Positions 1 through 54,423 of a stretch of DNA of 54,423 nucleotides are shown piece after piece. A program made the position numbers and the translations under genes. The stretch is from an uncultured Clostridia bacterium (GTDB taxonomy: Bacteria > Bacillota > Clostridia > Christensenellales > DTU072). How positions within the stretch are numbered: the first letter of the stretch is position 1; every line of letters begins with the position of its first letter. The DNA lies in the NCBI GenBank assembly GCA_944349655.1, contig CALVNL010000002.1, positions 69,721-124,143 on the forward strand, in the 5' to 3' direction. The notes beneath the pieces were generated by a model. The model had not been told where the DNA came from, ran no database searches, and saw only the letters and a list, made by a program, of their open reading frames with translations.

Positions 1-2
1 TT

Positions 3-1097
3 ATATGTATAATGAGCGGTAGTTTTACGCAAAGAGGAGACGCCGCAATCCTCGATAAATACCAAAGGGCGGAAATAGCCGGTCGATGCGGAGCCGATAT
101 GGTGGTGGAACTCCCGCTGATTTACTCGATATCCCCTGCCGACAATTTCGCCTTCGGAGCAATTAAAATCTTGTCCGTATTACCCGACGTCGAATATCTG
201 AGCTTCGGAAGCGAATGCGGCGATACCGCGTTACTGAAAAAAGCCGCGGACTTTCTGGCGGACGAACCGGATGTTTTCCGCGCCTACCTTGCCGAATATC
301 AGTCCGAAGGATTTTCTTTCCCGAAATCGAGAAGTCTTGCAATGAAAAAATACGCCGAAGATTATCCCGAATATGCAGATACAGCCGATATACTGGAAAA
401 ACCGAATAACGCCCTTGCCATAAGTTACATTCAGGCTTTGAAGAAACTCGGAATGAATTCGGTTAAACTCCACACCGTAAAAAGAGAAATCGATTATAAC
501 AGCGACGATATCGATACCGAATATCCTTCGGCATCAGCCGTACGCCTTGCGGTAAAGGAAAATCGTCTTGCCGAAATCGAAAATAAAGTTCCGCCGATTT
601 GCTATAATTTTTTGAAAGAGATAAAAACCAGCGGTACCCCCTTGGGCGATTTATGTTTATATAAAATGAAGGATATTTCCGGTTATGACCTGGAAAACTA
701 TTACGACGTAAACAGCGGACTTCACAACAGGCTGAAACTTGCCGCCCTAAACGCCGTCACCTACGAACAATTTCTCGAAAACGCAAAGACAAAAAAATAT
801 ACTATGGCACGATTGAAGAGAATATCCCTTTATACCCTCTTCGACATAACGCAAAAAATGTACGACGAAGCGAAAGAACTGCCTCCTTACGTTTACGTCC
901 TCTCGCTTAACCGCAACAGAAAAGATATCCTTACCGAAATGAATAAAATTACATCCAACGTCCTGGTAAAATACTCGGACATCGATAAAGTCGATAAAAG
1001 ATTACGCTCCCTTATAAAACTCGATTTCAAAGCGCAAGGATTGCTTAATATCGTCAATCGTTCCAATTACTTCAACAGGAAAATGATTTTGGTATAG
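3..1097 (+). CDS. tmcAL: tRNA(Met) cytidine acetate ligase TmcAL, 5' partial
   Basis: This is the C-terminal part of a TmcAL (YlbM) protein, which uses ATP and acetate to make N4-acetylcytidine at the wobble position of elongator tRNA-Met. The frame is open to the window edge, and the first codons (I-C-I-M-S-G-S-F-T-Q-R-G-D) match the family block 'MSGNFVQRGEP', which normally lies some 40 residues into the protein. The true start with the nucleotidyltransferase HxGH-type motif is therefore upstream and out of view, and the first ATG at position 12 is internal. About 364 residues remain of a usual 400 or so. The gene ends just before a bidirectional terminator shared with the opposing operon. 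Confidence 0.9.
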   Translation: MCIMSGSFTQRGDAAILDKYQRAEIAGRCGADMVVELPLIYSISPADNFAFGAIKILSVLPDVEYLSFGSECGDTALLKKAADFLADEPDVFRAYLAEYQSEGFSFPKSRSLAMKKYAEDYPEYADTADILEKPNNALAISYIQALKKLGMNSVKLHTVKREIDYNSDDIDTEYPSASAVRLAVKENRLAEIENKVPPICYNFLKEIKTSGTPLGDLCLYKMKDISGYDLENYYDVNSGLHNRLKLAALNAVTYEQFLENAKTKKYTMARLKRISLYTLFDITQKMYDEAKELPPYVYVLSLNRNRKDILTEMNKITSNVLVKYSDIDKVDKRLRSLIKLDFKAQGLLNIVNRSNYFNRKMILV

Positions 1098-1118
1098 TTT
1101 CTATAAAAAAATATTCAC

Positions 1119-1150
1119 AAAAAAAAGCAGGTTTCTTGAACCTGCTTTTT
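1119..1150. terminator. Bidirectional intrinsic terminator between tmcAL and the membrane protein gene
   Basis: A perfect 9-bp stem, AAGCAGGTT (1125-1133) and AACCTGCTT (1139-1147), encloses a 5-nt loop. It is flanked by an A-run on the left and a T-run on the right, so it can end transcription from both converging genes. Confidence 0.85.
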
Positions 1151-1167
1151 CTATTTTCGGAAAGGTA

Positions 1168-3315
1168 TCAGCTTTGCTTTGTCGTTTTGATACGTAATTT
1201 ATAGTACGACTTCTTGATACGCAGGAAGAGATTTTTCCACCACCCGAGATAAGTCAGAGTCATGGGTTGAATTTTTCTCATCTTGCGGCTTGCCACTACG
1301 TCGTAAGTGACGTAAATGTAATACAAGACTGCAACCAAAGCAAAGGCGCTGAAAACGTATGCCGTAGCGGTATCGTAAGTTATCTGATATATTGCGTCGG
1401 ATGTGTAAGAATAAAGCAATTCTCCTACCGAGATATTGACGAATGTCAGAACGGCAAATACGGCAAAAGCAAAATAAATTCTTTTCTCTTTGTTCATAAC
1501 CGCATATATCAGCATTAAAGCAAGGCTCGTCATCATCACCACGGGGGTCATATTGTTGGAGAACATAAACACCATATTGATGAAAGCCGTAGCAAGCAAC
1601 AGCAAATTCATTCTGTTCTTGGTTTTGAAATAACCTATTGCTACAAGCGCAAGCATAAATGCGATAAATATTACCGAAACAATAAGCGATTCGGTGGAAA
1701 CTATACCGAAATTGTTTCCGAGTAAGGTCTGGAAATTGAATGCATTGAGAGAATAACGTAAATTCTTAGCCGTCATATCCCAATATTTTACCACGCAGGC
1801 AAATGCCGAACCTTCTTTAATCTGATTGAAGTCGAAAGGCAGGTTAAGCAAATAGAATAAAGCGAATCCGACTACGACGGCAATTATCATAGGTATTCTG
1901 AGTTCTCTGCGGTTGATTGCCTGCTGAATGGAATACATAATAACTATCGGCAGGAATATCAACGCCGTCCAGGAAGTAAGGAAAGCCACAAAATACGTAA
2001 TCGCAACACCGTAGTAATTGTTTTTCAACATAAAGAATACGGTCAATACGATTAAGAAAACCGTTATGCTCTCCGCAAATCCCCACAAAGCGCTTACGCC
2101 GAAAGTTACGGGTAAAATCGCATACGCCGTAGCTATAACGGCGGCTCCCACGTTGCCTGCCGATTTCTTTATCATAATATAAATCAAAACGACGGTAGCC
2201 ACGTCGGCAAGCGAGGCAAAGAACTTGATAAAGAATATTGCCGCCAAATAGGGATTGCTTCCGGCAAAAATACGGCTGATTAAGCCCACAAGTCCGAGAA
2301 TATACAATAAAATCGGATTACTCCCCGGCGCCATATAGGTATAACCGTTATCCGTGCAGAACTTGGCTAAAGATTCGCCGAGATAAACCGTTCCGTAATT
2401 CCCTATAAACAACGCTTGAGAAGCATATCCTTCTACGTTGTAGCCGAGAGTGATATACGTTTTGGTTCCGGCAATGCAAACCGTCAGAAGATCTATAAGA
2501 AGACGGATAAGAAAAGCCACTGCGGCTACAAGAACCACACCTGTGAATTTGCTGTCTCTTATTTTTGCGAGGAATTTATTTTTATATTCCCCTTCCATAG
2601 CCATATTGCGCTGGAACATAACGTATGCTGCATAGCAAATCAACGCTACGGCGACTCCTCCCAATACTACCCACAATACGTTTTTCGCACTGGCGTCACC
2701 GTAATGATCGCTTACGAACGTGAAGTAAGTTGCGTTTTCGGCGGTTATCTGAGACTTAGGCACCTGAACGAGTTTTATATCGCTTATGGTCACGCTGTTA
2801 ACGCTTACGGGATAATCCTCTGTTCCCACGTTAATTGCAATAGTGGTATTTTTAGCCGAAGTAGTTTTAAAATAAAGTCTGCCGGTAGTTTTTGAAGAAG
2901 TTATACCGCGATGATGAACGGCGTTATCACCCGTGTTGAAATCGTCGTCTTCGAGGATGGAAATAAAAAATCCGTCGTAACCCTGGTCACCGAAAGAACT
3001 GAAAGAATTGGCGGTGAAAGTATATTCTATAAGATAATAGGAATTACTTTTAAGCGAAACTTTCTGTAAAGCCTGTCCCCAGCCTGCTTTAGACGTATTT
3101 ATTACCAAAGCGCCGTCGCTTACCGAAAATACGTCGCTTGCCGAATATTCATCGTCTGTTTTAAGCGTCCACTCCTTCTGTAAGGCGCTTAAATCGGAAT
3201 AGCTGAAAGTATTGTTTTCGCCGACGTTGATTAAATTTTCGTCGCTTGTGCAAGCTCCCAGTACGAGTATTCCGACGATTACCAAAGCGGCTAATATAAG
3301 GATTTTTTTCTTCAT
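1168..3315 (-). CDS. Multi-spanning membrane protein with lipoprotein-type signal, putative GT-C-like glycosyltransferase
   Basis: This 715-residue envelope protein is not firmly recognised. The chosen ATG is preceded by AGAGG at good spacing; the in-frame start ten codons upstream (3345) has no ribosome binding site. Residues 1-22 form a signal ending in a lipobox-like L-G-A-C (C22). Residues about 25-200 are polar and beta-rich, as in an extracytoplasmic carbohydrate-binding-like domain. A hydrophobic segment near 210-230 leads to roughly ten further membrane helices through about residue 690, and the protein ends in a basic cytoplasmic tail. The helical part resembles GT-C mannosyltransferase-like proteins (Gpi18/PMT type) in layout, but I see no diagnostic catalytic motif. 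It is the last gene before the shared terminator and follows rplS after a 77-nt gap containing a hairpin. A transporter or polymer-export role is not excluded. Confidence 0.7.
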   Translation of the reverse strand: MKKKILILAALVIVGILVLGACTSDENLINVGENNTFSYSDLSALQKEWTLKTDDEYSASDVFSVSDGALVINTSKAGWGQALQKVSLKSNSYYLIEYTFTANSFSSFGDQGYDGFFISILEDDDFNTGDNAVHHRGITSSKTTGRLYFKTTSAKNTTIAINVGTEDYPVSVNSVTISDIKLVQVPKSQITAENATYFTFVSDHYGDASAKNVLWVVLGGVAVALICYAAYVMFQRNMAMEGEYKNKFLAKIRDSKFTGVVLVAAVAFLIRLLIDLLTVCIAGTKTYITLGYNVEGYASQALFIGNYGTVYLGESLAKFCTDNGYTYMAPGSNPILLYILGLVGLISRIFAGSNPYLAAIFFIKFFASLADVATVVLIYIMIKKSAGNVGAAVIATAYAILPVTFGVSALWGFAESITVFLIVLTVFFMLKNNYYGVAITYFVAFLTSWTALIFLPIVIMYSIQQAINRRELRIPMIIAVVVGFALFYLLNLPFDFNQIKEGSAFACVVKYWDMTAKNLRYSLNAFNFQTLLGNNFGIVSTESLIVSVIFIAFMLALVAIGYFKTKNRMNLLLLATAFINMVFMFSNNMTPVVMMTSLALMLIYAVMNKEKRIYFAFAVFAVLTFVNISVGELLYSYTSDAIYQITYDTATAYVFSAFALVAVLYYIYVTYDVVASRKMRKIQPMTLTYLGWWKNLFLRIKKSYYKLRIKTTKQS

Positions 3316-3341
3316 TATAAAATACCTCTTTATAAACGAAT

Positions 3342-3369
3342 ACAACCATTCCGAAAACAGAACGGTTGT
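3342..3369 (-). terminator. Hairpin after rplS, possible weak terminator or attenuator
   Basis: A 10-bp stem (3342-3351 with 3360-3369, one G-U pair) and 8-nt loop lie between rplS and the downstream membrane protein. The sequence after it on the minus strand is only moderately T-rich, so it may be leaky and allow partial read-through. Confidence 0.45.
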
Positions 3370-3392
3370 TATTCCCTTGTTTTAGATAAAAT

Positions 3393-3740
3393 TTAGCGGC
3401 CGAGCTGTTTAATTTTGGCAGCCTTACCGGTACGTCCTCTGAGATAATAGAGTTTAGCTCTTCTGACCTTACCGCGTCTTACGACTTCTATGTGGTCGAT
3501 TTTGGGAGTGTGCAACGGGAAAGTTCTTTCCACGCCTACGCCCGAAGCAAGACGTCTTACGGTAAATGTTTCTCTGATGGAACCGTTCTTTCTCGCGATA
3601 ACAACGCCTTCGAACGCCTGGAGTCTTTCCTTGGAACCTTCGATAACCTTAACGAAGACTTTTACGGTGTCTCCTACTCTGAATTCGGGGATATCTGTCC
3701 TCAATCCCTCTTTCTCGATAATGTCAATAATGTTTGCCAC
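3393..3740 (-). CDS. rplS: 50S ribosomal protein L19
   Basis: L19 is a large-subunit protein at the interface with the 30S subunit. The 115-residue length is normal for the family, and the sequence has the expected core: an N-terminal helix, then [12 protein letters not shown], the '[14 protein letters not shown]' strand, '[18 protein letters not shown]', and the basic C-terminus '[18 protein letters not shown]'. The start is GTG, preceded by GGAGG at six bases. The gene is last in the ribosomal/tRNA-modification series but is separated from yraN by 199 nt that hold its own promoter and a structured leader, so it can be expressed independently. Confidence 0.98.
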
Positions 3741-3797
3741 GACTTACCTCCGTTTATACATAAACAACATTCGTACAGGTCTTGGAATTGTGCTTTA

Positions 3798-3837
3798 CCT
3801 AAAAAAATGCCCGAAATGGGGCGCACTCCCGCATAGG
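3798..3837 (-). ncRNA. Candidate L19 autoregulatory leader structure
   Basis: The roughly 110-nt 5' untranslated region of rplS can fold into nested stems: CCTA/TAGG outside, ATGC/GCAT next, and a GCCC/GGGC hairpin with a six-base loop (3809-3822) at the tip. Firmicutes often carry an L19-binding leader at exactly this place. The assignment rests on position and folding by eye, not on a covariance match. Confidence 0.5.
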
Positions 3838-3856
3838 ACTGTTGCAAGTCTTTAAT

Positions 3857-3885
3857 ATAATATCAAATATGTTTTAATTTTTCAA
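3857..3885 (-). promoter_or_regulatory. Sigma-A promoter of rplS
   Basis: The minus strand shows TTGAAA (3880-3885), a 17-nt spacer and TATTAT (3857-3862). Transcription would start near 3850, giving a leader of about 110 nt before the GTG start of rplS. Confidence 0.75.
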
Positions 3886-3939
3886 GTGATTTCAATAGTT
3901 TTTTTCGATATTTTTCTATGATTTTTTCCTTAAGAAAAT

Positions 3940-4296
3940 TTATCGCCATTTTGCGTAAAAAGCATCCTTTATCAATTCGGGCGTTCCTCGGAAAACCGCT
4001 ACCGCATCGTATCTGTACCCCCTGCAAGCGACCTTGTGTTCTGCAAGATAACGACGACTTGCGGCTACGACTTTTCTTATTTTTTCCTTGGTAAAAGTTT
4101 CGAAAGGATGTCCGAAAGCATTATCGGAACGGGTCCTGACCTCGACGAAAACCAAAGTCTTTCCGTCCATAGCCACTATATCGAGTTCGCCTACGTTGGG
4201 ATAATTGACGTTGGAAGCGATAATTTTATATCCTTGCCCGATTAGATAATTTTTGGCAATTTCTTCGCCTTTTATCCCTTCTCCGTATTTATCCAT
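3940..4296 (-). CDS. yraN: YraN family (UPF0102) endonuclease-like protein
   Basis: This 118-residue protein has the full YraN signature: a start with 'GEGIKGEEIAKNYLIGQGYKI', then 'NVGELDIVAMDGKTLVFVEVRTR', which is the D-x(n)-E-x-K-like core of the PD-(D/E)XK nuclease fold with R in place of the last lysine, and 'ETFTKEKIRKVVAASRRYL'. The cellular role of the family is unsettled; a link to DNA or RNA processing is usual in annotation. It begins three bases after rnhB ends, with no ribosome binding site of its own, so translation is probably coupled. Adjacency to rnhB is common in Firmicutes. Confidence 0.93.
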   Translation of the reverse strand: MDKYGEGIKGEEIAKNYLIGQGYKIIASNVNYPNVGELDIVAMDGKTLVFVEVRTRSDNAFGHPFETFTKEKIRKVVAASRRYLAEHKVACRGYRYDAVAVFRGTPELIKDAFYAKWR

Positions 4297-4299
4297 AGC

Positions 4300-4908
4300 T
4301 TAATTAAAAAAATTTTTTATAAATGTACGCCTGTGTATGGGACAAGGTCCGTATTTTTTCAATGCCTCTATATGTTGTTTAGTGCCGTATCCTTTATGTT
4401 TGGCAAAACCGTATTCGGGATAAAGCTCATCGTATTCAAGCATCAGTCTGTCACGAGTCACTTTAGCCAGAACGGAAGCCGCCGCTATGGAATAGCTTAA
4501 AGCGTCTCCGTGAATAATCGGACTGTAAGGGAGCCCGAAATCGCATTTAACGGCATCCACTAAAAGATATTCGGGTTTTATTTCTAATTTTTGCAAGGCT
4601 TCTTTCATCGCCTTTTTCGTAGCGTTAAGTATATTTATTTCGTCGATTGTCGCTTCGTCCACGGAAACGACGGAAAAACTTACCGAAGAACTTTTTATAA
4701 GATCGAATAAACTTTCTCTCTTTTTTTCCGTAAGTTTTTTAGAGTCGTTCACTCCTTCTACGATTTTCGAAAAATCGGGAATACAACAAGCCGCAGTAAC
4801 GGGTCCTGCGAGAGGTCCTCGTCCCGCTTCGTCCATACCCGCTATGAGAGTAACCCCCTCCGCAAAAAGTTTGTTTTCGTAAAGAAACATATCAGAGTTC
4901 GAAGTCAT
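4300..4908 (-). CDS. rnhB: Ribonuclease HII
   Basis: RNase HII removes single ribonucleotides from DNA and RNA primers in RNA-DNA hybrids. The motif 'AGMDEAGRGPLAGPV' (around residues 23-37) supplies the first two catalytic acids, and 'DSKKLTEKKRE', 'LLVDAVKC', 'HGDALSYSIAAASVLAKVTRDR' and 'GFAKHKGYGTKQH' are all present. The 202-residue length is typical. The ATG at 4908 overlaps the end of rbgA by 17 nt and has only a weak GGA upstream; an in-frame ATG at 4890 (M-F-L-Y-E-N-K) would give a more usual N-terminus with no overlap and cannot be ruled out. Confidence 0.97.
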   Translation of the reverse strand: MTSNSDMFLYENKLFAEGVTLIAGMDEAGRGPLAGPVTAACCIPDFSKIVEGVNDSKKLTEKKRESLFDLIKSSSVSFSVVSVDEATIDEINILNATKKAMKEALQKLEIKPEYLLVDAVKCDFGLPYSPIIHGDALSYSIAAASVLAKVTRDRLMLEYDELYPEYGFAKHKGYGTKQHIEALKKYGPCPIHRRTFIKNFFN

Positions 4909-5746
4909 CGTATTTTTCCAAAATAATTTTTCCGAAAGCCTGCTTACGGAAATCGGTGATTACGGCTTTTGCCGCTCTCTCGCAATCGGGCTCTCCGCCC
5001 TTCAACATAAATCCTCTTTTTGCGGCGATAGCTGCTACGGTGTCGGAATCGTTATCACAAAAATTTTCTAAAGAATATCTTTTTTTCAATAAATCAGGAT
5101 ACTCCTTTTTCATAAAAGCGATTATTTCCGCGGCAAGAACGGTTACGTCGGTAATTTCTTCCTTAACGCTGCCTATTATGGCAAGATTAACCGCCTTACG
5201 CTGGTCGCTGAAATCCGGATATAAAGTACCCGGGGTATCCAGAAGTTCGAAATAAGGGTCTATCGACACCCATTGTTTTCCCCTCGTCACGCCGGGGCGA
5301 TTTCCCGTGACCGTGCGAGATTTTCCGATAATGCTGTTAATGAGCGTACTTTTCCCGCAATTCGGCACTCCGATAACCATTGCCCTTACGGTTTTTTTGA
5401 CGCCTTTTGCCTTATATCTTTCGATAACCTCGGCGTTAAGTTGTTTCAAAGCGTTCAGAAATTTCTGTTTTCCTCCCACCACCGTTGAGTTTGCAGTAAT
5501 GCAAAACGAACCTTTCTTTTCAAAATAATTCTGCCATTTTTTTAATTCGTCGGAAGGGACGAGATCGCTTTTATTCAGAACGTAAAGTATCGTTCTGTTT
5601 CCGATAATCTCGTCGAAAGAAGGATTGACGGAAGAAAGCGGCGCTCTGGAGTCCAAAACGTAAATTACGCTTTCCACACGCGCTATTTCTTCTTTCATCA
5701 TTCTGATTGCTTTGGTCATATGACCGGGAAACCAATGAATAAACAT
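4892..5746 (-). CDS. rbgA: Ribosome biogenesis GTPase RbgA (YlqF)
   Basis: RbgA is a circularly permuted GTPase that acts late in 50S subunit assembly. It starts with the family signature 'MFIHWFPGHMTKAIRMM'. The permuted order is visible: G4 'NKSD' at residues 58-61 precedes G1 'GVPNCGKST' at about 126-134 and G3 'DTPG' at about 170-173. The 284-residue length matches the family. It lies 14 nt downstream of trmD and overlaps the start of rnhB, within a translation-related operon. Confidence 0.97.
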   Translation of the reverse strand: MFIHWFPGHMTKAIRMMKEEIARVESVIYVLDSRAPLSSVNPSFDEIIGNRTILYVLNKSDLVPSDELKKWQNYFEKKGSFCITANSTVVGGKQKFLNALKQLNAEVIERYKAKGVKKTVRAMVIGVPNCGKSTLINSIIGKSRTVTGNRPGVTRGKQWVSIDPYFELLDTPGTLYPDFSDQRKAVNLAIIGSVKEEITDVTVLAAEIIAFMKKEYPDLLKKRYSLENFCDNDSDTVAAIAAKRGFMLKGGEPDCERAAKAVITDFRKQAFGKIILEKYDDFEL

Positions 5747-5760
5747 TTTGCTTTAACAGA

Positions 5761-6429
5761 TTACTTTAACAAATCGGGTCTTTTGTTTTCGGTGATTTTT
5801 TCGCTTTGTTCTTTACGCCACTTGGCTATCTCGGCGTGATTTCCGCTCAACAGTACTTCCGGCACGGATAATCCCATAAATTCCTGCGGACGGGTATATT
5901 GCGGATATTCGAGCATACCGTCGGAAAAGCTTTCTTCCTCGGTAGATTCCTGTCTGCCTAAAACGTCGGGGACGTATCTTGCTACGGCGTTTATCACCAC
6001 AAGGGAGGCAAGATCCCCTCCCGTCAGAACGTAATCGCCTATGGATAATTCCATATCCACGTCCAAATCGATTATGCGTTGGTCTATACCTTCGTAAAAA
6101 CCGTTTATCAGCATAATGTTTTCTTTCGAAGACAATTCCCTGACTAAATTTTGATTGAGGGTAACGCCTTTAGGACTTAAATATATTCTTACGCAACGCC
6201 TGTCGGGATCCACCGCGGAAATGGCGTCGTGCAAAGGCTGAGGAGTCATCAACATCCCCGGACCTCCGCCGTAAGGATAATCGTCGCATCGTTTGTGTTT
6301 GTCAAGAGAATAATCCCTTATATTGGTAACGTTTACTTCGAAAGCGTTTTTCTTTAACGCTTTCCCGATAATACCAACGTCCAGCGAGCGATATATCTCC
6401 GGAAACAAAGTCAGCACTTCAATCCTCAT
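5761..6429 (-). CDS. trmD: tRNA (guanine37-N1)-methyltransferase
   Basis: TrmD is a SPOUT-fold, SAM-dependent enzyme that makes m1G37 next to the anticodon and prevents frameshifting. Conserved features are 'MRIEVLTLFPE' at the start, 'GGGPGM' at about 54-59 and the knot sequence 'SIGDYVLTGGD' at about 129-139. The ATG at 6429 is preferred over the in-frame TTG at 6447 because it follows AAGGTGG at correct spacing and gives the standard N-terminus. It overlaps rimM by 11 nt. The protein is 222 residues, somewhat shorter than the 240 usual in many species. Confidence 0.97.
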   Translation of the reverse strand: MRIEVLTLFPEIYRSLDVGIIGKALKKNAFEVNVTNIRDYSLDKHKRCDDYPYGGGPGMLMTPQPLHDAISAVDPDRRCVRIYLSPKGVTLNQNLVRELSSKENIMLINGFYEGIDQRIIDLDVDMELSIGDYVLTGGDLASLVVINAVARYVPDVLGRQESTEEESFSDGMLEYPQYTRPQEFMGLSVPEVLLSGNHAEIAKWRKEQSEKITENKRPDLLK

Positions 6430-6919
6430 AGACCGCCACCTTTTCAAATTCCGACTTACACACGGTGATAATTTGCTCTTTTACGGAAATTTCCTTGACG
6501 ACGTCTCCCACAAAGGGAAACATAACCGTCCCTTTTCCGTTTTCGAGAAGATATACGTCGGCGCTTCCGTACTGCAAAACGTCCTTAAGCGTACCTATGA
6601 AACACCCTTCTTCGTCGCACACCTTACTACCTAACAGATCGCCGATATAGTATCTGTTTTGTCCGGGATCGGGCAAATCGGTCTTTTCTGCGGAAAGGAG
6701 TTTTCCTCTTAAGAGTTCGGCGTCGTTCATAGTATCCACGCCTTTGAATTTGATCAAAACGAAATTACCCGCGACTTTGGCTCTTTCCACCGCAAGTTCT
6801 TTCCCATCGACAAATAATTTTTTTATCTCGGAAAAAGAAGCGGGGGTGTCCATATAGCTTTCCGCTTTTACGTCACCCCTGATACCGTGCGCTTTAAGAA
6901 TTTTGCCTACAGCCAGCAT
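6419..6919 (-). CDS. rimM: 16S rRNA processing protein RimM
   Basis: RimM binds S19 and helps the 30S head mature. The N-terminal beta-barrel begins 'MLAVGKILKAHGIRGDVKAESYMDTP', which is diagnostic, and the C-terminal PRC-barrel carries 'YYIGDLLGSKVCDEEGCFIGTLKDVLQYGSADVYLLENG' and 'MFPFVGDVVKEISV'. The 166-residue length is normal. The start codon shares a base with the stop of khpA (TAATG), so the two are translationally coupled, and the stop overlaps trmD. Confidence 0.97.
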   Translation of the reverse strand: MLAVGKILKAHGIRGDVKAESYMDTPASFSEIKKLFVDGKELAVERAKVAGNFVLIKFKGVDTMNDAELLRGKLLSAEKTDLPDPGQNRYYIGDLLGSKVCDEEGCFIGTLKDVLQYGSADVYLLENGKGTVMFPFVGDVVKEISVKEQIITVCKSEFEKVAVYED

Positions 6920-7149
6920 TATCTTTCCTCAACGTAAACCGAATAGTTTTTGTCTTTTTTCTGGCTTGCGGCTCTTACGATCGTCCTTATAGCCTTGGCT
7001 ATTTTTCCGGATTTGCCGATAATTCTGGCAACGCGGTCTTTGTCCGCAAGGACTCTTATATCCACGTTGTCTCCGTCCTCGACCACTACTATTTCATAGA
7101 ATTCCGGGTCGATGAATTGTTTAACCATATAATCGACTAATTCGTACAT
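6919..7149 (-). CDS. khpA: KH-domain RNA-binding protein KhpA (YlqC)
   Basis: This 76-residue protein is a single KH domain with the GxxG loop 'IIGKSGK' at about residues 43-49. KhpA pairs with KhpB (Jag/EloR) in Gram-positives to bind RNA and influence cell elongation. The ATG at 7149 is chosen because it follows AGGGTG at good spacing and yields the standard 'MYELVDYMVKQFID' start; a longer in-frame reading from 7179 would run into rpsP. It sits between rpsP and rimM, its usual place. Confidence 0.96.
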   Translation of the reverse strand: MYELVDYMVKQFIDPEFYEIVVVEDGDNVDIRVLADKDRVARIIGKSGKIAKAIRTIVRAASQKKDKNYSVYVEER

Positions 7150-7162
7150 TATTTCACCCTGA

Positions 7163-7411
7163 TTATTTTTCGATAACACCGTTCTTTACGAATAAAGCGC
7201 GAACGGTTTCGGTGGGTTGCGCACCGTTAGCCAGCCACTTCTTGGCGATTTCGGCGTCGATTTTAACTTCTGCGGGTTCCTTGGTGGGATCGTAGTAACC
7301 GATTTGTTCGATATACTGTCCGTCTCTTGCCTTACGACCGTCGGTCGCCACGATACGATAGAAAGGAGCTTTCTTTGCGCCCATTCTGGTTAATCTGAGT
7401 TTTACTGCCAT
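7163..7411 (-). CDS. rpsP: 30S ribosomal protein S16
   Basis: S16 is a small-subunit assembly protein. The 82 residues begin '[43 protein letters not shown]', the classic signature, and continue '[17 protein letters not shown]'. A GGAGG site lies eight bases before the ATG. The gene follows ffh with a 46-nt gap without a terminator, consistent with one transcript. Confidence 0.98.
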
Positions 7412-7457
7412 TTTTGTCCTCCGAAATATAAGTTATTTTTTTATTTATTATCTTCGA

Positions 7458-8780
7458 CTAAAAGCCGAACGGTAATTTCCTTTTGCCGGAACTCATCTTT
7501 CTCATCAGATCCTTTGTCTGATTGAACTGATTGAGAAGTTTGTTTACGTCCTGCACGTTTGTTCCGCTTCCTGCGGCTATCCTTCTGCGCCTGCTTGCGT
7601 TCAGAATTTCCGGATGAGCTCTTTCCTTGGGCGTCATAGACTGGATTATGGCTTTAATCTTATCCAGTTGTTTTTCGTCCACGTTAAGATCCGCTCCTTT
7701 AAGTTTGCCTCCGAGACCGGGTATCAAGCCCACCATATCGGCAATGTTCCCCATCTTTTTCATACTGCCTATCTGTGACAGATAATCGTTGAGGTCGAAG
7801 GTGTTGTTCTTCATCTTCTTGGCGAGTTTTACCGCTTCCTCTTCGCTTATTGCCTGTTCGGCTTTTTCTATAAGGGTAAGAACGTCTCCCATGCCGAGAA
7901 TACGGGACGCCATTCTGTCGGGATAAAAAGGTTCGAGATCGGTAAGCTTTTCACCCACGCCGCAGAACTTGATGGGTTTGTTCATTATGGCTTTTATGCT
8001 CAACGCCGCGCCACCTCTGGTATCGCCGTCGAGTTTGGTGAGTATCACGCCTGTAAGTTCCAGCTGACGATTGAATTCCGACGCTACGTTCACGCTTTCC
8101 TGTCCGAGCATCGCGTCCACCACGAGGAGAATTTCCGTGGGTTTGATTTTTGCCTTGATATCCGAAAGTTCTTTCATCAGATTTTCGTCTATCTGTAAAC
8201 GCCCCGCCGTATCGAGTATCACGGTGTCGTATCCGTTCTTGACAGCGTAATCTACAGCTTCGGAAGCTATCTTGACAGGAGAAATCTGTCCCATTTCAAA
8301 AACCGGTACTTCGGCTTTCTGTCCCACCACCTGCAACTGTTTTATAGCTGCGGGACGATAAATGTCTCCTGCTGCAAGCAGAGGTTTCTTGCCTTGTTTT
8401 TTAAGGTATATGGCAAGTTTCCCGCACATAGTGGTCTTGCCAGCCCCCTGAAGTCCGCACATCATAATCACCGTAGGAGGCTTGTCCGCCACCTCCAGCT
8501 TGGAATGAGTGGACCCCATAAGACGAATAAGCTCTTCGTTTACTATTTTAACGACTTGCTGCGAAGCGTCCAACCCTTTCAGAATATTATCGCCGCACGC
8601 CTTTTCGCTGACTGCGTTTATAAATGCTTTGACCACCCCGAAATTTACGTCGGCTTCGAGTAACGCTATTCTTATTTCTCTCATAGCGTTTTTTATTTCG
8701 AGTTCGGTCAACGCACCCTTGTTTTTAAGTTTGGAAAAAGCGTGGTTTATCTTTTCGCTCAACGTTCCGAATAATGCCAT
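7458..8780 (-). CDS. ffh: Signal recognition particle protein Ffh (SRP54)
   Basis: Ffh is the GTPase of SRP that targets signal-sequence-bearing nascent chains to the membrane. Domains in order are the helical N domain (1-95), the G domain with G1 'GLQGAGKT' (about 109-116), 'DTAGR' (about 190-194) and 'TKLDGD' (about 248-253), and the methionine-rich M domain (about 325-440) with 'IGSMKKMGNIADMVGLIPG' and the SRP RNA-binding 'SRRRRIAAGSGT'. The 440-residue length is usual. The upstream neighbour ylxM is its standard partner in Firmicutes, six nt away. Confidence 0.98.
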   Translation of the reverse strand: MALFGTLSEKINHAFSKLKNKGALTELEIKNAMREIRIALLEADVNFGVVKAFINAVSEKACGDNILKGLDASQQVVKIVNEELIRLMGSTHSKLEVADKPPTVIMMCGLQGAGKTTMCGKLAIYLKKQGKKPLLAAGDIYRPAAIKQLQVVGQKAEVPVFEMGQISPVKIASEAVDYAVKNGYDTVILDTAGRLQIDENLMKELSDIKAKIKPTEILLVVDAMLGQESVNVASEFNRQLELTGVILTKLDGDTRGGAALSIKAIMNKPIKFCGVGEKLTDLEPFYPDRMASRILGMGDVLTLIEKAEQAISEEEAVKLAKKMKNNTFDLNDYLSQIGSMKKMGNIADMVGLIPGLGGKLKGADLNVDEKQLDKIKAIIQSMTPKERAHPEILNASRRRRIAAGSGTNVQDVNKLLNQFNQTKDLMRKMSSGKRKLPFGF

Positions 8781-8786
8781 ACCTTT

Positions 8787-9119
8787 CTAAATCTCCTTAA
8801 TCTCTTCCAGCAACGCTTCGAGGTCCTTTTTCAGTTCTTCCGCGGGCGTTTTGTCTGCCGTTTCGATAATATCGGATAATGCTTCCGCTATCTTCTGTAC
8901 TTTACCGATAAGACCGAGTTTCGCTTCCCAGGAAGCAAGTTTTGCCGTAGAACGAGCGAGTATGTCTCTGATAGCCTGTCGGGTGACGTTTTTAATTTCG
9001 CTGATTTCCGCTAAACTCATATCGCAGTCGTAATAAAGATGCATCAGTTCTTTCTGATGCTCGTTAAGCATACTTCCGTAATAAGCGTTAAGCAATCCCC
9101 CGTAAACTTTATCGGTCAT
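8787..9119 (-). CDS. ylxM: YlxM family (UPF0122) SRP-associated helix-turn-helix protein
   Basis: YlxM proteins carry a sigma-70 region-4-like helix-turn-helix and are encoded beside ffh; in some Gram-positives they modulate SRP. Visible motifs are 'NEHQKELMHLYYDCDMSLAEISEIKNVTRQAIRDILARSTAKL' (recognition-helix region), followed by a helical C-terminus. I place the start at 9119 (M-T-D-K-V-Y-G), not at the upstream ATG at 9155. A sigma-A -10 box ends one base before 9155, so transcription should begin inside the longer reading, and the 9119 ATG has AGGGAAAGAG just upstream and matches the family's usual N-terminus. The result is 110 residues. Confidence 0.92.
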   Translation of the reverse strand: MTDKVYGGLLNAYYGSMLNEHQKELMHLYYDCDMSLAEISEIKNVTRQAIRDILARSTAKLASWEAKLGLIGKVQKIAEALSDIIETADKTPAEELKKDLEALLEEIKEI

Positions 9120-9155
9120 CTCTTTCCCTGTAAAGTATTTTTGTTTTACAGCCAT

Positions 9156-9184
9156 ATTATTACATCCGTTTTCTTTTCTGTCAA
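9156..9184 (-). promoter_or_regulatory. Sigma-A promoter of the ylxM-ffh-rpsP operon
   Basis: TTGACA (9179-9184), a 17-nt spacer and AATAAT (9156-9161) lie on the minus strand. The predicted start of transcription near 9149 leaves a short leader of about 30 nt and fixes the ylxM start at 9119. Confidence 0.85.
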
Positions 9185-9227
9185 GCGTTTTCCCTGTTTT
9201 ATAAAAGGATTAAAATTTTCGTTTGTG

Positions 9228-9242
9228 AAATTATATAAATTT
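9228..9242. promoter_or_regulatory. AT-rich dyad upstream of the ribbon-helix-helix/clpB promoter
   Basis: AAATT-ATATA-AATTT is a 5-bp inverted repeat with a 5-nt centre that ends one base before the -35 box. Its position suits an operator or an UP-like element, but such AT-rich dyads can arise by chance. Confidence 0.3.
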
Positions 9243-9243
9243 A

Positions 9244-9272
9244 TTGACAAGTTTTGCGGTCGAGTATATAAT
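9244..9272 (+). promoter_or_regulatory. Perfect consensus sigma-A promoter for the ribbon-helix-helix/clpB operon
   Basis: TTGACA (9244-9249), a 17-nt spacer and TATAAT (9267-9272) match consensus at every position. Transcription would start near 9279, leaving a 28-nt leader with GGGAGG. A promoter this strong in front of a chaperone gene suggests it is held down by a repressor, but no CIRCE element or CtsR box is visible here. Confidence 0.9.
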
Positions 9273-9307
9273 ATAGGAGAAAAGAAAAAATTTAACGGGA
9301 GGAAAAA

Positions 9308-9958
9308 ATGCAGAAAAGTTTATATAGCCTGATACTTATGGACGACGTGGTGAGAGAAATAGATTCACTCGCGCGTATGCAGAACACGAATCGGAGCAAT
9401 CTTATCAATCAGATACTTGCCGATTACGTTTCCCTTACCACTCCCGAAAAACGTATCAACAATATTTTCAACTGTATCAACGGTTTACTCGAGGACAATA
9501 TTTTCAATTCGTACATCGAACCGCACGAAAGGACGATGAGTCTGAAAAGTTCGTTGAATTACAGATACAGACCCACTATAAAGTACGAAGTGGAACTCTA
9601 CCGCAGTTCTTCCGAAACTATCGGCGAACTGAAAATCATTTTCCGTACGCAATCGGCGGAACTTCTGATTAAACTTTCCGATTTCTTCGATTTATGGACG
9701 AGAATGGAGCATATCTATTTGAAAGACTATTTCGGAGCGGACGGCATACAATATTCTTTCGACAACGGAAAAATCACCAGAAGTTTACATCTGCCGCACG
9801 GAAAAGAGTATTCCAACGACGAGATAGCGAAAGCGATAAGCGATTATATCAGAATGTTTGACGATATTATAAAAGGATATCTTACCGGAGAGTACACTTC
9901 GGTTACGCAAATGGAAAACCGTTATCTGTCCTATCTCAACAATTCGATAATTCTCTAA
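9308..9958 (+). CDS. Ribbon-helix-helix DNA-binding protein of unknown family, upstream of clpB
   Basis: I do not recognise the full-length family of this 216-residue protein. Residues 2-42 read as a ribbon-helix-helix (CopG/MetJ/Arc type) domain: a short beta strand 'SLYSLILMD', helix 'DVVREIDSLARMQ', turn 'NTNRS' and helix 'NLINQILADYV'. The remaining 170 residues form a mixed alpha/beta region without a motif I can name, including 'RYRPTIKYEVELYRSSSE' and 'GELKIIFRTQSAELLIKLSDFFDLW', possibly for dimerisation or ligand sensing. The ribosome binding site is GGGAGG. It lies 15 nt ahead of clpB under a shared promoter, so a role as an autoregulated repressor of clpB is a reasonable inference. 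There is no sequence proof of the target. Confidence 0.8.
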   Translation: MQKSLYSLILMDDVVREIDSLARMQNTNRSNLINQILADYVSLTTPEKRINNIFNCINGLLEDNIFNSYIEPHERTMSLKSSLNYRYRPTIKYEVELYRSSSETIGELKIIFRTQSAELLIKLSDFFDLWTRMEHIYLKDYFGADGIQYSFDNGKITRSLHLPHGKEYSNDEIAKAISDYIRMFDDIIKGYLTGEYTSVTQMENRYLSYLNNSIIL

Positions 9959-9973
9959 AAGGAGGTAAAGATT

Positions 9974-12568
9974 ATGAATATGCAAAAACTTACCCAGAAA
10001 AGTCTGGAAGCGTTACAGAACGCGCAAAATATAGCTTTGGAAAATCAGAATTCGGAGATCACTCCGGAACACATAGCCTACAGTCTGGTGGACGACGATA
10101 CCGGACTTATCCGCTCGATACTGAAAAAATGCGGAGCAAATCCCGATAAAATCGCCTCCGCTTTGGAAAAAGCGATATACCGTATGCCTAAAGTCGGCGG
10201 TCCGGGAAGTACGGACAGAATATATGTATCCCCTCTTGCCGAAAGAGCGTTGAACGCTGCGGAAAAAAGCGCAAAAGACAATAAAGACGAATACGTCAGC
10301 GTAGAACACATTATGCTTGCAATTTACGACAAGTGTCCCGACGTAGCCAAAGTCTTTGCGGAAAACGGAGCCGATAAAAACAAGTTCGCCGAGGAACTCA
10401 AAAAAACCACCCACGGCAACAAAGTTACCAGCGACAATCCCGAAGCTACTTACGACGCTCTGTCGAAATACGGCAGCGACCTTACTCAGAGAGCGAGAGA
10501 CCAGAAACTCGACCCCGTTATAGGACGTGACGGCGAAATCAGAACGGTTATCCGTATCCTTTCCCGTAAAACCAAAAACAACCCCGTGCTTATCGGCGAA
10601 CCCGGCGTAGGCAAAACCGCTATTGCGGAAGGATTGGCTATTCGTATAGTACGAGGAGACGTTCCCGAAGGACTGAAAGAAAAAACCATCTTTTCCCTCG
10701 ATATGGGAGCGTTGATTGCGGGCGCAAAATTCAGAGGAGAATTCGAAGAAAGGCTGAAAGCCGTTCTTAACGAAGTAAAACAAAGCGAAGGAAAAATCAT
10801 ACTGTTCATCGACGAACTTCACACCATAGTCGGCGCGGGAAAAACCGACAGCGCCATGGACGCTGGCAACCTCCTCAAGCCTATGCTTGCAAGGGGCGAA
10901 CTCCATTGTATCGGTGCAACCACCTTGGACGAATATCGTAAATATATCGAAAAAGACGCCGCTTTGGAAAGACGTTTCCAGCCCGTCATGGTAAACGAAC
11001 CTACCGTCGAGGACACCATAAGCATATTGAGAGGTCTTAAGGAAAGATACGAACTTTTCCACGGAGTACAAATTCAGGACGCCGCTCTGGTGGCTGCCGC
11101 TACCCTCTCCAACCGTTATATAACCGACAGATTTCTTCCCGATAAAGCCATAGACCTCGTGGACGAAGCCTGCGCCCTTATCAGAACGGAAATCGACTCT
11201 ATGCCCACCGAAATGGACGAGACCAGTCGTAAAATAATGCAGTTGGAAATAGAAGAAATGGCGTTGAAAAAGGAAAAAGACGCTCTTAGCGCCGACCGTC
11301 TTGCGACCATACAGAAGGAACTGACCGAACTTAGGGAAAAATTCAATTCGATGAAAGCCCGTTGGGAAATCGAAAAGCAAGGTATCGACACCGTGCAGAG
11401 TATCAAACAGGAAATCGACAAGATAAATTCGGAAATCGAAATCGCTCAAAGGAATTTCGATTACGAAAAGGTGGCAAAACTCAGATTCGGTAAACTCCCC
11501 GAGCTGGAAAAACGTCTTAAAAAAGCGCAGGAACAACCCGAACAGAAATCCGAAAACAGTCTGCTCAGGGATAAAGTAACGGAGGAAGAAATTTCCAAAA
11601 TCGTCTCCCGCTGGACAGGTATTCCCGTTAGTAAACTCGTGGAAGGAGAACGGGAAAAGGTACTTAACCTGGAAAACATACTCCATAAGAGAGTCATCGG
11701 ACAAAACGAAGCGGTAACCTTGATAAGTCAGGCAATACTCCGCAGTCGGGCAGGTATCGCAGACCCCAACCGTCCTATAGGATCTTTTATGTTCCTCGGG
11801 CCTACGGGCGTAGGTAAAACCGAACTTGCCAAGGCGCTTGCCGAATGTCTGTTCGACGACGAACACAACATTATCCGTATCGATATGAGCGAATATATGG
11901 AAAAATTCAGCGTGTCCAGACTTATAGGCGCACCTCCGGGATACGTAGGTTACGACGAAGGCGGACAACTTACCGAAGCGGTACGCAGACGTCCCTACTC
12001 CGTGGTTTTGTTCGACGAAATCGAAAAAGCTCACCCCGACGTATTCAATATTCTGTTACAGGTACTGGACGACGGCAGAATAACCGACTCGCAAGGCAGA
12101 ACGGTGGATTTCAAGAATACAATAATCATAATGACCAGTAACCTCGGTTCGGCATATCTTCTCGAAGGTATCGACGAAAAAGGGGAAATCAAGGAAGAAG
12201 CCAGACAAGAAGTGGAAAACCTGCTTAAACAGAGCTTCCGACCCGAATTTTTGAACCGTCTGGACGAAATCGTATTCTTCAAGCCGCTGACCCAGGACGA
12301 CATAAAGAAAATAATCGATATTCTGACTGCGGGACTGGAAAAACGCCTCGCCGACAAACAACTGAAACTGGAAATAACCGACGTTGCCAAAAGCGCGATA
12401 GCCGTCAACAGTTACGACGCTCAATACGGAGCAAGACCGTTGAAACGCTATCTGCAAGCAAATATCGAAACCGCTATAGCGCAAAAAATCCTCTCCGACG
12501 AACTGAATGCCGGCGACACTCTTAAAGTGGATTACAAAGACGGAAAATTCTCCGTAACCAAAGAATAA
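9974..12568 (+). CDS. clpB: ATP-dependent disaggregase ClpB
   Basis: ClpB is the Hsp100 ring ATPase that, with DnaK, extracts proteins from aggregates in the cytosol. The 864 residues show the Clp N domain repeats (1-145), AAA-1 with Walker A 'GEPGVGKT' at 208-215 and '[12 protein letters not shown]', a long coiled-coil middle domain (about 400-525) that distinguishes ClpB from ClpC/ClpA, and AAA-2 with Walker A 'GPTGVGKT' near 608-616 and Walker B '[14 protein letters not shown]'. The C-terminus has '[13 protein letters not shown]'. A strong AGGAGG site precedes the ATG. It is co-transcribed with the ribbon-helix-helix protein. Its stop is two bases from the stop of convergent hemW, with no terminator between them. 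Confidence 0.98.
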
Positions 12569-12570
12569 CT

Positions 12571-13677
12571 CTAAATAAGTTCCAGAATAATACTGTTCTG
12601 AACCAATAAAAACTCCGGGCGGATACTGACCCTGTCGGAACTGACGGTCAGAAATCCGCTCAGTTTTTTTATAACGGAACCGAACCTTTCAAAAAAATCT
12701 TCGGAAAACCTGCGGTTGTATTCGGCTACGTCTATCCCGTCTCTGGTACGCAATGCAAGCATAATAAATTCAGATTTCTCTTCTTCCAAAGAAAAATATC
12801 TTTCGCTTATCTGTCCCGACAGTCCCGAATGAGCCCCGCCGACATAGGCCTTGACGTCGGACGGGTTGTAATATCTTTCCCCGTTGACGTAAGAATGAGC
12901 CCCCGGACCGAAACCTAAATAATCTTTCATCTTCCAATAAGCGAAATTATGAACGGACTCGCATCCGAGTTTTGAAAAATTGCTTACTTCGTAGCGATAG
13001 AAACCGTTTTTCAGGCAAACGTCGTAAATTGTCTTATATTGTTCCAAAACTTCTATTTCTGTTGCTATGGATACTTTTTTCTGCGAAACCGCTTTACTGA
13101 GAGGGGTTCCCTCTTCCAAACTGAGCATATAAGACGACAGATGGGTGCAGCGCGGTAAAATCCTGTCGAGGTCTGACGACACGTCCTGCTCGGAATCCGC
13201 TCCTATTATTAAATCCGCCGAAACGTTTCCGAATACTTCCATTCCTTTTTCCAGCACCTTCAACGCCGTCTCCGCTTTATGCAATCTGCCGAGTTTCTTA
13301 AGTATTCTGTCGTCGGTGCTTTGCACACCCACGCTAAGGCGATTGACGCCGGCTTTTTTATAGCCGTCCAAATCTTCGGCGGAATTAGGATTGACTTCTA
13401 TTGTTACTTCCTTGAAATCGGTGCAATAATATTTCGTTACGGCGTCGATAATTCTCCCCACCGTGGATGCACCGAGAAGAGACGGAGTCCCTCCGCCAAA
13501 ATATAAAGTAAGAATTTTTTTATCGAGATTGTCGCTTGCGTTCAGGCGAATTTCTTTAAGCAATTCCTCCACGTAGGCGTTGAGGAGAGTTTCTTCTTTT
13601 TTTACCGAATAAAAGTCGCAATAGCGACATTTCCTCTCACAAAACGGTACGTGTATATATATACCCGCGTCTTTCAT
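12571..13677 (-). CDS. hemW: Radical SAM protein HemW, heme chaperone-like (oxygen-independent coproporphyrinogen oxidase family)
   Basis: The start '[24 protein letters not shown]' gives the CxxxCxxC cluster (C13, C17, C20) that binds a [4Fe-4S] cluster and SAM; phenylalanine follows where true HemN has a fourth cysteine, so HemW (heme-transfer chaperone) is the better name. '[11 protein letters not shown]', '[10 protein letters not shown]', '[19 protein letters not shown]' and '[17 protein letters not shown]' are standard. The 368-residue length is normal. It overlaps lepA by four bases (ATGA), a conserved pair in Firmicutes. Confidence 0.94.
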
Positions 13678-15479
13678 TTGTTGTCGAATTTCAGTATGGT
13701 CATAAACGCTTCGCTCGGAATTTGTACCGAACCTACCTGACGCATACGTTTTTTACCTTCTTTTTGTTTCTCAAGCAACTTTTTCTTTCGGGTAATATCT
13801 CCTCCGTAACACTTTGCAAGCACGTCCTTACGCAAAGCCTTTACCGTTTCCCTTGCGATAACTTTATTACCTATGGCCGCCTGAACGGGAATTTCGAACA
13901 GCTGGCGCGGAATTACCTCTTTAAGTTTTTCGGCTATAGTCCTGCCGCGCGCATATGCTTTGTCCCTGTGAACTATAAGACTTAATGCGTCGCACACTTC
14001 TCCGTTAAGAAGAATATCGAGTTTTATAAGATCGTCTGCGTTATACCCGTCGAATTCGTAATCGAGACTTGCATACCCTCTCGTCCTGCTTTTGAGATTA
14101 TCGAAGAAGTCGTAAACTATTTCGCTTAAGGGTATTCTGTATTCTATCCTTACTCTGGAAGAGTCGATATAGCTCAAATCCACAAATACTCCGCGTTTTT
14201 CCTGGCACAGTTCCATTATCGGACCGACATAGTCGGGCGGCGTGAATATAAAAGCCTTTACTATGGGTTCTTCTATCTTTTCGATTTCAGAAACGGACGG
14301 AAGGTGAGACGGATTATCTACCGTAAGGACTTCGCCGTCGGTTTTGGTGACGAGATACGACACGCTCGGGGCGGTAGTTATCAAATCGAGGTCGAATTCC
14401 CTTTCCAGTCTCTCTTCTATGATTTCCATATGGAGAAGTCCCAAGAATCCGCAACGGAACCCGAAACCTAAAGCGGTAGAAGTTTCGGCTTCGAAAATCA
14501 AAGACGCGTCGTTAAGGTTGAGTTTTTCCAAAGCGTCTCGTAAATCGTTATATTTACTTCCGTCAGCCGGATAAATACCCGCAAAAACCATCGGATTGAC
14601 TTTTTTATAGCCTTTAAGGGGTTCCTTGGCGGGGTTTACCGCATTGGTCACGGTATCGCCTACCGACGTATCCTTTACGTTCTTTATGCTTGCGGCAAGA
14701 TAACCTACGTCTCCTGCTTTCAATACCTTTACGGGTTCCATTTCCGGCGAAAAAACACCGACTTCGGTTACTTCGAACTCCTTACCGTTGCTCATAAACC
14801 TTATCCTGTCGCCTGCGGAAAGTGAACCTTCCTTTATTCTGATATTGCAGATAGCTCCTTTGTAATTATCGTACATACTGTCGAAAATCAACGCTTTCAA
14901 GGGAGCGTTTTCGTCGCCGTCAGGCGCAGGTAAACGTTCGATTACCGCTTCTATTACCTTATCTATATTCAATCCTTCCTTTGCGCTCACTAAAGGTGCG
15001 TCGGAAGCGTCCAGTCCTATTACGTCCTCTATTTCTTTTTTTACTTCGTCGGGACGGGCGGAAGGTAAATCTATTTTGTTTATAACGGGTATTATTTCCA
15101 GATCGTTATCGAGAGCAAGATAAACATTGGTCAAAGTCTGCGCTTCGATTCCTTGTGAAGCGTCCACTATAAGTATAGCTCCCTCGCAAGCCGCCAAAGA
15201 GCGACTGACCTCATAAGTAAAATCCACGTGCCCGGGAGTATCTATAAGATTGAGAGTATATTCTTCGCCTTTATATTCGTAAAACATTCTCACAGGCGTA
15301 AGTTTAATGGTGATACCCCTTTCTCTCTCGATATCCATAGAGTCCAGCATCTGGTCTTTCAATTCTCTTTTGCTTACCTGCCCGGTAAGCTCGATTATTC
15401 TGTCGGCTAACGTGCTTTTCCCGTGGTCGATGTGCGCCACTATGCAGAAATTTCTGATATGCTTCTGTCTGTCGTTCAT
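13674..15479 (-). CDS. lepA: Elongation factor 4 (LepA), ribosome back-translocating GTPase
   Basis: EF4 binds ribosomes and promotes back-translocation or initiation fidelity under stress. The G domain has 'AHIDHGKST' (15-23), 'RERGITIK', 'DTPGHVDF' (80-87) and '[13 protein letters not shown]' (134 on). Domain II follows, then the EF4-specific '[19 protein letters not shown]'-like stretch (here [10 protein letters not shown]) and the unique C-terminal domain ending '[33 protein letters not shown]'. The 601-residue length is exact for the family. The start has a CGGAG site, and the promoter lies about 35 nt upstream. Confidence 0.98.
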
Positions 15480-15510
15480 ATTACTCCGATTTTATCTATG
15501 ATTACTTTCA

Positions 15511-15539
15511 ATTATATAAAATAAAGTAAAAATAATCAA
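15511..15539 (-). promoter_or_regulatory. Sigma-A promoter of lepA-hemW
   Basis: The minus strand carries TTGATT (15534-15539), a 17-nt spacer and TATAAT (15511-15516), giving a leader of about 25 nt before the lepA ATG. Confidence 0.75.
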
Positions 15540-15551
15540 ATATTTTTTAAT

Positions 15552-15565
15552 AAGGGTATTCCCTT
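15552..15565. promoter_or_regulatory. Small dyad upstream of the LUD protein gene
   Basis: AAGGG-TATT-CCCTT is a perfect 5-bp inverted repeat with a 4-nt centre. It lies between the divergent lepA promoter and the AT-rich region with overlapping TATAAT hexamers (15577-15587) that probably serves the LUD gene. No good -35 box is seen for that gene, so an activator or repressor site is possible. Confidence 0.3.
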
Positions 15566-15617
15566 TATATTAAATTTATAATATAATATATATGTTATTT
15601 AATTTAGGGAGCTTAAA

Positions 15618-16217
15618 ATGGATATTCAAAAAATTGCCAAAAATTTTGCCTCGAGAGGTTTTTTATTCAATTATTTCGAAACGGTAGAAGAAGCTAACGA
15701 ATACATCGCGTCCCTTATTCCCGAAAACGCCACCGTGGGTTTCGGCGGAAGCGTTACTGTGAAAGAAATGAACCTTACCGACGCGCTTAATGGCAGAACT
15801 TTATTGCACAGAGATCTGGTTAAAGACGTCGAGCCTGCCATCTTAATGGACAAAATGCATTACGCCGACTGGTACGTTTCCAGCGCAAACGCTCTTTGCG
15901 TAACGGGAGATATCGTTAATATCGACGGTAGAGGAAACCGTGTGGGCGAAATAGTCAACGGACCGAAAAATATATTGATAGTATGCGGAGTGAACAAAAT
16001 CACCGAAGATATAGCTTCGGGGATTGAACGCACCCGCAACGTCGCTTCTCCCCCTAACTGCGTGCGTCTTAACAAAAAAACGCCCTGCGCCGTAACCGGT
16101 AAATGCAGCTATTGCAACAGCCCTGACACTATTTGCCGTGCGACCGTCATACTGCACCATCCGACTACGGGAAAACAGGTCCATATCGTACTCGTCAATA
16201 AAAAATTAGGATATTAA
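15618..16217 (+). CDS. LUD-domain protein (LutC/YkgG-like, DUF162)
   Basis: This 199-residue protein is a stand-alone LUD domain, related to the LutC subunit of lactate utilisation. The core 'NATVGFGGSVTVKEMNL', 'MHYADWYVSSANALCVTGDIVNIDGRGNRVGEIVNGPKNILIVCGVNKI' is diagnostic. The C-terminal part has 'PPNCVRLNKKTPCAVTGKCSYCNSPDTICRATVILH', a cysteine-rich stretch (five or six cysteines) that could hold a metal or Fe-S cluster. No LutA or LutB partners are nearby, so lactate oxidation cannot be claimed. It is followed 21 nt later by a glycerophosphodiesterase gene in the same orientation. Confidence 0.9.
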   Translation: MDIQKIAKNFASRGFLFNYFETVEEANEYIASLIPENATVGFGGSVTVKEMNLTDALNGRTLLHRDLVKDVEPAILMDKMHYADWYVSSANALCVTGDIVNIDGRGNRVGEIVNGPKNILIVCGVNKITEDIASGIERTRNVASPPNCVRLNKKTPCAVTGKCSYCNSPDTICRATVILHHPTTGKQVHIVLVNKKLGY

Positions 16218-16238
16218 AACACTCAGGAGGTAAGTAAA

Positions 16239-16958
16239 ATGTGGTTATATGACAGACCTATTGCTCACAGAGGTCTTCACGACAATGCAAACACCGAAAA
16301 CTCTATGGGAGCTTTCCGTAATGCTATCGAGAAAGGATATAATATCGAAACCGACGTACATATCCTTAAAAGCGGCGAAGTGGTAATATTTCACGATTTT
16401 ACGTTAAAAAGAGTCTGCGGCAAAAACGTTAAAATAACCGATCTTACCCTCGACGATATCAAAGGGAACGATTATCTTCTCCCTAACGGCGAACACATTC
16501 CTCTTCTTTCCGAACTTTTGGAAATTGCCGAAGGAAAAACGGGAATTTTGTTGGAAATAAAAATAAACGGTTTTAATTACGACGTGGAAAAAGCCGTTCT
16601 GGAACTTATTAAAGGAAAGGAAGATTTCATCGCAGTTCAAGCCTTCAACCCTTGGACTATCGCCTGGTTCCGTCAGCACGCCCCCGAATTTACCTTAGGT
16701 ATTTTAAGCGACGGCATTATTTTACCCGTAGATAAAATGATGATGAAAAAAATGCGTCCCGATTTCATCGCCTACAACATTAAATCCATAGGTAAATGCA
16801 CGATAAAATATATTAAGAAGAAAAATCTCAAAACCTTGGTCTGGACCGTTCGTAAAGAAGAATTGTTCGATAAAGCCGTATCCATCAACGTAGATAATAT
16901 TATTTTCGAACACCTCGACCCCTATAAATACGGATACCACTTGCCTTCAGAAAACTGA
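16239..16958 (+). CDS. Glycerophosphodiester phosphodiesterase family protein
   Basis: GDPD enzymes cleave deacylated phospholipid head groups to sn-glycerol-3-phosphate and an alcohol. Catalytic and metal-binding residues are in place: H10 and R11 ('AHRG'), E20, 'ETD' at 37-39, and H52 in 'IFHDF'. The 239-residue length is that of the cytosolic UgpQ-like group, and no signal peptide is present. GGAGG precedes the ATG. It lies in a short operon with the LUD protein and a small membrane peptide. Confidence 0.93.
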   Translation: MWLYDRPIAHRGLHDNANTENSMGAFRNAIEKGYNIETDVHILKSGEVVIFHDFTLKRVCGKNVKITDLTLDDIKGNDYLLPNGEHIPLLSELLEIAEGKTGILLEIKINGFNYDVEKAVLELIKGKEDFIAVQAFNPWTIAWFRQHAPEFTLGILSDGIILPVDKMMMKKMRPDFIAYNIKSIGKCTIKYIKKKNLKTLVWTVRKEELFDKAVSINVDNIIFEHLDPYKYGYHLPSEN

Positions 16959-16961
16959 CAT

Positions 16962-16994
16962 TATTTACCTTTAAGTAAAAGCGTGTATTTACCT
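16962..16994 (+). repeat. Direct repeat before the 35-residue peptide gene
   Basis: TATTTACCT occurs at 16962-16970 and again at 16986-16994, a centre-to-centre spacing of 24 nt. The first copy also lies in the partial palindrome TTTAC-CTTTAA-GTAAA. It may be a regulatory site for the small gene, or chance in AT-rich DNA. Confidence 0.3.
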
Positions 16995-17015
16995 ATACTA
17001 CTTGCGGAGGACAAT

Positions 17016-17123
17016 ATGAAAAAAAGTTTCTTCGTAGGTATGATGGTCGGAACAATAGGTACGGGGTACCTTCTGCATAAAACCAAAAACAATATTCTTT
17101 TGCAGAAAATTATAAAAAAATAA
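17016..17123 (+). CDS. 35-residue putative single-span membrane peptide
   Basis: The reading frame starts with ATG behind GGAGG at five bases and runs to TAA. The product begins M-K-K-S-F-F-V-G-M-M-V-G-T-I-G-T-G-Y-L-L, a glycine-rich hydrophobic stretch of about 16 residues, then a basic tail ending K-I-I-K-K. This is the form of a small membrane-anchored protein with a cytoplasmic positive tail. It is last before the terminator, downstream of the GDPD gene. I do not recognise the family. The strong ribosome binding site and complete frame argue that it is real. Confidence 0.6.
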   Translation: MKKSFFVGMMVGTIGTGYLLHKTKNNILLQKIIKK

Positions 17124-17153
17124 ATTAAGTTTCGCCACGGAATTACCGAAAAT

Positions 17154-17187
17154 AAAAGACCATCCTTAGGACGGTCTTTTAATTTTT
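17154..17187. terminator. Bidirectional terminator between the small peptide gene and pnp
   Basis: The stem is AAAAGACC plus TCC pairing with GGA plus GGTCTTTT around a 3-nt loop, with one A-C mismatch. T-rich tracts follow on both strands, so it serves both convergent transcripts. Confidence 0.8.
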
Positions 17188-17201
17188 GCGATTATTTCGG
17201 A

Positions 17202-19283
17202 TTAAAGCTTCTTGATGAGTCTTAAGTCGATACCTTTTTCTCCGACTTTAATTACTTCGACTTTCACTTCGTCTCCGATATTTACTACGTCTTCCACTTT
17301 ATCGACTTTCTTTTTGGAAAGTTTGGAAATGTGTATCATTCCGTTTTTACCGGGACAAATCTCCACGAATGCTCCGAAAGTCATTATTTTAACGACAGGT
17401 CCGGTAAATTCGTCGCCCACTTCGGGATCTTTGGCTATAGACAAAATAATCTTTTTGGCTTTCTCCGCCATTTCGGTGTCGGCACTGGCTATGAATACTT
17501 TGCCGTAGTCGTCTATATCGATTTTCGCTCCGGTACTTTCGATAATCTTATTGATGACCTTGCCGCCGCTTCCGATAACGTCTCTGATTTTATCGGGGTC
17601 GATGTTAAAGCTAATGATACGGGGAGCGTATTTGCTGAGGGTTTCTCTGCTGTGAGGTATAACTTCCAGCATTTTTCCGAGTATAAACATTCTGCCCTCT
17701 CTGGCCTGAGCAAGAGCGGTACGCAAAATCTGTTCGTCGATACCCTTTATTTTAATATCCATCTGAATAGCGGTAATACCTTCTGCGGTTCCTGCGACCT
17801 TAAAGTCCATATCTCCGTAGAAGTCTTCCAGTCCCTGAATATCGCTCATAACGGAAATTTTGTTGTTGGCTTCGTCTTTGATAAGTCCCATTGCAATACC
17901 TGCGACAGGCGCCTTAATCGGTACGCCGGCGTCCATAAGAGCAAGGGTGGAACCGCATACGCTTGCCTGAGAAGTGGAACCGTTACTGCTGATTACTTCG
18001 CTGACCGTCCTTATCGCGTAAGGGAAGCATTCGTTGGAAGGAAGCACGGGTTCCAAAGCTCTCTCGGCTAATGCTCCGTGTCCTATCTCACGACGACCGG
18101 GACTCTTGAGCTGTCTTGCTTCTCCGGTAGAATAAGGAGGCATATTGTAATGATGCATATATCTCTTGAATGCGTCATCGTCCAAACCTTCCAGCTTCTG
18201 AACTTCGGATATGGTACCCAAAGTTAAAGTCGTGAGTACCTGAGTCTGCCCTCTCGTGAAAACGCCCGAACCGTGAACTCTGGGCAGAATCCCCACTTCG
18301 CACCAGATAGGTCTGATATCTTTAAGTCCTCTTCCGTCGGGACGAACGCCTTCGCTGCTGATACGCTTACGCACGAATTCCTTCTTCATCGCGTATATAA
18401 CGTCGGCAACATATCCTTTTTCTTCAGGATAAATTTCCGCAAAGTGCGCCATAAGTTCTTCATTTACCGCGTCTTCTCTCGCTTCTCTTTCCTGTCTGTC
18501 GAAAGTTTCGAAAATATACGCTATTTTGTCGGCAGAATATTCTCTTACGTTCTTTTCCAGTTCCTCGGGAGCGTGACGGAGTTCGATATTCTTTTTGGGT
18601 TTACCTACTTCCTTAGTGATTTCTTCAATCCAAGCCACGATTTTCTTAATTTCTTCGTGACCGAAAAGTATCGCTCCGAGCATTTCTTCTTCGGTGAGTT
18701 CGCTGGCTCCCGCTTCAACCATCATTACGGCGTCTTTAGTCCCGCTGAGAGCTAAGTTAAGACGGCTTTTTTCTCTCTGTTCGTTATCGGGGTTAATGAT
18801 ATACTCTCCGTCCACATATCCTACCATTACCGAACCGGTGGGTCCGTTCCAGGGTATGTCGGATACAGACAAAGCTATGCTGCTGCCGAGCATACCGAAA
18901 ACTTCGGGGGGTATATTGGTGTCAACGCTGAGGGCGGTAGCAACCACCGCTACGTCGTTGAAAAGTCCTTTCGGGAAAAGCGGACGAATGGGTCTGTCTA
19001 TAAGACGGCTGGTCAGTATCGCTTTATCGCTGGGACGACCCTCTCTCTTTTTATACCCTCCGGGTATTTTTCCCACGGCATACATCTTTTCTTCGAAATC
19101 TACTCCCAAAGGGAAGAAATCTATTCCGTCCCTGGGGGCTTTTGCCATAGTCACGTTGGTCATAACGACGGTGTCGCCGCAACGGATTATACATTCTCCG
19201 TTACTGTGGGAACAATATCCGCCGATTTCCACACTTACTTCTTTACCGCCGATAACGGTGGTAAAAATTCTGCTTTCTTTCAT
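17202..19283 (-). CDS. pnp: Polyribonucleotide nucleotidyltransferase (PNPase)
   Basis: PNPase degrades RNA 3' to 5' by phosphorolysis. Two RNase PH-like domains are present, the first beginning 'SRIFTTVIGGKEVSVEIGGYCSHSNGECIIRCGDTVVMTNV' and the second with 'RPDGRGLKDIRPIWCEVGILPRVHGSGVFTRGQTQVLTTLTLG'. They are followed by a KH domain ('DVIGSGGKVINKI') and an S1 domain ending 'LIKKL'. The ATG at 19283 follows AGGAGG at five bases; an in-frame reading from 19307 lacks support. The protein is 693 residues, normal for the family. A small CCGTC/GACGG hairpin (19301-19314) lies in the leader. It follows rpsO, the usual order, but a terminator intervenes. Confidence 0.98.
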   Translation of the reverse strand: MKESRIFTTVIGGKEVSVEIGGYCSHSNGECIIRCGDTVVMTNVTMAKAPRDGIDFFPLGVDFEEKMYAVGKIPGGYKKREGRPSDKAILTSRLIDRPIRPLFPKGLFNDVAVVATALSVDTNIPPEVFGMLGSSIALSVSDIPWNGPTGSVMVGYVDGEYIINPDNEQREKSRLNLALSGTKDAVMMVEAGASELTEEEMLGAILFGHEEIKKIVAWIEEITKEVGKPKKNIELRHAPEELEKNVREYSADKIAYIFETFDRQEREAREDAVNEELMAHFAEIYPEEKGYVADVIYAMKKEFVRKRISSEGVRPDGRGLKDIRPIWCEVGILPRVHGSGVFTRGQTQVLTTLTLGTISEVQKLEGLDDDAFKRYMHHYNMPPYSTGEARQLKSPGRREIGHGALAERALEPVLPSNECFPYAIRTVSEVISSNGSTSQASVCGSTLALMDAGVPIKAPVAGIAMGLIKDEANNKISVMSDIQGLEDFYGDMDFKVAGTAEGITAIQMDIKIKGIDEQILRTALAQAREGRMFILGKMLEVIPHSRETLSKYAPRIISFNIDPDKIRDVIGSGGKVINKIIESTGAKIDIDDYGKVFIASADTEMAEKAKKIILSIAKDPEVGDEFTGPVVKIMTFGAFVEICPGKNGMIHISKLSKKKVDKVEDVVNIGDEVKVEVIKVGEKGIDLRLIKKL

Positions 19284-19354
19284 TAATCCTCCTGTTTCGC
19301 CCGTCACCCGACGGACTTTTGCTATATATTTTTTATTGTTTTTACCTTATTATA

Positions 19355-19387
19355 AGAAAAAGAGGTTGCGGTAATTGCGGCAACCTC
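19355..19387 (-). terminator. Intrinsic terminator after rpsO
   Basis: GAGGTTGC (19362-19369) pairs with GCAACCTC (19380-19387), and on the minus strand the stem is followed by TTTTTCTT. Read-through into pnp is still possible, as in other bacteria. Confidence 0.8.
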
Positions 19388-19396
19388 CGTTTTTTG

Positions 19397-19660
19397 TTAC
19401 TTTCTCAGATTTAATTCCGCTATCAAAGCTCTGTAACGCCCGATGTCTTTCTTTTTGAGATAACCTAAAAGGTTTCTTCTCTTACCGATCATCTTGAGCA
19501 ATCCTCTGCGGGAGTGGTGATCCTTCGGATGAGAAGCCAGATGTTCATTAAGGCTGGCTATTCTCTGAGTAAGCAGAGCAACCTGTACTTCGGGCGAACC
19601 CGTGTCGCCCTCGGAACGGGCAAATTTTGCCATCAATTCGGCTTTGGTCATTTCATTCAT
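19397..19660 (-). CDS. rpsO: 30S ribosomal protein S15
   Basis: S15 is a primary 16S rRNA-binding protein. The chosen start, ATG at 19660, follows AGGAGGT at seven bases and gives 87 residues with the family signature '[75 protein letters not shown]'-type helices, quoted only for its start and end: F-A-R-S-E-G and L-N-L-R-K. The frame stays open upstream to 19804, but that part lies in the leader and promoter and is not coding. Confidence 0.98.
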
Positions 19661-19757
19661 TGTTTTTACCTCCTGTAATGAATAATAATTCGCCCCGAGC
19701 AAAGCGTAAATCGTCGTAACTGTAGGAACGGTCGTACCCTTGCTCAAGGTATAATGC
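19661..19757 (-). ncRNA. Candidate S15 autoregulatory leader of rpsO
   Basis: The roughly 97-nt leader contains a 12-bp helix, 19738-19749 pairing with 19693-19704 on the minus-strand RNA, including three G-U pairs, which closes a 33-nt inner region. The helix ends about 20 nt before the AGGAGG site. S15 commonly represses its own translation by binding such a leader. The exact S15-binding motif was not matched, so the class of leader is inferred. Confidence 0.55.
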
Positions 19758-19763
19758 CTATAT

Positions 19764-19792
19764 ATATTAGCACAATTTAAGGGCGTTGTAAA
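19764..19792 (-). promoter_or_regulatory. Sigma-A promoter of rpsO
   Basis: TTTACA (19787-19792), a 17-nt spacer and TAATAT (19764-19769) lie on the minus strand, right after the stop codon of the upstream lipoprotein gene. Confidence 0.8.
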
Positions 19793-19826
19793 CTCTTTTT
19801 GCAAACAACAGCCAAAAATAAACGTT

Positions 19827-22800
19827 TTATTCTGTCGGCTGATTACCTTTTACCGCAGTCAGTAAAACGTTAATTTCTTCCCCTTCGATATTTTGCCCGC
19901 ATTTTGCCGAAGTAAACGGGTCGTTATCATTATAATAAACGTAAGTGCAACTTTCCGAAGAAGCGATAAGTCCGCCGTCATAGGTTCCGCAAAGGACGCC
20001 GCAATATATTCCGTCGCGGTTCGGCGCTTCCTCGTACGTTACGCCGTCTATCGCAATCGTAAATCCTTCGGTTTTTAACGCTACGTTTTCCACTGATCCT
20101 CCTGCGTTATAACCTACGTAACTGCCTATATGTGCCGAGGTAACCTTCCCTCTCGGAACGTTCACGTTAACGGTGGCATATACGTCGTACGCCGATCCGT
20201 CTTTTGCGGTAACGCAACCCGTAATCACTCCTTCGTTCTTTCCGGCAACGGCTCCCACGCAAAGTTCGTGCGCGGCAATATCGGCAGGAAGGTCTTCTAC
20301 GGTTATATTCGCTTTAAGCACAAAGTTTTTAACGGTACCCTTATTATAGGCGAAAAGCCCGACGTATCCGTCATAATCCGTTGCGAGAGTTTCAGCGCTT
20401 ACCGTATAATCGAACGTTACGGTGTAACCGTTCCCGTTGAATATTCCGCTGTAAGGCGCAATTTTGCTACCTATCGGTTTGGTCACGGTGATATCGTTGA
20501 CAAGCACGAAAGAACGGCTTAATTCGGATAAATCGAGTTCTTCCAGCTGAGTGCCGTCGGAAATTTCCAACGGAAATTGAGCATAAATATACATTTCTCC
20601 GCTGTATGGATCTATATCCCACGGGAATAAGCCTGCTCCGGTTTCGTCGGTAAATCTTCTTCCTCCGCCGGTCTGCGTAACAATATCGAATGCCTCGTAC
20701 CAACCGCAGAAAAATTCGGCTTTATTCGCCCATTCTTCGCTCATTTCCGAAACGTCGTACGGGAAAAGGAATTCTTCTCCGTAAGTGACGGTTACCGTTT
20801 TATAAAGTTCGGATTGATTAAAATACAGATTTACGATTATGCCTTCTTTGGCTTTCCAGCTTGCGTAAACGTTAAATTCGGTAGCGTCGTTATAACTCCA
20901 AGGTAAAAGCAACGTTCCGTCGGAATAGGTAAGCAAAACTTCCTTTCCGTTACGATTTATCATCCAACCGAGAAATTCGTAACCCGTCTTCGTCGGTACG
21001 TCCAAAGTTGCCGTTTCTCCGTAAAGAAGAGATATGCTTTCGTTCGCTACGGTTACGCTGCCCTCTTCGGTATCGTAAACAAGAACGTAAACCACGTCTT
21101 CCCATACCGGATACAGGTCTATCGTGCTGTCCACCAGATATTCCCAAATACCTACGGGAGAAATAACCGTTCCGTTTACGGTTTTCCATTCCTTAAGAAT
21201 CTTGCTTCCGTTTACGTAAGTCGGAGTTTCGAATTCGTAATGACTGCCGTAGGCTACGGTAACCGTCGTTTCGCCTTCCATGGATGCAAGGTCGCCGAGA
21301 ACGAAATTCACGGTATATTCCATAGCTTTCCAGTTGCAGGTAAGCTTCGTGTTGTAGGGAATAACGTACGGAACGGACGTGTCTATCTTATTGTTCTGCT
21401 CGTCGTACCAACCTTCGAAAGAATATCCCGGTCTGGTCGGCACGGGGAATTCTTCCGGCGCAATAACTTCGTTGAAAGAAGGCAGCTCGATATCTCCTTC
21501 CTCGCCGGGTTTATAAACGAGAACCGCTTCGGGGTGTCCTACCTCGATGTCGATAAGATATCTTGCCGAGAGATTCCAGTTACGCATATAAAGGTCTTTC
21601 TGATTAGCGCTGACGTAAATTCTGAGTCCGTTGTCTAAAGAAGCTCCGAAACTGTTTTCCTGTACTGTCGGAATACTCATACCGGCAACGGTATAAAGTT
21701 CTGCAAGGACGGACGCATAGCTTAAAGCGTTGGCTGAAATGGTGGCGATGTTGCTTCCGAGATAAAGCGTTTTAAGATAATTCCCCATAAAAGCATAGGG
21801 TGCAATTACAGTTACGCTGTTGTTGCCGTAAGTTGCGGGAATGGTAAGTTCTGCTTCGTTTCTCGCGCTTCCCACCACCGTAACTTTACCTGTATCCACT
21901 CTCAGCACGAGGTTGTCGGAAATAACAAGTTCCGTCGAGGCGTTCTGTCTGTATTTTTCCGAAAGATACGTTCCGAAAAAGTCAGCTTTCAGCGTTTCGA
22001 ACGAGGGAGAAGTCTCGTCCTCCACCGTAACGTATTCGGGTGCGTATTTACCCAGATTGTTTATATCGGTAACAAAAATACCTTCGTAAGTCATTCCCGG
22101 AATCAGAGTTTCGAAAGTAACGTAAATAAGCCCGGGAATATATATTGCGGCGGAGTTTATGTTGCTTACCGAAGAAGGAATACGCAACGCTTTGATGTTA
22201 CTTGCAAAGAATGCGTATTCGCCTATCCCGGACACCGTAAGACCGGAGGACGCAACGTCGAACACGGTAGCCATTTTCCCTGCCGGATAAGCAAAAAGTA
22301 TATCGTAAACGGAATTGCTTAGCGAGGACTGATAGAGTACGCCGTCTATTGCCGTAAAGACCGAATTACCGCTTTCCACGACAAATTCCAATAAGGAATA
22401 GTCATATAAAAATGCGTCGGTAGCGACGGATGACGTTTTGGCTCCCAGCTCTACGCCTACAAGATAATAACAGTGCATAAATGCGCCTTGTCCTATTTCG
22501 GTAAGATTGCTGCCGCCTTGCGAGGATAAATAAAAACCTTTCAGTCCGGAATAAGCGAAAGCATAATTTCCTATCGTGGTAAGATTGCTTTTTACCGTAA
22601 GTCCTGCCCCCGAAACGTCTCCGACAAAAGAAGTGCAACCGTAAAAAGCAAACGGTCCGATATACCTCAGCTCCGAATTGTCGCTTAAATCCAGATATTT
22701 AAGCGCGGTATTGCCTTGGAACGCGCTTTCTGCGATACGGGTAATCGTCCTGCCGAGAACATAGGTGTCGGCTGTTCCGTAGTACTTATAAAGCACGTTG

Positions 22801-24593
22801 TTAGCGATTATTTCGTTGTTTTCCAGAGTTTCGAGATACGGAGTGCCGTCAAAAGCCCCTTCCAATATCCTTTCCAGGGCTGTGGTGTTCGGTATCGTGA
22901 ATTTATTGAGATAAACGCAACCGTTAAAAGCTTTCACTCCTATCGAACTGACGCTGTAGCCGTTTATGGAATAAGGAAGCAAAATTTCCGTAAGCGAGCG
23001 ATCCGCGCCTATAATTTCCAAAGTGGTGGCTGCATTTTCGGAATTTTCGTTAAAAATCGTTTTATATAAAAGGGTTCCCGCAGGATTGACTTCGATTACG
23101 GGAATATCCCCTTCGTCGGTGGATATACGGTCCTCTTTGTCTGCAAAAGCTTTTATGGATTTGAAAACGTTGAGGTTTGCGGCGGAAACGAAAATATATT
23201 CTATTTCGTCGTTAAAAATATTACTGCCCACCGAAAAACCGCTGTCGTTGGGATTTACCAAAGTAAAGCTGACGTAATCGATATGTACGCTGTCGAAAGC
23301 GTAAGAACCTATGGTTTTCAGTCCCGAAGGCAACTCCACGCCCCCGACTACCGCATCGTAAAAAGCGTAACTCGCTATCTTTTTAATACCGTCGGGAAGC
23401 ACGACAGCCTGAAGTTTTCCCGCAGGATAAGCAATCAGTTCTTCTCCGAGATCGTCGTAAAGCACCCCGTCTTCGGTTATAAAATAATCGGAATCGAGAC
23501 TGACTTCTATGGTTTTAAGTCTGCCGCAATTACGCAAAAATCCTTCGCCCAAAGTCTCTACCGAAGCGGGTATGTAAATTTTTTCAAGCAAAGTGGCGTT
23601 TTCGAAAGCGTTGGCGGAAATAGCAAGCACGGGCTTATTCTTATATACTTCGGGAATTAAAAGCTCCTTATCGTTTTTTACGTAAGACACTATTTCCCAA
23701 CCGCTGTCGCCGAAAGCATTTACGTACTCGTTATATTCCAGTCCCAAAACTCTCCAGGTGGCGTACAGGGTAGTCTCCAGCTTGACTTCGTACGGGAAAG
23801 AAATTTTTGCCGCCGTACAATCTATTGCGTCGTCTCCCGTAACTCTCGTAGTGGTCCAACCGTCGAAAACGTAACCTTCTCTTTCGGGCTCGACTATATC
23901 GGTTTCGTAAAGGATATTGGTTTTGCGAGGAGAAATGGGGTCTCCGCCGTTGGTTTCGAAACTTACGGTATTGACGACGGGATCGCTGTAAGCGCGATAC
24001 TCGTGCGTGCCGTTCATAGTAACCTTCGTCACCGACTGAGTGTCAATAACGCTGCCGTTATCCGTCCATCTCGTAAAGAAATACCCCGCAATCGGTATCC
24101 ATTCCAGCGTTACGACGGTGCCTTCTTCATAGACCTGTTCGAATTTATCCCCGTCCATAACTATATCGCCTTCTTCCAACTCCACTCCGTTTATCGCTAT
24201 CGGACGTCCGTTGTAAACGGTAAGTTTATAGGTGGCTTTTTCTTTCTGTTTCAGCGTTATCTGAAAACTCGTGGTGGCGCCGGGGTAATTGACTTTGATG
24301 ATATGAGTTCCGACGGTATTGAGTTTGGTGCGGTCGTTGACGGCGATCATACTCTCGGTAAGACCTATTATTTCTCCCGTGCCGTCGCTGTAAGTGATTT
24401 CCAACCTGATGGAAGACAAATCGACTTCGCCTGCGTAAGCGGACTGCGGAACCGACGTTGCGTCGATTTTGATGGAAGCGACGGTGACTTCGGGTTCTTC
24501 CTCCACGTTCGAAGAACCTCCGGAACAAGCCGCAAGTATCAGAGTGAAGGTCAAAAGCAATATGATTACAGAAAATACAGTTCTCTTACGCAT
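19827..24593 (-). CDS. Very large BspA-like leucine-rich-repeat surface lipoprotein with InlB-type repeats
   Basis: This 1588-residue protein is exported and lipid-anchored: the signal ends in L-A-A-C with the lipid cysteine at C23. Domains in order, with rough positions, are a bacterial Ig-like segment (40-115), an InlB B-repeat/Listeria-Bacteroides repeat (210-280), long arrays of BspA-type LRR_5 repeats (about 290-480, 530-830 and 920-1010; units such as '[21 protein letters not shown]'), three or four more InlB-type 'YTVNFVLGD...GYEFLGWM' repeats (1030-1300), and a C-terminal GLUG-like beta-helix region (about 1345-1588; '[15 protein letters not shown]'). BspA-like proteins are adhesins or host-contact proteins in gut bacteria. 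No sortase motif is present. It is monocistronic with its own promoter. Confidence 0.92.
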
Positions 24594-24626
24594 CGTAACT
24601 CCGTAAATAAAAATACATATATATTT

Positions 24627-24655
24627 AATATATCATAAACACACGCACAAATCAA
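24627..24655 (-). promoter_or_regulatory. Sigma-A promoter of the BspA-like lipoprotein gene
   Basis: TTGATT (24650-24655), a 17-nt spacer and TATATT (24627-24632) lie on the minus strand about 34 nt before the ATG. Confidence 0.7.
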
Positions 24656-24669
24656 TAGCAAAATATAAC

Positions 24670-24691
24670 AAAAAATCCCTTAAAAAAGGGA
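24670..24691 (-). terminator. Intrinsic terminator after hemZ
   Basis: TCCCTT (24676-24681) pairs with AAGGGA (24686-24691), followed on the minus strand by six T residues. It ends the thyA-folA-icd-MBL-hemZ operon. Confidence 0.8.
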
Positions 24692-24725
24692 CTTGAAAAC
24701 TTTACTGCTTTCCTGTAACTAACGA

Positions 24726-26132
24726 CTAAAATCCGAAGAAATTTTTTTTGCCGCCGATTACGGACTCCCGTCTTTCGATATACTCCCTGAAACCTTTGGG
24801 ATTGGCGAGACGTTCTATACGACGGTTTTTTTCGGAAACGAGTTTACTCACGGCGCCTGCTCCCGCTCCGAATACCGTTATGCTTTCCTCCATCATATCG
24901 ATATTGTAACGACACTGCTTGTCGGGCAAGCAATATCCTACGTTTTCGGCGTTATCGGCGGTGTTCTTCTGTCGATACATATAATACGGCGAATATCCCC
25001 GACTCTGCAATTCGTCTATGGCGTAATCGCACATAGCGAAGGTCGCGCCGTCCGCCTTTTTCGTCCGCCCTTCCTCGTTAAAACGCGATCCCCGTTTCAG
25101 ACTGAGTGCGTGAACGGTAATATTGTCGGGTCTGAGTTCCGAAGTTCTGTTCAACGAAAACTCGAAATCGGCGATATCCTCTCCGGGAAGCCCCGCTATT
25201 AAATCCGCATTGACGGAAAATCTGCCTTCGAACAGCGCATAAGCGTCGTAAATTTGTTTTACCGTATGCTTTCTGCCGATAACTTCCAATGTTTTTTCGT
25301 GAAAAGTCTGCGGATTGAGACTAACTCTCGTTACCTTCATTTCTTTCATCAAATCGACTTTCTCGGCGGTAACGGTATCGGGCCTGCCTGCTTCGACGGT
25401 GAATTCCGTCCCGAAATCTTTCAGCGGAGCAAGCAATTTTTCCAAAAGCGGAACGTCTAAACACGTGGGGGTCCCTCCTCCGACGTAAATCGACTTAACC
25501 TTTCTTCCGCTCGAAACGATTATTTCCTTTATTTCTTCCAGTTCCCGTACCACGCTTTCGACGTAAAGCGGAAGTTCTTTCGCTACCCGAAACGCTTCGG
25601 TACTGATAAAAGAACAATACGCGCAACGGGTCGGACAAAACGGCACGTTGACGAAAATCGCCGCCGCAAACGGGTCTTCGTTACGGTAACCTTGCTGATT
25701 GAGTACGCATTTTTCTATCAACGAAGCTCTTTTTTCGGATACCTTAAATTCTTTTTTAAGATACCCTTTCGGGTCTTTTTCGTTAATAAGCTCATAGTAC
25801 AGTCCGGTGGGACGGACTCCCGTGAGACTGCCGTAAGGAAGTTCTTTTCCCGTATGACGGGACAAGTAATCGTAAAGAAAATTCTTCACAAATCTCTTGG
25901 TGTATTTTTTGTAAATCAGACCTTCCTTTTCCTGCGGCTCGAAAGAGTTTTCCTCCCGTCCGAAAAGGTCGGAATCTATAACGCAAGAAAAAGTCCGTCC
26001 GTCGAAGGAAGTAGTCCATCCAAGATAGTTTTCCCCGTCGTCGGAAATCTCCAAAAAAGGAGCGAAAGCTCTCGGCACTTCGCTCACGTCGTTGAGGTAT
26101 TCGGTTCTGTCGGGGATAAGTCGGAATTTCAT
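24726..26132 (-). CDS. hemZ: Radical SAM coproporphyrinogen dehydrogenase-like protein HemZ
   Basis: The 468-residue protein has the HemZ layout: an N-terminal region of about 155 residues with 'GKELPYGSLTGVRPTGLYYELI', then a radical SAM core with 'FVNVPFCPTRCAYCSFIS' (C166, C170, C173), 'SIYVGGGTPTCL', 'EAGRPDTVTAEKVDLMK' and 'RVSLNPQTFHEKTLEVIGRKH'. As in HemW, the fourth cysteine of true HemN is missing. HemZ is annotated as an oxygen-independent coproporphyrinogen oxidase, but with no other heme genes in the window the actual substrate is open. It overlaps the MBL hydrolase by four bases (ATGA). Confidence 0.88.
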   Translation of the reverse strand: MKFRLIPDRTEYLNDVSEVPRAFAPFLEISDDGENYLGWTTSFDGRTFSCVIDSDLFGREENSFEPQEKEGLIYKKYTKRFVKNFLYDYLSRHTGKELPYGSLTGVRPTGLYYELINEKDPKGYLKKEFKVSEKRASLIEKCVLNQQGYRNEDPFAAAIFVNVPFCPTRCAYCSFISTEAFRVAKELPLYVESVVRELEEIKEIIVSSGRKVKSIYVGGGTPTCLDVPLLEKLLAPLKDFGTEFTVEAGRPDTVTAEKVDLMKEMKVTRVSLNPQTFHEKTLEVIGRKHTVKQIYDAYALFEGRFSVNADLIAGLPGEDIADFEFSLNRTSELRPDNITVHALSLKRGSRFNEEGRTKKADGATFAMCDYAIDELQSRGYSPYYMYRQKNTADNAENVGYCLPDKQCRYNIDMMEESITVFGAGAGAVSKLVSEKNRRIERLANPKGFREYIERRESVIGGKKNFFGF

Positions 26133-26755
26133 AAGTATAGAATTTCGTTATGTTTTCTCTCTTCCGAAAGAGTAGTCGTTTCGTTATGTCCGGGAAAAAC
26201 TTCCCTGTCGCCTTCGAGAGCGAAAAGCACGTTCACTAAGGAATTTCTGATCTCGGATACAGACCCTCCGTAAAAATCCGTCCTGCCGTAAGTACGGTAA
26301 AAGAGCGTATCTCCGCTAAACAGGTACTTCGAGTCGAGGTCGTAACTTACTCCCCCCTGCGTGTGTCCGGGGGTATGAATAACCTTAAAGGTCATATCCC
26401 CGAAACGCAAAGTTTCTCCGCCATGCAAAAGATAATCCGCTTTAACCGCAGTAAGCGGCGGCAGTCCTATTTCGGCGGCTAAATTCCACTCGTTACGCAA
26501 CATTTTTTCGTCGAGTTCGTGGACGTAAACCTTCGCTCCGTCTTCGACGAATTTCGATAAGGCGAGAATATGGTCGAAATGCCCGTGCGTCAATAAAACG
26601 TCGGTTACCTTAAGCCCCTTATCGGCAAGGTAGGCTTTGATTTTAGGATAACCTCCGCCCGGGTCTATCGCCACAGCCCCTTCGTAGGACGGATCGGTTA
26701 TCACATAGCAATTGGTTTGCAGATAACCTACCGAAAAAACCTTTATTTCGGGCAT
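26129..26755 (-). CDS. Metallo-beta-lactamase-fold hydrolase, glyoxalase II-like
   Basis: The 208-residue protein has all metal-binding motifs: 'THGHFDH' (H57, H59, D61, H62), 'HTPGHTQGG', 'FSGDTLF' and a terminal 'PGHNETT'. The length and the N-terminus 'VGYLQTNCYVITDP' place it with the small cytosolic glyoxalase II-like (YcbL/GloB-type) group that hydrolyses thioesters; the substrate cannot be told from sequence. Its start shares a base with the icd stop (TAATG), and CGGAGAG lies upstream inside icd. Confidence 0.92.
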   Translation of the reverse strand: MPEIKVFSVGYLQTNCYVITDPSYEGAVAIDPGGGYPKIKAYLADKGLKVTDVLLTHGHFDHILALSKFVEDGAKVYVHELDEKMLRNEWNLAAEIGLPPLTAVKADYLLHGGETLRFGDMTFKVIHTPGHTQGGVSYDLDSKYLFSGDTLFYRTYGRTDFYGGSVSEIRNSLVNVLFALEGDREVFPGHNETTTLSEERKHNEILYL

Positions 26756-27936
26756 TACAATCTCTCCGCTATGGCTTTGAGGAAGTCTTCGCTGTTGACG
26801 GCGGTAGCTTTTCCGTCGAAAATACCCACGAGGTCTTTGGTCATAACGCCGCTTTCGATAGTGTCTATCGACGCTTTTTCCAGTCTGTCGGCAAAGTCTT
26901 CGAGGTCTTTCAGTCCGTCCAGCTGAGCTCTTTTTCTCAACGCGCCCGTCCAGGCAAAAATAGTAGCCATGGAATTGGTGGAAGTTTCTTCTCCGTTCAA
27001 ATACTTATAGTAATGACGGGTAACGGTGCCGTGCGCCGCTTCGTATTCGTATTTTCCGTCGGGAGAAACCAGTACCGAAGTCATCATCGCAAGCGAACCG
27101 AAAGCCGTTGCAACCATATCGCTCATTACGTCGCCGTCATAATTTTTGCAAGCCCAGATCATACCGCCCGAAGACTTGACTACTCTCGCCACTGCGTCGT
27201 CTATCAGAGTATAGAAATATTCTATCCCCGCTTTTTCGAATTTTTCCTTATATTCGGTTTCGTAAATTTCGCGGAAAATATCCTTGAAACGGTGGTCGTA
27301 AATTTTGCTTATGGTATCCTTGGTCGAGAACCATAAATCCTTTTTCACGTCGAGAGCGTAATTCATGCAGCTGCGGGCAAAACTTCTTATGCTTGCGTCG
27401 GTGTTGTGCATAGTCTGAATAATTCCCGCCGACTTGAAATCGAATATGGTTTTTCTCGTGCCATCGGGCAAAACGAATTCCGCTTTCCCCGGTCCTTCGA
27501 CGTAGGCCTCCACTCCGCTGTAAACGTCGCCGTAAGCGTGACGAGCTATGGTGATGGGCTTGGTCCAGCTCGGAATCAGCACTTTAATCCCTTTTGCAAG
27601 TATCGGCGCGCGGAAAACAGTCCCGTCCAACATGGAACGAATGGTTCCGTTGGGGCTTTTCCACATAGTGGAAAGATTATATTCGGTAACGCGTTGAGCA
27701 TTGGGCGTGATAGTAGCGCATTTAACGCCCACTCCGTATTTTTTTATCGCCTCGGCGCCCTCCACCGTTACTTTGTCTTTGGTAGCTTCACGGTTTTTAA
27801 GTCCGAGGTCGTAATATTCGGTTTTCAGTTCCACATGAGGCAGAATAAGTATGTCTTTTATCTTCTGCCAAAGTATTCTGGTCATTTCGTCCCCGTCCAT
27901 TTCCACAAGCGGAGTCGTCATTCTTATTTTGCTCAT
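26755..27936 (-). CDS. icd: NADP-dependent isocitrate dehydrogenase (eukaryote-like type II)
   Basis: The enzyme converts isocitrate to 2-oxoglutarate with NADPH formation. At 393 residues, with '[13 protein letters not shown]', '[38 protein letters not shown]', '[20 protein letters not shown]' and '[33 protein letters not shown]', it belongs to the homodimeric class shared with eukaryotic cytosolic and mitochondrial NADP-IDH, not the E. coli Icd class. GGAGG precedes the ATG. It lies two bases after folA. No citrate synthase or aconitase is nearby; in such anaerobes it probably supplies 2-oxoglutarate for glutamate and NADPH. Confidence 0.96.
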
Positions 27937-27938
27937 TT

Positions 27939-28451
27939 CTATTTACCTCCGAAAAAATCAAGTACGTTGTCGTTTTCGTATTCGCAGAAAATTATTTCGT
28001 AACCGTTGTCGTTCGTCTTTTCCGATTGCCCGACAAGCCGCCACCCGGGAAGTTCGTCCAGATTTTCGTAAAAAACGGTAGCTCCGCCGTCTGCGTCCAC
28101 TTTGGTCACGTAAACCTTGTCGCAATAGGGAAGCATGGTCCGATAAAACATAGCGCCCCCCACTACGAAAATATCTTCTTCCCTATATGCCGATAAAACG
28201 GTTTTCAGTTCCTCGAGACTTTCGCATATCACGCAGTCGTCCCTCTTTTCTCCGCCGGGATACAATACCACGTTGGTGCGGTTGGGTAAAGGCTTCCCTT
28301 GCGGAAAACTTTTCAGCGTGTTGCTGCCCATAACGATAACTTTTCCCGTAGTCGTCCTGCGAAAGAATTTCATATCTTCGGACAGGCGGAACAATAAATC
28401 GTTGTTCTTGCCTATTCCCCATTTTTTATCCACCGCTACAATAGCTTTCAT
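27939..28451 (-). CDS. folA: Dihydrofolate reductase
   Basis: DHFR reduces dihydrofolate to tetrahydrofolate with NADPH. The 170 residues include '[48 protein letters not shown]', with the acidic substrate-binding position in 'SEDMKFF', and '[25 protein letters not shown]'. AAAGGA lies upstream of the ATG. It sits 29 nt downstream of thyA, its functional partner: ThyA generates the dihydrofolate that FolA recycles. Confidence 0.97.
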
Positions 28452-28480
28452 ACGATTTTCCTTTATGTTAAAATTCCCCG

Positions 28481-29311
28481 TTAAATCGCCACGGGCAGTT
28501 TCTGTCCGAGAAGAGTGTAATTGTAATCAACCAGTTCGAAGTCGTCCACCGTGAATTTATAAAAATCCTTTACGTCGGGATTCATAATGAGTTTCGGGGC
28601 TTCGTAAACGGGGTTCTGCAACACTTTTTCCACCACGGGGATATGCCTGTCGTATATGTGCGCGTCGCTGATGACGTGGATAAGTTCCCCCGCCTCCAGT
28701 CCGCTTACCTGAGCAAACATCTTCAGAAGCACCGCATACTGCACCACGTTCCAGTTGTTGGCTACCAGCATATCGTTGCTGCGCTGATTGAGAATACCGT
28801 TCAAAATCTTTCCGCTTACGTTGAAGGTCATGGAATACGCGCAAGGATAAAGGTTCATTTCGTGAAGGTCGGCAAAGTTATAGATATTAGTCAGTATCCT
28901 TCTGCTCTGAGGATTGTTTTTCAGATCGAAAAGCACCCTGTCTACCTGATCGAACTCCCCTTCCTTATAAACGTGTTTCTGCGCAAGCTGATAGCCGTAC
29001 GCCTTGCCTATAGAACCGCTTTCGTCTGCCCACGAGTCCCATATATGGCTGTTCAAATCGTGTATATTGTTGCTCTTTTTTTGCCATATCCATAGAATTT
29101 CGTCCACAGCCGCGCGGAAATTGGTTTTTCTCAAAGTGAGTATGGGAAACTCCTTCCTTAAATCGTAACGGTTGACTACACCGAATTTCTTAATCGTATG
29201 AGCGGGAGTCCCGTCTTCCCATTTCGGGCGGACTTCGAGTTCGTCGTCACGATAACCGTTGCTCAATATATCCGTCATATTTTCGATAAAAATCTTATCC
29301 GCTAAACTCAT
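28481..29311 (-). CDS. thyA: Thymidylate synthase ThyA
   Basis: ThyA methylates dUMP to dTMP using methylenetetrahydrofolate. The active-site cysteine is C157 in 'LYPCAYSMTF', and 'QRSNDMLVANNWNVVQYAVLLKMFAQVSGLEAGELIHVISDAHIYDRH' carries the conserved nucleotide-binding and folate residues. The 276-residue length fits the family. GGAGG precedes the ATG. It heads the operon; a possible promoter (TTGACA at 29368-29373, 18 nt, TAATGT at 29344-29349, minus strand) has a poor -10, so promoter placement is uncertain. Confidence 0.97.
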   Translation of the reverse strand: MSLADKIFIENMTDILSNGYRDDELEVRPKWEDGTPAHTIKKFGVVNRYDLRKEFPILTLRKTNFRAAVDEILWIWQKKSNNIHDLNSHIWDSWADESGSIGKAYGYQLAQKHVYKEGEFDQVDRVLFDLKNNPQSRRILTNIYNFADLHEMNLYPCAYSMTFNVSGKILNGILNQRSNDMLVANNWNVVQYAVLLKMFAQVSGLEAGELIHVISDAHIYDRHIPVVEKVLQNPVYEAPKLIMNPDVKDFYKFTVDDFELVDYNYTLLGQKLPVAI

Positions 29312-29437
29312 ATTGTCCTCCGAAAAAAACTTTTATAGTTAATACATTACTCCAAAATGCCTTTTAATGTCAAGGATTTCCTTCCCGAAGGCGACAAAGC
29401 GGGGACTTTTTTTGACAATATTCTTACCCCGCAGGAA

Positions 29438-29466
29438 TTTACTTTAGAGAGGTATTATGATATAAT
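29438..29466 (+). promoter_or_regulatory. Sigma-A promoter of the helicase gene
   Basis: TTTACT (29438-29443), a 17-nt spacer and TATAAT (29461-29466) lie about 54 nt before the TTG start, leaving a leader of about 47 nt. Confidence 0.7.
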
Positions 29467-29519
29467 ATATGGGAATTGTATTTATAGTCGGATAAGACCC
29501 GTCGGGAGGAGAAAAACCT

Positions 29520-32500
29520 TTGCAACAAATCTACAAGAAATATAAAGAACGTTTTATAGAAATAAGCGGCAGAAACCGCAGTCTTTTTACAAAAAATATA
29601 GTAAAAAAATACACCTATGACCTCGGCGCAGTCCTCGAACATCTGGACGTGGACGAATTCCTCGCTTTCTTGTGGCAACGTAAATCTTCTTTTACGATAA
29701 TGAGCGACAAAATAAGCAAGAAGATGGCCAAGCAGGAGAGCAAATTAGCGGAAGCGGCAAAAGAAGAGGGCGAAACCGTCAGAGCAAAAAGCGACAACAC
29801 CATCCTTACGAGGAACATCGCCGACCTCAAATACCTCAAACGCGAAGTGGAAGATATTCAGAAGGAAACCGGTAAATACGACTTGTTTATCGGTTATCCT
29901 TACATTTTCGGAAAAATAGGACAGGATATACAGCTGAAAGCCCCGCTTTTACTCTTTCCCGTCACTATGGAAACGGAAAAGGATACCGTGGTTTTGCGTC
30001 ACGTTCCAAATCAGCCCGTTACCGTAAACAAAAGTTTCGTTCTTGCCTACTGCAAGGAACACGGTATAAAAAACGACAATATCCTGCAGGAATTCGATCC
30101 TCTGAACGACGACACCTTCGCTACCGTTTACGACGTTGTAGACTATCTCAACAACGCCGGATTCAAAATAAAATACGTAAAACGCAAAGGGATAGTTTCC
30201 TTCGACCCCGTCAAGGAAATCAAAACCGAAGATCTGGAAATTAAAAATATGGCGGTTTTAGGCCGTTTCCCTCTCGCCAATCCTATCTACAACGACTACC
30301 TACTGTTGGAAAAGAACAATCTTTCCACTCCGAGTATAGATTTGCTGTTGCAGGGAAAAAGTCAGAAAGAACGCAGAAAAAACCGCACTCCCATAACTTA
30401 TACCATAAACGACCTCGATTACGCGCAGGAAAACGCTATCGAGAAAATCAACAACTGCTCCAACCTCGTTATCTACGGACCTCCGGGAACCGGTAAATCC
30501 CAGACCATAGTCAACATAATAAGCGACGCCCTCTGCAAAAACCGCAGAGTACTCGTCGTCAGCCAGAAACAGGCTGCGTTGGACGTCGTATTTTCCAGGT
30601 TAGGAAAACTGAATGCCAAAGCTATGCTTATTCCCGACCCCGAAAAGGATAAAATCGCCTTTTTCGACCGTATCAAGCAGATGCATAAACAGATTCTGCA
30701 CGACGATTACGACGCCAATCAGAAACGTTATCAGACGTACGAATTCAATATAAATAAAGAAATAGCCACCCTCGAAAGTATTTCCGACACGCTTTTCACC
30801 AAAACCGACTTCGGACTTACTTTGCAGGAAATGTATGCTCAAAGCTACAATATCGGAAAGGATACAAAGGACTATAAACTTTATACCGAACTTCTGAAAA
30901 CCGATATAATCGAGCGTACTTATCAGCCGCTTTACGACGATTTGAAGTATATTTCCGATAAAAATATACCTAAACTGTACGTTAATCGCGAGGAAATGAT
31001 TAAGCAAAACCCGATGATAACGCATATCCGCGACGACCTCGATATGCATCGGTTGAAGGAAGCGCACGCCTTTTTGGGTAAACTTATAAATTCCGAAAAA
31101 CCGCCTTTCGATTTTTCCAGATACCCCAACAGCCGTTATCTGACCACTTTTTACCTGGAAAAAGCCGCCACAAACCGTCCCGATCTTGCCCGCATAGCGG
31201 ATATGATTACCAAAATTCAGCACCCCGCCCTCGCCAACTGGACGGCGATAAGTCTTTTTCCCGTATTCTGGCCCGTTTATCCTTTCCTGCGATACAAATA
31301 CACCCGCTTGCGCAAGGATATAGAAATCGACCTCAACGTGGCTTTAAAGGGATTGACCGATTACGAAAAACAGTTCACCATTCTGCAAACCGTCCTCGAC
31401 GACCAAGGTTATGCTCTGGCTATGGGCGGTATCCTTAACGGTAACTACGCTCTTTTACGCAATCTTTCCGACGCTTTGGAAAATTACGTTACCATCAGAG
31501 ATATGAACAAATCCATCGCCGACCTCAGCGACGAAATAAAAGAAATACTGGATTTCGCTTACGAAAATTCCACTAAAACTCTTCGCGACTTCAACGCCGT
31601 ACTCGGTAAAGTCCTGCCTATGCGCATTTACCACGAAATTATCCGTAACGACGCCTATATCGAAAGCAAACTTTCCAAAACAGTCGGTTTCGACAGTATG
31701 CGTGAACGCATTCTTAAACTTAAAGCCGATCAGAGAGAACTCACCAAGTCGCTGGCTATGGATAAATTCGCTATAGATTATCTCAATTACTACGACAACA
31801 GTCCCGACGCAAAGGATTATCTGTATCAGATACAAAAACAACGCGCGCTTTGGCCTATCCGCAGAATGATGGAATATTTCGACGAATTCTTATTCCGTCT
31901 TTTCCCCTGCTGGCTCCTTTCTCCGCAGACCGTCAGCACCATTTTCCCCTTGAAAAGAGGTATGTTCGACCTGGTGGTTTTCGACGAAGCCAGTCAGATG
32001 TTTATAGAAAACGCTCTGCCCACCATTTACAGAGGCAAAAATATAGTAGTCGCCGGCGACAGCAAACAACTTCGTCCTTCCTCGGGCTTTGTAAAACGTT
32101 ATCAGGCAGACGACAGCTTCGACGCGAATATGGACCTCTCCACGCAGGCGGCGCTGGAAGTGGAATCCTTGCTGGATCTTGCTACGGCAAAATACACTCC
32201 CGTTAATCTCGTTTACCACTACAGGAGCAGTTTTTCCGAACTTATCGACTTCAGCAATATGGCGTTTTACGAAAACAAACTTCAGATTGCACCCAATATT
32301 ACCATAGACAAAGCCCATCCGCCCATTGAACGTATAAAAGTAAGAGGAATATGGCAAAATCGTCACAACCACGAAGAAGCCGTTGCCGTCGTTAAACTCG
32401 TGCGTTCCATTTTCCGTGAAAGAGAATACAACGAAAGCATAGGTATCGTCACTTTCAACAACGAACAAAAAGAGTATATCGAAGATATGCTCGACGCCGA

Positions 32501-33266
32501 AGCCGATAAAGTATCGGTATTCCGCAGACAGCTTTACAACGAACAGAACCGCATCGAAGACGGCGAAAACCGTTCCATTTTCGTCAAGAACCTCGAAAAC
32601 GTTCAGGGCGACGAACGCGATATCATAATTTTCAGCATAGGCTACGCCAAAAACGACCTCGACAGAGTGGTGGCGCAATTCGGTTCGCTTTCGATGGAAG
32701 GCGGCGAAAACCGTCTTAACGTGGCGATAACCCGCGCCAAGAAAAAAATATACGTCGTCACCAGCATCGAACCCGAAGAACTGGACAAAGTGGAAACCAC
32801 CAAAAACAACGGACCCAAACTTCTCAAAAAATATCTCCAGTACGTCCGTGCGGTAAGTTCCGGCAAACAGGAGGAGGTCAGAAAAATACTTTCTACCTTC
32901 GACTCTCATCCCCTGCCCGATATGCCTGCGGGAGCTTATGAAGACCAGATTAAAGAAGGCCTGGAAGAAATGGGTTATAAAGTTTACACCAACCTCGGTA
33001 ATACCTATTACAAACTTTCTCTCGGCGTTTACGACGAGGAATTCGGACGTTTCGTCCTCGGGATTGAATGCGATTATCAGGCTTACCGCTCCAGTGACAG
33101 CGTACTGGAACGCGACGTTTACAGAATTAAATTCCTGGAAAGCCGCGGGTGGCGTATCGTAAGAGTATGGTCGAGAGACTGGTGGACCTCCCGTAAAAAG
33201 GTTTTGGAAAACCTCTCGGCAATCATTGAAAAAGAAAAAGAACGGCTCCGCAAGAATGCGTCCTGA
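29520..33266 (+). CDS. SF1 (UPF1/Dna2-like) helicase with DUF4011-like N-terminus and C-terminal restriction-endonuclease-like domain
   Basis: The 1248-residue protein starts with TTG behind GGGAGGAG. The N-terminus 'RFIEISGRNRSLF' resembles the DUF4011 signature. The SF1 motifs are split: Walker A 'GPPGTGKSQT' (about 320-329), then about 490 residues of largely helical insertion with a short hydrophobic patch near 580-590, then motif II 'VFDEASQM' (about 820-827), motif III 'VVAGDSKQLRPS', 'NVQGDERDIIIFSIGY' (about 1026) and motif VI 'NVAITRAKKKIYV' (about 1066). Residues about 1134-1248 resemble a Vsr/DUF559 nuclease: 'YEDQIKEGLEEMGYKV', 'LGIECDYQAYRSSDSVLERDVYRIKFLESRGWRIVRVWSRDWW'. This architecture occurs among anti-phage and genome-maintenance proteins. 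It stands alone, flanked by its own promoter and terminator, without partner genes, so defence is an inference. Confidence 0.88.
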   Translation: MQQIYKKYKERFIEISGRNRSLFTKNIVKKYTYDLGAVLEHLDVDEFLAFLWQRKSSFTIMSDKISKKMAKQESKLAEAAKEEGETVRAKSDNTILTRNIADLKYLKREVEDIQKETGKYDLFIGYPYIFGKIGQDIQLKAPLLLFPVTMETEKDTVVLRHVPNQPVTVNKSFVLAYCKEHGIKNDNILQEFDPLNDDTFATVYDVVDYLNNAGFKIKYVKRKGIVSFDPVKEIKTEDLEIKNMAVLGRFPLANPIYNDYLLLEKNNLSTPSIDLLLQGKSQKERRKNRTPITYTINDLDYAQENAIEKINNCSNLVIYGPPGTGKSQTIVNIISDALCKNRRVLVVSQKQAALDVVFSRLGKLNAKAMLIPDPEKDKIAFFDRIKQMHKQILHDDYDANQKRYQTYEFNINKEIATLESISDTLFTKTDFGLTLQEMYAQSYNIGKDTKDYKLYTELLKTDIIERTYQPLYDDLKYISDKNIPKLYVNREEMIKQNPMITHIRDDLDMHRLKEAHAFLGKLINSEKPPFDFSRYPNSRYLTTFYLEKAATNRPDLARIADMITKIQHPALANWTAISLFPVFWPVYPFLRYKYTRLRKDIEIDLNVALKGLTDYEKQFTILQTVLDDQGYALAMGGILNGNYALLRNLSDALENYVTIRDMNKSIADLSDEIKEILDFAYENSTKTLRDFNAVLGKVLPMRIYHEIIRNDAYIESKLSKTVGFDSMRERILKLKADQRELTKSLAMDKFAIDYLNYYDNSPDAKDYLYQIQKQRALWPIRRMMEYFDEFLFRLFPCWLLSPQTVSTIFPLKRGMFDLVVFDEASQMFIENALPTIYRGKNIVVAGDSKQLRPSSGFVKRYQADDSFDANMDLSTQAALEVESLLDLATAKYTPVNLVYHYRSSFSELIDFSNMAFYENKLQIAPNITIDKAHPPIERIKVRGIWQNRHNHEEAVAVVKLVRSIFREREYNESIGIVTFNNEQKEYIEDMLDAEADKVSVFRRQLYNEQNRIEDGENRSIFVKNLENVQGDERDIIIFSIGYAKNDLDRVVAQFGSLSMEGGENRLNVAITRAKKKIYVVTSIEPEELDKVETTKNNGPKLLKKYLQYVRAVSSGKQEEVRKILSTFDSHPLPDMPAGAYEDQIKEGLEEMGYKVYTNLGNTYYKLSLGVYDEEFGRFVLGIECDYQAYRSSDSVLERDVYRIKFLESRGWRIVRVWSRDWWTSRKKVLENLSAIIEKEKERLRKNAS

Positions 33267-33289
33267 CCGTTCCCTTCCCGATTTCCGTA

Positions 33290-33329
33290 GCGGAAAATCT
33301 TTTTATAAGGTTTTCCGCTTTTATTTTTT
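33290..33329 (+). terminator. Intrinsic terminator after the helicase gene
   Basis: GCGGAAAA (33290-33297) pairs with TTTTCCGC (33311-33318), followed on the plus strand by TTTTATTTTTT. The T-tract overlaps the last codons of the convergent ddl gene. Confidence 0.85.
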
Positions 33330-34421
33330 AAGCGGAAGCAGTTTTTTAGCTCCCTTTTCGGCGTAGTTCTTTAACACGTCGGAGGCGAAATCACACAACA
33401 AGCCGCGTTTCCTTTCAAATTCCGCTATTGCGCTTTCAACGGCGTTTTCCGCTACGTCGGCTATCTCCAGTCCCTCGCTCTTGAAAAGATAACAGGCCAG
33501 CGACCCGGGTACGGAATTTATTTCGTTTACGTAGAGTTTACCGTTTTCGTAAAGATAATCTATTCTTACCGGACCTTTCAATTCCAGCAAAAGATAAATT
33601 TCTTTACTGGTACGACGGATTCTTTCCCGAAGTTTTGCGTCGATTTTTGCGGGAATTTCCCTCTGTGAACCGTCGCTTCCTTCATATTTGTCGTAAAAAT
33701 CCATAAATTCGCTCTTGAACACGGGATGTTCCACTTCGCTTATCACCACGCCGTCTTTCGTGGAACAAACGGCGCAGTTATATTCTTCGAAATTTTCCAA
33801 AGCCCTCTCACACAGCACCTTCTCGTCGAATTGCGTGGAAAAAGCCAACCCTTTTTCCAGTTCCTCACGGTTTCGGACGTAAGATATGCCTACGCTGGAA
33901 CCGAGTCTTGCGGGCTTCAGAATAACGGGATAACCCAATTCTTCCACTTTCGAAACTTTTCCCCCTTTACGGTAAACCCTGTAGTTTACTACGGGAAAAC
34001 GGAATTTTTCCAGAAAATATTTTGTAAGCACTTTGTCCATACAAATGCCGCTCCCCACAGGGTCGGAAGAGGTATAAGGTATACCTACGGTCTCGAAATA
34101 TCCGCTTAAGCTTCCGTTTTCGCCCACGCCGCCGTGATTGCAGACCAAGACGCAGTCGATTTTATAATGAGCGTACCCGAAACGTTTTTTTACTGCCATC
34201 AGTCCGGGTCTGAAAGTGGTTTCCTTTAATTTCTTTATATCGAATTTTGCATAGAAGGAAACGTCTTTCAACGCCTCTCCCGTCCAGAAAAGTCCCTCTT
34301 TAAGATATACGGGATAGACCTGAAAACGGTTTTTTATCGCGTTATATACCGACAAAGCCGTTATGACGGAAATATCGTGTTCGCAACTCTCTCCACCGAA
34401 AACCAGCGCAAGCGTCTTCAA
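33321..34421 (-). CDS. ddl: D-alanine--D-alanine ligase
   Basis: Ddl is an ATP-grasp enzyme that joins two D-alanines for peptidoglycan precursors. The motifs are 'LVFGGESCEHDISVITA', 'HGGVGENGSLSGYFETVGIPYTSSD', 'PVILKPARLGSSVGI', 'GPVRIDYLYENGKLYVNEINSVPGSLACYLF', including the metal-binding acid and E-I-N segment. The 366-residue length is typical. The start is TTG, six bases after AGGAGG. It follows the Mur ligase gene by ten bases, so D-Ala-D-Ala synthesis and its addition to the precursor are encoded together. Confidence 0.96.
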   Translation of the reverse strand: MKTLALVFGGESCEHDISVITALSVYNAIKNRFQVYPVYLKEGLFWTGEALKDVSFYAKFDIKKLKETTFRPGLMAVKKRFGYAHYKIDCVLVCNHGGVGENGSLSGYFETVGIPYTSSDPVGSGICMDKVLTKYFLEKFRFPVVNYRVYRKGGKVSKVEELGYPVILKPARLGSSVGISYVRNREELEKGLAFSTQFDEKVLCERALENFEEYNCAVCSTKDGVVISEVEHPVFKSEFMDFYDKYEGSDGSQREIPAKIDAKLRERIRRTSKEIYLLLELKGPVRIDYLYENGKLYVNEINSVPGSLACYLFKSEGLEIADVAENAVESAIAEFERKRGLLCDFASDVLKNYAEKGAKKLLPLKK

Positions 34422-34431
34422 TCTTTACCTC

Positions 34432-35952
34432 CTAATACACGTCGGGTAAATCGTTCTGCAGGAACAGGACGTCGTCTTTTCGAAGAATTTTTCCGAATGC
34501 CGACTGAGCTTTCCGCAAATCGGAATATCGGTATATTTCTCCCGAAAATCCTCCCGCTCTCAATCCCGCTCCGACGGTTTTGGCGTTTCTGCCGCACAGA
34601 ATGACTGCGTCGGCGTGCGCGGAAAGATTCCGTCCGAGTTCGGTATTCAGCTTTCCGTTGTACCTGCCGCCTTCCACTATTCCCTGCGACAAAACCACTT
34701 TCCTGCCGGGAAACAAGTCGAGAACCTCCAACGCGCTCCTTACTCCGACTAAGTTCGAATTGTAGCTGTCGTCTAATATGTGTATGCCGTTGGCGTAAAT
34801 ATATTCCAGTCTGTGAGGAACGGGGGTAAGAGACTCTACTGCCGTCTTTATATCTTCGGCGCTCACCCCCATCTGTAACGCAAGAGCCGCGCATAATGTT
34901 ATATTTATAATGTTGTGTTTTCCTAAAAGCTTTGTTCGGATATCTATACTTCCGTTTTCATACACTATACGGAAACTACTCCCGTCTTTGGTAAGCTGTA
35001 CGTTGTCGGCATATACGTCGCCTTCCTTGTTACAACAGACCATTATTTTGCCGCCGCGATGTTCCCGATACATTTTAAGAGCGTACTTGTCGTTACAGTT
35101 GAACACGGAGATTTTTTTCGTGCCTTTCGACAATTCGCTTTTTTCCAAAAACACGTTGTGAAGAGACTTGAACGTCGCCAGATGTTGCGGACAAACTCCC
35201 GTCGTAATACTGTAATCGGGATGTATTTCCTTTGTAAGAAGCCTGATATCCCCTCTCCTTCTCGCGCCGGCTTCGGCTATAAAAACTTCTTCCCTGCCGC
35301 TCATCTTCTCTACCGTAAAAGCTATCCCCATAGGCGTGTTGAAATTGCCTTCGGTTGCTATAACCGAATATTTCCTTTCCAACATAGACGCAAGGATATT
35401 TTTACAGGCGGTTTTGCCGTAGCTTCCGGTTATCATAATTTTTATCGCGTGGCTTTCACGCAGTTTTTCCATTGCTTTGCGGAAAAAAATTCGATTTTTC
35501 TTTTCAAAATGCGGATTAGTAACGCTTAAAGCTAAAAACGTATATAAAGGACTGACTGCGACCGTTACGAAAACGCCGTAAAGATATCCGTTTCCCTTTA
35601 TTACCGCAACGCAAGACGCCAAAGACGCTAACGGCAATGCGAGCGTAACGTAAAAGGATGCTTTCGCCCTATCTGTAAATTTCAGTTTGGTACGGTAATT
35701 TTTTATAATCAGAATAAGAACGGCGGTCACGATACATTCGTAAAGCAGAACTATCGCTTCGTCGAGCACGGAATCCGATAACAACGCCCCGAAACAGACA
35801 TAGGGAGTTGCCAAAAGCAAATTAAGAAAAGAAAAAGCAACCCACCTTTTATTTATTTCGGTTTTGTAGTTTGCGTTTTGCGCCAGGCAAAGAAATCTTA
35901 ATTGCGTCACGGCGACCTGCGCCACGGCAATCAGTCCGATTATCCACTTCAT
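34432..35952 (-). CDS. Membrane-fused Mur ligase, probable MurF-type UDP-MurNAc-tripeptide:D-Ala-D-Ala ligase
   Basis: The 506-residue protein begins with about 150 residues of four or five membrane helices (roughly 3-25, 38-58, 65-84, 100-118 and 124-143) in place of the usual soluble MurF N-terminal domain. The central ligase domain follows with the P-loop 'ITGSYGKTACKN' at about 173, 'EAGARRRGDIRLLTKEIHPDYSITTGVCPQHLATF', 'NCND' and 'GKHNIINITLCAALALQMGV'. The C-terminal domain has the MurF-like 'ILDDSYNSNLVGVRSALEVLDLFPGRKVVLSQGIVEGG'. The adjacent ddl strongly suggests D-Ala-D-Ala addition, although a paralogue with another substrate is possible. ATG at 35952 is preferred over GTG at 35958. 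The first 104 nt overlap the alpha/beta hydrolase in another frame. Confidence 0.88.
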   Translation of the reverse strand: MKWIIGLIAVAQVAVTQLRFLCLAQNANYKTEINKRWVAFSFLNLLLATPYVCFGALLSDSVLDEAIVLLYECIVTAVLILIIKNYRTKLKFTDRAKASFYVTLALPLASLASCVAVIKGNGYLYGVFVTVAVSPLYTFLALSVTNPHFEKKNRIFFRKAMEKLRESHAIKIMITGSYGKTACKNILASMLERKYSVIATEGNFNTPMGIAFTVEKMSGREEVFIAEAGARRRGDIRLLTKEIHPDYSITTGVCPQHLATFKSLHNVFLEKSELSKGTKKISVFNCNDKYALKMYREHRGGKIMVCCNKEGDVYADNVQLTKDGSSFRIVYENGSIDIRTKLLGKHNIINITLCAALALQMGVSAEDIKTAVESLTPVPHRLEYIYANGIHILDDSYNSNLVGVRSALEVLDLFPGRKVVLSQGIVEGGRYNGKLNTELGRNLSAHADAVILCGRNAKTVGAGLRAGGFSGEIYRYSDLRKAQSAFGKILRKDDVLFLQNDLPDVY

Positions 35953-36682
35953 ATCCACCGCCCGAAAGAAATTGATTTAGAACGGACAGGAATATCCCGT
36001 GAGCTTCTATGTATGCGTAATGTCCCGCGCCTTTTATCACCACGAGACCGCTGCCTTCGATACGCCTGTGCATTCTCTTAGCCATATATATGGGCGTATC
36101 CTTGTCTTTGTCACCCCAAAAAAGCAAAACCGGCAAAGTTATTTTTTCCAGTTCCGCCGTCTGATCCTCGTTGACTACGTTGATAAACGTCTGCTTCATC
36201 GCTCCGCTTAGCACACGATAATCAGAACTTCCCGCTTTATGCGGAATATTCAGTTTTTTTAATAGTTTATGTCTGAAAACCTTACAGTAATACCGTATCC
36301 CTCTCCTCGGGCGAAGCCCTGCACCGTCGCAGATAACCACTCCGTCGAGAAGATAACCGTATTTTGCCGCAAGACGTAACGCCACACGTCCCCCGAAAGA
36401 GTGACCCACCACCGTTACCTTCGTCATACGATAGGCGTTTATTATATCCACGACGCCTTTGGCATAGTCTTCCACCGTAAGAGGATAATCAGGATGCGGC
36501 GTCTCCCCGAATCCGTAAAAATCCACCGTCGTTACCCGGCAATACTTGCCTACGAATTGCGCCGCACCCGAAAAAGAGAGGCTGCTCCCTCCCCAACCGT
36601 GCAAAAATATTACGTCTTTGCCTTGTCCGAATTGCCTGTGATAAATTAAAATAAGACCTCCTGCGAACTCCAATAAATGCAA
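35849..36682 (-). CDS. Alpha/beta hydrolase with unusual gene boundaries
   Basis: The fold is clear: oxyanion-hole motif 'FLHGWGGSS', nucleophile elbow 'VVGHSFGGRVALRL', an acid in 'LPVLLFWGDKDKDTP' and the last histidine in 'IKGAGHYAYIEA'. The expected family end is near 'FLSVLNQFLS'; here translation continues about 37 residues (G-G-G-Y-E-V-D...) through the start of the Mur ligase gene. The start is also odd. The first in-frame start is TTG at 36682 with AAGGA upstream, inside rimI, but a strong GGAGG (36657-36661) sits ten bases before ATT at 36646, where the protein would begin Y-H-R-Q-F-G-Q-G-K as relatives do. Its substrate is unknown. Confidence 0.85.
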   Translation of the reverse strand: MHLLEFAGGLILIYHRQFGQGKDVIFLHGWGGSSLSFSGAAQFVGKYCRVTTVDFYGFGETPHPDYPLTVEDYAKGVVDIINAYRMTKVTVVGHSFGGRVALRLAAKYGYLLDGVVICDGAGLRPRRGIRYYCKVFRHKLLKKLNIPHKAGSSDYRVLSGAMKQTFINVVNEDQTAELEKITLPVLLFWGDKDKDTPIYMAKRMHRRIEGSGLVVIKGAGHYAYIEAHGIFLSVLNQFLSGGGYEVDNRTDCRGAGRRDAIKISLPGAKRKLQNRNK

Positions 36683-37098
36683 CAGTTTTCCTTGTCGGAG
36701 TAATACCCTTTCCGAATTCCGACAAATTCAAAACCTGCCGCTTCGTAAAGTTTTCTCGCAGGTAAATTACTTTCTCTGACTTCCAGAGTAAATCTTTTTA
36801 CGCCGTATTTTTTCGCTTTTTCGGAAAAATCTTTTAATACGGCTTTAGCGTAACCTTGTCTGCGGTATTCTTTTCTTACCGCTATGTTCATAATATGACC
36901 TTCGTCGAGTACTTGTGCAAAACCGCCGTAAGCGACTACTTTTCCGTCCTCGCAAATTACGGTATAATGTTTGTTTTCCTGTCCGATTTCCGCACGGATA
37001 AGATTCTCGCTCCAGGCGTCGCCTCCGAAATACTCTTTTTCCAGTTCGGCTATCTGACCGATATATTCTTCTTTCAGAATATCCGCTATATAGCTCAT
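36646..37098 (-). CDS. rimI: Ribosomal protein S18-alanine N-acetyltransferase RimI
   Basis: RimI is a GNAT enzyme that acetylates the N-terminus of S18. The 150 residues include 'HIMNIAVRKEYRRQGYAKAVLKDF' (acetyl-CoA-binding R-x-x-G-x-A) and 'FTLEVRESNLPARKLYEAAGFEFVGIRKGYY', the latter typical of RimI. The start overlaps tsaB by four bases (ATGA). The tsaE-tsaB-rimI order is common across Bacillota and supports the name. Confidence 0.95.
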   Translation of the reverse strand: MSYIADILKEEYIGQIAELEKEYFGGDAWSENLIRAEIGQENKHYTVICEDGKVVAYGGFAQVLDEGHIMNIAVRKEYRRQGYAKAVLKDFSEKAKKYGVKRFTLEVRESNLPARKLYEAAGFEFVGIRKGYYSDKENCCIYWSSQEVLF

Positions 37099-37664
37099 AA
37101 CCCCTTTTCCCTTTCCGCAGAGGACTTTTTGAGATAAAAAGGTTTAGCTTGAGTACAGAACTCTCCTTTTTTAACTTTTTCCACGCAACAACGCAGCAAG
37201 TCCGAAGGGGTCGCTTCCTCGGCTCTGATCTTAAGGCAATCGTAAGACGCGACTTCTTCTTCCGTTAAAGCAAGATATTCGCTTTTCCCTTCCTCGAATA
37301 TTCCGCAATAAAAATTAGCGTGTTTGCAGTCCAGAGTAACCATAGTCTTCCCTTCTTTTCCGCAATAAGGAATTTCCAAAGAAGTCGCTTCAACTATTTT
37401 TTTACCCGTTGCAAACGCAAAGGCGTTGACGGTGGCTACTCCCACCCTTATACCCGTGAATGACCCCGGTCCTACGACTACTCCGAAATAATCGAGGTCT
37501 CTTATGGTCAAGCCGTTTTTTGCCAAAAGTGCGTCAATATGTCTTAAAAGTACGGAGTTGTGCTTTTTCGCACCTTTTTCACTTACGAAAAAATCTTCCT
37601 TATCGTCTTTTTTCAGGGCAAGAATAATAGACTCCGCCGTAGTATCGATAGCTAAAAGTATCAT
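37095..37664 (-). CDS. tsaB: tRNA threonylcarbamoyladenosine biosynthesis protein TsaB
   Basis: TsaB works with TsaD and TsaE to make t6A at position 37 of ANN-decoding tRNAs. The ASKHA-type N-terminus 'MILLAIDTTAESIILALKK', then 'KKHNSVLLRHIDALL' and 'FGVVVGPGSFTGIRVGVATVNAFA' are diagnostic. At 189 residues it is shorter than the 230 of many TsaB proteins, with a reduced C-terminal half. It overlaps both neighbours by four bases (ATGA). No tsaD is in the window. Confidence 0.95.
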   Translation of the reverse strand: MILLAIDTTAESIILALKKDDKEDFFVSEKGAKKHNSVLLRHIDALLAKNGLTIRDLDYFGVVVGPGSFTGIRVGVATVNAFAFATGKKIVEATSLEIPYCGKEGKTMVTLDCKHANFYCGIFEEGKSEYLALTEEEVASYDCLKIRAEEATPSDLLRCCVEKVKKGEFCTQAKPFYLKKSSAEREKGL

Positions 37665-38074
37665 AGTTCCACCCCCTTGACGGTAAATTTCCTTTCGTTC
37701 TCCCCGACGTATTCTATATCCACGGTTATGGTGTTTTTGAGCGAAGGAAACTTATTCCATTCGATGACGCAAACTCCTTCGGGATCGTATAAAAGTTCAT
37801 CAAGCCCCAATTCCTCGGTTTCAGACGGGTCAACTATCCTATACATATCGAAATGATATAATCTGAGCCTGCCCTTATACTCTTTCATAATAGTAAAAGT
37901 GGGACTGGTAACTGTTTCGGCAATTCCCAGTCCCTTTGCAAGTCCTTTGGTAAACGTCGTTTTACCCGCACCCAATTGTCCGTTCAACAATATTACTTCG
38001 CCTCCGCAAAGTTTTTCCGCAATACGTGAACTGAGTGCGGCGGTTTCCGCTTCGCTATGCGTCGTTATCGTCAT
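37661..38074 (-). CDS. tsaE: tRNA threonylcarbamoyladenosine biosynthesis ATPase TsaE
   Basis: TsaE is the ATPase needed for turnover of the TsaBD complex in t6A synthesis. Walker A 'GQLGAGKTTFTKGL' lies at about 32-45, followed by 'VTSPTFTIMKEYKG', 'LYHFDMYRI' and 'VCVIEWNKF'. The 137-residue length is normal. Its start lies 20 nt inside the end of the ECF transporter gene in another frame, and it overlaps tsaB by four bases. Confidence 0.96.
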   Translation of the reverse strand: MTITTHSEAETAALSSRIAEKLCGGEVILLNGQLGAGKTTFTKGLAKGLGIAETVTSPTFTIMKEYKGRLRLYHFDMYRIVDPSETEELGLDELLYDPEGVCVIEWNKFPSLKNTITVDIEYVGENERKFTVKGVEL

Positions 38075-38825
38075 TTTTTATTACCGTTTCGTCGGAAACT
38101 TCCTCCACGGGCGTCTGCCCTTCTTTCTCCTCGGAGGAGATTTCCTTCCCGTAAAAAGAAACTTCGGTCGTAGATTCGGTTACCGTTACGTCCTTATTCT
38201 CGTCGTTTACTACGTTTTTATCCTTGCTCTTTTTTCCGGAGGAATATTTTCCCGTATGGAAAATGTAATCGAAAAGTTTACTGAGCCTTTTGTAAAAAAG
38301 AAAAGTAGCCACGGAATTTGCACCGACTTTGATGAGGTTAAACGCTACTATGTATCCGAGTAAATCGATAACGACGGCTCTCGGAGCCCCCATAAAAATC
38401 GGAGTCAAAATGATATTCCAGAGTATCATTCCCACGATCCAGGCGATTATTCCGCTGCCCATAGCAACCAGGGCACCTTTGAAAGTCCTGTGCTTTTCGT
38501 AAATCAGTCCGGCTACTATAACGTAAATTCCCGTAGCGAAAATGTGCATCAGTATTCCGATAAAACCGCTTCCCGCACTGACCGTTACGCCCTGAATTAC
38601 GCTGACTACCACAGTCATTATAATTCCTGCAAAAGTTCCGTACATAAACGTGCCGAGAAAAATCGGTATATCCGCCATATCGTATTCCAGAAAAGCTACC
38701 TGCGGAAATATCGACACGTGTAAAACCAACGCAAGCACCACGGCGAGGGCGGAAAGTACCGCCATCCCCGCTATCTGCTTGGTCGTAAGTCTGAAAAAGT
38801 TTTTTACCGTTTCTTTAACTTTCAT
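38055..38825 (-). CDS. ECF transporter S component, RibU-like
   Basis: The first 190 residues form five or six membrane helices typical of vitamin-binding S components: 'LSALAVVLALVLHVSIF', 'DMADIPIFLGTFMYGTFAGIIMTVVVSVIQG', 'GSGFIGILMHIFATGIYVIVAGLIYEKHR', and 'VGANSVATFLFYKRLSKLF' at the end. The 'DIP...G...G...V...IQ' pattern and overall layout suggest riboflavin, but substrate prediction is weak and no FMN riboswitch is present. Odd here is a hydrophilic tail of about 60 residues (about 196-256) rich in K, E, D and T, longer than usual. The energising ECF module is not in the window. The promoter is in the end of trpB. Confidence 0.85.
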   Translation of the reverse strand: MKVKETVKNFFRLTTKQIAGMAVLSALAVVLALVLHVSIFPQVAFLEYDMADIPIFLGTFMYGTFAGIIMTVVVSVIQGVTVSAGSGFIGILMHIFATGIYVIVAGLIYEKHRTFKGALVAMGSGIIAWIVGMILWNIILTPIFMGAPRAVVIDLLGYIVAFNLIKVGANSVATFLFYKRLSKLFDYIFHTGKYSSGKKSKDKNVVNDENKDVTVTESTTEVSFYGKEISSEEKEGQTPVEEVSDETVIKNDDNDA

Positions 38826-38857
38826 TTTAGTTTACCTTAGTACAGATATAATTACAA

Positions 38858-38886
38858 ATTATACTATTTATTTTGAGGAATGTCGA
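38858..38886 (-). promoter_or_regulatory. Sigma-A promoter of the ECF-tsaE-tsaB-rimI-hydrolase-Mur ligase-ddl operon
   Basis: TCGACA (38881-38886), a 17-nt spacer and TATAAT (38858-38863) lie on the minus strand. The -35 is inside the last codons of trpB and the -10 follows its stop, giving the downstream operon a start independent of the T-box. Confidence 0.7.
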
Positions 38887-40246
38887 GTATACTTGCAAAA
38901 CCTCTCTGTAAATCTTCGTCGGTAGGGATATAATCCGTCATCGTACCGTCGTTGTAAGCTTTATAGGCGGTCATATCGAAATAGCCTGTTCCGGTAAGTC
39001 CGAAAAGAATGGTCTTCTTCTCGTTACGCTCTTTACATTTCAGCGCTTCGTCGATAGCCACGCTGATTGCGTGAGCGGATTCGGGCGCAGGTAAAATTCC
39101 TTCGCAACGGGCGAATTTTTCCGCCGCTTCGAAAACTTTAGTCTGTTCCACGGATACGGCTTCCATATATCCGTCATGATACAGCTTTGAAACAATCGGG
39201 CTCATTCCGTGATAGCGCAGTCCGCCTGCGTGGTTAGCCGAAGGCATAAAGCCGCAACCGAGAGTGTACATTCTCATAAGAGGAGTAGTCTTTCCGGTAT
39301 CGCCGAAATCGTAAACGTACTTTCCTCTGGTCATCGAAGGACAGCTGGCAGGTTCCACGGCTATAAAACGAATATCGTTCTTACCTTTGAGTTTGTCACC
39401 CATAAACGGGCTGATCAGACCCCCTAAGTTGCTTCCTCCGCCGGCGCAACCGATTATTATATCGGGCGTTACGCCGTATTTTTCCAAAGCCGCCTTGCTC
39501 TCCAATCCGATAATGGACTGGTGCAAAACCACGTGATCGAGAACACTTCCCAGAACGTATTTACAGTTTTCGGTCTTTACCGCTTTCTCTATGGCTTCGC
39601 TTATGGCGCAACCTAAACTGCCGCCTGTGGTGGGAAATTCCGCTAAAATTTTTCTGCCTACCTCGGTGGTGTCGGACGGGCTTGCCACTACGTTGGCGCC
39701 GTAAGTACGCATAACTTCTTTACGATGCGGTTTCTGCTCGCTGCTGACCTTAACCATATAAACGGTAAGATCCAATCCGTAAAAAGCGCACGCCATACTT
39801 AATGCCGTCCCCCATTGTCCCGCTCCCGTTTCGGTAGTAAGATGGGTAAGTCCCTGCTGTTTGGCATAATATACTTGCGCCACTGCGGAATTGAGTTTAT
39901 GACTTCCCGAAGTGTTGTTTCCTTCGAATTTGTAATATATATGCGCAGGCGTATCCAGTAACTTTTCCAACCAGTAGGCTCTTACCATGGGCGACGGACG
40001 GAACATCTTGTAAAATTCCACTATTCCTTCGGGAATATCGATGTATTCGTCGGTCTGATTGAGTTCCTGTTCTATAAGCTCGTCGCAGAAAACTCCGCGA
40101 AGATCGTCGGCGGTGCAGGGTTTCAACGTAGCGGGATTGAGGAAAGGGTCGTGTTTTTCCTTCATTGCCGCACGCACGTTGTACCACTGTCTGGGAATCT
40201 CGTTTTCGGTAAGATAGATCTTGGTGGGTACGGTTTTGTCTGACAT
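38864..40246 (-). CDS. trpB: TrpB2-type tryptophan synthase beta chain
   Basis: The PLP enzyme condenses indole with serine to make tryptophan. At 460 residues with 'WYNVRAAM', 'RPSPMVRAYWLEKLL', PLP lysine in 'GNNTSGSHKLNSA' (about K117), 'ETGAGQWGTALSMACAFYGLDL' and 'GCAGGGSNLGGL', it belongs to the TrpB2 branch, which works without TrpA. The ATG at 40246 follows AAAGGAG; the frame upstream to 40294 has no supported start. No other trp gene is in the window. A tRNA-Trp T-box leader controls it, so the cell turns it on when tryptophan is short, probably to use indole from outside. Confidence 0.95.
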   Translation of the reverse strand: MSDKTVPTKIYLTENEIPRQWYNVRAAMKEKHDPFLNPATLKPCTADDLRGVFCDELIEQELNQTDEYIDIPEGIVEFYKMFRPSPMVRAYWLEKLLDTPAHIYYKFEGNNTSGSHKLNSAVAQVYYAKQQGLTHLTTETGAGQWGTALSMACAFYGLDLTVYMVKVSSEQKPHRKEVMRTYGANVVASPSDTTEVGRKILAEFPTTGGSLGCAISEAIEKAVKTENCKYVLGSVLDHVVLHQSIIGLESKAALEKYGVTPDIIIGCAGGGSNLGGLISPFMGDKLKGKNDIRFIAVEPASCPSMTRGKYVYDFGDTGKTTPLMRMYTLGCGFMPSANHAGGLRYHGMSPIVSKLYHDGYMEAVSVEQTKVFEAAEKFARCEGILPAPESAHAISVAIDEALKCKERNEKKTILFGLTGTGYFDMTAYKAYNDGTMTDYIPTDEDLQRGFASILDIPQNK

Positions 40247-40295
40247 AATTGCTTTTCTCCTTTCTTTTATTTCATAATTTTCCCTTTTTTCCAAA

Positions 40296-40556
40296 TAAAA
40301 AATCGCCCCAAGTTTGGGACGAATTGTTTACAATCGTGGTGCCACCCAAATTCGTTGCGTTTCCGCAACCTTATTTAACGAGTACTATCATACTCTCTCC
40401 TTCTTACGCGGGAGTCACGTCAAAAACTACTCTTTCCATTTCGCCTTTGCCCTCGGCAGTCCATTCGTTACGGTTCGCTTGTTCGGTCGCACCAACCCCG
40501 AACTCTCTGAAAAACAATTCCGCAATTACTACTCTGCGTCAACGGTTTATTAAATT
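40296..40556 (-). promoter_or_regulatory. T-box riboswitch, tRNA-Trp specific (specifier UGG), in the 388-nt gap before trpB
   Basis: The leader has all landmarks of a T-box. Stem I contains AGAGAG and a GGTTGGTGCGACC-type apical region; the specifier loop reads GAA-TGG-ACT with UGG (Trp codon) at 40461-40463. The T-box proper GGGTGGCACCACG is at 40335-40347, whose TGGC (40341-40344) would pair with an acceptor end having discriminator G, as tRNA-Trp has. A terminator TCGTCCCAA/TTGGGGCGA followed by TTTTTT ends the leader at about 40296. Uncharged tRNA-Trp would stabilise the antiterminator and allow trpB transcription. Confidence 0.93.
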
Positions 40557-40562
40557 ATTTTC

Positions 40563-40591
40563 ATAATAACACTCCTAAAAATCGCTGTCAA
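40563..40591 (-). promoter_or_regulatory. Sigma-A promoter of the T-box/trpB transcript
   Basis: TTGACA (40586-40591), a 17-nt spacer and TATTAT (40563-40568) lie on the minus strand, with transcription predicted to start near 40556. Confidence 0.85.
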
Positions 40592-40634
40592 TCGTTTTCA
40601 AAAAAATTTTTCATAATTTTTCAGAGGAATTATT

Positions 40635-41411
40635 TTACAATCCCGACTCGGGAAAACAATGCGCTTGCACCTGATTGAGATAACGGAAACCTTCGGCACG
40701 AAAACGGAAACTTTTCCAACCGAAACGTGTAGCACGTAAATTCAGATAAAAAGTCAATGCCTTAAAATAGGCTTTTTCTTCCTCCGTTTTGCAAGGGAAT
40801 TGACTTTTATGCAAAAGGATGCTCTGAAGTCTTGCAGCTCCGCAACCGGTGGTTTTGACGTAAGTGTCGGGACGGGAGGTAAAATAAAAAGCTATTCCCT
40901 TTACCGGAGAAAACTCCAGTCCGCTTTCACGCATCTGCGCAGGCACGCCGCTCCTTAAAAAAGCCCTCGCCGCAGCAAGTCCCGCCTTGACGTGATCGGT
41001 ATGCAATTCGCTCGAAACGTAAGGGTCGGGTGCAAATACGTAATCGGGTTTGTATGCCGATATGACTTTCTGAATTTCTTTTGACAGGTTTTCGACATCG
41101 TAGTCTCCTCCGTCGCAAAACGGAAGGAACTCGATTTCTTTAACGCCGAGTAAAGTGGCGGAAGCCATACTTTCTTTTTTACGGACGGTGATTTTTTCCT
41201 CGTCGCTTAAAAGTTCGTCGTCAATACCGTACCTTCCGTCGGTACATATCAAAAACTTGACTTCTTTTCCCTTTTTCGTTAGTTTATAAACCGTCTCCCC
41301 TGCGCCTATTTCTATATCGTCGGGATGCGGACCTATAAAAAGATATTTCCTTCCGTCGGTCAGTTTTCCCGAACGACTTACTTTAATCAACAATTTATCG
41401 ATTATAGACAT
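40635..41411 (-). CDS. PIG-L/LmbE family deacetylase
   Basis: The family removes N-acetyl groups from GlcNAc-type substrates (for example in glycolipid or thiol synthesis) using zinc. The 258 residues have the metal-binding 'PHPDDIE' (H29, D31, D32) and the second 'HTDH' near residue 139, with 'ICTDGRYGIDDE' between them. The end 'FGWKSFRFRAEGFRYLNQVQAHCFPESGL' is close to the BshB-like and clostridial PIG-L forms. No bacillithiol partner (bshA or bshC) is in the window, so the substrate is open. AAAGGAG precedes the ATG. The gene lies downstream of a 75-residue protein after a terminator hairpin. Confidence 0.92.
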   Translation of the reverse strand: MSIIDKLLIKVSRSGKLTDGRKYLFIGPHPDDIEIGAGETVYKLTKKGKEVKFLICTDGRYGIDDELLSDEEKITVRKKESMASATLLGVKEIEFLPFCDGGDYDVENLSKEIQKVISAYKPDYVFAPDPYVSSELHTDHVKAGLAAARAFLRSGVPAQMRESGLEFSPVKGIAFYFTSRPDTYVKTTGCGAARLQSILLHKSQFPCKTEEEKAYFKALTFYLNLRATRFGWKSFRFRAEGFRYLNQVQAHCFPESGL

Positions 41412-41426
41412 CGGCTTCTCCTTTGG

Positions 41427-41448
41427 AAAAAAGCACCTTTCGGTGCTT
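41427..41448 (-). terminator. Terminator-like hairpin between the 75-residue gene and the PIG-L gene
   Basis: AAGCACC (41431-41437) pairs with GGTGCTT (41442-41448) around a GAAA tetraloop on the minus strand and is followed by TTTTTT. The PIG-L ribosome binding site comes directly after it, so expression of that gene must rely on read-through or a promoter not seen. Confidence 0.75.
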
Positions 41449-41453
41449 GTCTC

Positions 41454-41681
41454 TTATTTTTTCGACGAATCGGGATCGTCGTCCACTTTTTTAATTGCGG
41501 CGTTGATATCTTTCAGTTCACGATAGGCTTTCAGATATTGGTCGATATAAGTATTGCGGTACGCCCTGTAATATTCGGCAAAATAATTCCTTTCCCCGTT
41601 TTCCAGAATAACGGGTTCGGGCGGAGCGAGTTCGAATTTATATTCTTTTTCTTCGTTCCCTTTCTTTTTCCTTTTTCTCAT
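41454..41681 (-). CDS. Small basic/acidic hypothetical protein, 75 residues
   Basis: I do not recognise this protein. It starts at ATG six bases after GGAGG. The N-terminus is strongly basic (M-R-K-R-K-K-K-G), then comes a proline-bearing segment 'FELAPPEPVILENGERN', a tyrosine-rich helix 'YFAEYYRAYRNTYIDQYLKAYRELKDINAAIKKV' and an acidic end. It is probably soluble with no signal peptide. It has its own promoter (41728-41756) and is followed by a terminator. Confidence 0.75.
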   Translation of the reverse strand: MRKRKKKGNEEKEYKFELAPPEPVILENGERNYFAEYYRAYRNTYIDQYLKAYRELKDINAAIKKVDDDPDSSKK

Positions 41682-41727
41682 ACCTGTCCTCCAAAATATC
41701 TGAGATAACCTAAGGATTTACCGCATT

Positions 41728-41756
41728 ATGATACCATACCTTCGTAAAAAAGGCAA
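41728..41756 (-). promoter_or_regulatory. Sigma-A promoter of the 75-residue protein gene
   Basis: TTGCCT (41751-41756), a 17-nt spacer and TATCAT (41728-41733) lie on the minus strand, giving a leader of about 40 nt. Confidence 0.65.
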
Positions 41757-41807
41757 CCGACATAACGGGAATTCCACGCAACAAAACGACGTATAGGAAT
41801 TAACGCA

Positions 41808-41841
41808 TTATTCCGCCGCAGGAATAATTGCGGCGGAATAA
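41808..41841. terminator. Strong stem-loop downstream of gpmI
   Basis: TTATTCCGCCGCA (41808-41820) pairs perfectly with TGCGGCGGAATAA (41829-41841) across an 8-nt loop. It follows the gpmI stop, but the minus strand has no T-tract after it, so it may protect the mRNA 3' end or act as a poor terminator. Confidence 0.55.
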
Positions 41842-41855
41842 AAATAATTTTTTTA

Positions 41856-43382
41856 TCAATAAAGCGCTTTACCGGTCATTTCGGCAGGCTGACTGAGTCC
41901 CATAACTTTGAGCAAGGTGGGAGCTATGTCGGCAAGGGTTCCTTCGTGAAGTTTCACGTCTCCGGCATTGACCAGAACAAGAGGAACGGGATTGGTGGTA
42001 TGTGCGGTAAAGGGCGAACCGTCCGCTTCATACATCTTATCGGCATTCCCGTGGTCTGCGGTAACTATAGCCGCGCCGCCCGTAGCGACTATTGCGTCGA
42101 TAACTTTTTTAAGACATTCGTCCACGGCTTTGACTGCCTTGACCGCAGCGTCGAATACTCCGGTATGACCTACCATATCGCAGTTAGCGAAATTAAGTAT
42201 CATAACGTCGTAAACGCCTTTCTTAATCTCTTCGACGGCTCTGTCCGCCACTTCGTAGGCGCTCATCTCGGGTTTTAAGTCGTATGTTGCCACCTTCGGG
42301 GAAGGAATAAGCACTCTCGTTTCGTTTTCGTTGGGTTTTTCCACCCCTCCGTTAAAGAAGAAAGTGACGTGCGCATACTTCTCCGTCTCCGCTATACGTA
42401 ACTGACTTAATCCGCATTTGGCAAGATATTCGCCCAACGTATTGGTCAAAGTCTGAGGTTTGAAAGCGGTGTCGAGGTGTCCGGCGAAGGACGCGTCGTA
42501 CTGGGTCATACCTACATAAACCGGAGATAAAAATCCCGCTTTTCTGGGGAAAGCGTCGAAGTCTTCCATTATAAACGCACGGGAAATTTCTCTCGCTCTG
42601 TCGGGACGGAAATTAAAGAAAATTATGCTGTCGCCTTTTTCTATCAAAGCAACGGGACTACCGTCTTTTACCACAACTTTGGGTACGACGAATTCGTCGG
42701 TAACGCCCTCATCGTAACTTTTTCTGACGGCTTCTTCGGCGTCGGTAACGATTTCACCTTCTCCCAGCGTAAGTGCGTTATAGGCTTTTTCCACCCTTTC
42801 CCAACGATTATCCCTGTCCATTGCGTAAAATCTGCCCGAAATCGAAGCGATTTTTCCGAATTGCTCCTTGTCCATAAATTCCTGCAGGGTATGGATAAAA
42901 TCCGCTCCGCTCTTGGGCGGCACGTCTCTTCCGTCCAGGAAACAATGTACGTATATATCGTCCAGACCTTCTTTCTTCGCCATTTTGATTATGGCAAAAA
43001 GATGTTCGAGATGGGAATGTACCCCTCCGTCGCTCAAAAGTCCGAAAGTATGGAGTTTTTTACCGTTTTTCAAAGCGCTGTGCATTGCGTTGAGCAAAAC
43101 TTCGTTGGTAAAGAAATCTCCGTCTTTAATGGATTTGGTAATTCTGGTAAGCTCCTGATAAACCACGCGACCCGCTCCCATATTGAGATGTCCGACTTCG
43201 CTGTTTCCCATCTGACCGTCGGGAAGTCCTACGTCCATACCCGAAGCGCCCAGCTGGGTGTGCGGATATTTTTTGATAAGGGCGTTGAAATTCTCTACGC
43301 CTGCCGCTTCTATTGCGTTGCCGTAAGAGGAATGATTGATACCGAATCCGTCCAGTATAATTAAACCGTATGTCTTTTTCAT
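41856..43382 (-). CDS. gpmI: 2,3-bisphosphoglycerate-independent phosphoglycerate mutase
   Basis: The enzyme interconverts 3- and 2-phosphoglycerate using two Mn2+ ions and a phosphoserine. The motifs are 'LIILDGFGINHSSYGNAI' with metal ligand D11, the serine nucleophile S61 in 'QMGNSEVGHLNMGAGRVVYQ', 'HVHCFLDGRD'-type 'VHCFLDGRDVPPKSG', and 'ANCDMVGHTG' and 'VTADHGNADKM' for the second metal site. The protein is 508 residues, standard. ATG at 43382 with GGAGAG upstream gives the normal N-terminus. It follows tpiA by 91 nt in a glycolytic operon. Confidence 0.98.
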   Translation of the reverse strand: MKKTYGLIILDGFGINHSSYGNAIEAAGVENFNALIKKYPHTQLGASGMDVGLPDGQMGNSEVGHLNMGAGRVVYQELTRITKSIKDGDFFTNEVLLNAMHSALKNGKKLHTFGLLSDGGVHSHLEHLFAIIKMAKKEGLDDIYVHCFLDGRDVPPKSGADFIHTLQEFMDKEQFGKIASISGRFYAMDRDNRWERVEKAYNALTLGEGEIVTDAEEAVRKSYDEGVTDEFVVPKVVVKDGSPVALIEKGDSIIFFNFRPDRAREISRAFIMEDFDAFPRKAGFLSPVYVGMTQYDASFAGHLDTAFKPQTLTNTLGEYLAKCGLSQLRIAETEKYAHVTFFFNGGVEKPNENETRVLIPSPKVATYDLKPEMSAYEVADRAVEEIKKGVYDVMILNFANCDMVGHTGVFDAAVKAVKAVDECLKKVIDAIVATGGAAIVTADHGNADKMYEADGSPFTAHTTNPVPLVLVNAGDVKLHEGTLADIAPTLLKVMGLSQPAEMTGKALY

Positions 43383-43473
43383 ATAATCTCTCCATTTCGA
43401 ATAACGCAAATTCCCGTCCCGGCGGAAATTTGCGTTACCGTAAATTTTTATTCCGATATTTCAGTCAATTTTC

Positions 43474-44220
43474 TTAATAATTAACAACTTTTGCGAAATC
43501 TTCGGCTTTAAGGCTGGCTCCGCCGATAAGTCCGCCGTCGATCTGAGGCATAGCCATAAGTTCGGAAGCGTTCTTCGGGTTCATGCTGCCGCCGTACTGA
43601 ATACGAATGGAGGAAGCGCTCGCTCTTCCGTAAAGTTTACGGATAACTTTACGAATGATTTTAATGGTATCGTTGGCGTCCTGAGCGGTAGCGGTCTTGC
43701 CGGTTCCGATAGCCCATACAGGTTCGTAAGCGATAACGATTCTTTTGAGTTCCTGTTTGGAAATATCCTGTAAAGCTCCGATGGTCTGTCTGGTTACGAC
43801 TTCGGCAGTTTTGCCGGCTTCCCTTTCGCTCAGCAATTCTCCTACGCAGACGATAACTTTCAATCCTGCGTTAAGAGCGGCTTTGGTTCTCTTATTGACG
43901 GTTTCGTCGGTTTCTCCGAAATACTGACGTCTTTCGCTGTGTCCGGTGATAACGTAGGAAACTTTCAATTCCTTGAGCATTTCCGCACTGATTTCTCCGG
44001 TGAAAGCTCCTTTTTCCGCCCAGTGTACGTTCTGAGCTCCGATTTTAATATTGCTTCCGCGGGCGGCTTTGCGAGCGGTTACTATATCGGTAAAAGGTAC
44101 GCAACAAACAACTTCGCACTTAGCGTCTTTAACCAACGGAATAAGTTCTTTGATGAGTTCTTTGGTTTCGGCATTGGTTTTGTTCATTTTCCAATTTCCC
44201 GCAATAATAGGTTTTTTCAT
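43474..44220 (-). CDS. tpiA: Triosephosphate isomerase
   Basis: TpiA interconverts dihydroxyacetone phosphate and glyceraldehyde-3-phosphate. Active-site residues are seen: K11 in 'GNWKMNK', H94 in 'YVITGHSERR' and E166 in 'AYEPVWAIGTGKTA'; the phosphate-binding 'IQYGGSMNPKNA' and 'GGLIGGASL' follow. The 248-residue length is exact. AAGGAG precedes the ATG, 49 nt downstream of pgk. Confidence 0.98.
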   Translation of the reverse strand: MKKPIIAGNWKMNKTNAETKELIKELIPLVKDAKCEVVCCVPFTDIVTARKAARGSNIKIGAQNVHWAEKGAFTGEISAEMLKELKVSYVITGHSERRQYFGETDETVNKRTKAALNAGLKVIVCVGELLSEREAGKTAEVVTRQTIGALQDISKQELKRIVIAYEPVWAIGTGKTATAQDANDTIKIIRKVIRKLYGRASASSIRIQYGGSMNPKNASELMAMPQIDGGLIGGASLKAEDFAKVVNY

Positions 44221-44269
44221 TACAGTATTCTCCTTATATTGTGTTTTCTATATTATTTTCTTAAAATAA

Positions 44270-45544
44270 TTATTTATTATCCAAACAAGCTACGCCGGGC
44301 AGTTCGATGCCTTCCAAAAATTCCAGGCTTGCTCCGCCGCCGGTGGATATATGGGTCATTTTATCGGCAAAACCAAGCTTCTTGACGGCTGCGGCGCTGT
44401 CTCCTCCTCCGATAATGGTGGTGGCTCCTTCGGTTTCGCTCAACGCTTTGGCTACCGCTACGGTACCTTCGCAGAGAACGGGGTTTTCGAACACGCCCAT
44501 AGGTCCGTTCCAGATAACGGTCTTGGCTGTCTTAACCGTTTCGGCGTAAAGTTTCTGAGTTTCGGGTCCGATGTCGAGTCCCATCATATCGTCGGGAATG
44601 GCGTTGCTCGCAACCACGCTTACTTCGATAGGTGCGTCAATGGGATCGGGGAAAGCAGCCGCTACCTTGGTATCTACGGGAAGCAGAAGCTTAACTTTTT
44701 TATCTTCGGCTTTTTTCAGTAATTCTTTAGCGAGGTCCACTTTGTCGAGTTCGCAAAGGCTGGTGCCTACTCCGTATCCTTTAGCTTTGAAGAAAGTATA
44801 AGCCATGGCTCCGCCTATTACAAGCGTATCGACTTTTTCCAAAAGGTTGTTGATAACGCCTATCTTGTCGCTGACTTTCGCTCCTCCGAGAATAGCCACG
44901 AAAGGACGAACGGGATTTTCCAAAGCGCCGCCCATAACGTCGAGTTCTTTGCCGATAAGGAATCCGGCAACTGCGGCTTCGCAAAGTCCGTACTGAGCTA
45001 TTCCTGCGGTGGAAGCGTGAGCTCTGTGCGCCGTTCCGAAAGCGTCGTTTACGTATATGTCGCAGAATTCAGCCAACGCTTTGCAGAAATTTTCGTCGTT
45101 TTTGGTTTCTTCGGAGTGGAAACGGAGATTTTCCAGCAAAACCACTTCTCCGTCCTTGCAAGCGGCAACTTTGGCTTTCGCGTCTTCTCCGATAACGTCG
45201 GTAGCAAAAGTTACCTTTCCGCCGAGAATTTCGTTCAGACGGTCTGCTACGGGTTTAAGAGAACATTTTTTCACGGTGAGAGCGGTCAGTTCTTCACGGC
45301 TCTTTCCTTCGTCTTCGGGTTTGATCTTCTTTATTTCTTTGCTGAAAATCGAGTAAGGTCTGCCGAGGTGTGAACAAAGTATAACTTTGGCTCCGTGCTC
45401 CATAAGATACTTAATGGTCGGCAAAGCCCCGTTAATACGGTTTTCGTCGGTGATTTTTCCGTCTTTCATGGGAACGTTAAAATCAACTCTTACAAGACAT
45501 TTTTTACCTTTAACGTCAACGTCGCAAATTGTTTTCTTATTCAT
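44270..45544 (-). CDS. pgk: Phosphoglycerate kinase with a short insertion
   Basis: Pgk makes ATP from 1,3-bisphosphoglycerate. The N-terminal '[31 protein letters not shown]', 'SHLGRP', '[13 protein letters not shown]', '[14 protein letters not shown]', 'IGPETQKLY', 'WNGPMGVFE' and '[13 protein letters not shown]' are all present. At 424 residues it is about 30 longer than the common 394. The extra residues follow 'SHLGRP' (roughly 65-95; rich in K and E) where most relatives have a short 'KG-x-V' loop. It has AAAGGAG upstream and heads pgk-tpiA-gpmI. Confidence 0.98.
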
Positions 45545-45585
45545 AAAAAACTCCTTTATTAAGGTTATTGTTTGATTTTTTATTT

Positions 45586-45614
45586 ATTATACCACCATTT
45601 TACCTTTAGGGCAA
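45586..45614 (-). promoter_or_regulatory. Sigma-A promoter of pgk-tpiA-gpmI
   Basis: TTGCCC (45609-45614), a 17-nt spacer and TATAAT (45586-45591) lie on the minus strand about 41 nt before the pgk ATG. Confidence 0.75.
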
Positions 45615-45664
45615 TAATTTTTATCAATTTTATTTGAAAAGACGAAAAATATGGTATTTTTAAT

Positions 45665-45687
45665 CAAAAAAGAAGCCCTGAGGCTTC
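45665..45687 (-). terminator. Intrinsic terminator after the nitrilase-like gene
   Basis: GAAGCC (45672-45677) pairs with GGCTTC (45682-45687) around TCAG on the minus strand, followed by seven T residues. Confidence 0.85.
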
Positions 45688-45697
45688 CTTTACATAT

Positions 45698-46318
45698 TCA
45701 AAACTCCTGCGAAATTTTCAGAAAACTTTTTAACGGACCGATCTCCCCGACGGCAATTTCCGCTTCCCCGTCTGCAGGTAGAATTCTGAGTCGCTTGTCC
45801 GCCTCGACGACGCAATCGCCGAACAGTCCCACGTACTTGCCTTTAGAAAGTCGCATATGACTTTTATATGAGGCGAAATAGCTTTTATCGAAGCGGGAAA
45901 GCGTATTGTGAAAAACAGCTCCGCAACCTGCGTAAAAAAAGTTGTCCGTACCCGATTCGAAAACGTCGCAATCCACCGCTAAGCCGATTTTCTTACCGCA
46001 AAGTTCGTACATTCTCAATGCGTTCCCTGCGGTAAAGCCTTCGTTCGTTATACAGTCTCCCACCCCTATGATTTCACCTTTTTTCATAACCATAGTGGAC
46101 AGAAAAGCGTCTCCCTCTATATCCAGTCTCCCGTGAAGCAATACCGGACTCCTTGTATAAAGAGAAACTTCCCTCGCCGCCTTGACTGCAGACGGTATCC
46201 CGGAAATAAGATTAAAACATAGCGTTTTATGATAGTTTATTACAAAAATATCGGAACTTTCCCGCCGTAAAGCGAGGATATCGGAAGCGTTGTCCGTATT
46301 GCGAAAAAATGCTTTCAT
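45698..46318 (-). CDS. Nitrilase-superfamily-like protein with altered catalytic site
   Basis: The 206-residue protein weakly resembles carbon-nitrogen hydrolases: 'KKGEIIGVGDCITNEGFTAGNALRMYELCGKKIGLAVDCDVFES' follows the family course of G-x-I-I-G-x-x-D ... G-x-x-x-x-V-Y-x-x-x-G-x-I-G-x-x-x-C-x-D. The cysteine appears one position later than in active nitrilases (D-C-D rather than C-E-D or C-x-D), and the protein is shorter than the usual 260 or more, with no obvious Glu-Lys pair. It may be a degenerate or non-catalytic member. No clear ribosome binding site precedes the ATG. Other possible families were not recognised. Confidence 0.6.
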   Translation of the reverse strand: MKAFFRNTDNASDILALRRESSDIFVINYHKTLCFNLISGIPSAVKAAREVSLYTRSPVLLHGRLDIEGDAFLSTMVMKKGEIIGVGDCITNEGFTAGNALRMYELCGKKIGLAVDCDVFESGTDNFFYAGCGAVFHNTLSRFDKSYFASYKSHMRLSKGKYVGLFGDCVVEADKRLRILPADGEAEIAVGEIGPLKSFLKISQEF

Positions 46319-46364
46319 ACGGAAACAGAATATGTCCGGAAAAAATAAAATGTGCTTTCGCCGG

Positions 46365-46982
46365 TTAAATCTTTCTGCGACGGCGACGATAGACTATAAC
46401 GATAACCACCGCTATTATTATTGCCCCTGCAAAACTGCAGGAAATAATCAACGCGAGAAGCTGATTGTAACTGAGTCCCGTGGTTACGTTGTCTTTTAAT
46501 ACAAAATAATAATTACCGTCATATTCGGTCATATAAAACTCACCGTAATCTATTCCGTCGTCGATAATTCGGAGCTGCTCTCCGTCGAAAAGATAACCCG
46601 CAGGTTCGGTATTTATGTTATGAGTATAATAAAACGGTATTTTATCTCCCATTTTCGTGGATGAGGCTTTTGCAATAATTACGTCATAAACGTCGTTTTT
46701 TATGGATTTGAATATTGCGCCCGACGGCATATAACCGGTATAGACCGTGTACCTGACCTGTTGCCACTCCACGTCTCCCACAAAAAACGGTTCGCCTATA
46801 ACTTCTACTTCCGCATTATGCGGAACTGAAATGAGCGTTTCCGAAGAAAAATCAGTATTCTCATACAAAGGCGTGTCGGGCAAGACCGTCTTGTAAACAT
46901 ACTCGTCCAAAGGAGAAGAAGCGCCCAGCAAAACACTTGCCAGCACAATTGCTACAAGTAAGATAAACGCCGTTTTCTTCAT
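46365..46982 (-). CDS. Exported protein with SH3-like domain and C-terminal membrane anchor
   Basis: The protein begins with a signal peptide (about 1-25, 'KKTAFILLVAIVLASVLLGASS'), then an extracytoplasmic SH3-like region: 'TVLPDTPLYENTDFSSETLISVPHNAEVEVIGEPFFVGDVEWQQVRYTVYTGYMPSGAIF' (bacterial SH3 domains bind cell-wall peptides). A second similar segment may follow ('TEPAGYLFDGEQLRIIDDGIDYGEFYMTEYDGNYYFVLKDNV'). It ends in one membrane helix (about 175-197) and a basic R-R-R-R-R-K-I tail, so the bulk is outside with the C-terminus inside. GGAGGAG precedes the ATG. The function is unknown; a wall-associated sensor or anchor is possible. Confidence 0.8.
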   Translation of the reverse strand: MKKTAFILLVAIVLASVLLGASSPLDEYVYKTVLPDTPLYENTDFSSETLISVPHNAEVEVIGEPFFVGDVEWQQVRYTVYTGYMPSGAIFKSIKNDVYDVIIAKASSTKMGDKIPFYYTHNINTEPAGYLFDGEQLRIIDDGIDYGEFYMTEYDGNYYFVLKDNVTTGLSYNQLLALIISCSFAGAIIIAVVIVIVYRRRRRKI

Positions 46983-46997
46983 TTTCTCCTCCGTTGA

Positions 46998-47026
46998 CTT
47001 ACAGTCTTTTCCCGTGCTAATATAAT
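46998..47026 (+). promoter_or_regulatory. Candidate sigma-A promoter of the GNAT gene
   Basis: CTTACA (46998-47003), a 17-nt spacer and TATAAT (47021-47026) lie on the plus strand. The -10 is inside a perfect palindrome. Confidence 0.55.
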
Positions 47027-47030
47027 TAGC
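47016..47030. promoter_or_regulatory. Palindrome GCTAAT-ATA-ATTAGC between divergent genes
   Basis: A perfect 6-bp inverted repeat with a 3-nt centre covers the TATAAT of the GNAT promoter and lies 34 nt before the divergent envelope gene. It has the size and place of an operator for a dimeric repressor that would affect both genes. Confidence 0.45.
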
Positions 47031-47076
47031 GAAACTACGTTATTATTATAAAAAAGCTTTCGGAAATTATTATACT

Positions 47077-47625
47077 ATGAAAATACGTAAATATCAAGCC
47101 GACGACAAGGATAGCTGTCAAAGAATTTGTCTGGAAACCTTTCGAGGAAAACGTTCTCCGAAAACCGACAAAATTTTGCTTTTGTTATATAACGACTATT
47201 ATCTCGAAAAAGAACCGCTTAACGCCTTCGTCCTTACCGACGACGAAACGGTTTGCGGATATATACTTACTTCGGAATCTTTCCCTGAATACCGTGAAAT
47301 TTTTATTAACGAATACCTTTCTTCGCTGAAAAAACTTTCCCTCAGACAATACCTTTTGAAAAAAATTTCTCTTTTTATCGAAGGAAAAATCGCTAAACGC
47401 TTCCCTTCTCACCTGCATATAGATATTCTTTCTCCATATACGGGAAAAGGCAGCGGTTCGGAAATGCTCGGATTAGCGCTTAATGCTTTACGGGAAAAAG
47501 GCGTTAAAGGGATTTTTCTCGGAGTGGGAAGCAACAACCGTAAAGCCGTCAAATTCTATCTTAAACAAGGATTTCGCAAAAAATTGCGACTACCGTCCGT
47601 AATTTATATGGTAAAAGAATTGTAA
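47077..47625 (+). CDS. GNAT family N-acetyltransferase
   Basis: The 182 residues have the GNAT pattern: an N-terminal 'IRKYQADDKDSCQRICLETF', the central 'HLHIDILSPYTGKGSGSEMLGLALNALREKGVKGIFLGVGSNNRKAVKFYLKQGFRK' with the acetyl-CoA pyrophosphate loop (here G-K-G-S-G-S in place of the common R-G-x-G-x-G/A) and the 'N..A..FY...GF' helix. The acceptor is unknown. There is no ribosome binding site before the ATG. Confidence 0.88.
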   Translation: MKIRKYQADDKDSCQRICLETFRGKRSPKTDKILLLLYNDYYLEKEPLNAFVLTDDETVCGYILTSESFPEYREIFINEYLSSLKKLSLRQYLLKKISLFIEGKIAKRFPSHLHIDILSPYTGKGSGSEMLGLALNALREKGVKGIFLGVGSNNRKAVKFYLKQGFRKKLRLPSVIYMVKEL

Positions 47626-47638
47626 CTGTTTTTTTATT

Positions 47639-47666
47639 AAAAAAACCGCCCTCAATCGGGCGGTTG
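47639..47666 (-). terminator. Intrinsic terminator of the 347-residue protein gene
   Basis: AACCGCCC (47645-47652) pairs with GGGCGGTT (47659-47666), and on the minus strand the stem is followed by a run of T residues. It also lies just past the convergent GNAT gene but has a poor T-tract in that direction. Confidence 0.8.
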
Positions 47667-47685
47667 TTCAGATTTATATCGGATA

Positions 47686-48729
47686 CTATTTAGTAAAATC
47701 GACCACTTCGCATTCTTTCGGGTCATAACTGAAAACTTCGTATTTTTTGTTGAGAGCCGTTCCCGACAATTTGGAAATAAGTATATCGTAAACAAGAGTC
47801 CATTCCTGCACGGTGTCCCAGGTAATCATATATCCGTTGGAATAAAGAGTCATCTCTATGCCCATCTGACTGTATGTCAAGGATTTCATATTTTCGCCGA
47901 GAACGTCGCCTATCGCTTTTGCTTCGTAATAAGTTGCGCTCCCTTCGTCGTTATTCGAACAGTCGAGAGACATTTTGACGGTATAAAGATACATTCCGTA
48001 TTGTTCGTCGAATACTCTTTCCACCGACACGCTGTCTTCCAGTATGGTTTCGGGAGTAATGACGAAATTACATTTTTCCTTGAACTCCCCGTCGTTATAA
48101 GTTCTCGCGGCAGTAGGTTCCTCGGGTGCGTATTCCGTCGCCCATTCGATAACTTCCCCTTCCTCCGTCATAGCACTCAGTTTCCCTTTTTGCTTGTAAC
48201 TGTTTACTCCGTCGGAATATCCTCTGTCGGCAAACTGTATCATTCCTTTAAGAACCGAAGCAAGAAAATCGTCGTTGGCGTCGGTAACGTAAATGGTGTT
48301 GGTATAAGAAGAATAAACTTTCTGATTTGCGTTATACTCCGGCACCCCGGCAACGAGATACTGCTCGGTACGGTTGCTTGCAACGGAAATGGTGATATTC
48401 GCCGCACGTACGTCTATGGTGGACGTAGCTCTTACGCCGTAGGCTTTGGTAAGCATCAGTTTTTCGCAGGCGCGTTTATAAATAGCGTAAACCGTAGCGA
48501 ATTCTCCGACTTCGTCCATTTTATCGTAAATCAAATCTATATCGTTACTGTCGCCGTCTTCCAGCCATAACGGATTTTTACCGTAATTGTTTTGCTGTAA
48601 AACAAATTTATTGTCTATATTTTTATTAAAAATAGCGATACCCGTATAAACCGATTCGAATATCAGAAACAATACTATCGCCAATTTGAAAAAGTTTATC
48701 GTAAATCTTATAAAACCGTTTTTACTCAT
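47686..48729 (-). CDS. Hypothetical membrane-anchored protein, 347 residues
   Basis: I do not recognise the family. Residues about 12-33 form one hydrophobic helix ('FFKLAIVLFLIFESVYTGIAIF') near a basic N-terminus, which anchors a large extracytoplasmic part. This has 'ATSTIDVRAANITISVASNRTEQYLVAGVPEYNANQKVYSSYTNTIYVTD', 'WATEYAPEEPTAARTYNDGEFKEKCNFVITPETILEDSVSVERVFDEQYGMYLYTVKMSLDC' and a C-terminal beta-rich stretch. No enzyme motif is visible. It follows a 64-residue protein by 20 nt in an operon with a shared promoter. Confidence 0.75.
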   Translation of the reverse strand: MSKNGFIRFTINFFKLAIVLFLIFESVYTGIAIFNKNIDNKFVLQQNNYGKNPLWLEDGDSNDIDLIYDKMDEVGEFATVYAIYKRACEKLMLTKAYGVRATSTIDVRAANITISVASNRTEQYLVAGVPEYNANQKVYSSYTNTIYVTDANDDFLASVLKGMIQFADRGYSDGVNSYKQKGKLSAMTEEGEVIEWATEYAPEEPTAARTYNDGEFKEKCNFVITPETILEDSVSVERVFDEQYGMYLYTVKMSLDCSNNDEGSATYYEAKAIGDVLGENMKSLTYSQMGIEMTLYSNGYMITWDTVQEWTLVYDILISKLSGTALNKKYEVFSYDPKECEVVDFTK

Positions 48730-48750
48730 CTTATGTCGTGCGTCCGTTAA

Positions 48751-48945
48751 TTATTTTTTCTTTTTGTTTTCAGTGGGGCAAAGTACTGGAACCAGCCTTA
48801 CGTCTTCGAGAATAAAAGCCCTGTCAAGAGAAGATTTTACCTTTCGGATCACGTCGTTCATTTCGCAATGAAGCACATAATCCTCCGTCTTATCAAATCC
48901 CGCTTTTTCGGCATTTTCTTTTAACTTCTTTAATCTTTCGGACAT
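48751..48945 (-). CDS. Small soluble hypothetical protein, 64 residues
   Basis: The product starts M-S-E-R-L-K-K-L-K-E-N-A-E-K-A-G-F and has two helical stretches followed by 'EDVRLVPVLCPTENKKKK', a strand and basic tail. Two cysteines are present. AGAGGGAG lies four bases before the ATG and a consensus TTGACA promoter is upstream, which makes it a likely real gene. The family is not recognised. Confidence 0.72.
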   Translation of the reverse strand: MSERLKKLKENAEKAGFDKTEDYVLHCEMNDVIRKVKSSLDRAFILEDVRLVPVLCPTENKKKK

Positions 48946-48970
48946 TATACTCCCTCTTTATTATCTTTAT

Positions 48971-49000
48971 ATTTTAACATATTTCTTTTTTGCCTGTCAA
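48971..49000 (-). promoter_or_regulatory. Sigma-A promoter of the 64-residue and 347-residue protein genes
   Basis: TTGACA (48995-49000), an 18-nt spacer and TAAAAT (48971-48976) lie on the minus strand. Confidence 0.7.
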
Positions 49001-49026
49001 TAATCCCCCTCTCCTAACCTGTTTCC

Positions 49027-49063
49027 CCAAAAGAAAACGGCGGAACCGAAGCTCCGCCGTTTT
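49027..49063 (-). terminator. Intrinsic terminator after the PRPP synthetase gene
   Basis: AAAACGGCGGA (49034-49044) pairs with TCCGCCGTTTT (49053-49063), and on the minus strand TTTTCTTTT follows. Confidence 0.85.
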
Positions 49064-49082
49064 GATTACGATTTTATTAAAA

Positions 49083-50237
49083 TTACTGCTTAAGCAACTC
49101 GTTTATTCTTTCCGAACTGCTAAGAAGATCAGCCACCGACTTATTCTGATTGCAATAAGCGATGATGTAGGAAACATATTTGGATAAATCGGCTTCGATG
49201 AACCATTCCGTGGCCTGGACTTCGGGATTTACGTAAGTTAAATTGGTGCTGAGTACCGCCGTGAAAAGTCCTTCTTCGTAAGCCGTCTGGAATTTTTCCT
49301 TTCCCTCTGTAAATAAAGCGAAAGTAGCGTTCAGGAATATGTTTTTGGCTCCGTCGCTCTTCAGATGACGACAAAGTCTGAGCATAGAGTCTCCCGTAGC
49401 GATAATATCGTCTGCCACGAAAACGTTCTTTCCTTTCACGCTGGAACCGATATACTCGTGATTGACTATGGGGTTACGTCCGTTGATAATGGTGGTATAA
49501 TCACGGCGTTTATAGAACATACCGAGGTCAACGCCGAGTACCGACGCATAATAGATGTTACGGTTCATTGCCCCTTCGTCGGGCGATACGATCATAAAGG
49601 AATCTTTATCGAGTTTCAGATCGGGAAATCTATGTCTTAAAGCTTTAAGTATTTGATATGTGGCAAAGAAATTATCGAAGCCCATCAACGGTACGGCGTT
49701 TTGCACTCTCGGGTCGTGAGCGTCGAAAGTTATGACTTCCTTAACGCCCATATCGTAGAGTTCCTGCAGCATCTGTGCGCAGTCCAACGACTCGCGGGAA
49801 TTTCTCCTGTGCTGTCTGCCGCCGTAAAGCATCGGCATAACCACGGTTATTCTTTCGGCTTTACCTCCGCAGGCGGAAATAAGACGCTTGAGGTCTGCAT
49901 AATGGTCGTCGGGCGACATACAGTTCATATTGCCGAACATATTGTATTTGCAACTGTAGTTTCCTACGTCGGTAATTATGTAAAGATCTCTTCCTCTGAC
50001 GCTGTCGTTAATCATACCTTTGCCGTCGCCGGTGGTAAATCTCGGACAATGCGAATCGAGAATAAAGGTGTCTTTCTTCACGAAATTACGGTTGTGCTTG
50101 GATAAATCCCTGTTGTACCAGTTTACGAGAAAATTGTCTACCTTTTTTCCGAGCTCTCTGGCTCCTTCCATAACGATAAGTCCTAAAGGCGCGACAGGAG
50201 TCGGTTCGTCGAATACTTCGGTAAAAAACGTGGGCAT
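49083..50237 (-). CDS. prs: Ribose-phosphate pyrophosphokinase, long clostridial form
   Basis: The enzyme makes PRPP for nucleotide, histidine and tryptophan synthesis. The type I phosphoribosyltransferase loop 'NVFVADDIIATGDSMLRL' and 'VSPDEGAMNRNIYYASVLGVDLGMFYKRRDY' are clear, as are 'MPMLYGGRQHRRNSRESLDCAQMLQELYDMGV' and 'FDAHDPRVQNAVPL'. At 384 residues it is about 70 longer than the standard 315-residue enzyme, with an extended N-terminus and middle. This longer variant occurs in clostridial genomes; full activity is assumed. GAGGAAAG precedes the ATG. Confidence 0.92.
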   Translation of the reverse strand: MPTFFTEVFDEPTPVAPLGLIVMEGARELGKKVDNFLVNWYNRDLSKHNRNFVKKDTFILDSHCPRFTTGDGKGMINDSVRGRDLYIITDVGNYSCKYNMFGNMNCMSPDDHYADLKRLISACGGKAERITVVMPMLYGGRQHRRNSRESLDCAQMLQELYDMGVKEVITFDAHDPRVQNAVPLMGFDNFFATYQILKALRHRFPDLKLDKDSFMIVSPDEGAMNRNIYYASVLGVDLGMFYKRRDYTTIINGRNPIVNHEYIGSSVKGKNVFVADDIIATGDSMLRLCRHLKSDGAKNIFLNATFALFTEGKEKFQTAYEEGLFTAVLSTNLTYVNPEVQATEWFIEADLSKYVSYIIAYCNQNKSVADLLSSSERINELLKQ

Positions 50238-50270
50238 ATTGTTCTTTCCTCACAAGAAATTGATGCTTAA

Positions 50271-50299
50271 ATTATATCACAATAAAACGCTTCAGGCAA
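50271..50299 (-). promoter_or_regulatory. Sigma-A promoter of prs
   Basis: TTGCCT (50294-50299), a 17-nt spacer and TATAAT (50271-50276) lie on the minus strand about 33 nt before the ATG. Confidence 0.75.
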
Positions 50300-50356
50300 A
50301 CGAATACGGAGCCTTTTTCGACATTTTACGGTAGGAAAAATGAGGAAAATAAGAAC

Positions 50357-50393
50357 TTAAAAAAAGGGACCGATACTTGCATATATCGGTCCC
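50357..50393 (-). terminator. Intrinsic terminator after the ABC exporter operon
   Basis: GGGACCGATA (50366-50375) pairs perfectly with TATCGGTCCC (50384-50393), and a run of T residues follows on the minus strand. Confidence 0.88.
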
Positions 50394-50416
50394 CATAGTG
50401 ATATTCAAGCAAAAAA

Positions 50417-52336
50417 TCAGGTCTGAATAAATCCGTCACCGGCTCCTTCTTCCTCGGGTTCTCCGTCCATTCTGCCCTGGAACTGGGACTGATAAAGATT
50501 GGCATAGAACCCGCCTTTTGCCATAAGTGTTTCGTGATTGCCCTGCTCTACGACGTCGCCGTGGTTCATTACGAGAATAACGGCTGCGGATTTTATGGTG
50601 GAAAGTCTGTGCGCGATAACGAAACTGGTCTTTCCTTCCATCATTGCGAGCATTGCGCTCTGTACATATTGTTCGGTCCTGGTATCCACCGAACTCGTCG
50701 CTTCGTCGAGAATGATTATCTTAGGATCTTTAAGTATGGCTCTCGCTATGGTCAGAAGCTGTTTCTGTCCTTGCGAAATGTTACTTGCGTCGTCGTTCAA
50801 TACCGTATCGTAGCCGTTTTCCATACTCTCGATAAATTCGTGAGCGTGAGCTTTCTTCGCGGCGGCGATGACCTCTTCTCTGGTAGCGTTGGCGTTACCG
50901 TAAGCTATATTGTCGGCAACCGTTCCCTTAAAGAGCCAGGTGTCCTGCAGAACCATTCCGTACAAGCTTCTCAGATCGTCCCTGTGCATAGTCTGAATAT
51001 CCACTCCGTCTATGGTTATCTGACCTTTGTTGAGTTCGTAGAAACGCATCAAAAGGTTAACGAGAGTAGTTTTACCGGCGCCGGTAGGTCCGACTATGGC
51101 TATGCTTTCGCCTGCGTTTACGTGGAGACTCAAGTCGGTTATGAGCGGCTTATCTTCGGAATAACTGAACGCAACGTGTTTGAAGTCCACTTCTCCGGTA
51201 AAGTTGCTCACGTCCATACGTTCGCCGTCGGGAGTCATTTCTTCCAAGTCCAGCATTTTGAACACACGCTCCGCACTGGCTATGGAAGACTGAATGGTAC
51301 TTGCTATGTTACTGATGTTTTCGATAGGCTGAGCAAACTGCCTCGTATACTGAATACAAGCCTGAATATCGCCTATGCTTATAATACCGACACCTGCACG
51401 GAGTCCGCCGATAACGCAGATAGCCACGTAACAAACGTTGTTGATAAACTTAATGACCGGCAAAATTATACCTGCCAAAAATTGCGCTTTACGGGTGGCT
51501 TTCAGTAAAAGTTTATTTGTTTTTTCGAAGTCTTCTATACTTTCTTCGGCGTGATTGTAAAGAAGTATAACCCTGTGACCTGCGTACATTTCTTCGATAT
51601 GTCCGTTCAGTATGCCGATGAGTTCCTGTTGATTGGCAAATTCTTTTTGGCTCTTTTTGATTATCAAAGAACTGGTTACCATCAGAATAGGCACGCTGCA
51701 AAGAGTAATTACGCTCAGAAGCCAGTCCAGACGGAACATCATAAACAAAACGCCGCATACGGTCATTACCACGATAATAATCTGGTTGACGGTATCCTGC
51801 AAAGTAACCGCTACGAGTTCGACGTCGTTAGTCAGACGGGAAAGAATTTCTCCCGTAGTGGTTCCGTCGTAATACTTGAGCGGCACTCTGTCCAGTTTGC
51901 ATTTAAGGTCGAAACGCATACGCCTGACGACGGACTGCGCCATACTCGCCGCAATAAGTCCGCTGGCAAAAGTAAAGAATGCGTTAAGACAGTACAAAGC
52001 TCCTGCGGTAAGACAGATTTCTCCGACGTAACCTAAATCCACGTCCTTGAAGTACTGTATGCTTTCCACGAGGTGGTTAGTGACTTTCTTCAGAATATCA
52101 GGCACCCACACCGCAAACCATGCGCCCACCGCCGCAATAAGTATCATTGCGATAAGAGCTATAAGCTCGGGTTTCATATATTTTATAAGGCGAATTACCG
52201 TCTTCCCGAAGTTTTCCGCACCTTCGACCTTTTCCACGTTAATGGAACTTGCTCCGAAAGCTCCGGACATATCCATTTTGCCTACGGAAGAAACTTGTTC
52301 TTTCTCAACCTTTACGATTTCTTCGTTGTTGTTCAT
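50417..52336 (-). CDS. ABC exporter subunit with canonical ATPase site
   Basis: This half-transporter has a six-helix permease part (about 60-350) and an ATPase part with Walker A 'GPTGAGKTTLVNLL' (about 410-423), Q-loop 'GMVLQDTWLF', signature 'ISQGQKQLL' (S-Q-G-Q rather than S-G-G-Q, near 517), Walker B 'IIILDEATSSVD' with the catalytic Glu, and the switch histidine in 'VIAHRLSTI'. The ATG at 52336 overlaps the stop of the upstream subunit (ATGA), with AGGAGG ten bases before. About 55 residues of acidic and serine-rich cytoplasmic N-terminus precede the first helix. It pairs with the next gene as a heterodimer. The exported substrate (drug, peptide or lipid) cannot be told. Confidence 0.93.
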   Translation of the reverse strand: MNNNEEIVKVEKEQVSSVGKMDMSGAFGASSINVEKVEGAENFGKTVIRLIKYMKPELIALIAMILIAAVGAWFAVWVPDILKKVTNHLVESIQYFKDVDLGYVGEICLTAGALYCLNAFFTFASGLIAASMAQSVVRRMRFDLKCKLDRVPLKYYDGTTTGEILSRLTNDVELVAVTLQDTVNQIIIVVMTVCGVLFMMFRLDWLLSVITLCSVPILMVTSSLIIKKSQKEFANQQELIGILNGHIEEMYAGHRVILLYNHAEESIEDFEKTNKLLLKATRKAQFLAGIILPVIKFINNVCYVAICVIGGLRAGVGIISIGDIQACIQYTRQFAQPIENISNIASTIQSSIASAERVFKMLDLEEMTPDGERMDVSNFTGEVDFKHVAFSYSEDKPLITDLSLHVNAGESIAIVGPTGAGKTTLVNLLMRFYELNKGQITIDGVDIQTMHRDDLRSLYGMVLQDTWLFKGTVADNIAYGNANATREEVIAAAKKAHAHEFIESMENGYDTVLNDDASNISQGQKQLLTIARAILKDPKIIILDEATSSVDTRTEQYVQSAMLAMMEGKTSFVIAHRLSTIKSAAVILVMNHGDVVEQGNHETLMAKGGFYANLYQSQFQGRMDGEPEEEGAGDGFIQT

Positions 52337-54423
52337 AATCCGAGTTCCTCCTCGCTCATCTGGCTCAATGCGATATCGCGATAAAGCTGACAATTTCTGA
52401 TAAGATCGGCGTGTTTGCCTTTACCTACCATTCTGCCGTCATCCATTACGATAATTTCGTCTGCGTCCATTATCGTACCTATTCTCTGCGCCACGATAAT
52501 GACTATGCTTTCCTGCGTAACTTCGGCAAGCGCTTTTCTTAACCTCGAATCGGTCTTGAAGTCAAGCGCGCTGAAGCTGTCGTCGAATATGTAAATTTCG
52601 GGTTTTCTGATGACCGCCCTTGCGATGCTCAGACGCTGTTTCTGACCGCCGCTGAAGTTCTGACCGCCCTGTTCGACGGTATATTCCAAAGCGCCTTCCT
52701 TTTCCCTTACGAAAGTATCGCTCTGCGCAATTTTCAACGCTTCCCACATATCTTCTTCCGTTGCGTCTTCCTTACCGTAACGGAGGTTGTCGGCTATGGT
52801 TCCGCTGAACAAAATACTTCTCTGCGGCACAAACCCTATCTTCTTTCTGAGTTCGGCTTGCGGATAAGTGCTGACGTCTTGTCCGTCTACGATAACCTGT
52901 CCGCCCGTAACGTCGTAAAATCTCGGAATAAGATTGATAATAGTACTCTTTCCGCTGCCCGTTCCGCCGACTATTGCCGTAACCTTACCCTTCTCGCAAC
53001 GGAAGGAAATGTTTTCGAGAATGTTCTTTTCGGCTTCGGGACTGTATTTGAAATTGACGTTACGGAATTCGATGGTTCCGGAATTGTCGCTGTGATCTTC
53101 CGCTCCATCTTTATCTACTACCGCAACTTCGGTATCCACTACCTGAATTATACGTTCTGCAGACGCGCTCGCTCTCGGGAAAATAACCACCGCACTCGCA
53201 ACAAATACCATCGACATAGCTATCTGCGTTATGTACTGGCTGACTTCCAGCATACTTCCTACGTCGGAAATGGAATTGGTTGCGACCTGTTTTGCCGCAC
53301 GCCAGAAAATACCGACCGAAGCGCAGTTAAGACAGATATTGATGAGCGGTACCAGTACCGCGCAATATCTTTGCAGAACCACCGCCGTTCTGGAGGTACT
53401 GATATTGACTTTGTCGAAACGACTCTTTTCCTGTTGTTGTTTATTGAACGCTCTTACTACCCTTATACCCGTTATGCCTTCACGCATTATGAGTGTAAGC
53501 TGGTCAACTTTACGCTGAATTACCTTAAACAGAGGCTGAACGAGAATTGCCGCAACGGCGGAAGCGATGAACAGAATGGGCAATATGTAAACAAGCACCA
53601 TAGTCATCGAAACGTTAGCTCGGAAGCTGAATATGAAACCGCCGATTATCGTTACCGGAGCGCTGAGCGTAGTCCTTAATATAATAAGGAATACGTTTTG
53701 TATCTGGTTGATGTCGTTTGTGGAACGCGTAACGAGGCTCGCCGTGGAAAATTTATCGAATTCCACCAGCGAATAACCTTCTACTTTATGGAATACCATC
53801 GAACGCAGTATCTTACTGAAATAAGCGGCAATCTTACTGCTCAAGAACATTGCGATAATGGTGCAGCTCGACGCAAACAGCGTAAGCAAAAGCATCGTCG
53901 CGCCCTTCTCTGCAATAAATCCTATATCCGAAGTCTGAATGGTCACGCCGTCGGGAGTGAGCCATTCTTCTCTGGATTTTTCCACTTTCTTACTCAAAGC
54001 GTCGGTCGTACTGCCCTTCTGACTCAATGAAAGTATCTGGAAAAGTTTCTTGATACCGGTTACTTCTTCGGAATTCCCGGCAATGGCGTCCTCTATTTCC
54101 GACTCGCTCATACCGAGTTTGTTTTTGATCCATTTAGTATTGTTTTCGTATTTGTAAGCGTAACCGAGAACCTGGTTGCAAAGAATAATTTCGTAATCGG
54201 GGAAAGGAGTCGCCCTGCCGGTTTCGTCGTCGATGACGTAAGTAAGTTTGGACTGATCGAGAGCTACGCCGAAACTGTCCACTTCCAAACGGGTAGTCAC
54301 TCCGTTTTCGTCGGTATATACGGGAATGGGAAGCAAATTACCGTTGGGTGAATGTTTCATACAAAGAACGCAGCTTGCCAAAAGACGTTTCATATCTTCG
54401 TTTTCGCTCCAAACGTCGCTGTC
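52333..54423 (-). CDS. ABC exporter subunit with degenerate ATPase site, 5' partial
   Basis: The reading frame is open through the window edge, so the N-terminus is missing. The visible part starts with about 165 residues of soluble sequence ('PIPVYTDENGVTTRLEVDSFGVALDQ' and on), which looks like a large extracytoplasmic insertion between the first two helices; the other helices follow from about residue 165 of the visible part. The ATPase has 'GGTGSGKSTIINLI', 'VPQRSILFSGTI', 'NFSGGQKQRLS', then 'IYIFDDSFSALD' with Asp where the catalytic Glu belongs and 'IVAQRIGTI' with Gln in place of the switch His. This is the non-hydrolysing half of an asymmetric heterodimer. Confidence 0.92.
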   Translation of the reverse strand, partial: DSDVWSENEDMKRLLASCVLCMKHSPNGNLLPIPVYTDENGVTTRLEVDSFGVALDQSKLTYVIDDETGRATPFPDYEIILCNQVLGYAYKYENNTKWIKNKLGMSESEIEDAIAGNSEEVTGIKKLFQILSLSQKGSTTDALSKKVEKSREEWLTPDGVTIQTSDIGFIAEKGATMLLLTLFASSCTIIAMFLSSKIAAYFSKILRSMVFHKVEGYSLVEFDKFSTASLVTRSTNDINQIQNVFLIILRTTLSAPVTIIGGFIFSFRANVSMTMVLVYILPILFIASAVAAILVQPLFKVIQRKVDQLTLIMREGITGIRVVRAFNKQQQEKSRFDKVNISTSRTAVVLQRYCAVLVPLINICLNCASVGIFWRAAKQVATNSISDVGSMLEVSQYITQIAMSMVFVASAVVIFPRASASAERIIQVVDTEVAVVDKDGAEDHSDNSGTIEFRNVNFKYSPEAEKNILENISFRCEKGKVTAIVGGTGSGKSTIINLIPRFYDVTGGQVIVDGQDVSTYPQAELRKKIGFVPQRSILFSGTIADNLRYGKEDATEEDMWEALKIAQSDTFVREKEGALEYTVEQGGQNFSGGQKQRLSIARAVIRKPEIYIFDDSFSALDFKTDSRLRKALAEVTQESIVIIVAQRIGTIMDADEIIVMDDGRMVGKGKHADLIRNCQLYRDIALSQMSEEELGL

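What the first reader, a model, noticed from the sequence alone, without database searches (positions are those of the whole stretch)
34432..35952. Mur ligase with a membrane domain in place of the MurF N-terminal domain
Seen: four or five hydrophobic helices in the first 145 residues, then a full Mur ligase core (P-loop ITGSYGKT, C-terminal DDSYNSN) directly upstream of ddl. Known: classical MurF is soluble and its N-terminal domain binds the UDP-MurNAc-tripeptide. Inferred: if this is the cell's only MurF, D-Ala-D-Ala addition is tethered to the membrane, perhaps close to MraY. Otherwise it is a paralogue acting on another amide bond.
Basis: partly seen in the sequence, partly recalled or inferred. 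Interest (0 to 1): 0.6.

Follow-up and report, generated by a model that had tools for sequence, protein, structure and literature searches.

The report
Membrane-embedded MurF in a three-gene module
In this bacterium and many relatives, the enzyme that adds the last two amino acids to the cell-wall building block carries a five-helix membrane domain instead of its usual substrate-holding domain, and it is inherited together with its D-Ala-D-Ala ligase and a hydrolase, so a textbook cytoplasmic step probably happens at the membrane.

Summary
Five membrane helices precede a Mur ligase middle and C-terminal domain; the UDP-binding N-terminal domain is missing. It is the only MurF candidate in the 96%-complete genome, which otherwise has MurC, MurD and MurE only. 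The protein family is a sister clade of soluble MurF (100/98). It is the only MurF in about 130 of 150 genomes of the order and is patchy elsewhere in the phylum. It almost never coexists with soluble MurF: 0 of 17 soluble-MurF genomes of the order have it, and 1 of 33 membrane-MurF genomes outside the order also has the soluble form. It sits in a hydrolase-MurF-Ddl cassette. The hydrolase subfamily was found only with this MurF; the Ddl is a separate clade from the Ddl beside soluble murF. Catalytic Mur residues are kept. The membrane domain is an orphan fold, but Q25, Y29, T93 and R95 are invariant on its cytosolic face, which suggests substrate binding rather than a passive anchor. Best reading: this is the cell's MurF, working at the membrane. 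Whether its acceptor is UDP-MurNAc-tripeptide or a lipid-linked tripeptide is open; the latter would reorder the textbook pathway.

The parts
34432..35952 (-). membrane-domain MurF (TM-MurF), 506 aa, ATG start (a GTG lies two codons upstream at 35958)
35449..35952 (-). residues 1-168: five-helix membrane domain in place of the UDP-binding N-terminal domain; no convincing Pfam family, no PDB fold match
35866..35880 (-). residues 25-29: invariant Q25 and Y29 (LQLxxY motif), cytosolic end of helix 1
   Evidence: invariant in 66 divergent homologues
35659..35676 (-). residues 93-98: invariant T93 and R95, R98 in at least 90% (KxLxxTxRxKR motif), cytosolic loop before helix 4
34435..35445 (-). residues 170-506: Mur ligase middle and C-terminal domains
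   Evidence: Pfam; Foldseek best matches are MurF structures
35410..35433 (-). P-loop ITGSYGKT (residues 174-181)
35140..35142 (-). K271, aligned with E. coli MurF K202 (carbamylated lysine, from established knowledge); invariant
34435..34464 (-). C-terminal loop (family consensus FENDLPDNY; here FLQNDLPDVY) in place of the VK[AG]SRG motif of soluble MurF
33321..34421 (-). ddl, D-Ala-D-Ala ligase of the cassette-specific clade
35849..36682 (-). alpha/beta-hydrolase with triad S95-D193-H221; its 3' end overlaps the TM-murF start by 104 nt
36646..38074 (-). rimI, tsaB and tsaE, which precede the cassette in most genomes of the order

Best explanation
The protein is the cell's MurF: an ATP-dependent ligase that joins D-Ala-D-Ala, made by the adjacent Ddl, to the muramyl-tripeptide. 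The UDP-binding domain has been replaced by a five-helix membrane domain (N-terminus outside, C-terminus in the cytosol), so the ligase core sits at the cytosolic membrane surface. Shown here: domain architecture, catalytic residues, sister-clade relation to MurF, sole-MurF status, near mutual exclusion with soluble MurF, and tight genetic linkage to a hydrolase and a distinct Ddl. Inferred: the reaction itself, topology in the cell, and that the invariant Q/Y/T/R residues on the cytosolic face take over holding the pyrophosphate end of the acceptor. The acceptor may be UDP-MurNAc-tripeptide or an undecaprenyl-linked tripeptide.
For: The genome has exactly four Mur ligases, namely MurC, MurD, MurE and this one; murF is missing between murE and mraY in the dcw cluster. 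In the order, 17 of 150 genomes have a full-length soluble MurF over the cut-off and nearly all others have only the form lacking the N-domain. None of the 17 has TM-MurF, and 32 of 33 TM-MurF genomes outside the order lack soluble MurF. The TM-MurF clade has 100/98 support, as sister to a MurF clade that includes E. coli MurF (99/93). E227, H257 and K271 are invariant and align with E. coli E158, H188 and K202. The closest structures are MurF. The gene is next to ddl wherever the flank allows and in family f23 lies in hydrolase-TMmurF-ddl-murE-mraY-murD-ftsW. Positive-inside statistics support the topology. Cytosolic Q, Y, T and R residues are invariant in a domain of mostly 15-22% identity, also in forms that appear to have lost two helices.
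Against: No biochemistry. The C-terminal loop that in MurE contacts the incoming amino acid (PMC3829189) is completely different from soluble MurF (FENDLPDNY instead of VK[AG]SRG), so the donor could differ from free D-Ala-D-Ala. One genome (G348) carries both forms. The sister-group placement depends on MurE as the only outgroup, with long branches.
Confidence: 0.88

Rival explanations
1. Order-reversed pathway (a sub-reading of the best explanation about the acceptor): TM-MurF acts after MraY (or MurG), adding the dipeptide to undecaprenyl-pyrophosphate-linked MurNAc-tripeptide, as MurT/GatD works on Lipid II. The membrane domain holds the lipid-pyrophosphate where the UDP domain used to be.
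For: MurT also lacks the N-terminal domain and acts on Lipid II. The pyrophosphate in MurE and MurF complexes lies at the N-/middle-domain boundary, and a UDP-binding domain would likely clash with the membrane on a lipid-linked substrate (PMC6113224). The TM domain replaces exactly that domain and puts invariant T, R, Q and Y residues on the cytosolic face.
Against: No MraY position separates membrane-MurF from soluble-MurF genomes beyond permutation. No direct evidence that MraY here takes tripeptide. A membrane domain could equally bind UDP-MurNAc.
Confidence: 0.35
2. Tethered but otherwise conventional MurF (the other sub-reading): the acceptor is still UDP-MurNAc-tripeptide, and the membrane domain places the enzyme beside MraY so that product is channelled.
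For: Simplest reading; catalytic residues are kept; MraY shows no type-specific change.
Against: The family's uridine-binding domain is gone with no soluble substitute. The invariant cytosolic residues and the orphan fold are more than an anchor needs.
Confidence: 0.5
3. The module uses a different donor, for example a dipeptide with an altered or blocked C-terminus, which the accompanying hydrolase makes or unmasks.
For: Donor-side motifs change in both enzymes: VK[AG]SRG to FENDLPDNY in MurF, and PGxTxxS to PGSLAxY in Ddl. The serine hydrolase with intact triad is always present.
Against: Ddl keeps the E15, S150, K215 and Y216 equivalents in all 78 cassette sequences, the pattern of D-Ala-D-Ala ligases (established knowledge). 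The alignment register in the changed Ddl motif is uncertain.
Confidence: 0.12
4. Paralogue acting on a non-murein amide bond.
For: Low identity to soluble MurF (about 25-30%); different C-terminal loop.
Against: No other MurF exists in the genome or in most of the order; linked to ddl everywhere and to murE-mraY-murD in f23.
Confidence: 0.05

Closest known systems
MurF (UDP-N-acetylmuramoyl-tripeptide--D-alanyl-D-alanine ligase; TIGR01143)
   Same: Middle and C-terminal domain fold, P-loop, Mg/ATP residues, carbamylated-lysine equivalent, DD[SA]YN.N motif, neighbour ddl
   Different: No UDP-binding N-terminal domain; five-helix membrane domain instead; donor loop FENDLPDNY instead of VK[AG]SRG; below the TIGR01143 cut-off
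MurT (of MurT/GatD, Lipid II isoglutaminyl synthase)
   Same: Mur ligase core without the UDP-binding domain; possible work on a membrane-linked substrate
   Different: MurT has no membrane domain and pairs with an amidotransferase; TM-MurF groups with MurF, has no GatD neighbour, and sits with ddl
Ddl (D-alanine--D-alanine ligase)
   Same: Cassette Ddl keeps the E15/S150/Y216 signature
   Different: Separate clade (100/100) from the Ddl beside soluble murF; PGxTxxS motif rewritten
Alpha/beta-hydrolases of the EstV-lipase/esterase type
   Same: Fold, GHSxGG and full triad
   Different: Own subfamily with conserved SDY and VVNED segments, found only with TM-MurF; well below any NCBIfam cut-off

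Membership tests
MurF | Mur ligase middle and C-terminal domains with P-loop, Mg ligands and carbamyl-lysine | tested here: met
MurF | N-terminal UDP-MurNAc-tripeptide-binding domain | tested here: not met
   TIGR01143 match starts at profile 65; residues 1-168 are a membrane domain
MurF | Phylogenetic grouping with MurF rather than MurC, MurD, MurE | tested here: met
   sister clade to soluble MurF, 100/98; MurC/D/E excluded
MurF | Score over the curated murF cut-off | tested here: not met
   213.9 bits against 288.6
MurF | Sole candidate for the D-Ala-D-Ala-adding step in the genome | tested here: met
MurF | VK[AG]SR-type C-terminal donor loop | tested here: not met
   FENDLPDNY instead
MurF | D-Ala-D-Ala-adding activity | not testable with these tools
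   needs enzymology or complementation
MurT | Lacks the UDP-binding domain | tested here: met
   PMC6113224
MurT | GatD partner encoded next to it | tested here: not met
   neighbours are hydrolase and ddl
MurT | Lipid-linked substrate | not testable with these tools
   needs enzymology with Lipid I/II-tripeptide
Membrane-domain MurF cassette (defined here) | Hydrolase, TM-MurF and Ddl adjacent on one strand | tested here: met

The most novel reading that the evidence does not exclude
In a large set of Bacillota the last Mur ligase step has moved behind MraY: a membrane-embedded MurF adds D-Ala-D-Ala to a lipid-linked muramyl-tripeptide, with a co-inherited Ddl and hydrolase forming an exchangeable module that replaces the soluble MurF/Ddl pair.
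Probability: 0.35. Interest if true: 0.88.

Novelty: new variant of a known kind. Interest (0 to 1): 0.66.

Why it matters
MurF is taught and targeted as a soluble cytoplasmic enzyme whose N-terminal domain grips UDP. Here most of an order, and scattered lineages of the same phylum, carry a membrane version that replaces it as part of a three-gene module. This bears on where lipid-stage peptidoglycan synthesis begins, on the spectrum of MurF inhibitors, and on how an essential pathway step can be swapped, probably by horizontal transfer. No description of such a MurF was found in the held literature.

Tried and rejected
A sequence artefact or chance fusion is rejected by conservation in over 70 loci. 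A second soluble MurF in this genome: none found. Plasmid search gave only soluble MurF-like partial hits, and the viral-contig search found no relative. Pfam scan of 66 membrane domains gave only scattered weak hits, no family matching more than two members, and Foldseek of the membrane domain gave no PDB match with E <= 0.001. MraY columns that separate the two MurF types: none beyond permutation. The first tree lost most soluble MurFs through a too narrow P-loop pattern and was rebuilt. Literature searches found no membrane-domain MurF; the library is open-access only, so absence there is weak evidence.

Full report
Observation. The gene is on the minus strand, 34432-35952; the plus strand there is not open. 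The order of genes in the direction of transcription is tsaE, tsaB, rimI, alpha/beta-hydrolase, TM-MurF, ddl. The ATG of TM-MurF lies inside the end of the hydrolase frame (104-nt overlap). Pfam sees only the middle and C-terminal Mur ligase domains and NCBIfam's best hit is murF from profile position 65 on, below its cut-off. AlphaFold2 with 42 relatives gives a confident model (pLDDT 93.3, pTM 0.90), whose core matches MurF structures best (4qf5, 4qdi, 4cvm).

Only MurF. The window's own genome (96% complete) contains four Mur ligases: murE and murD in a dcw cluster (rsmH-ftsL-ftsI-murE-mraY-murD-ftsW-murA-ftsQ-ftsZ, with no murF between murE and mraY), murC elsewhere, and this protein. Gene names in that cluster other than the Mur ligases are read from the sequences and gene order, not from a family search.

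Distribution. In 150 genomes of the order, 17 have a full-length soluble MurF over the cut-off; nearly all the others have a MurF match that starts at about profile position 50-76 in a frame of roughly 470-600 aa. I count about 130; G056 and G084 show no MurF of either kind and G047 only a soluble fragment. In 292 genomes of the class the scores are bimodal: 46 genomes with E <= 1e-142 (TM-MurF, own order plus about 15 other families) and the rest no better than 7.5e-84 (soluble MurF), almost always one match per genome. In 398 genomes of the phylum 25 have TM-MurF. None of the 17 soluble-MurF genomes of the order has TM-MurF and 32 of 33 TM-MurF genomes outside the order lack soluble MurF; G348 has both. 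Two MAGs labelled Erysipelotrichaceae also carry it. The nearest named relative is labelled uncultured Christensenella (81% identity).

Phylogeny. With the middle and C-terminal domains and MurE as outgroup, TM-MurF is one clade (100/98), sister to soluble MurF including E. coli (99/93). The cassette Ddl is likewise one clade, separate from the Ddl beside soluble murF (100/100). The locus L061 (own order, family f10) falls with out-of-order lineages in both trees, which points to transfer of the cassette as a unit; this is inference from two trees.

Cassette. Hydrolase, TM-MurF and ddl are adjacent in essentially every locus with enough flank. In family f23, with genomes near 0.9 Mb, they run straight into murE-mraY-murD-ftsW (L074, L084). 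A profile of the hydrolase hits all 15 tested TM-MurF genomes at E <= 3.4e-88 and none of 21 soluble-MurF genomes better than 3.4e-35. Its triad S95, D193, H221 is invariant in 73 sequences. Its substrate is unknown.

Membrane domain. Loops before helices 2 and 4 carry on average 4.6 and 7.2 Lys+Arg, the other three segments 0.3-0.6, so the N-terminus is predicted outside and the Mur core in the cytosol. Across 66 sequences that share mostly 15-22% identity with the window protein in this region, Q25, Y29, T93 and R95 are invariant and R98 and a P-x-E motif are at 90% or more; all lie on the predicted cytosolic side. Families f23 and f11 appear to have lost helices 2 and 3 but keep both motifs. 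The domain matches no Pfam family convincingly and no PDB fold. An anchor would not need invariant polar residues; a substrate site would. This is inference.

Acceptor. In MurE and MurF complexes the pyrophosphate of UDP-MurNAc sits at the boundary of N-terminal and middle domain; MurT, which acts on Lipid II, lacks the N-terminal domain, and the authors argue that it would likely clash with the membrane (PMC6113224). TM-MurF replaces precisely this domain by membrane helices, which fits a lipid-linked acceptor. Against this, MraY sequences show no positions that separate the two MurF types beyond permutation. I leave this open, slightly favouring a UDP-linked acceptor.

Donor. MurE binds its incoming amino acid partly with a C-terminal loop (PMC3829189). 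The corresponding loop is VK[AG]SRG in soluble MurF and FENDLPDNY in TM-MurF (71 of 75 match the ENDLP-type pattern). In the cassette Ddl the PGxTxxS segment reads PGSLAxY, while E15, S150, K215 and Y216 equivalents are kept in all 78; the register in the altered segment is uncertain because another alignment places it differently. D-Ala-D-Ala remains the likely donor, but donor recognition has probably changed.

Verdict. A new variant of MurF and a three-gene module not found described in the searched literature. The function as MurF is well supported by genomics and untested at the bench; the substrate question is open and directly testable.

Noticed in passing
29520-33266 (+): A 1248-aa helicase-like protein lies directly beside the cassette on the other strand and is conserved there in relatives of the same genus and family (68-97% identity in L046, L047, L049).
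   Followed up: no
27939-29311 (-): thyA and dihydrofolate reductase next to the helicase; the PF08245 search of the genome reported only MurC, MurD, MurE and TM-MurF, and no separate folC-type ligase.
   Followed up: no
G348 (C6:2124-3665 and C2:206257-207534): The only genome seen with both TM-MurF and soluble MurF; the TM-MurF lies near a contig end, so contamination is possible.
   Followed up: no
L060 5664-7112 (-): A very divergent second soluble MurF-like protein (branch length 4.13) in a soluble-MurF genome, G009.
   Followed up: no
L123, L124: TM-MurFs of family f12 whose profile match is split in two within a 622-641 aa frame, suggesting an insertion of about 110 aa in the middle domain.
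   Followed up: no
35849-35952 (-): 104-nt overlap between the hydrolase and TM-murF frames, also about 100 nt in L012 and about 75 nt in L046; suggests translational coupling.
   Followed up: partly
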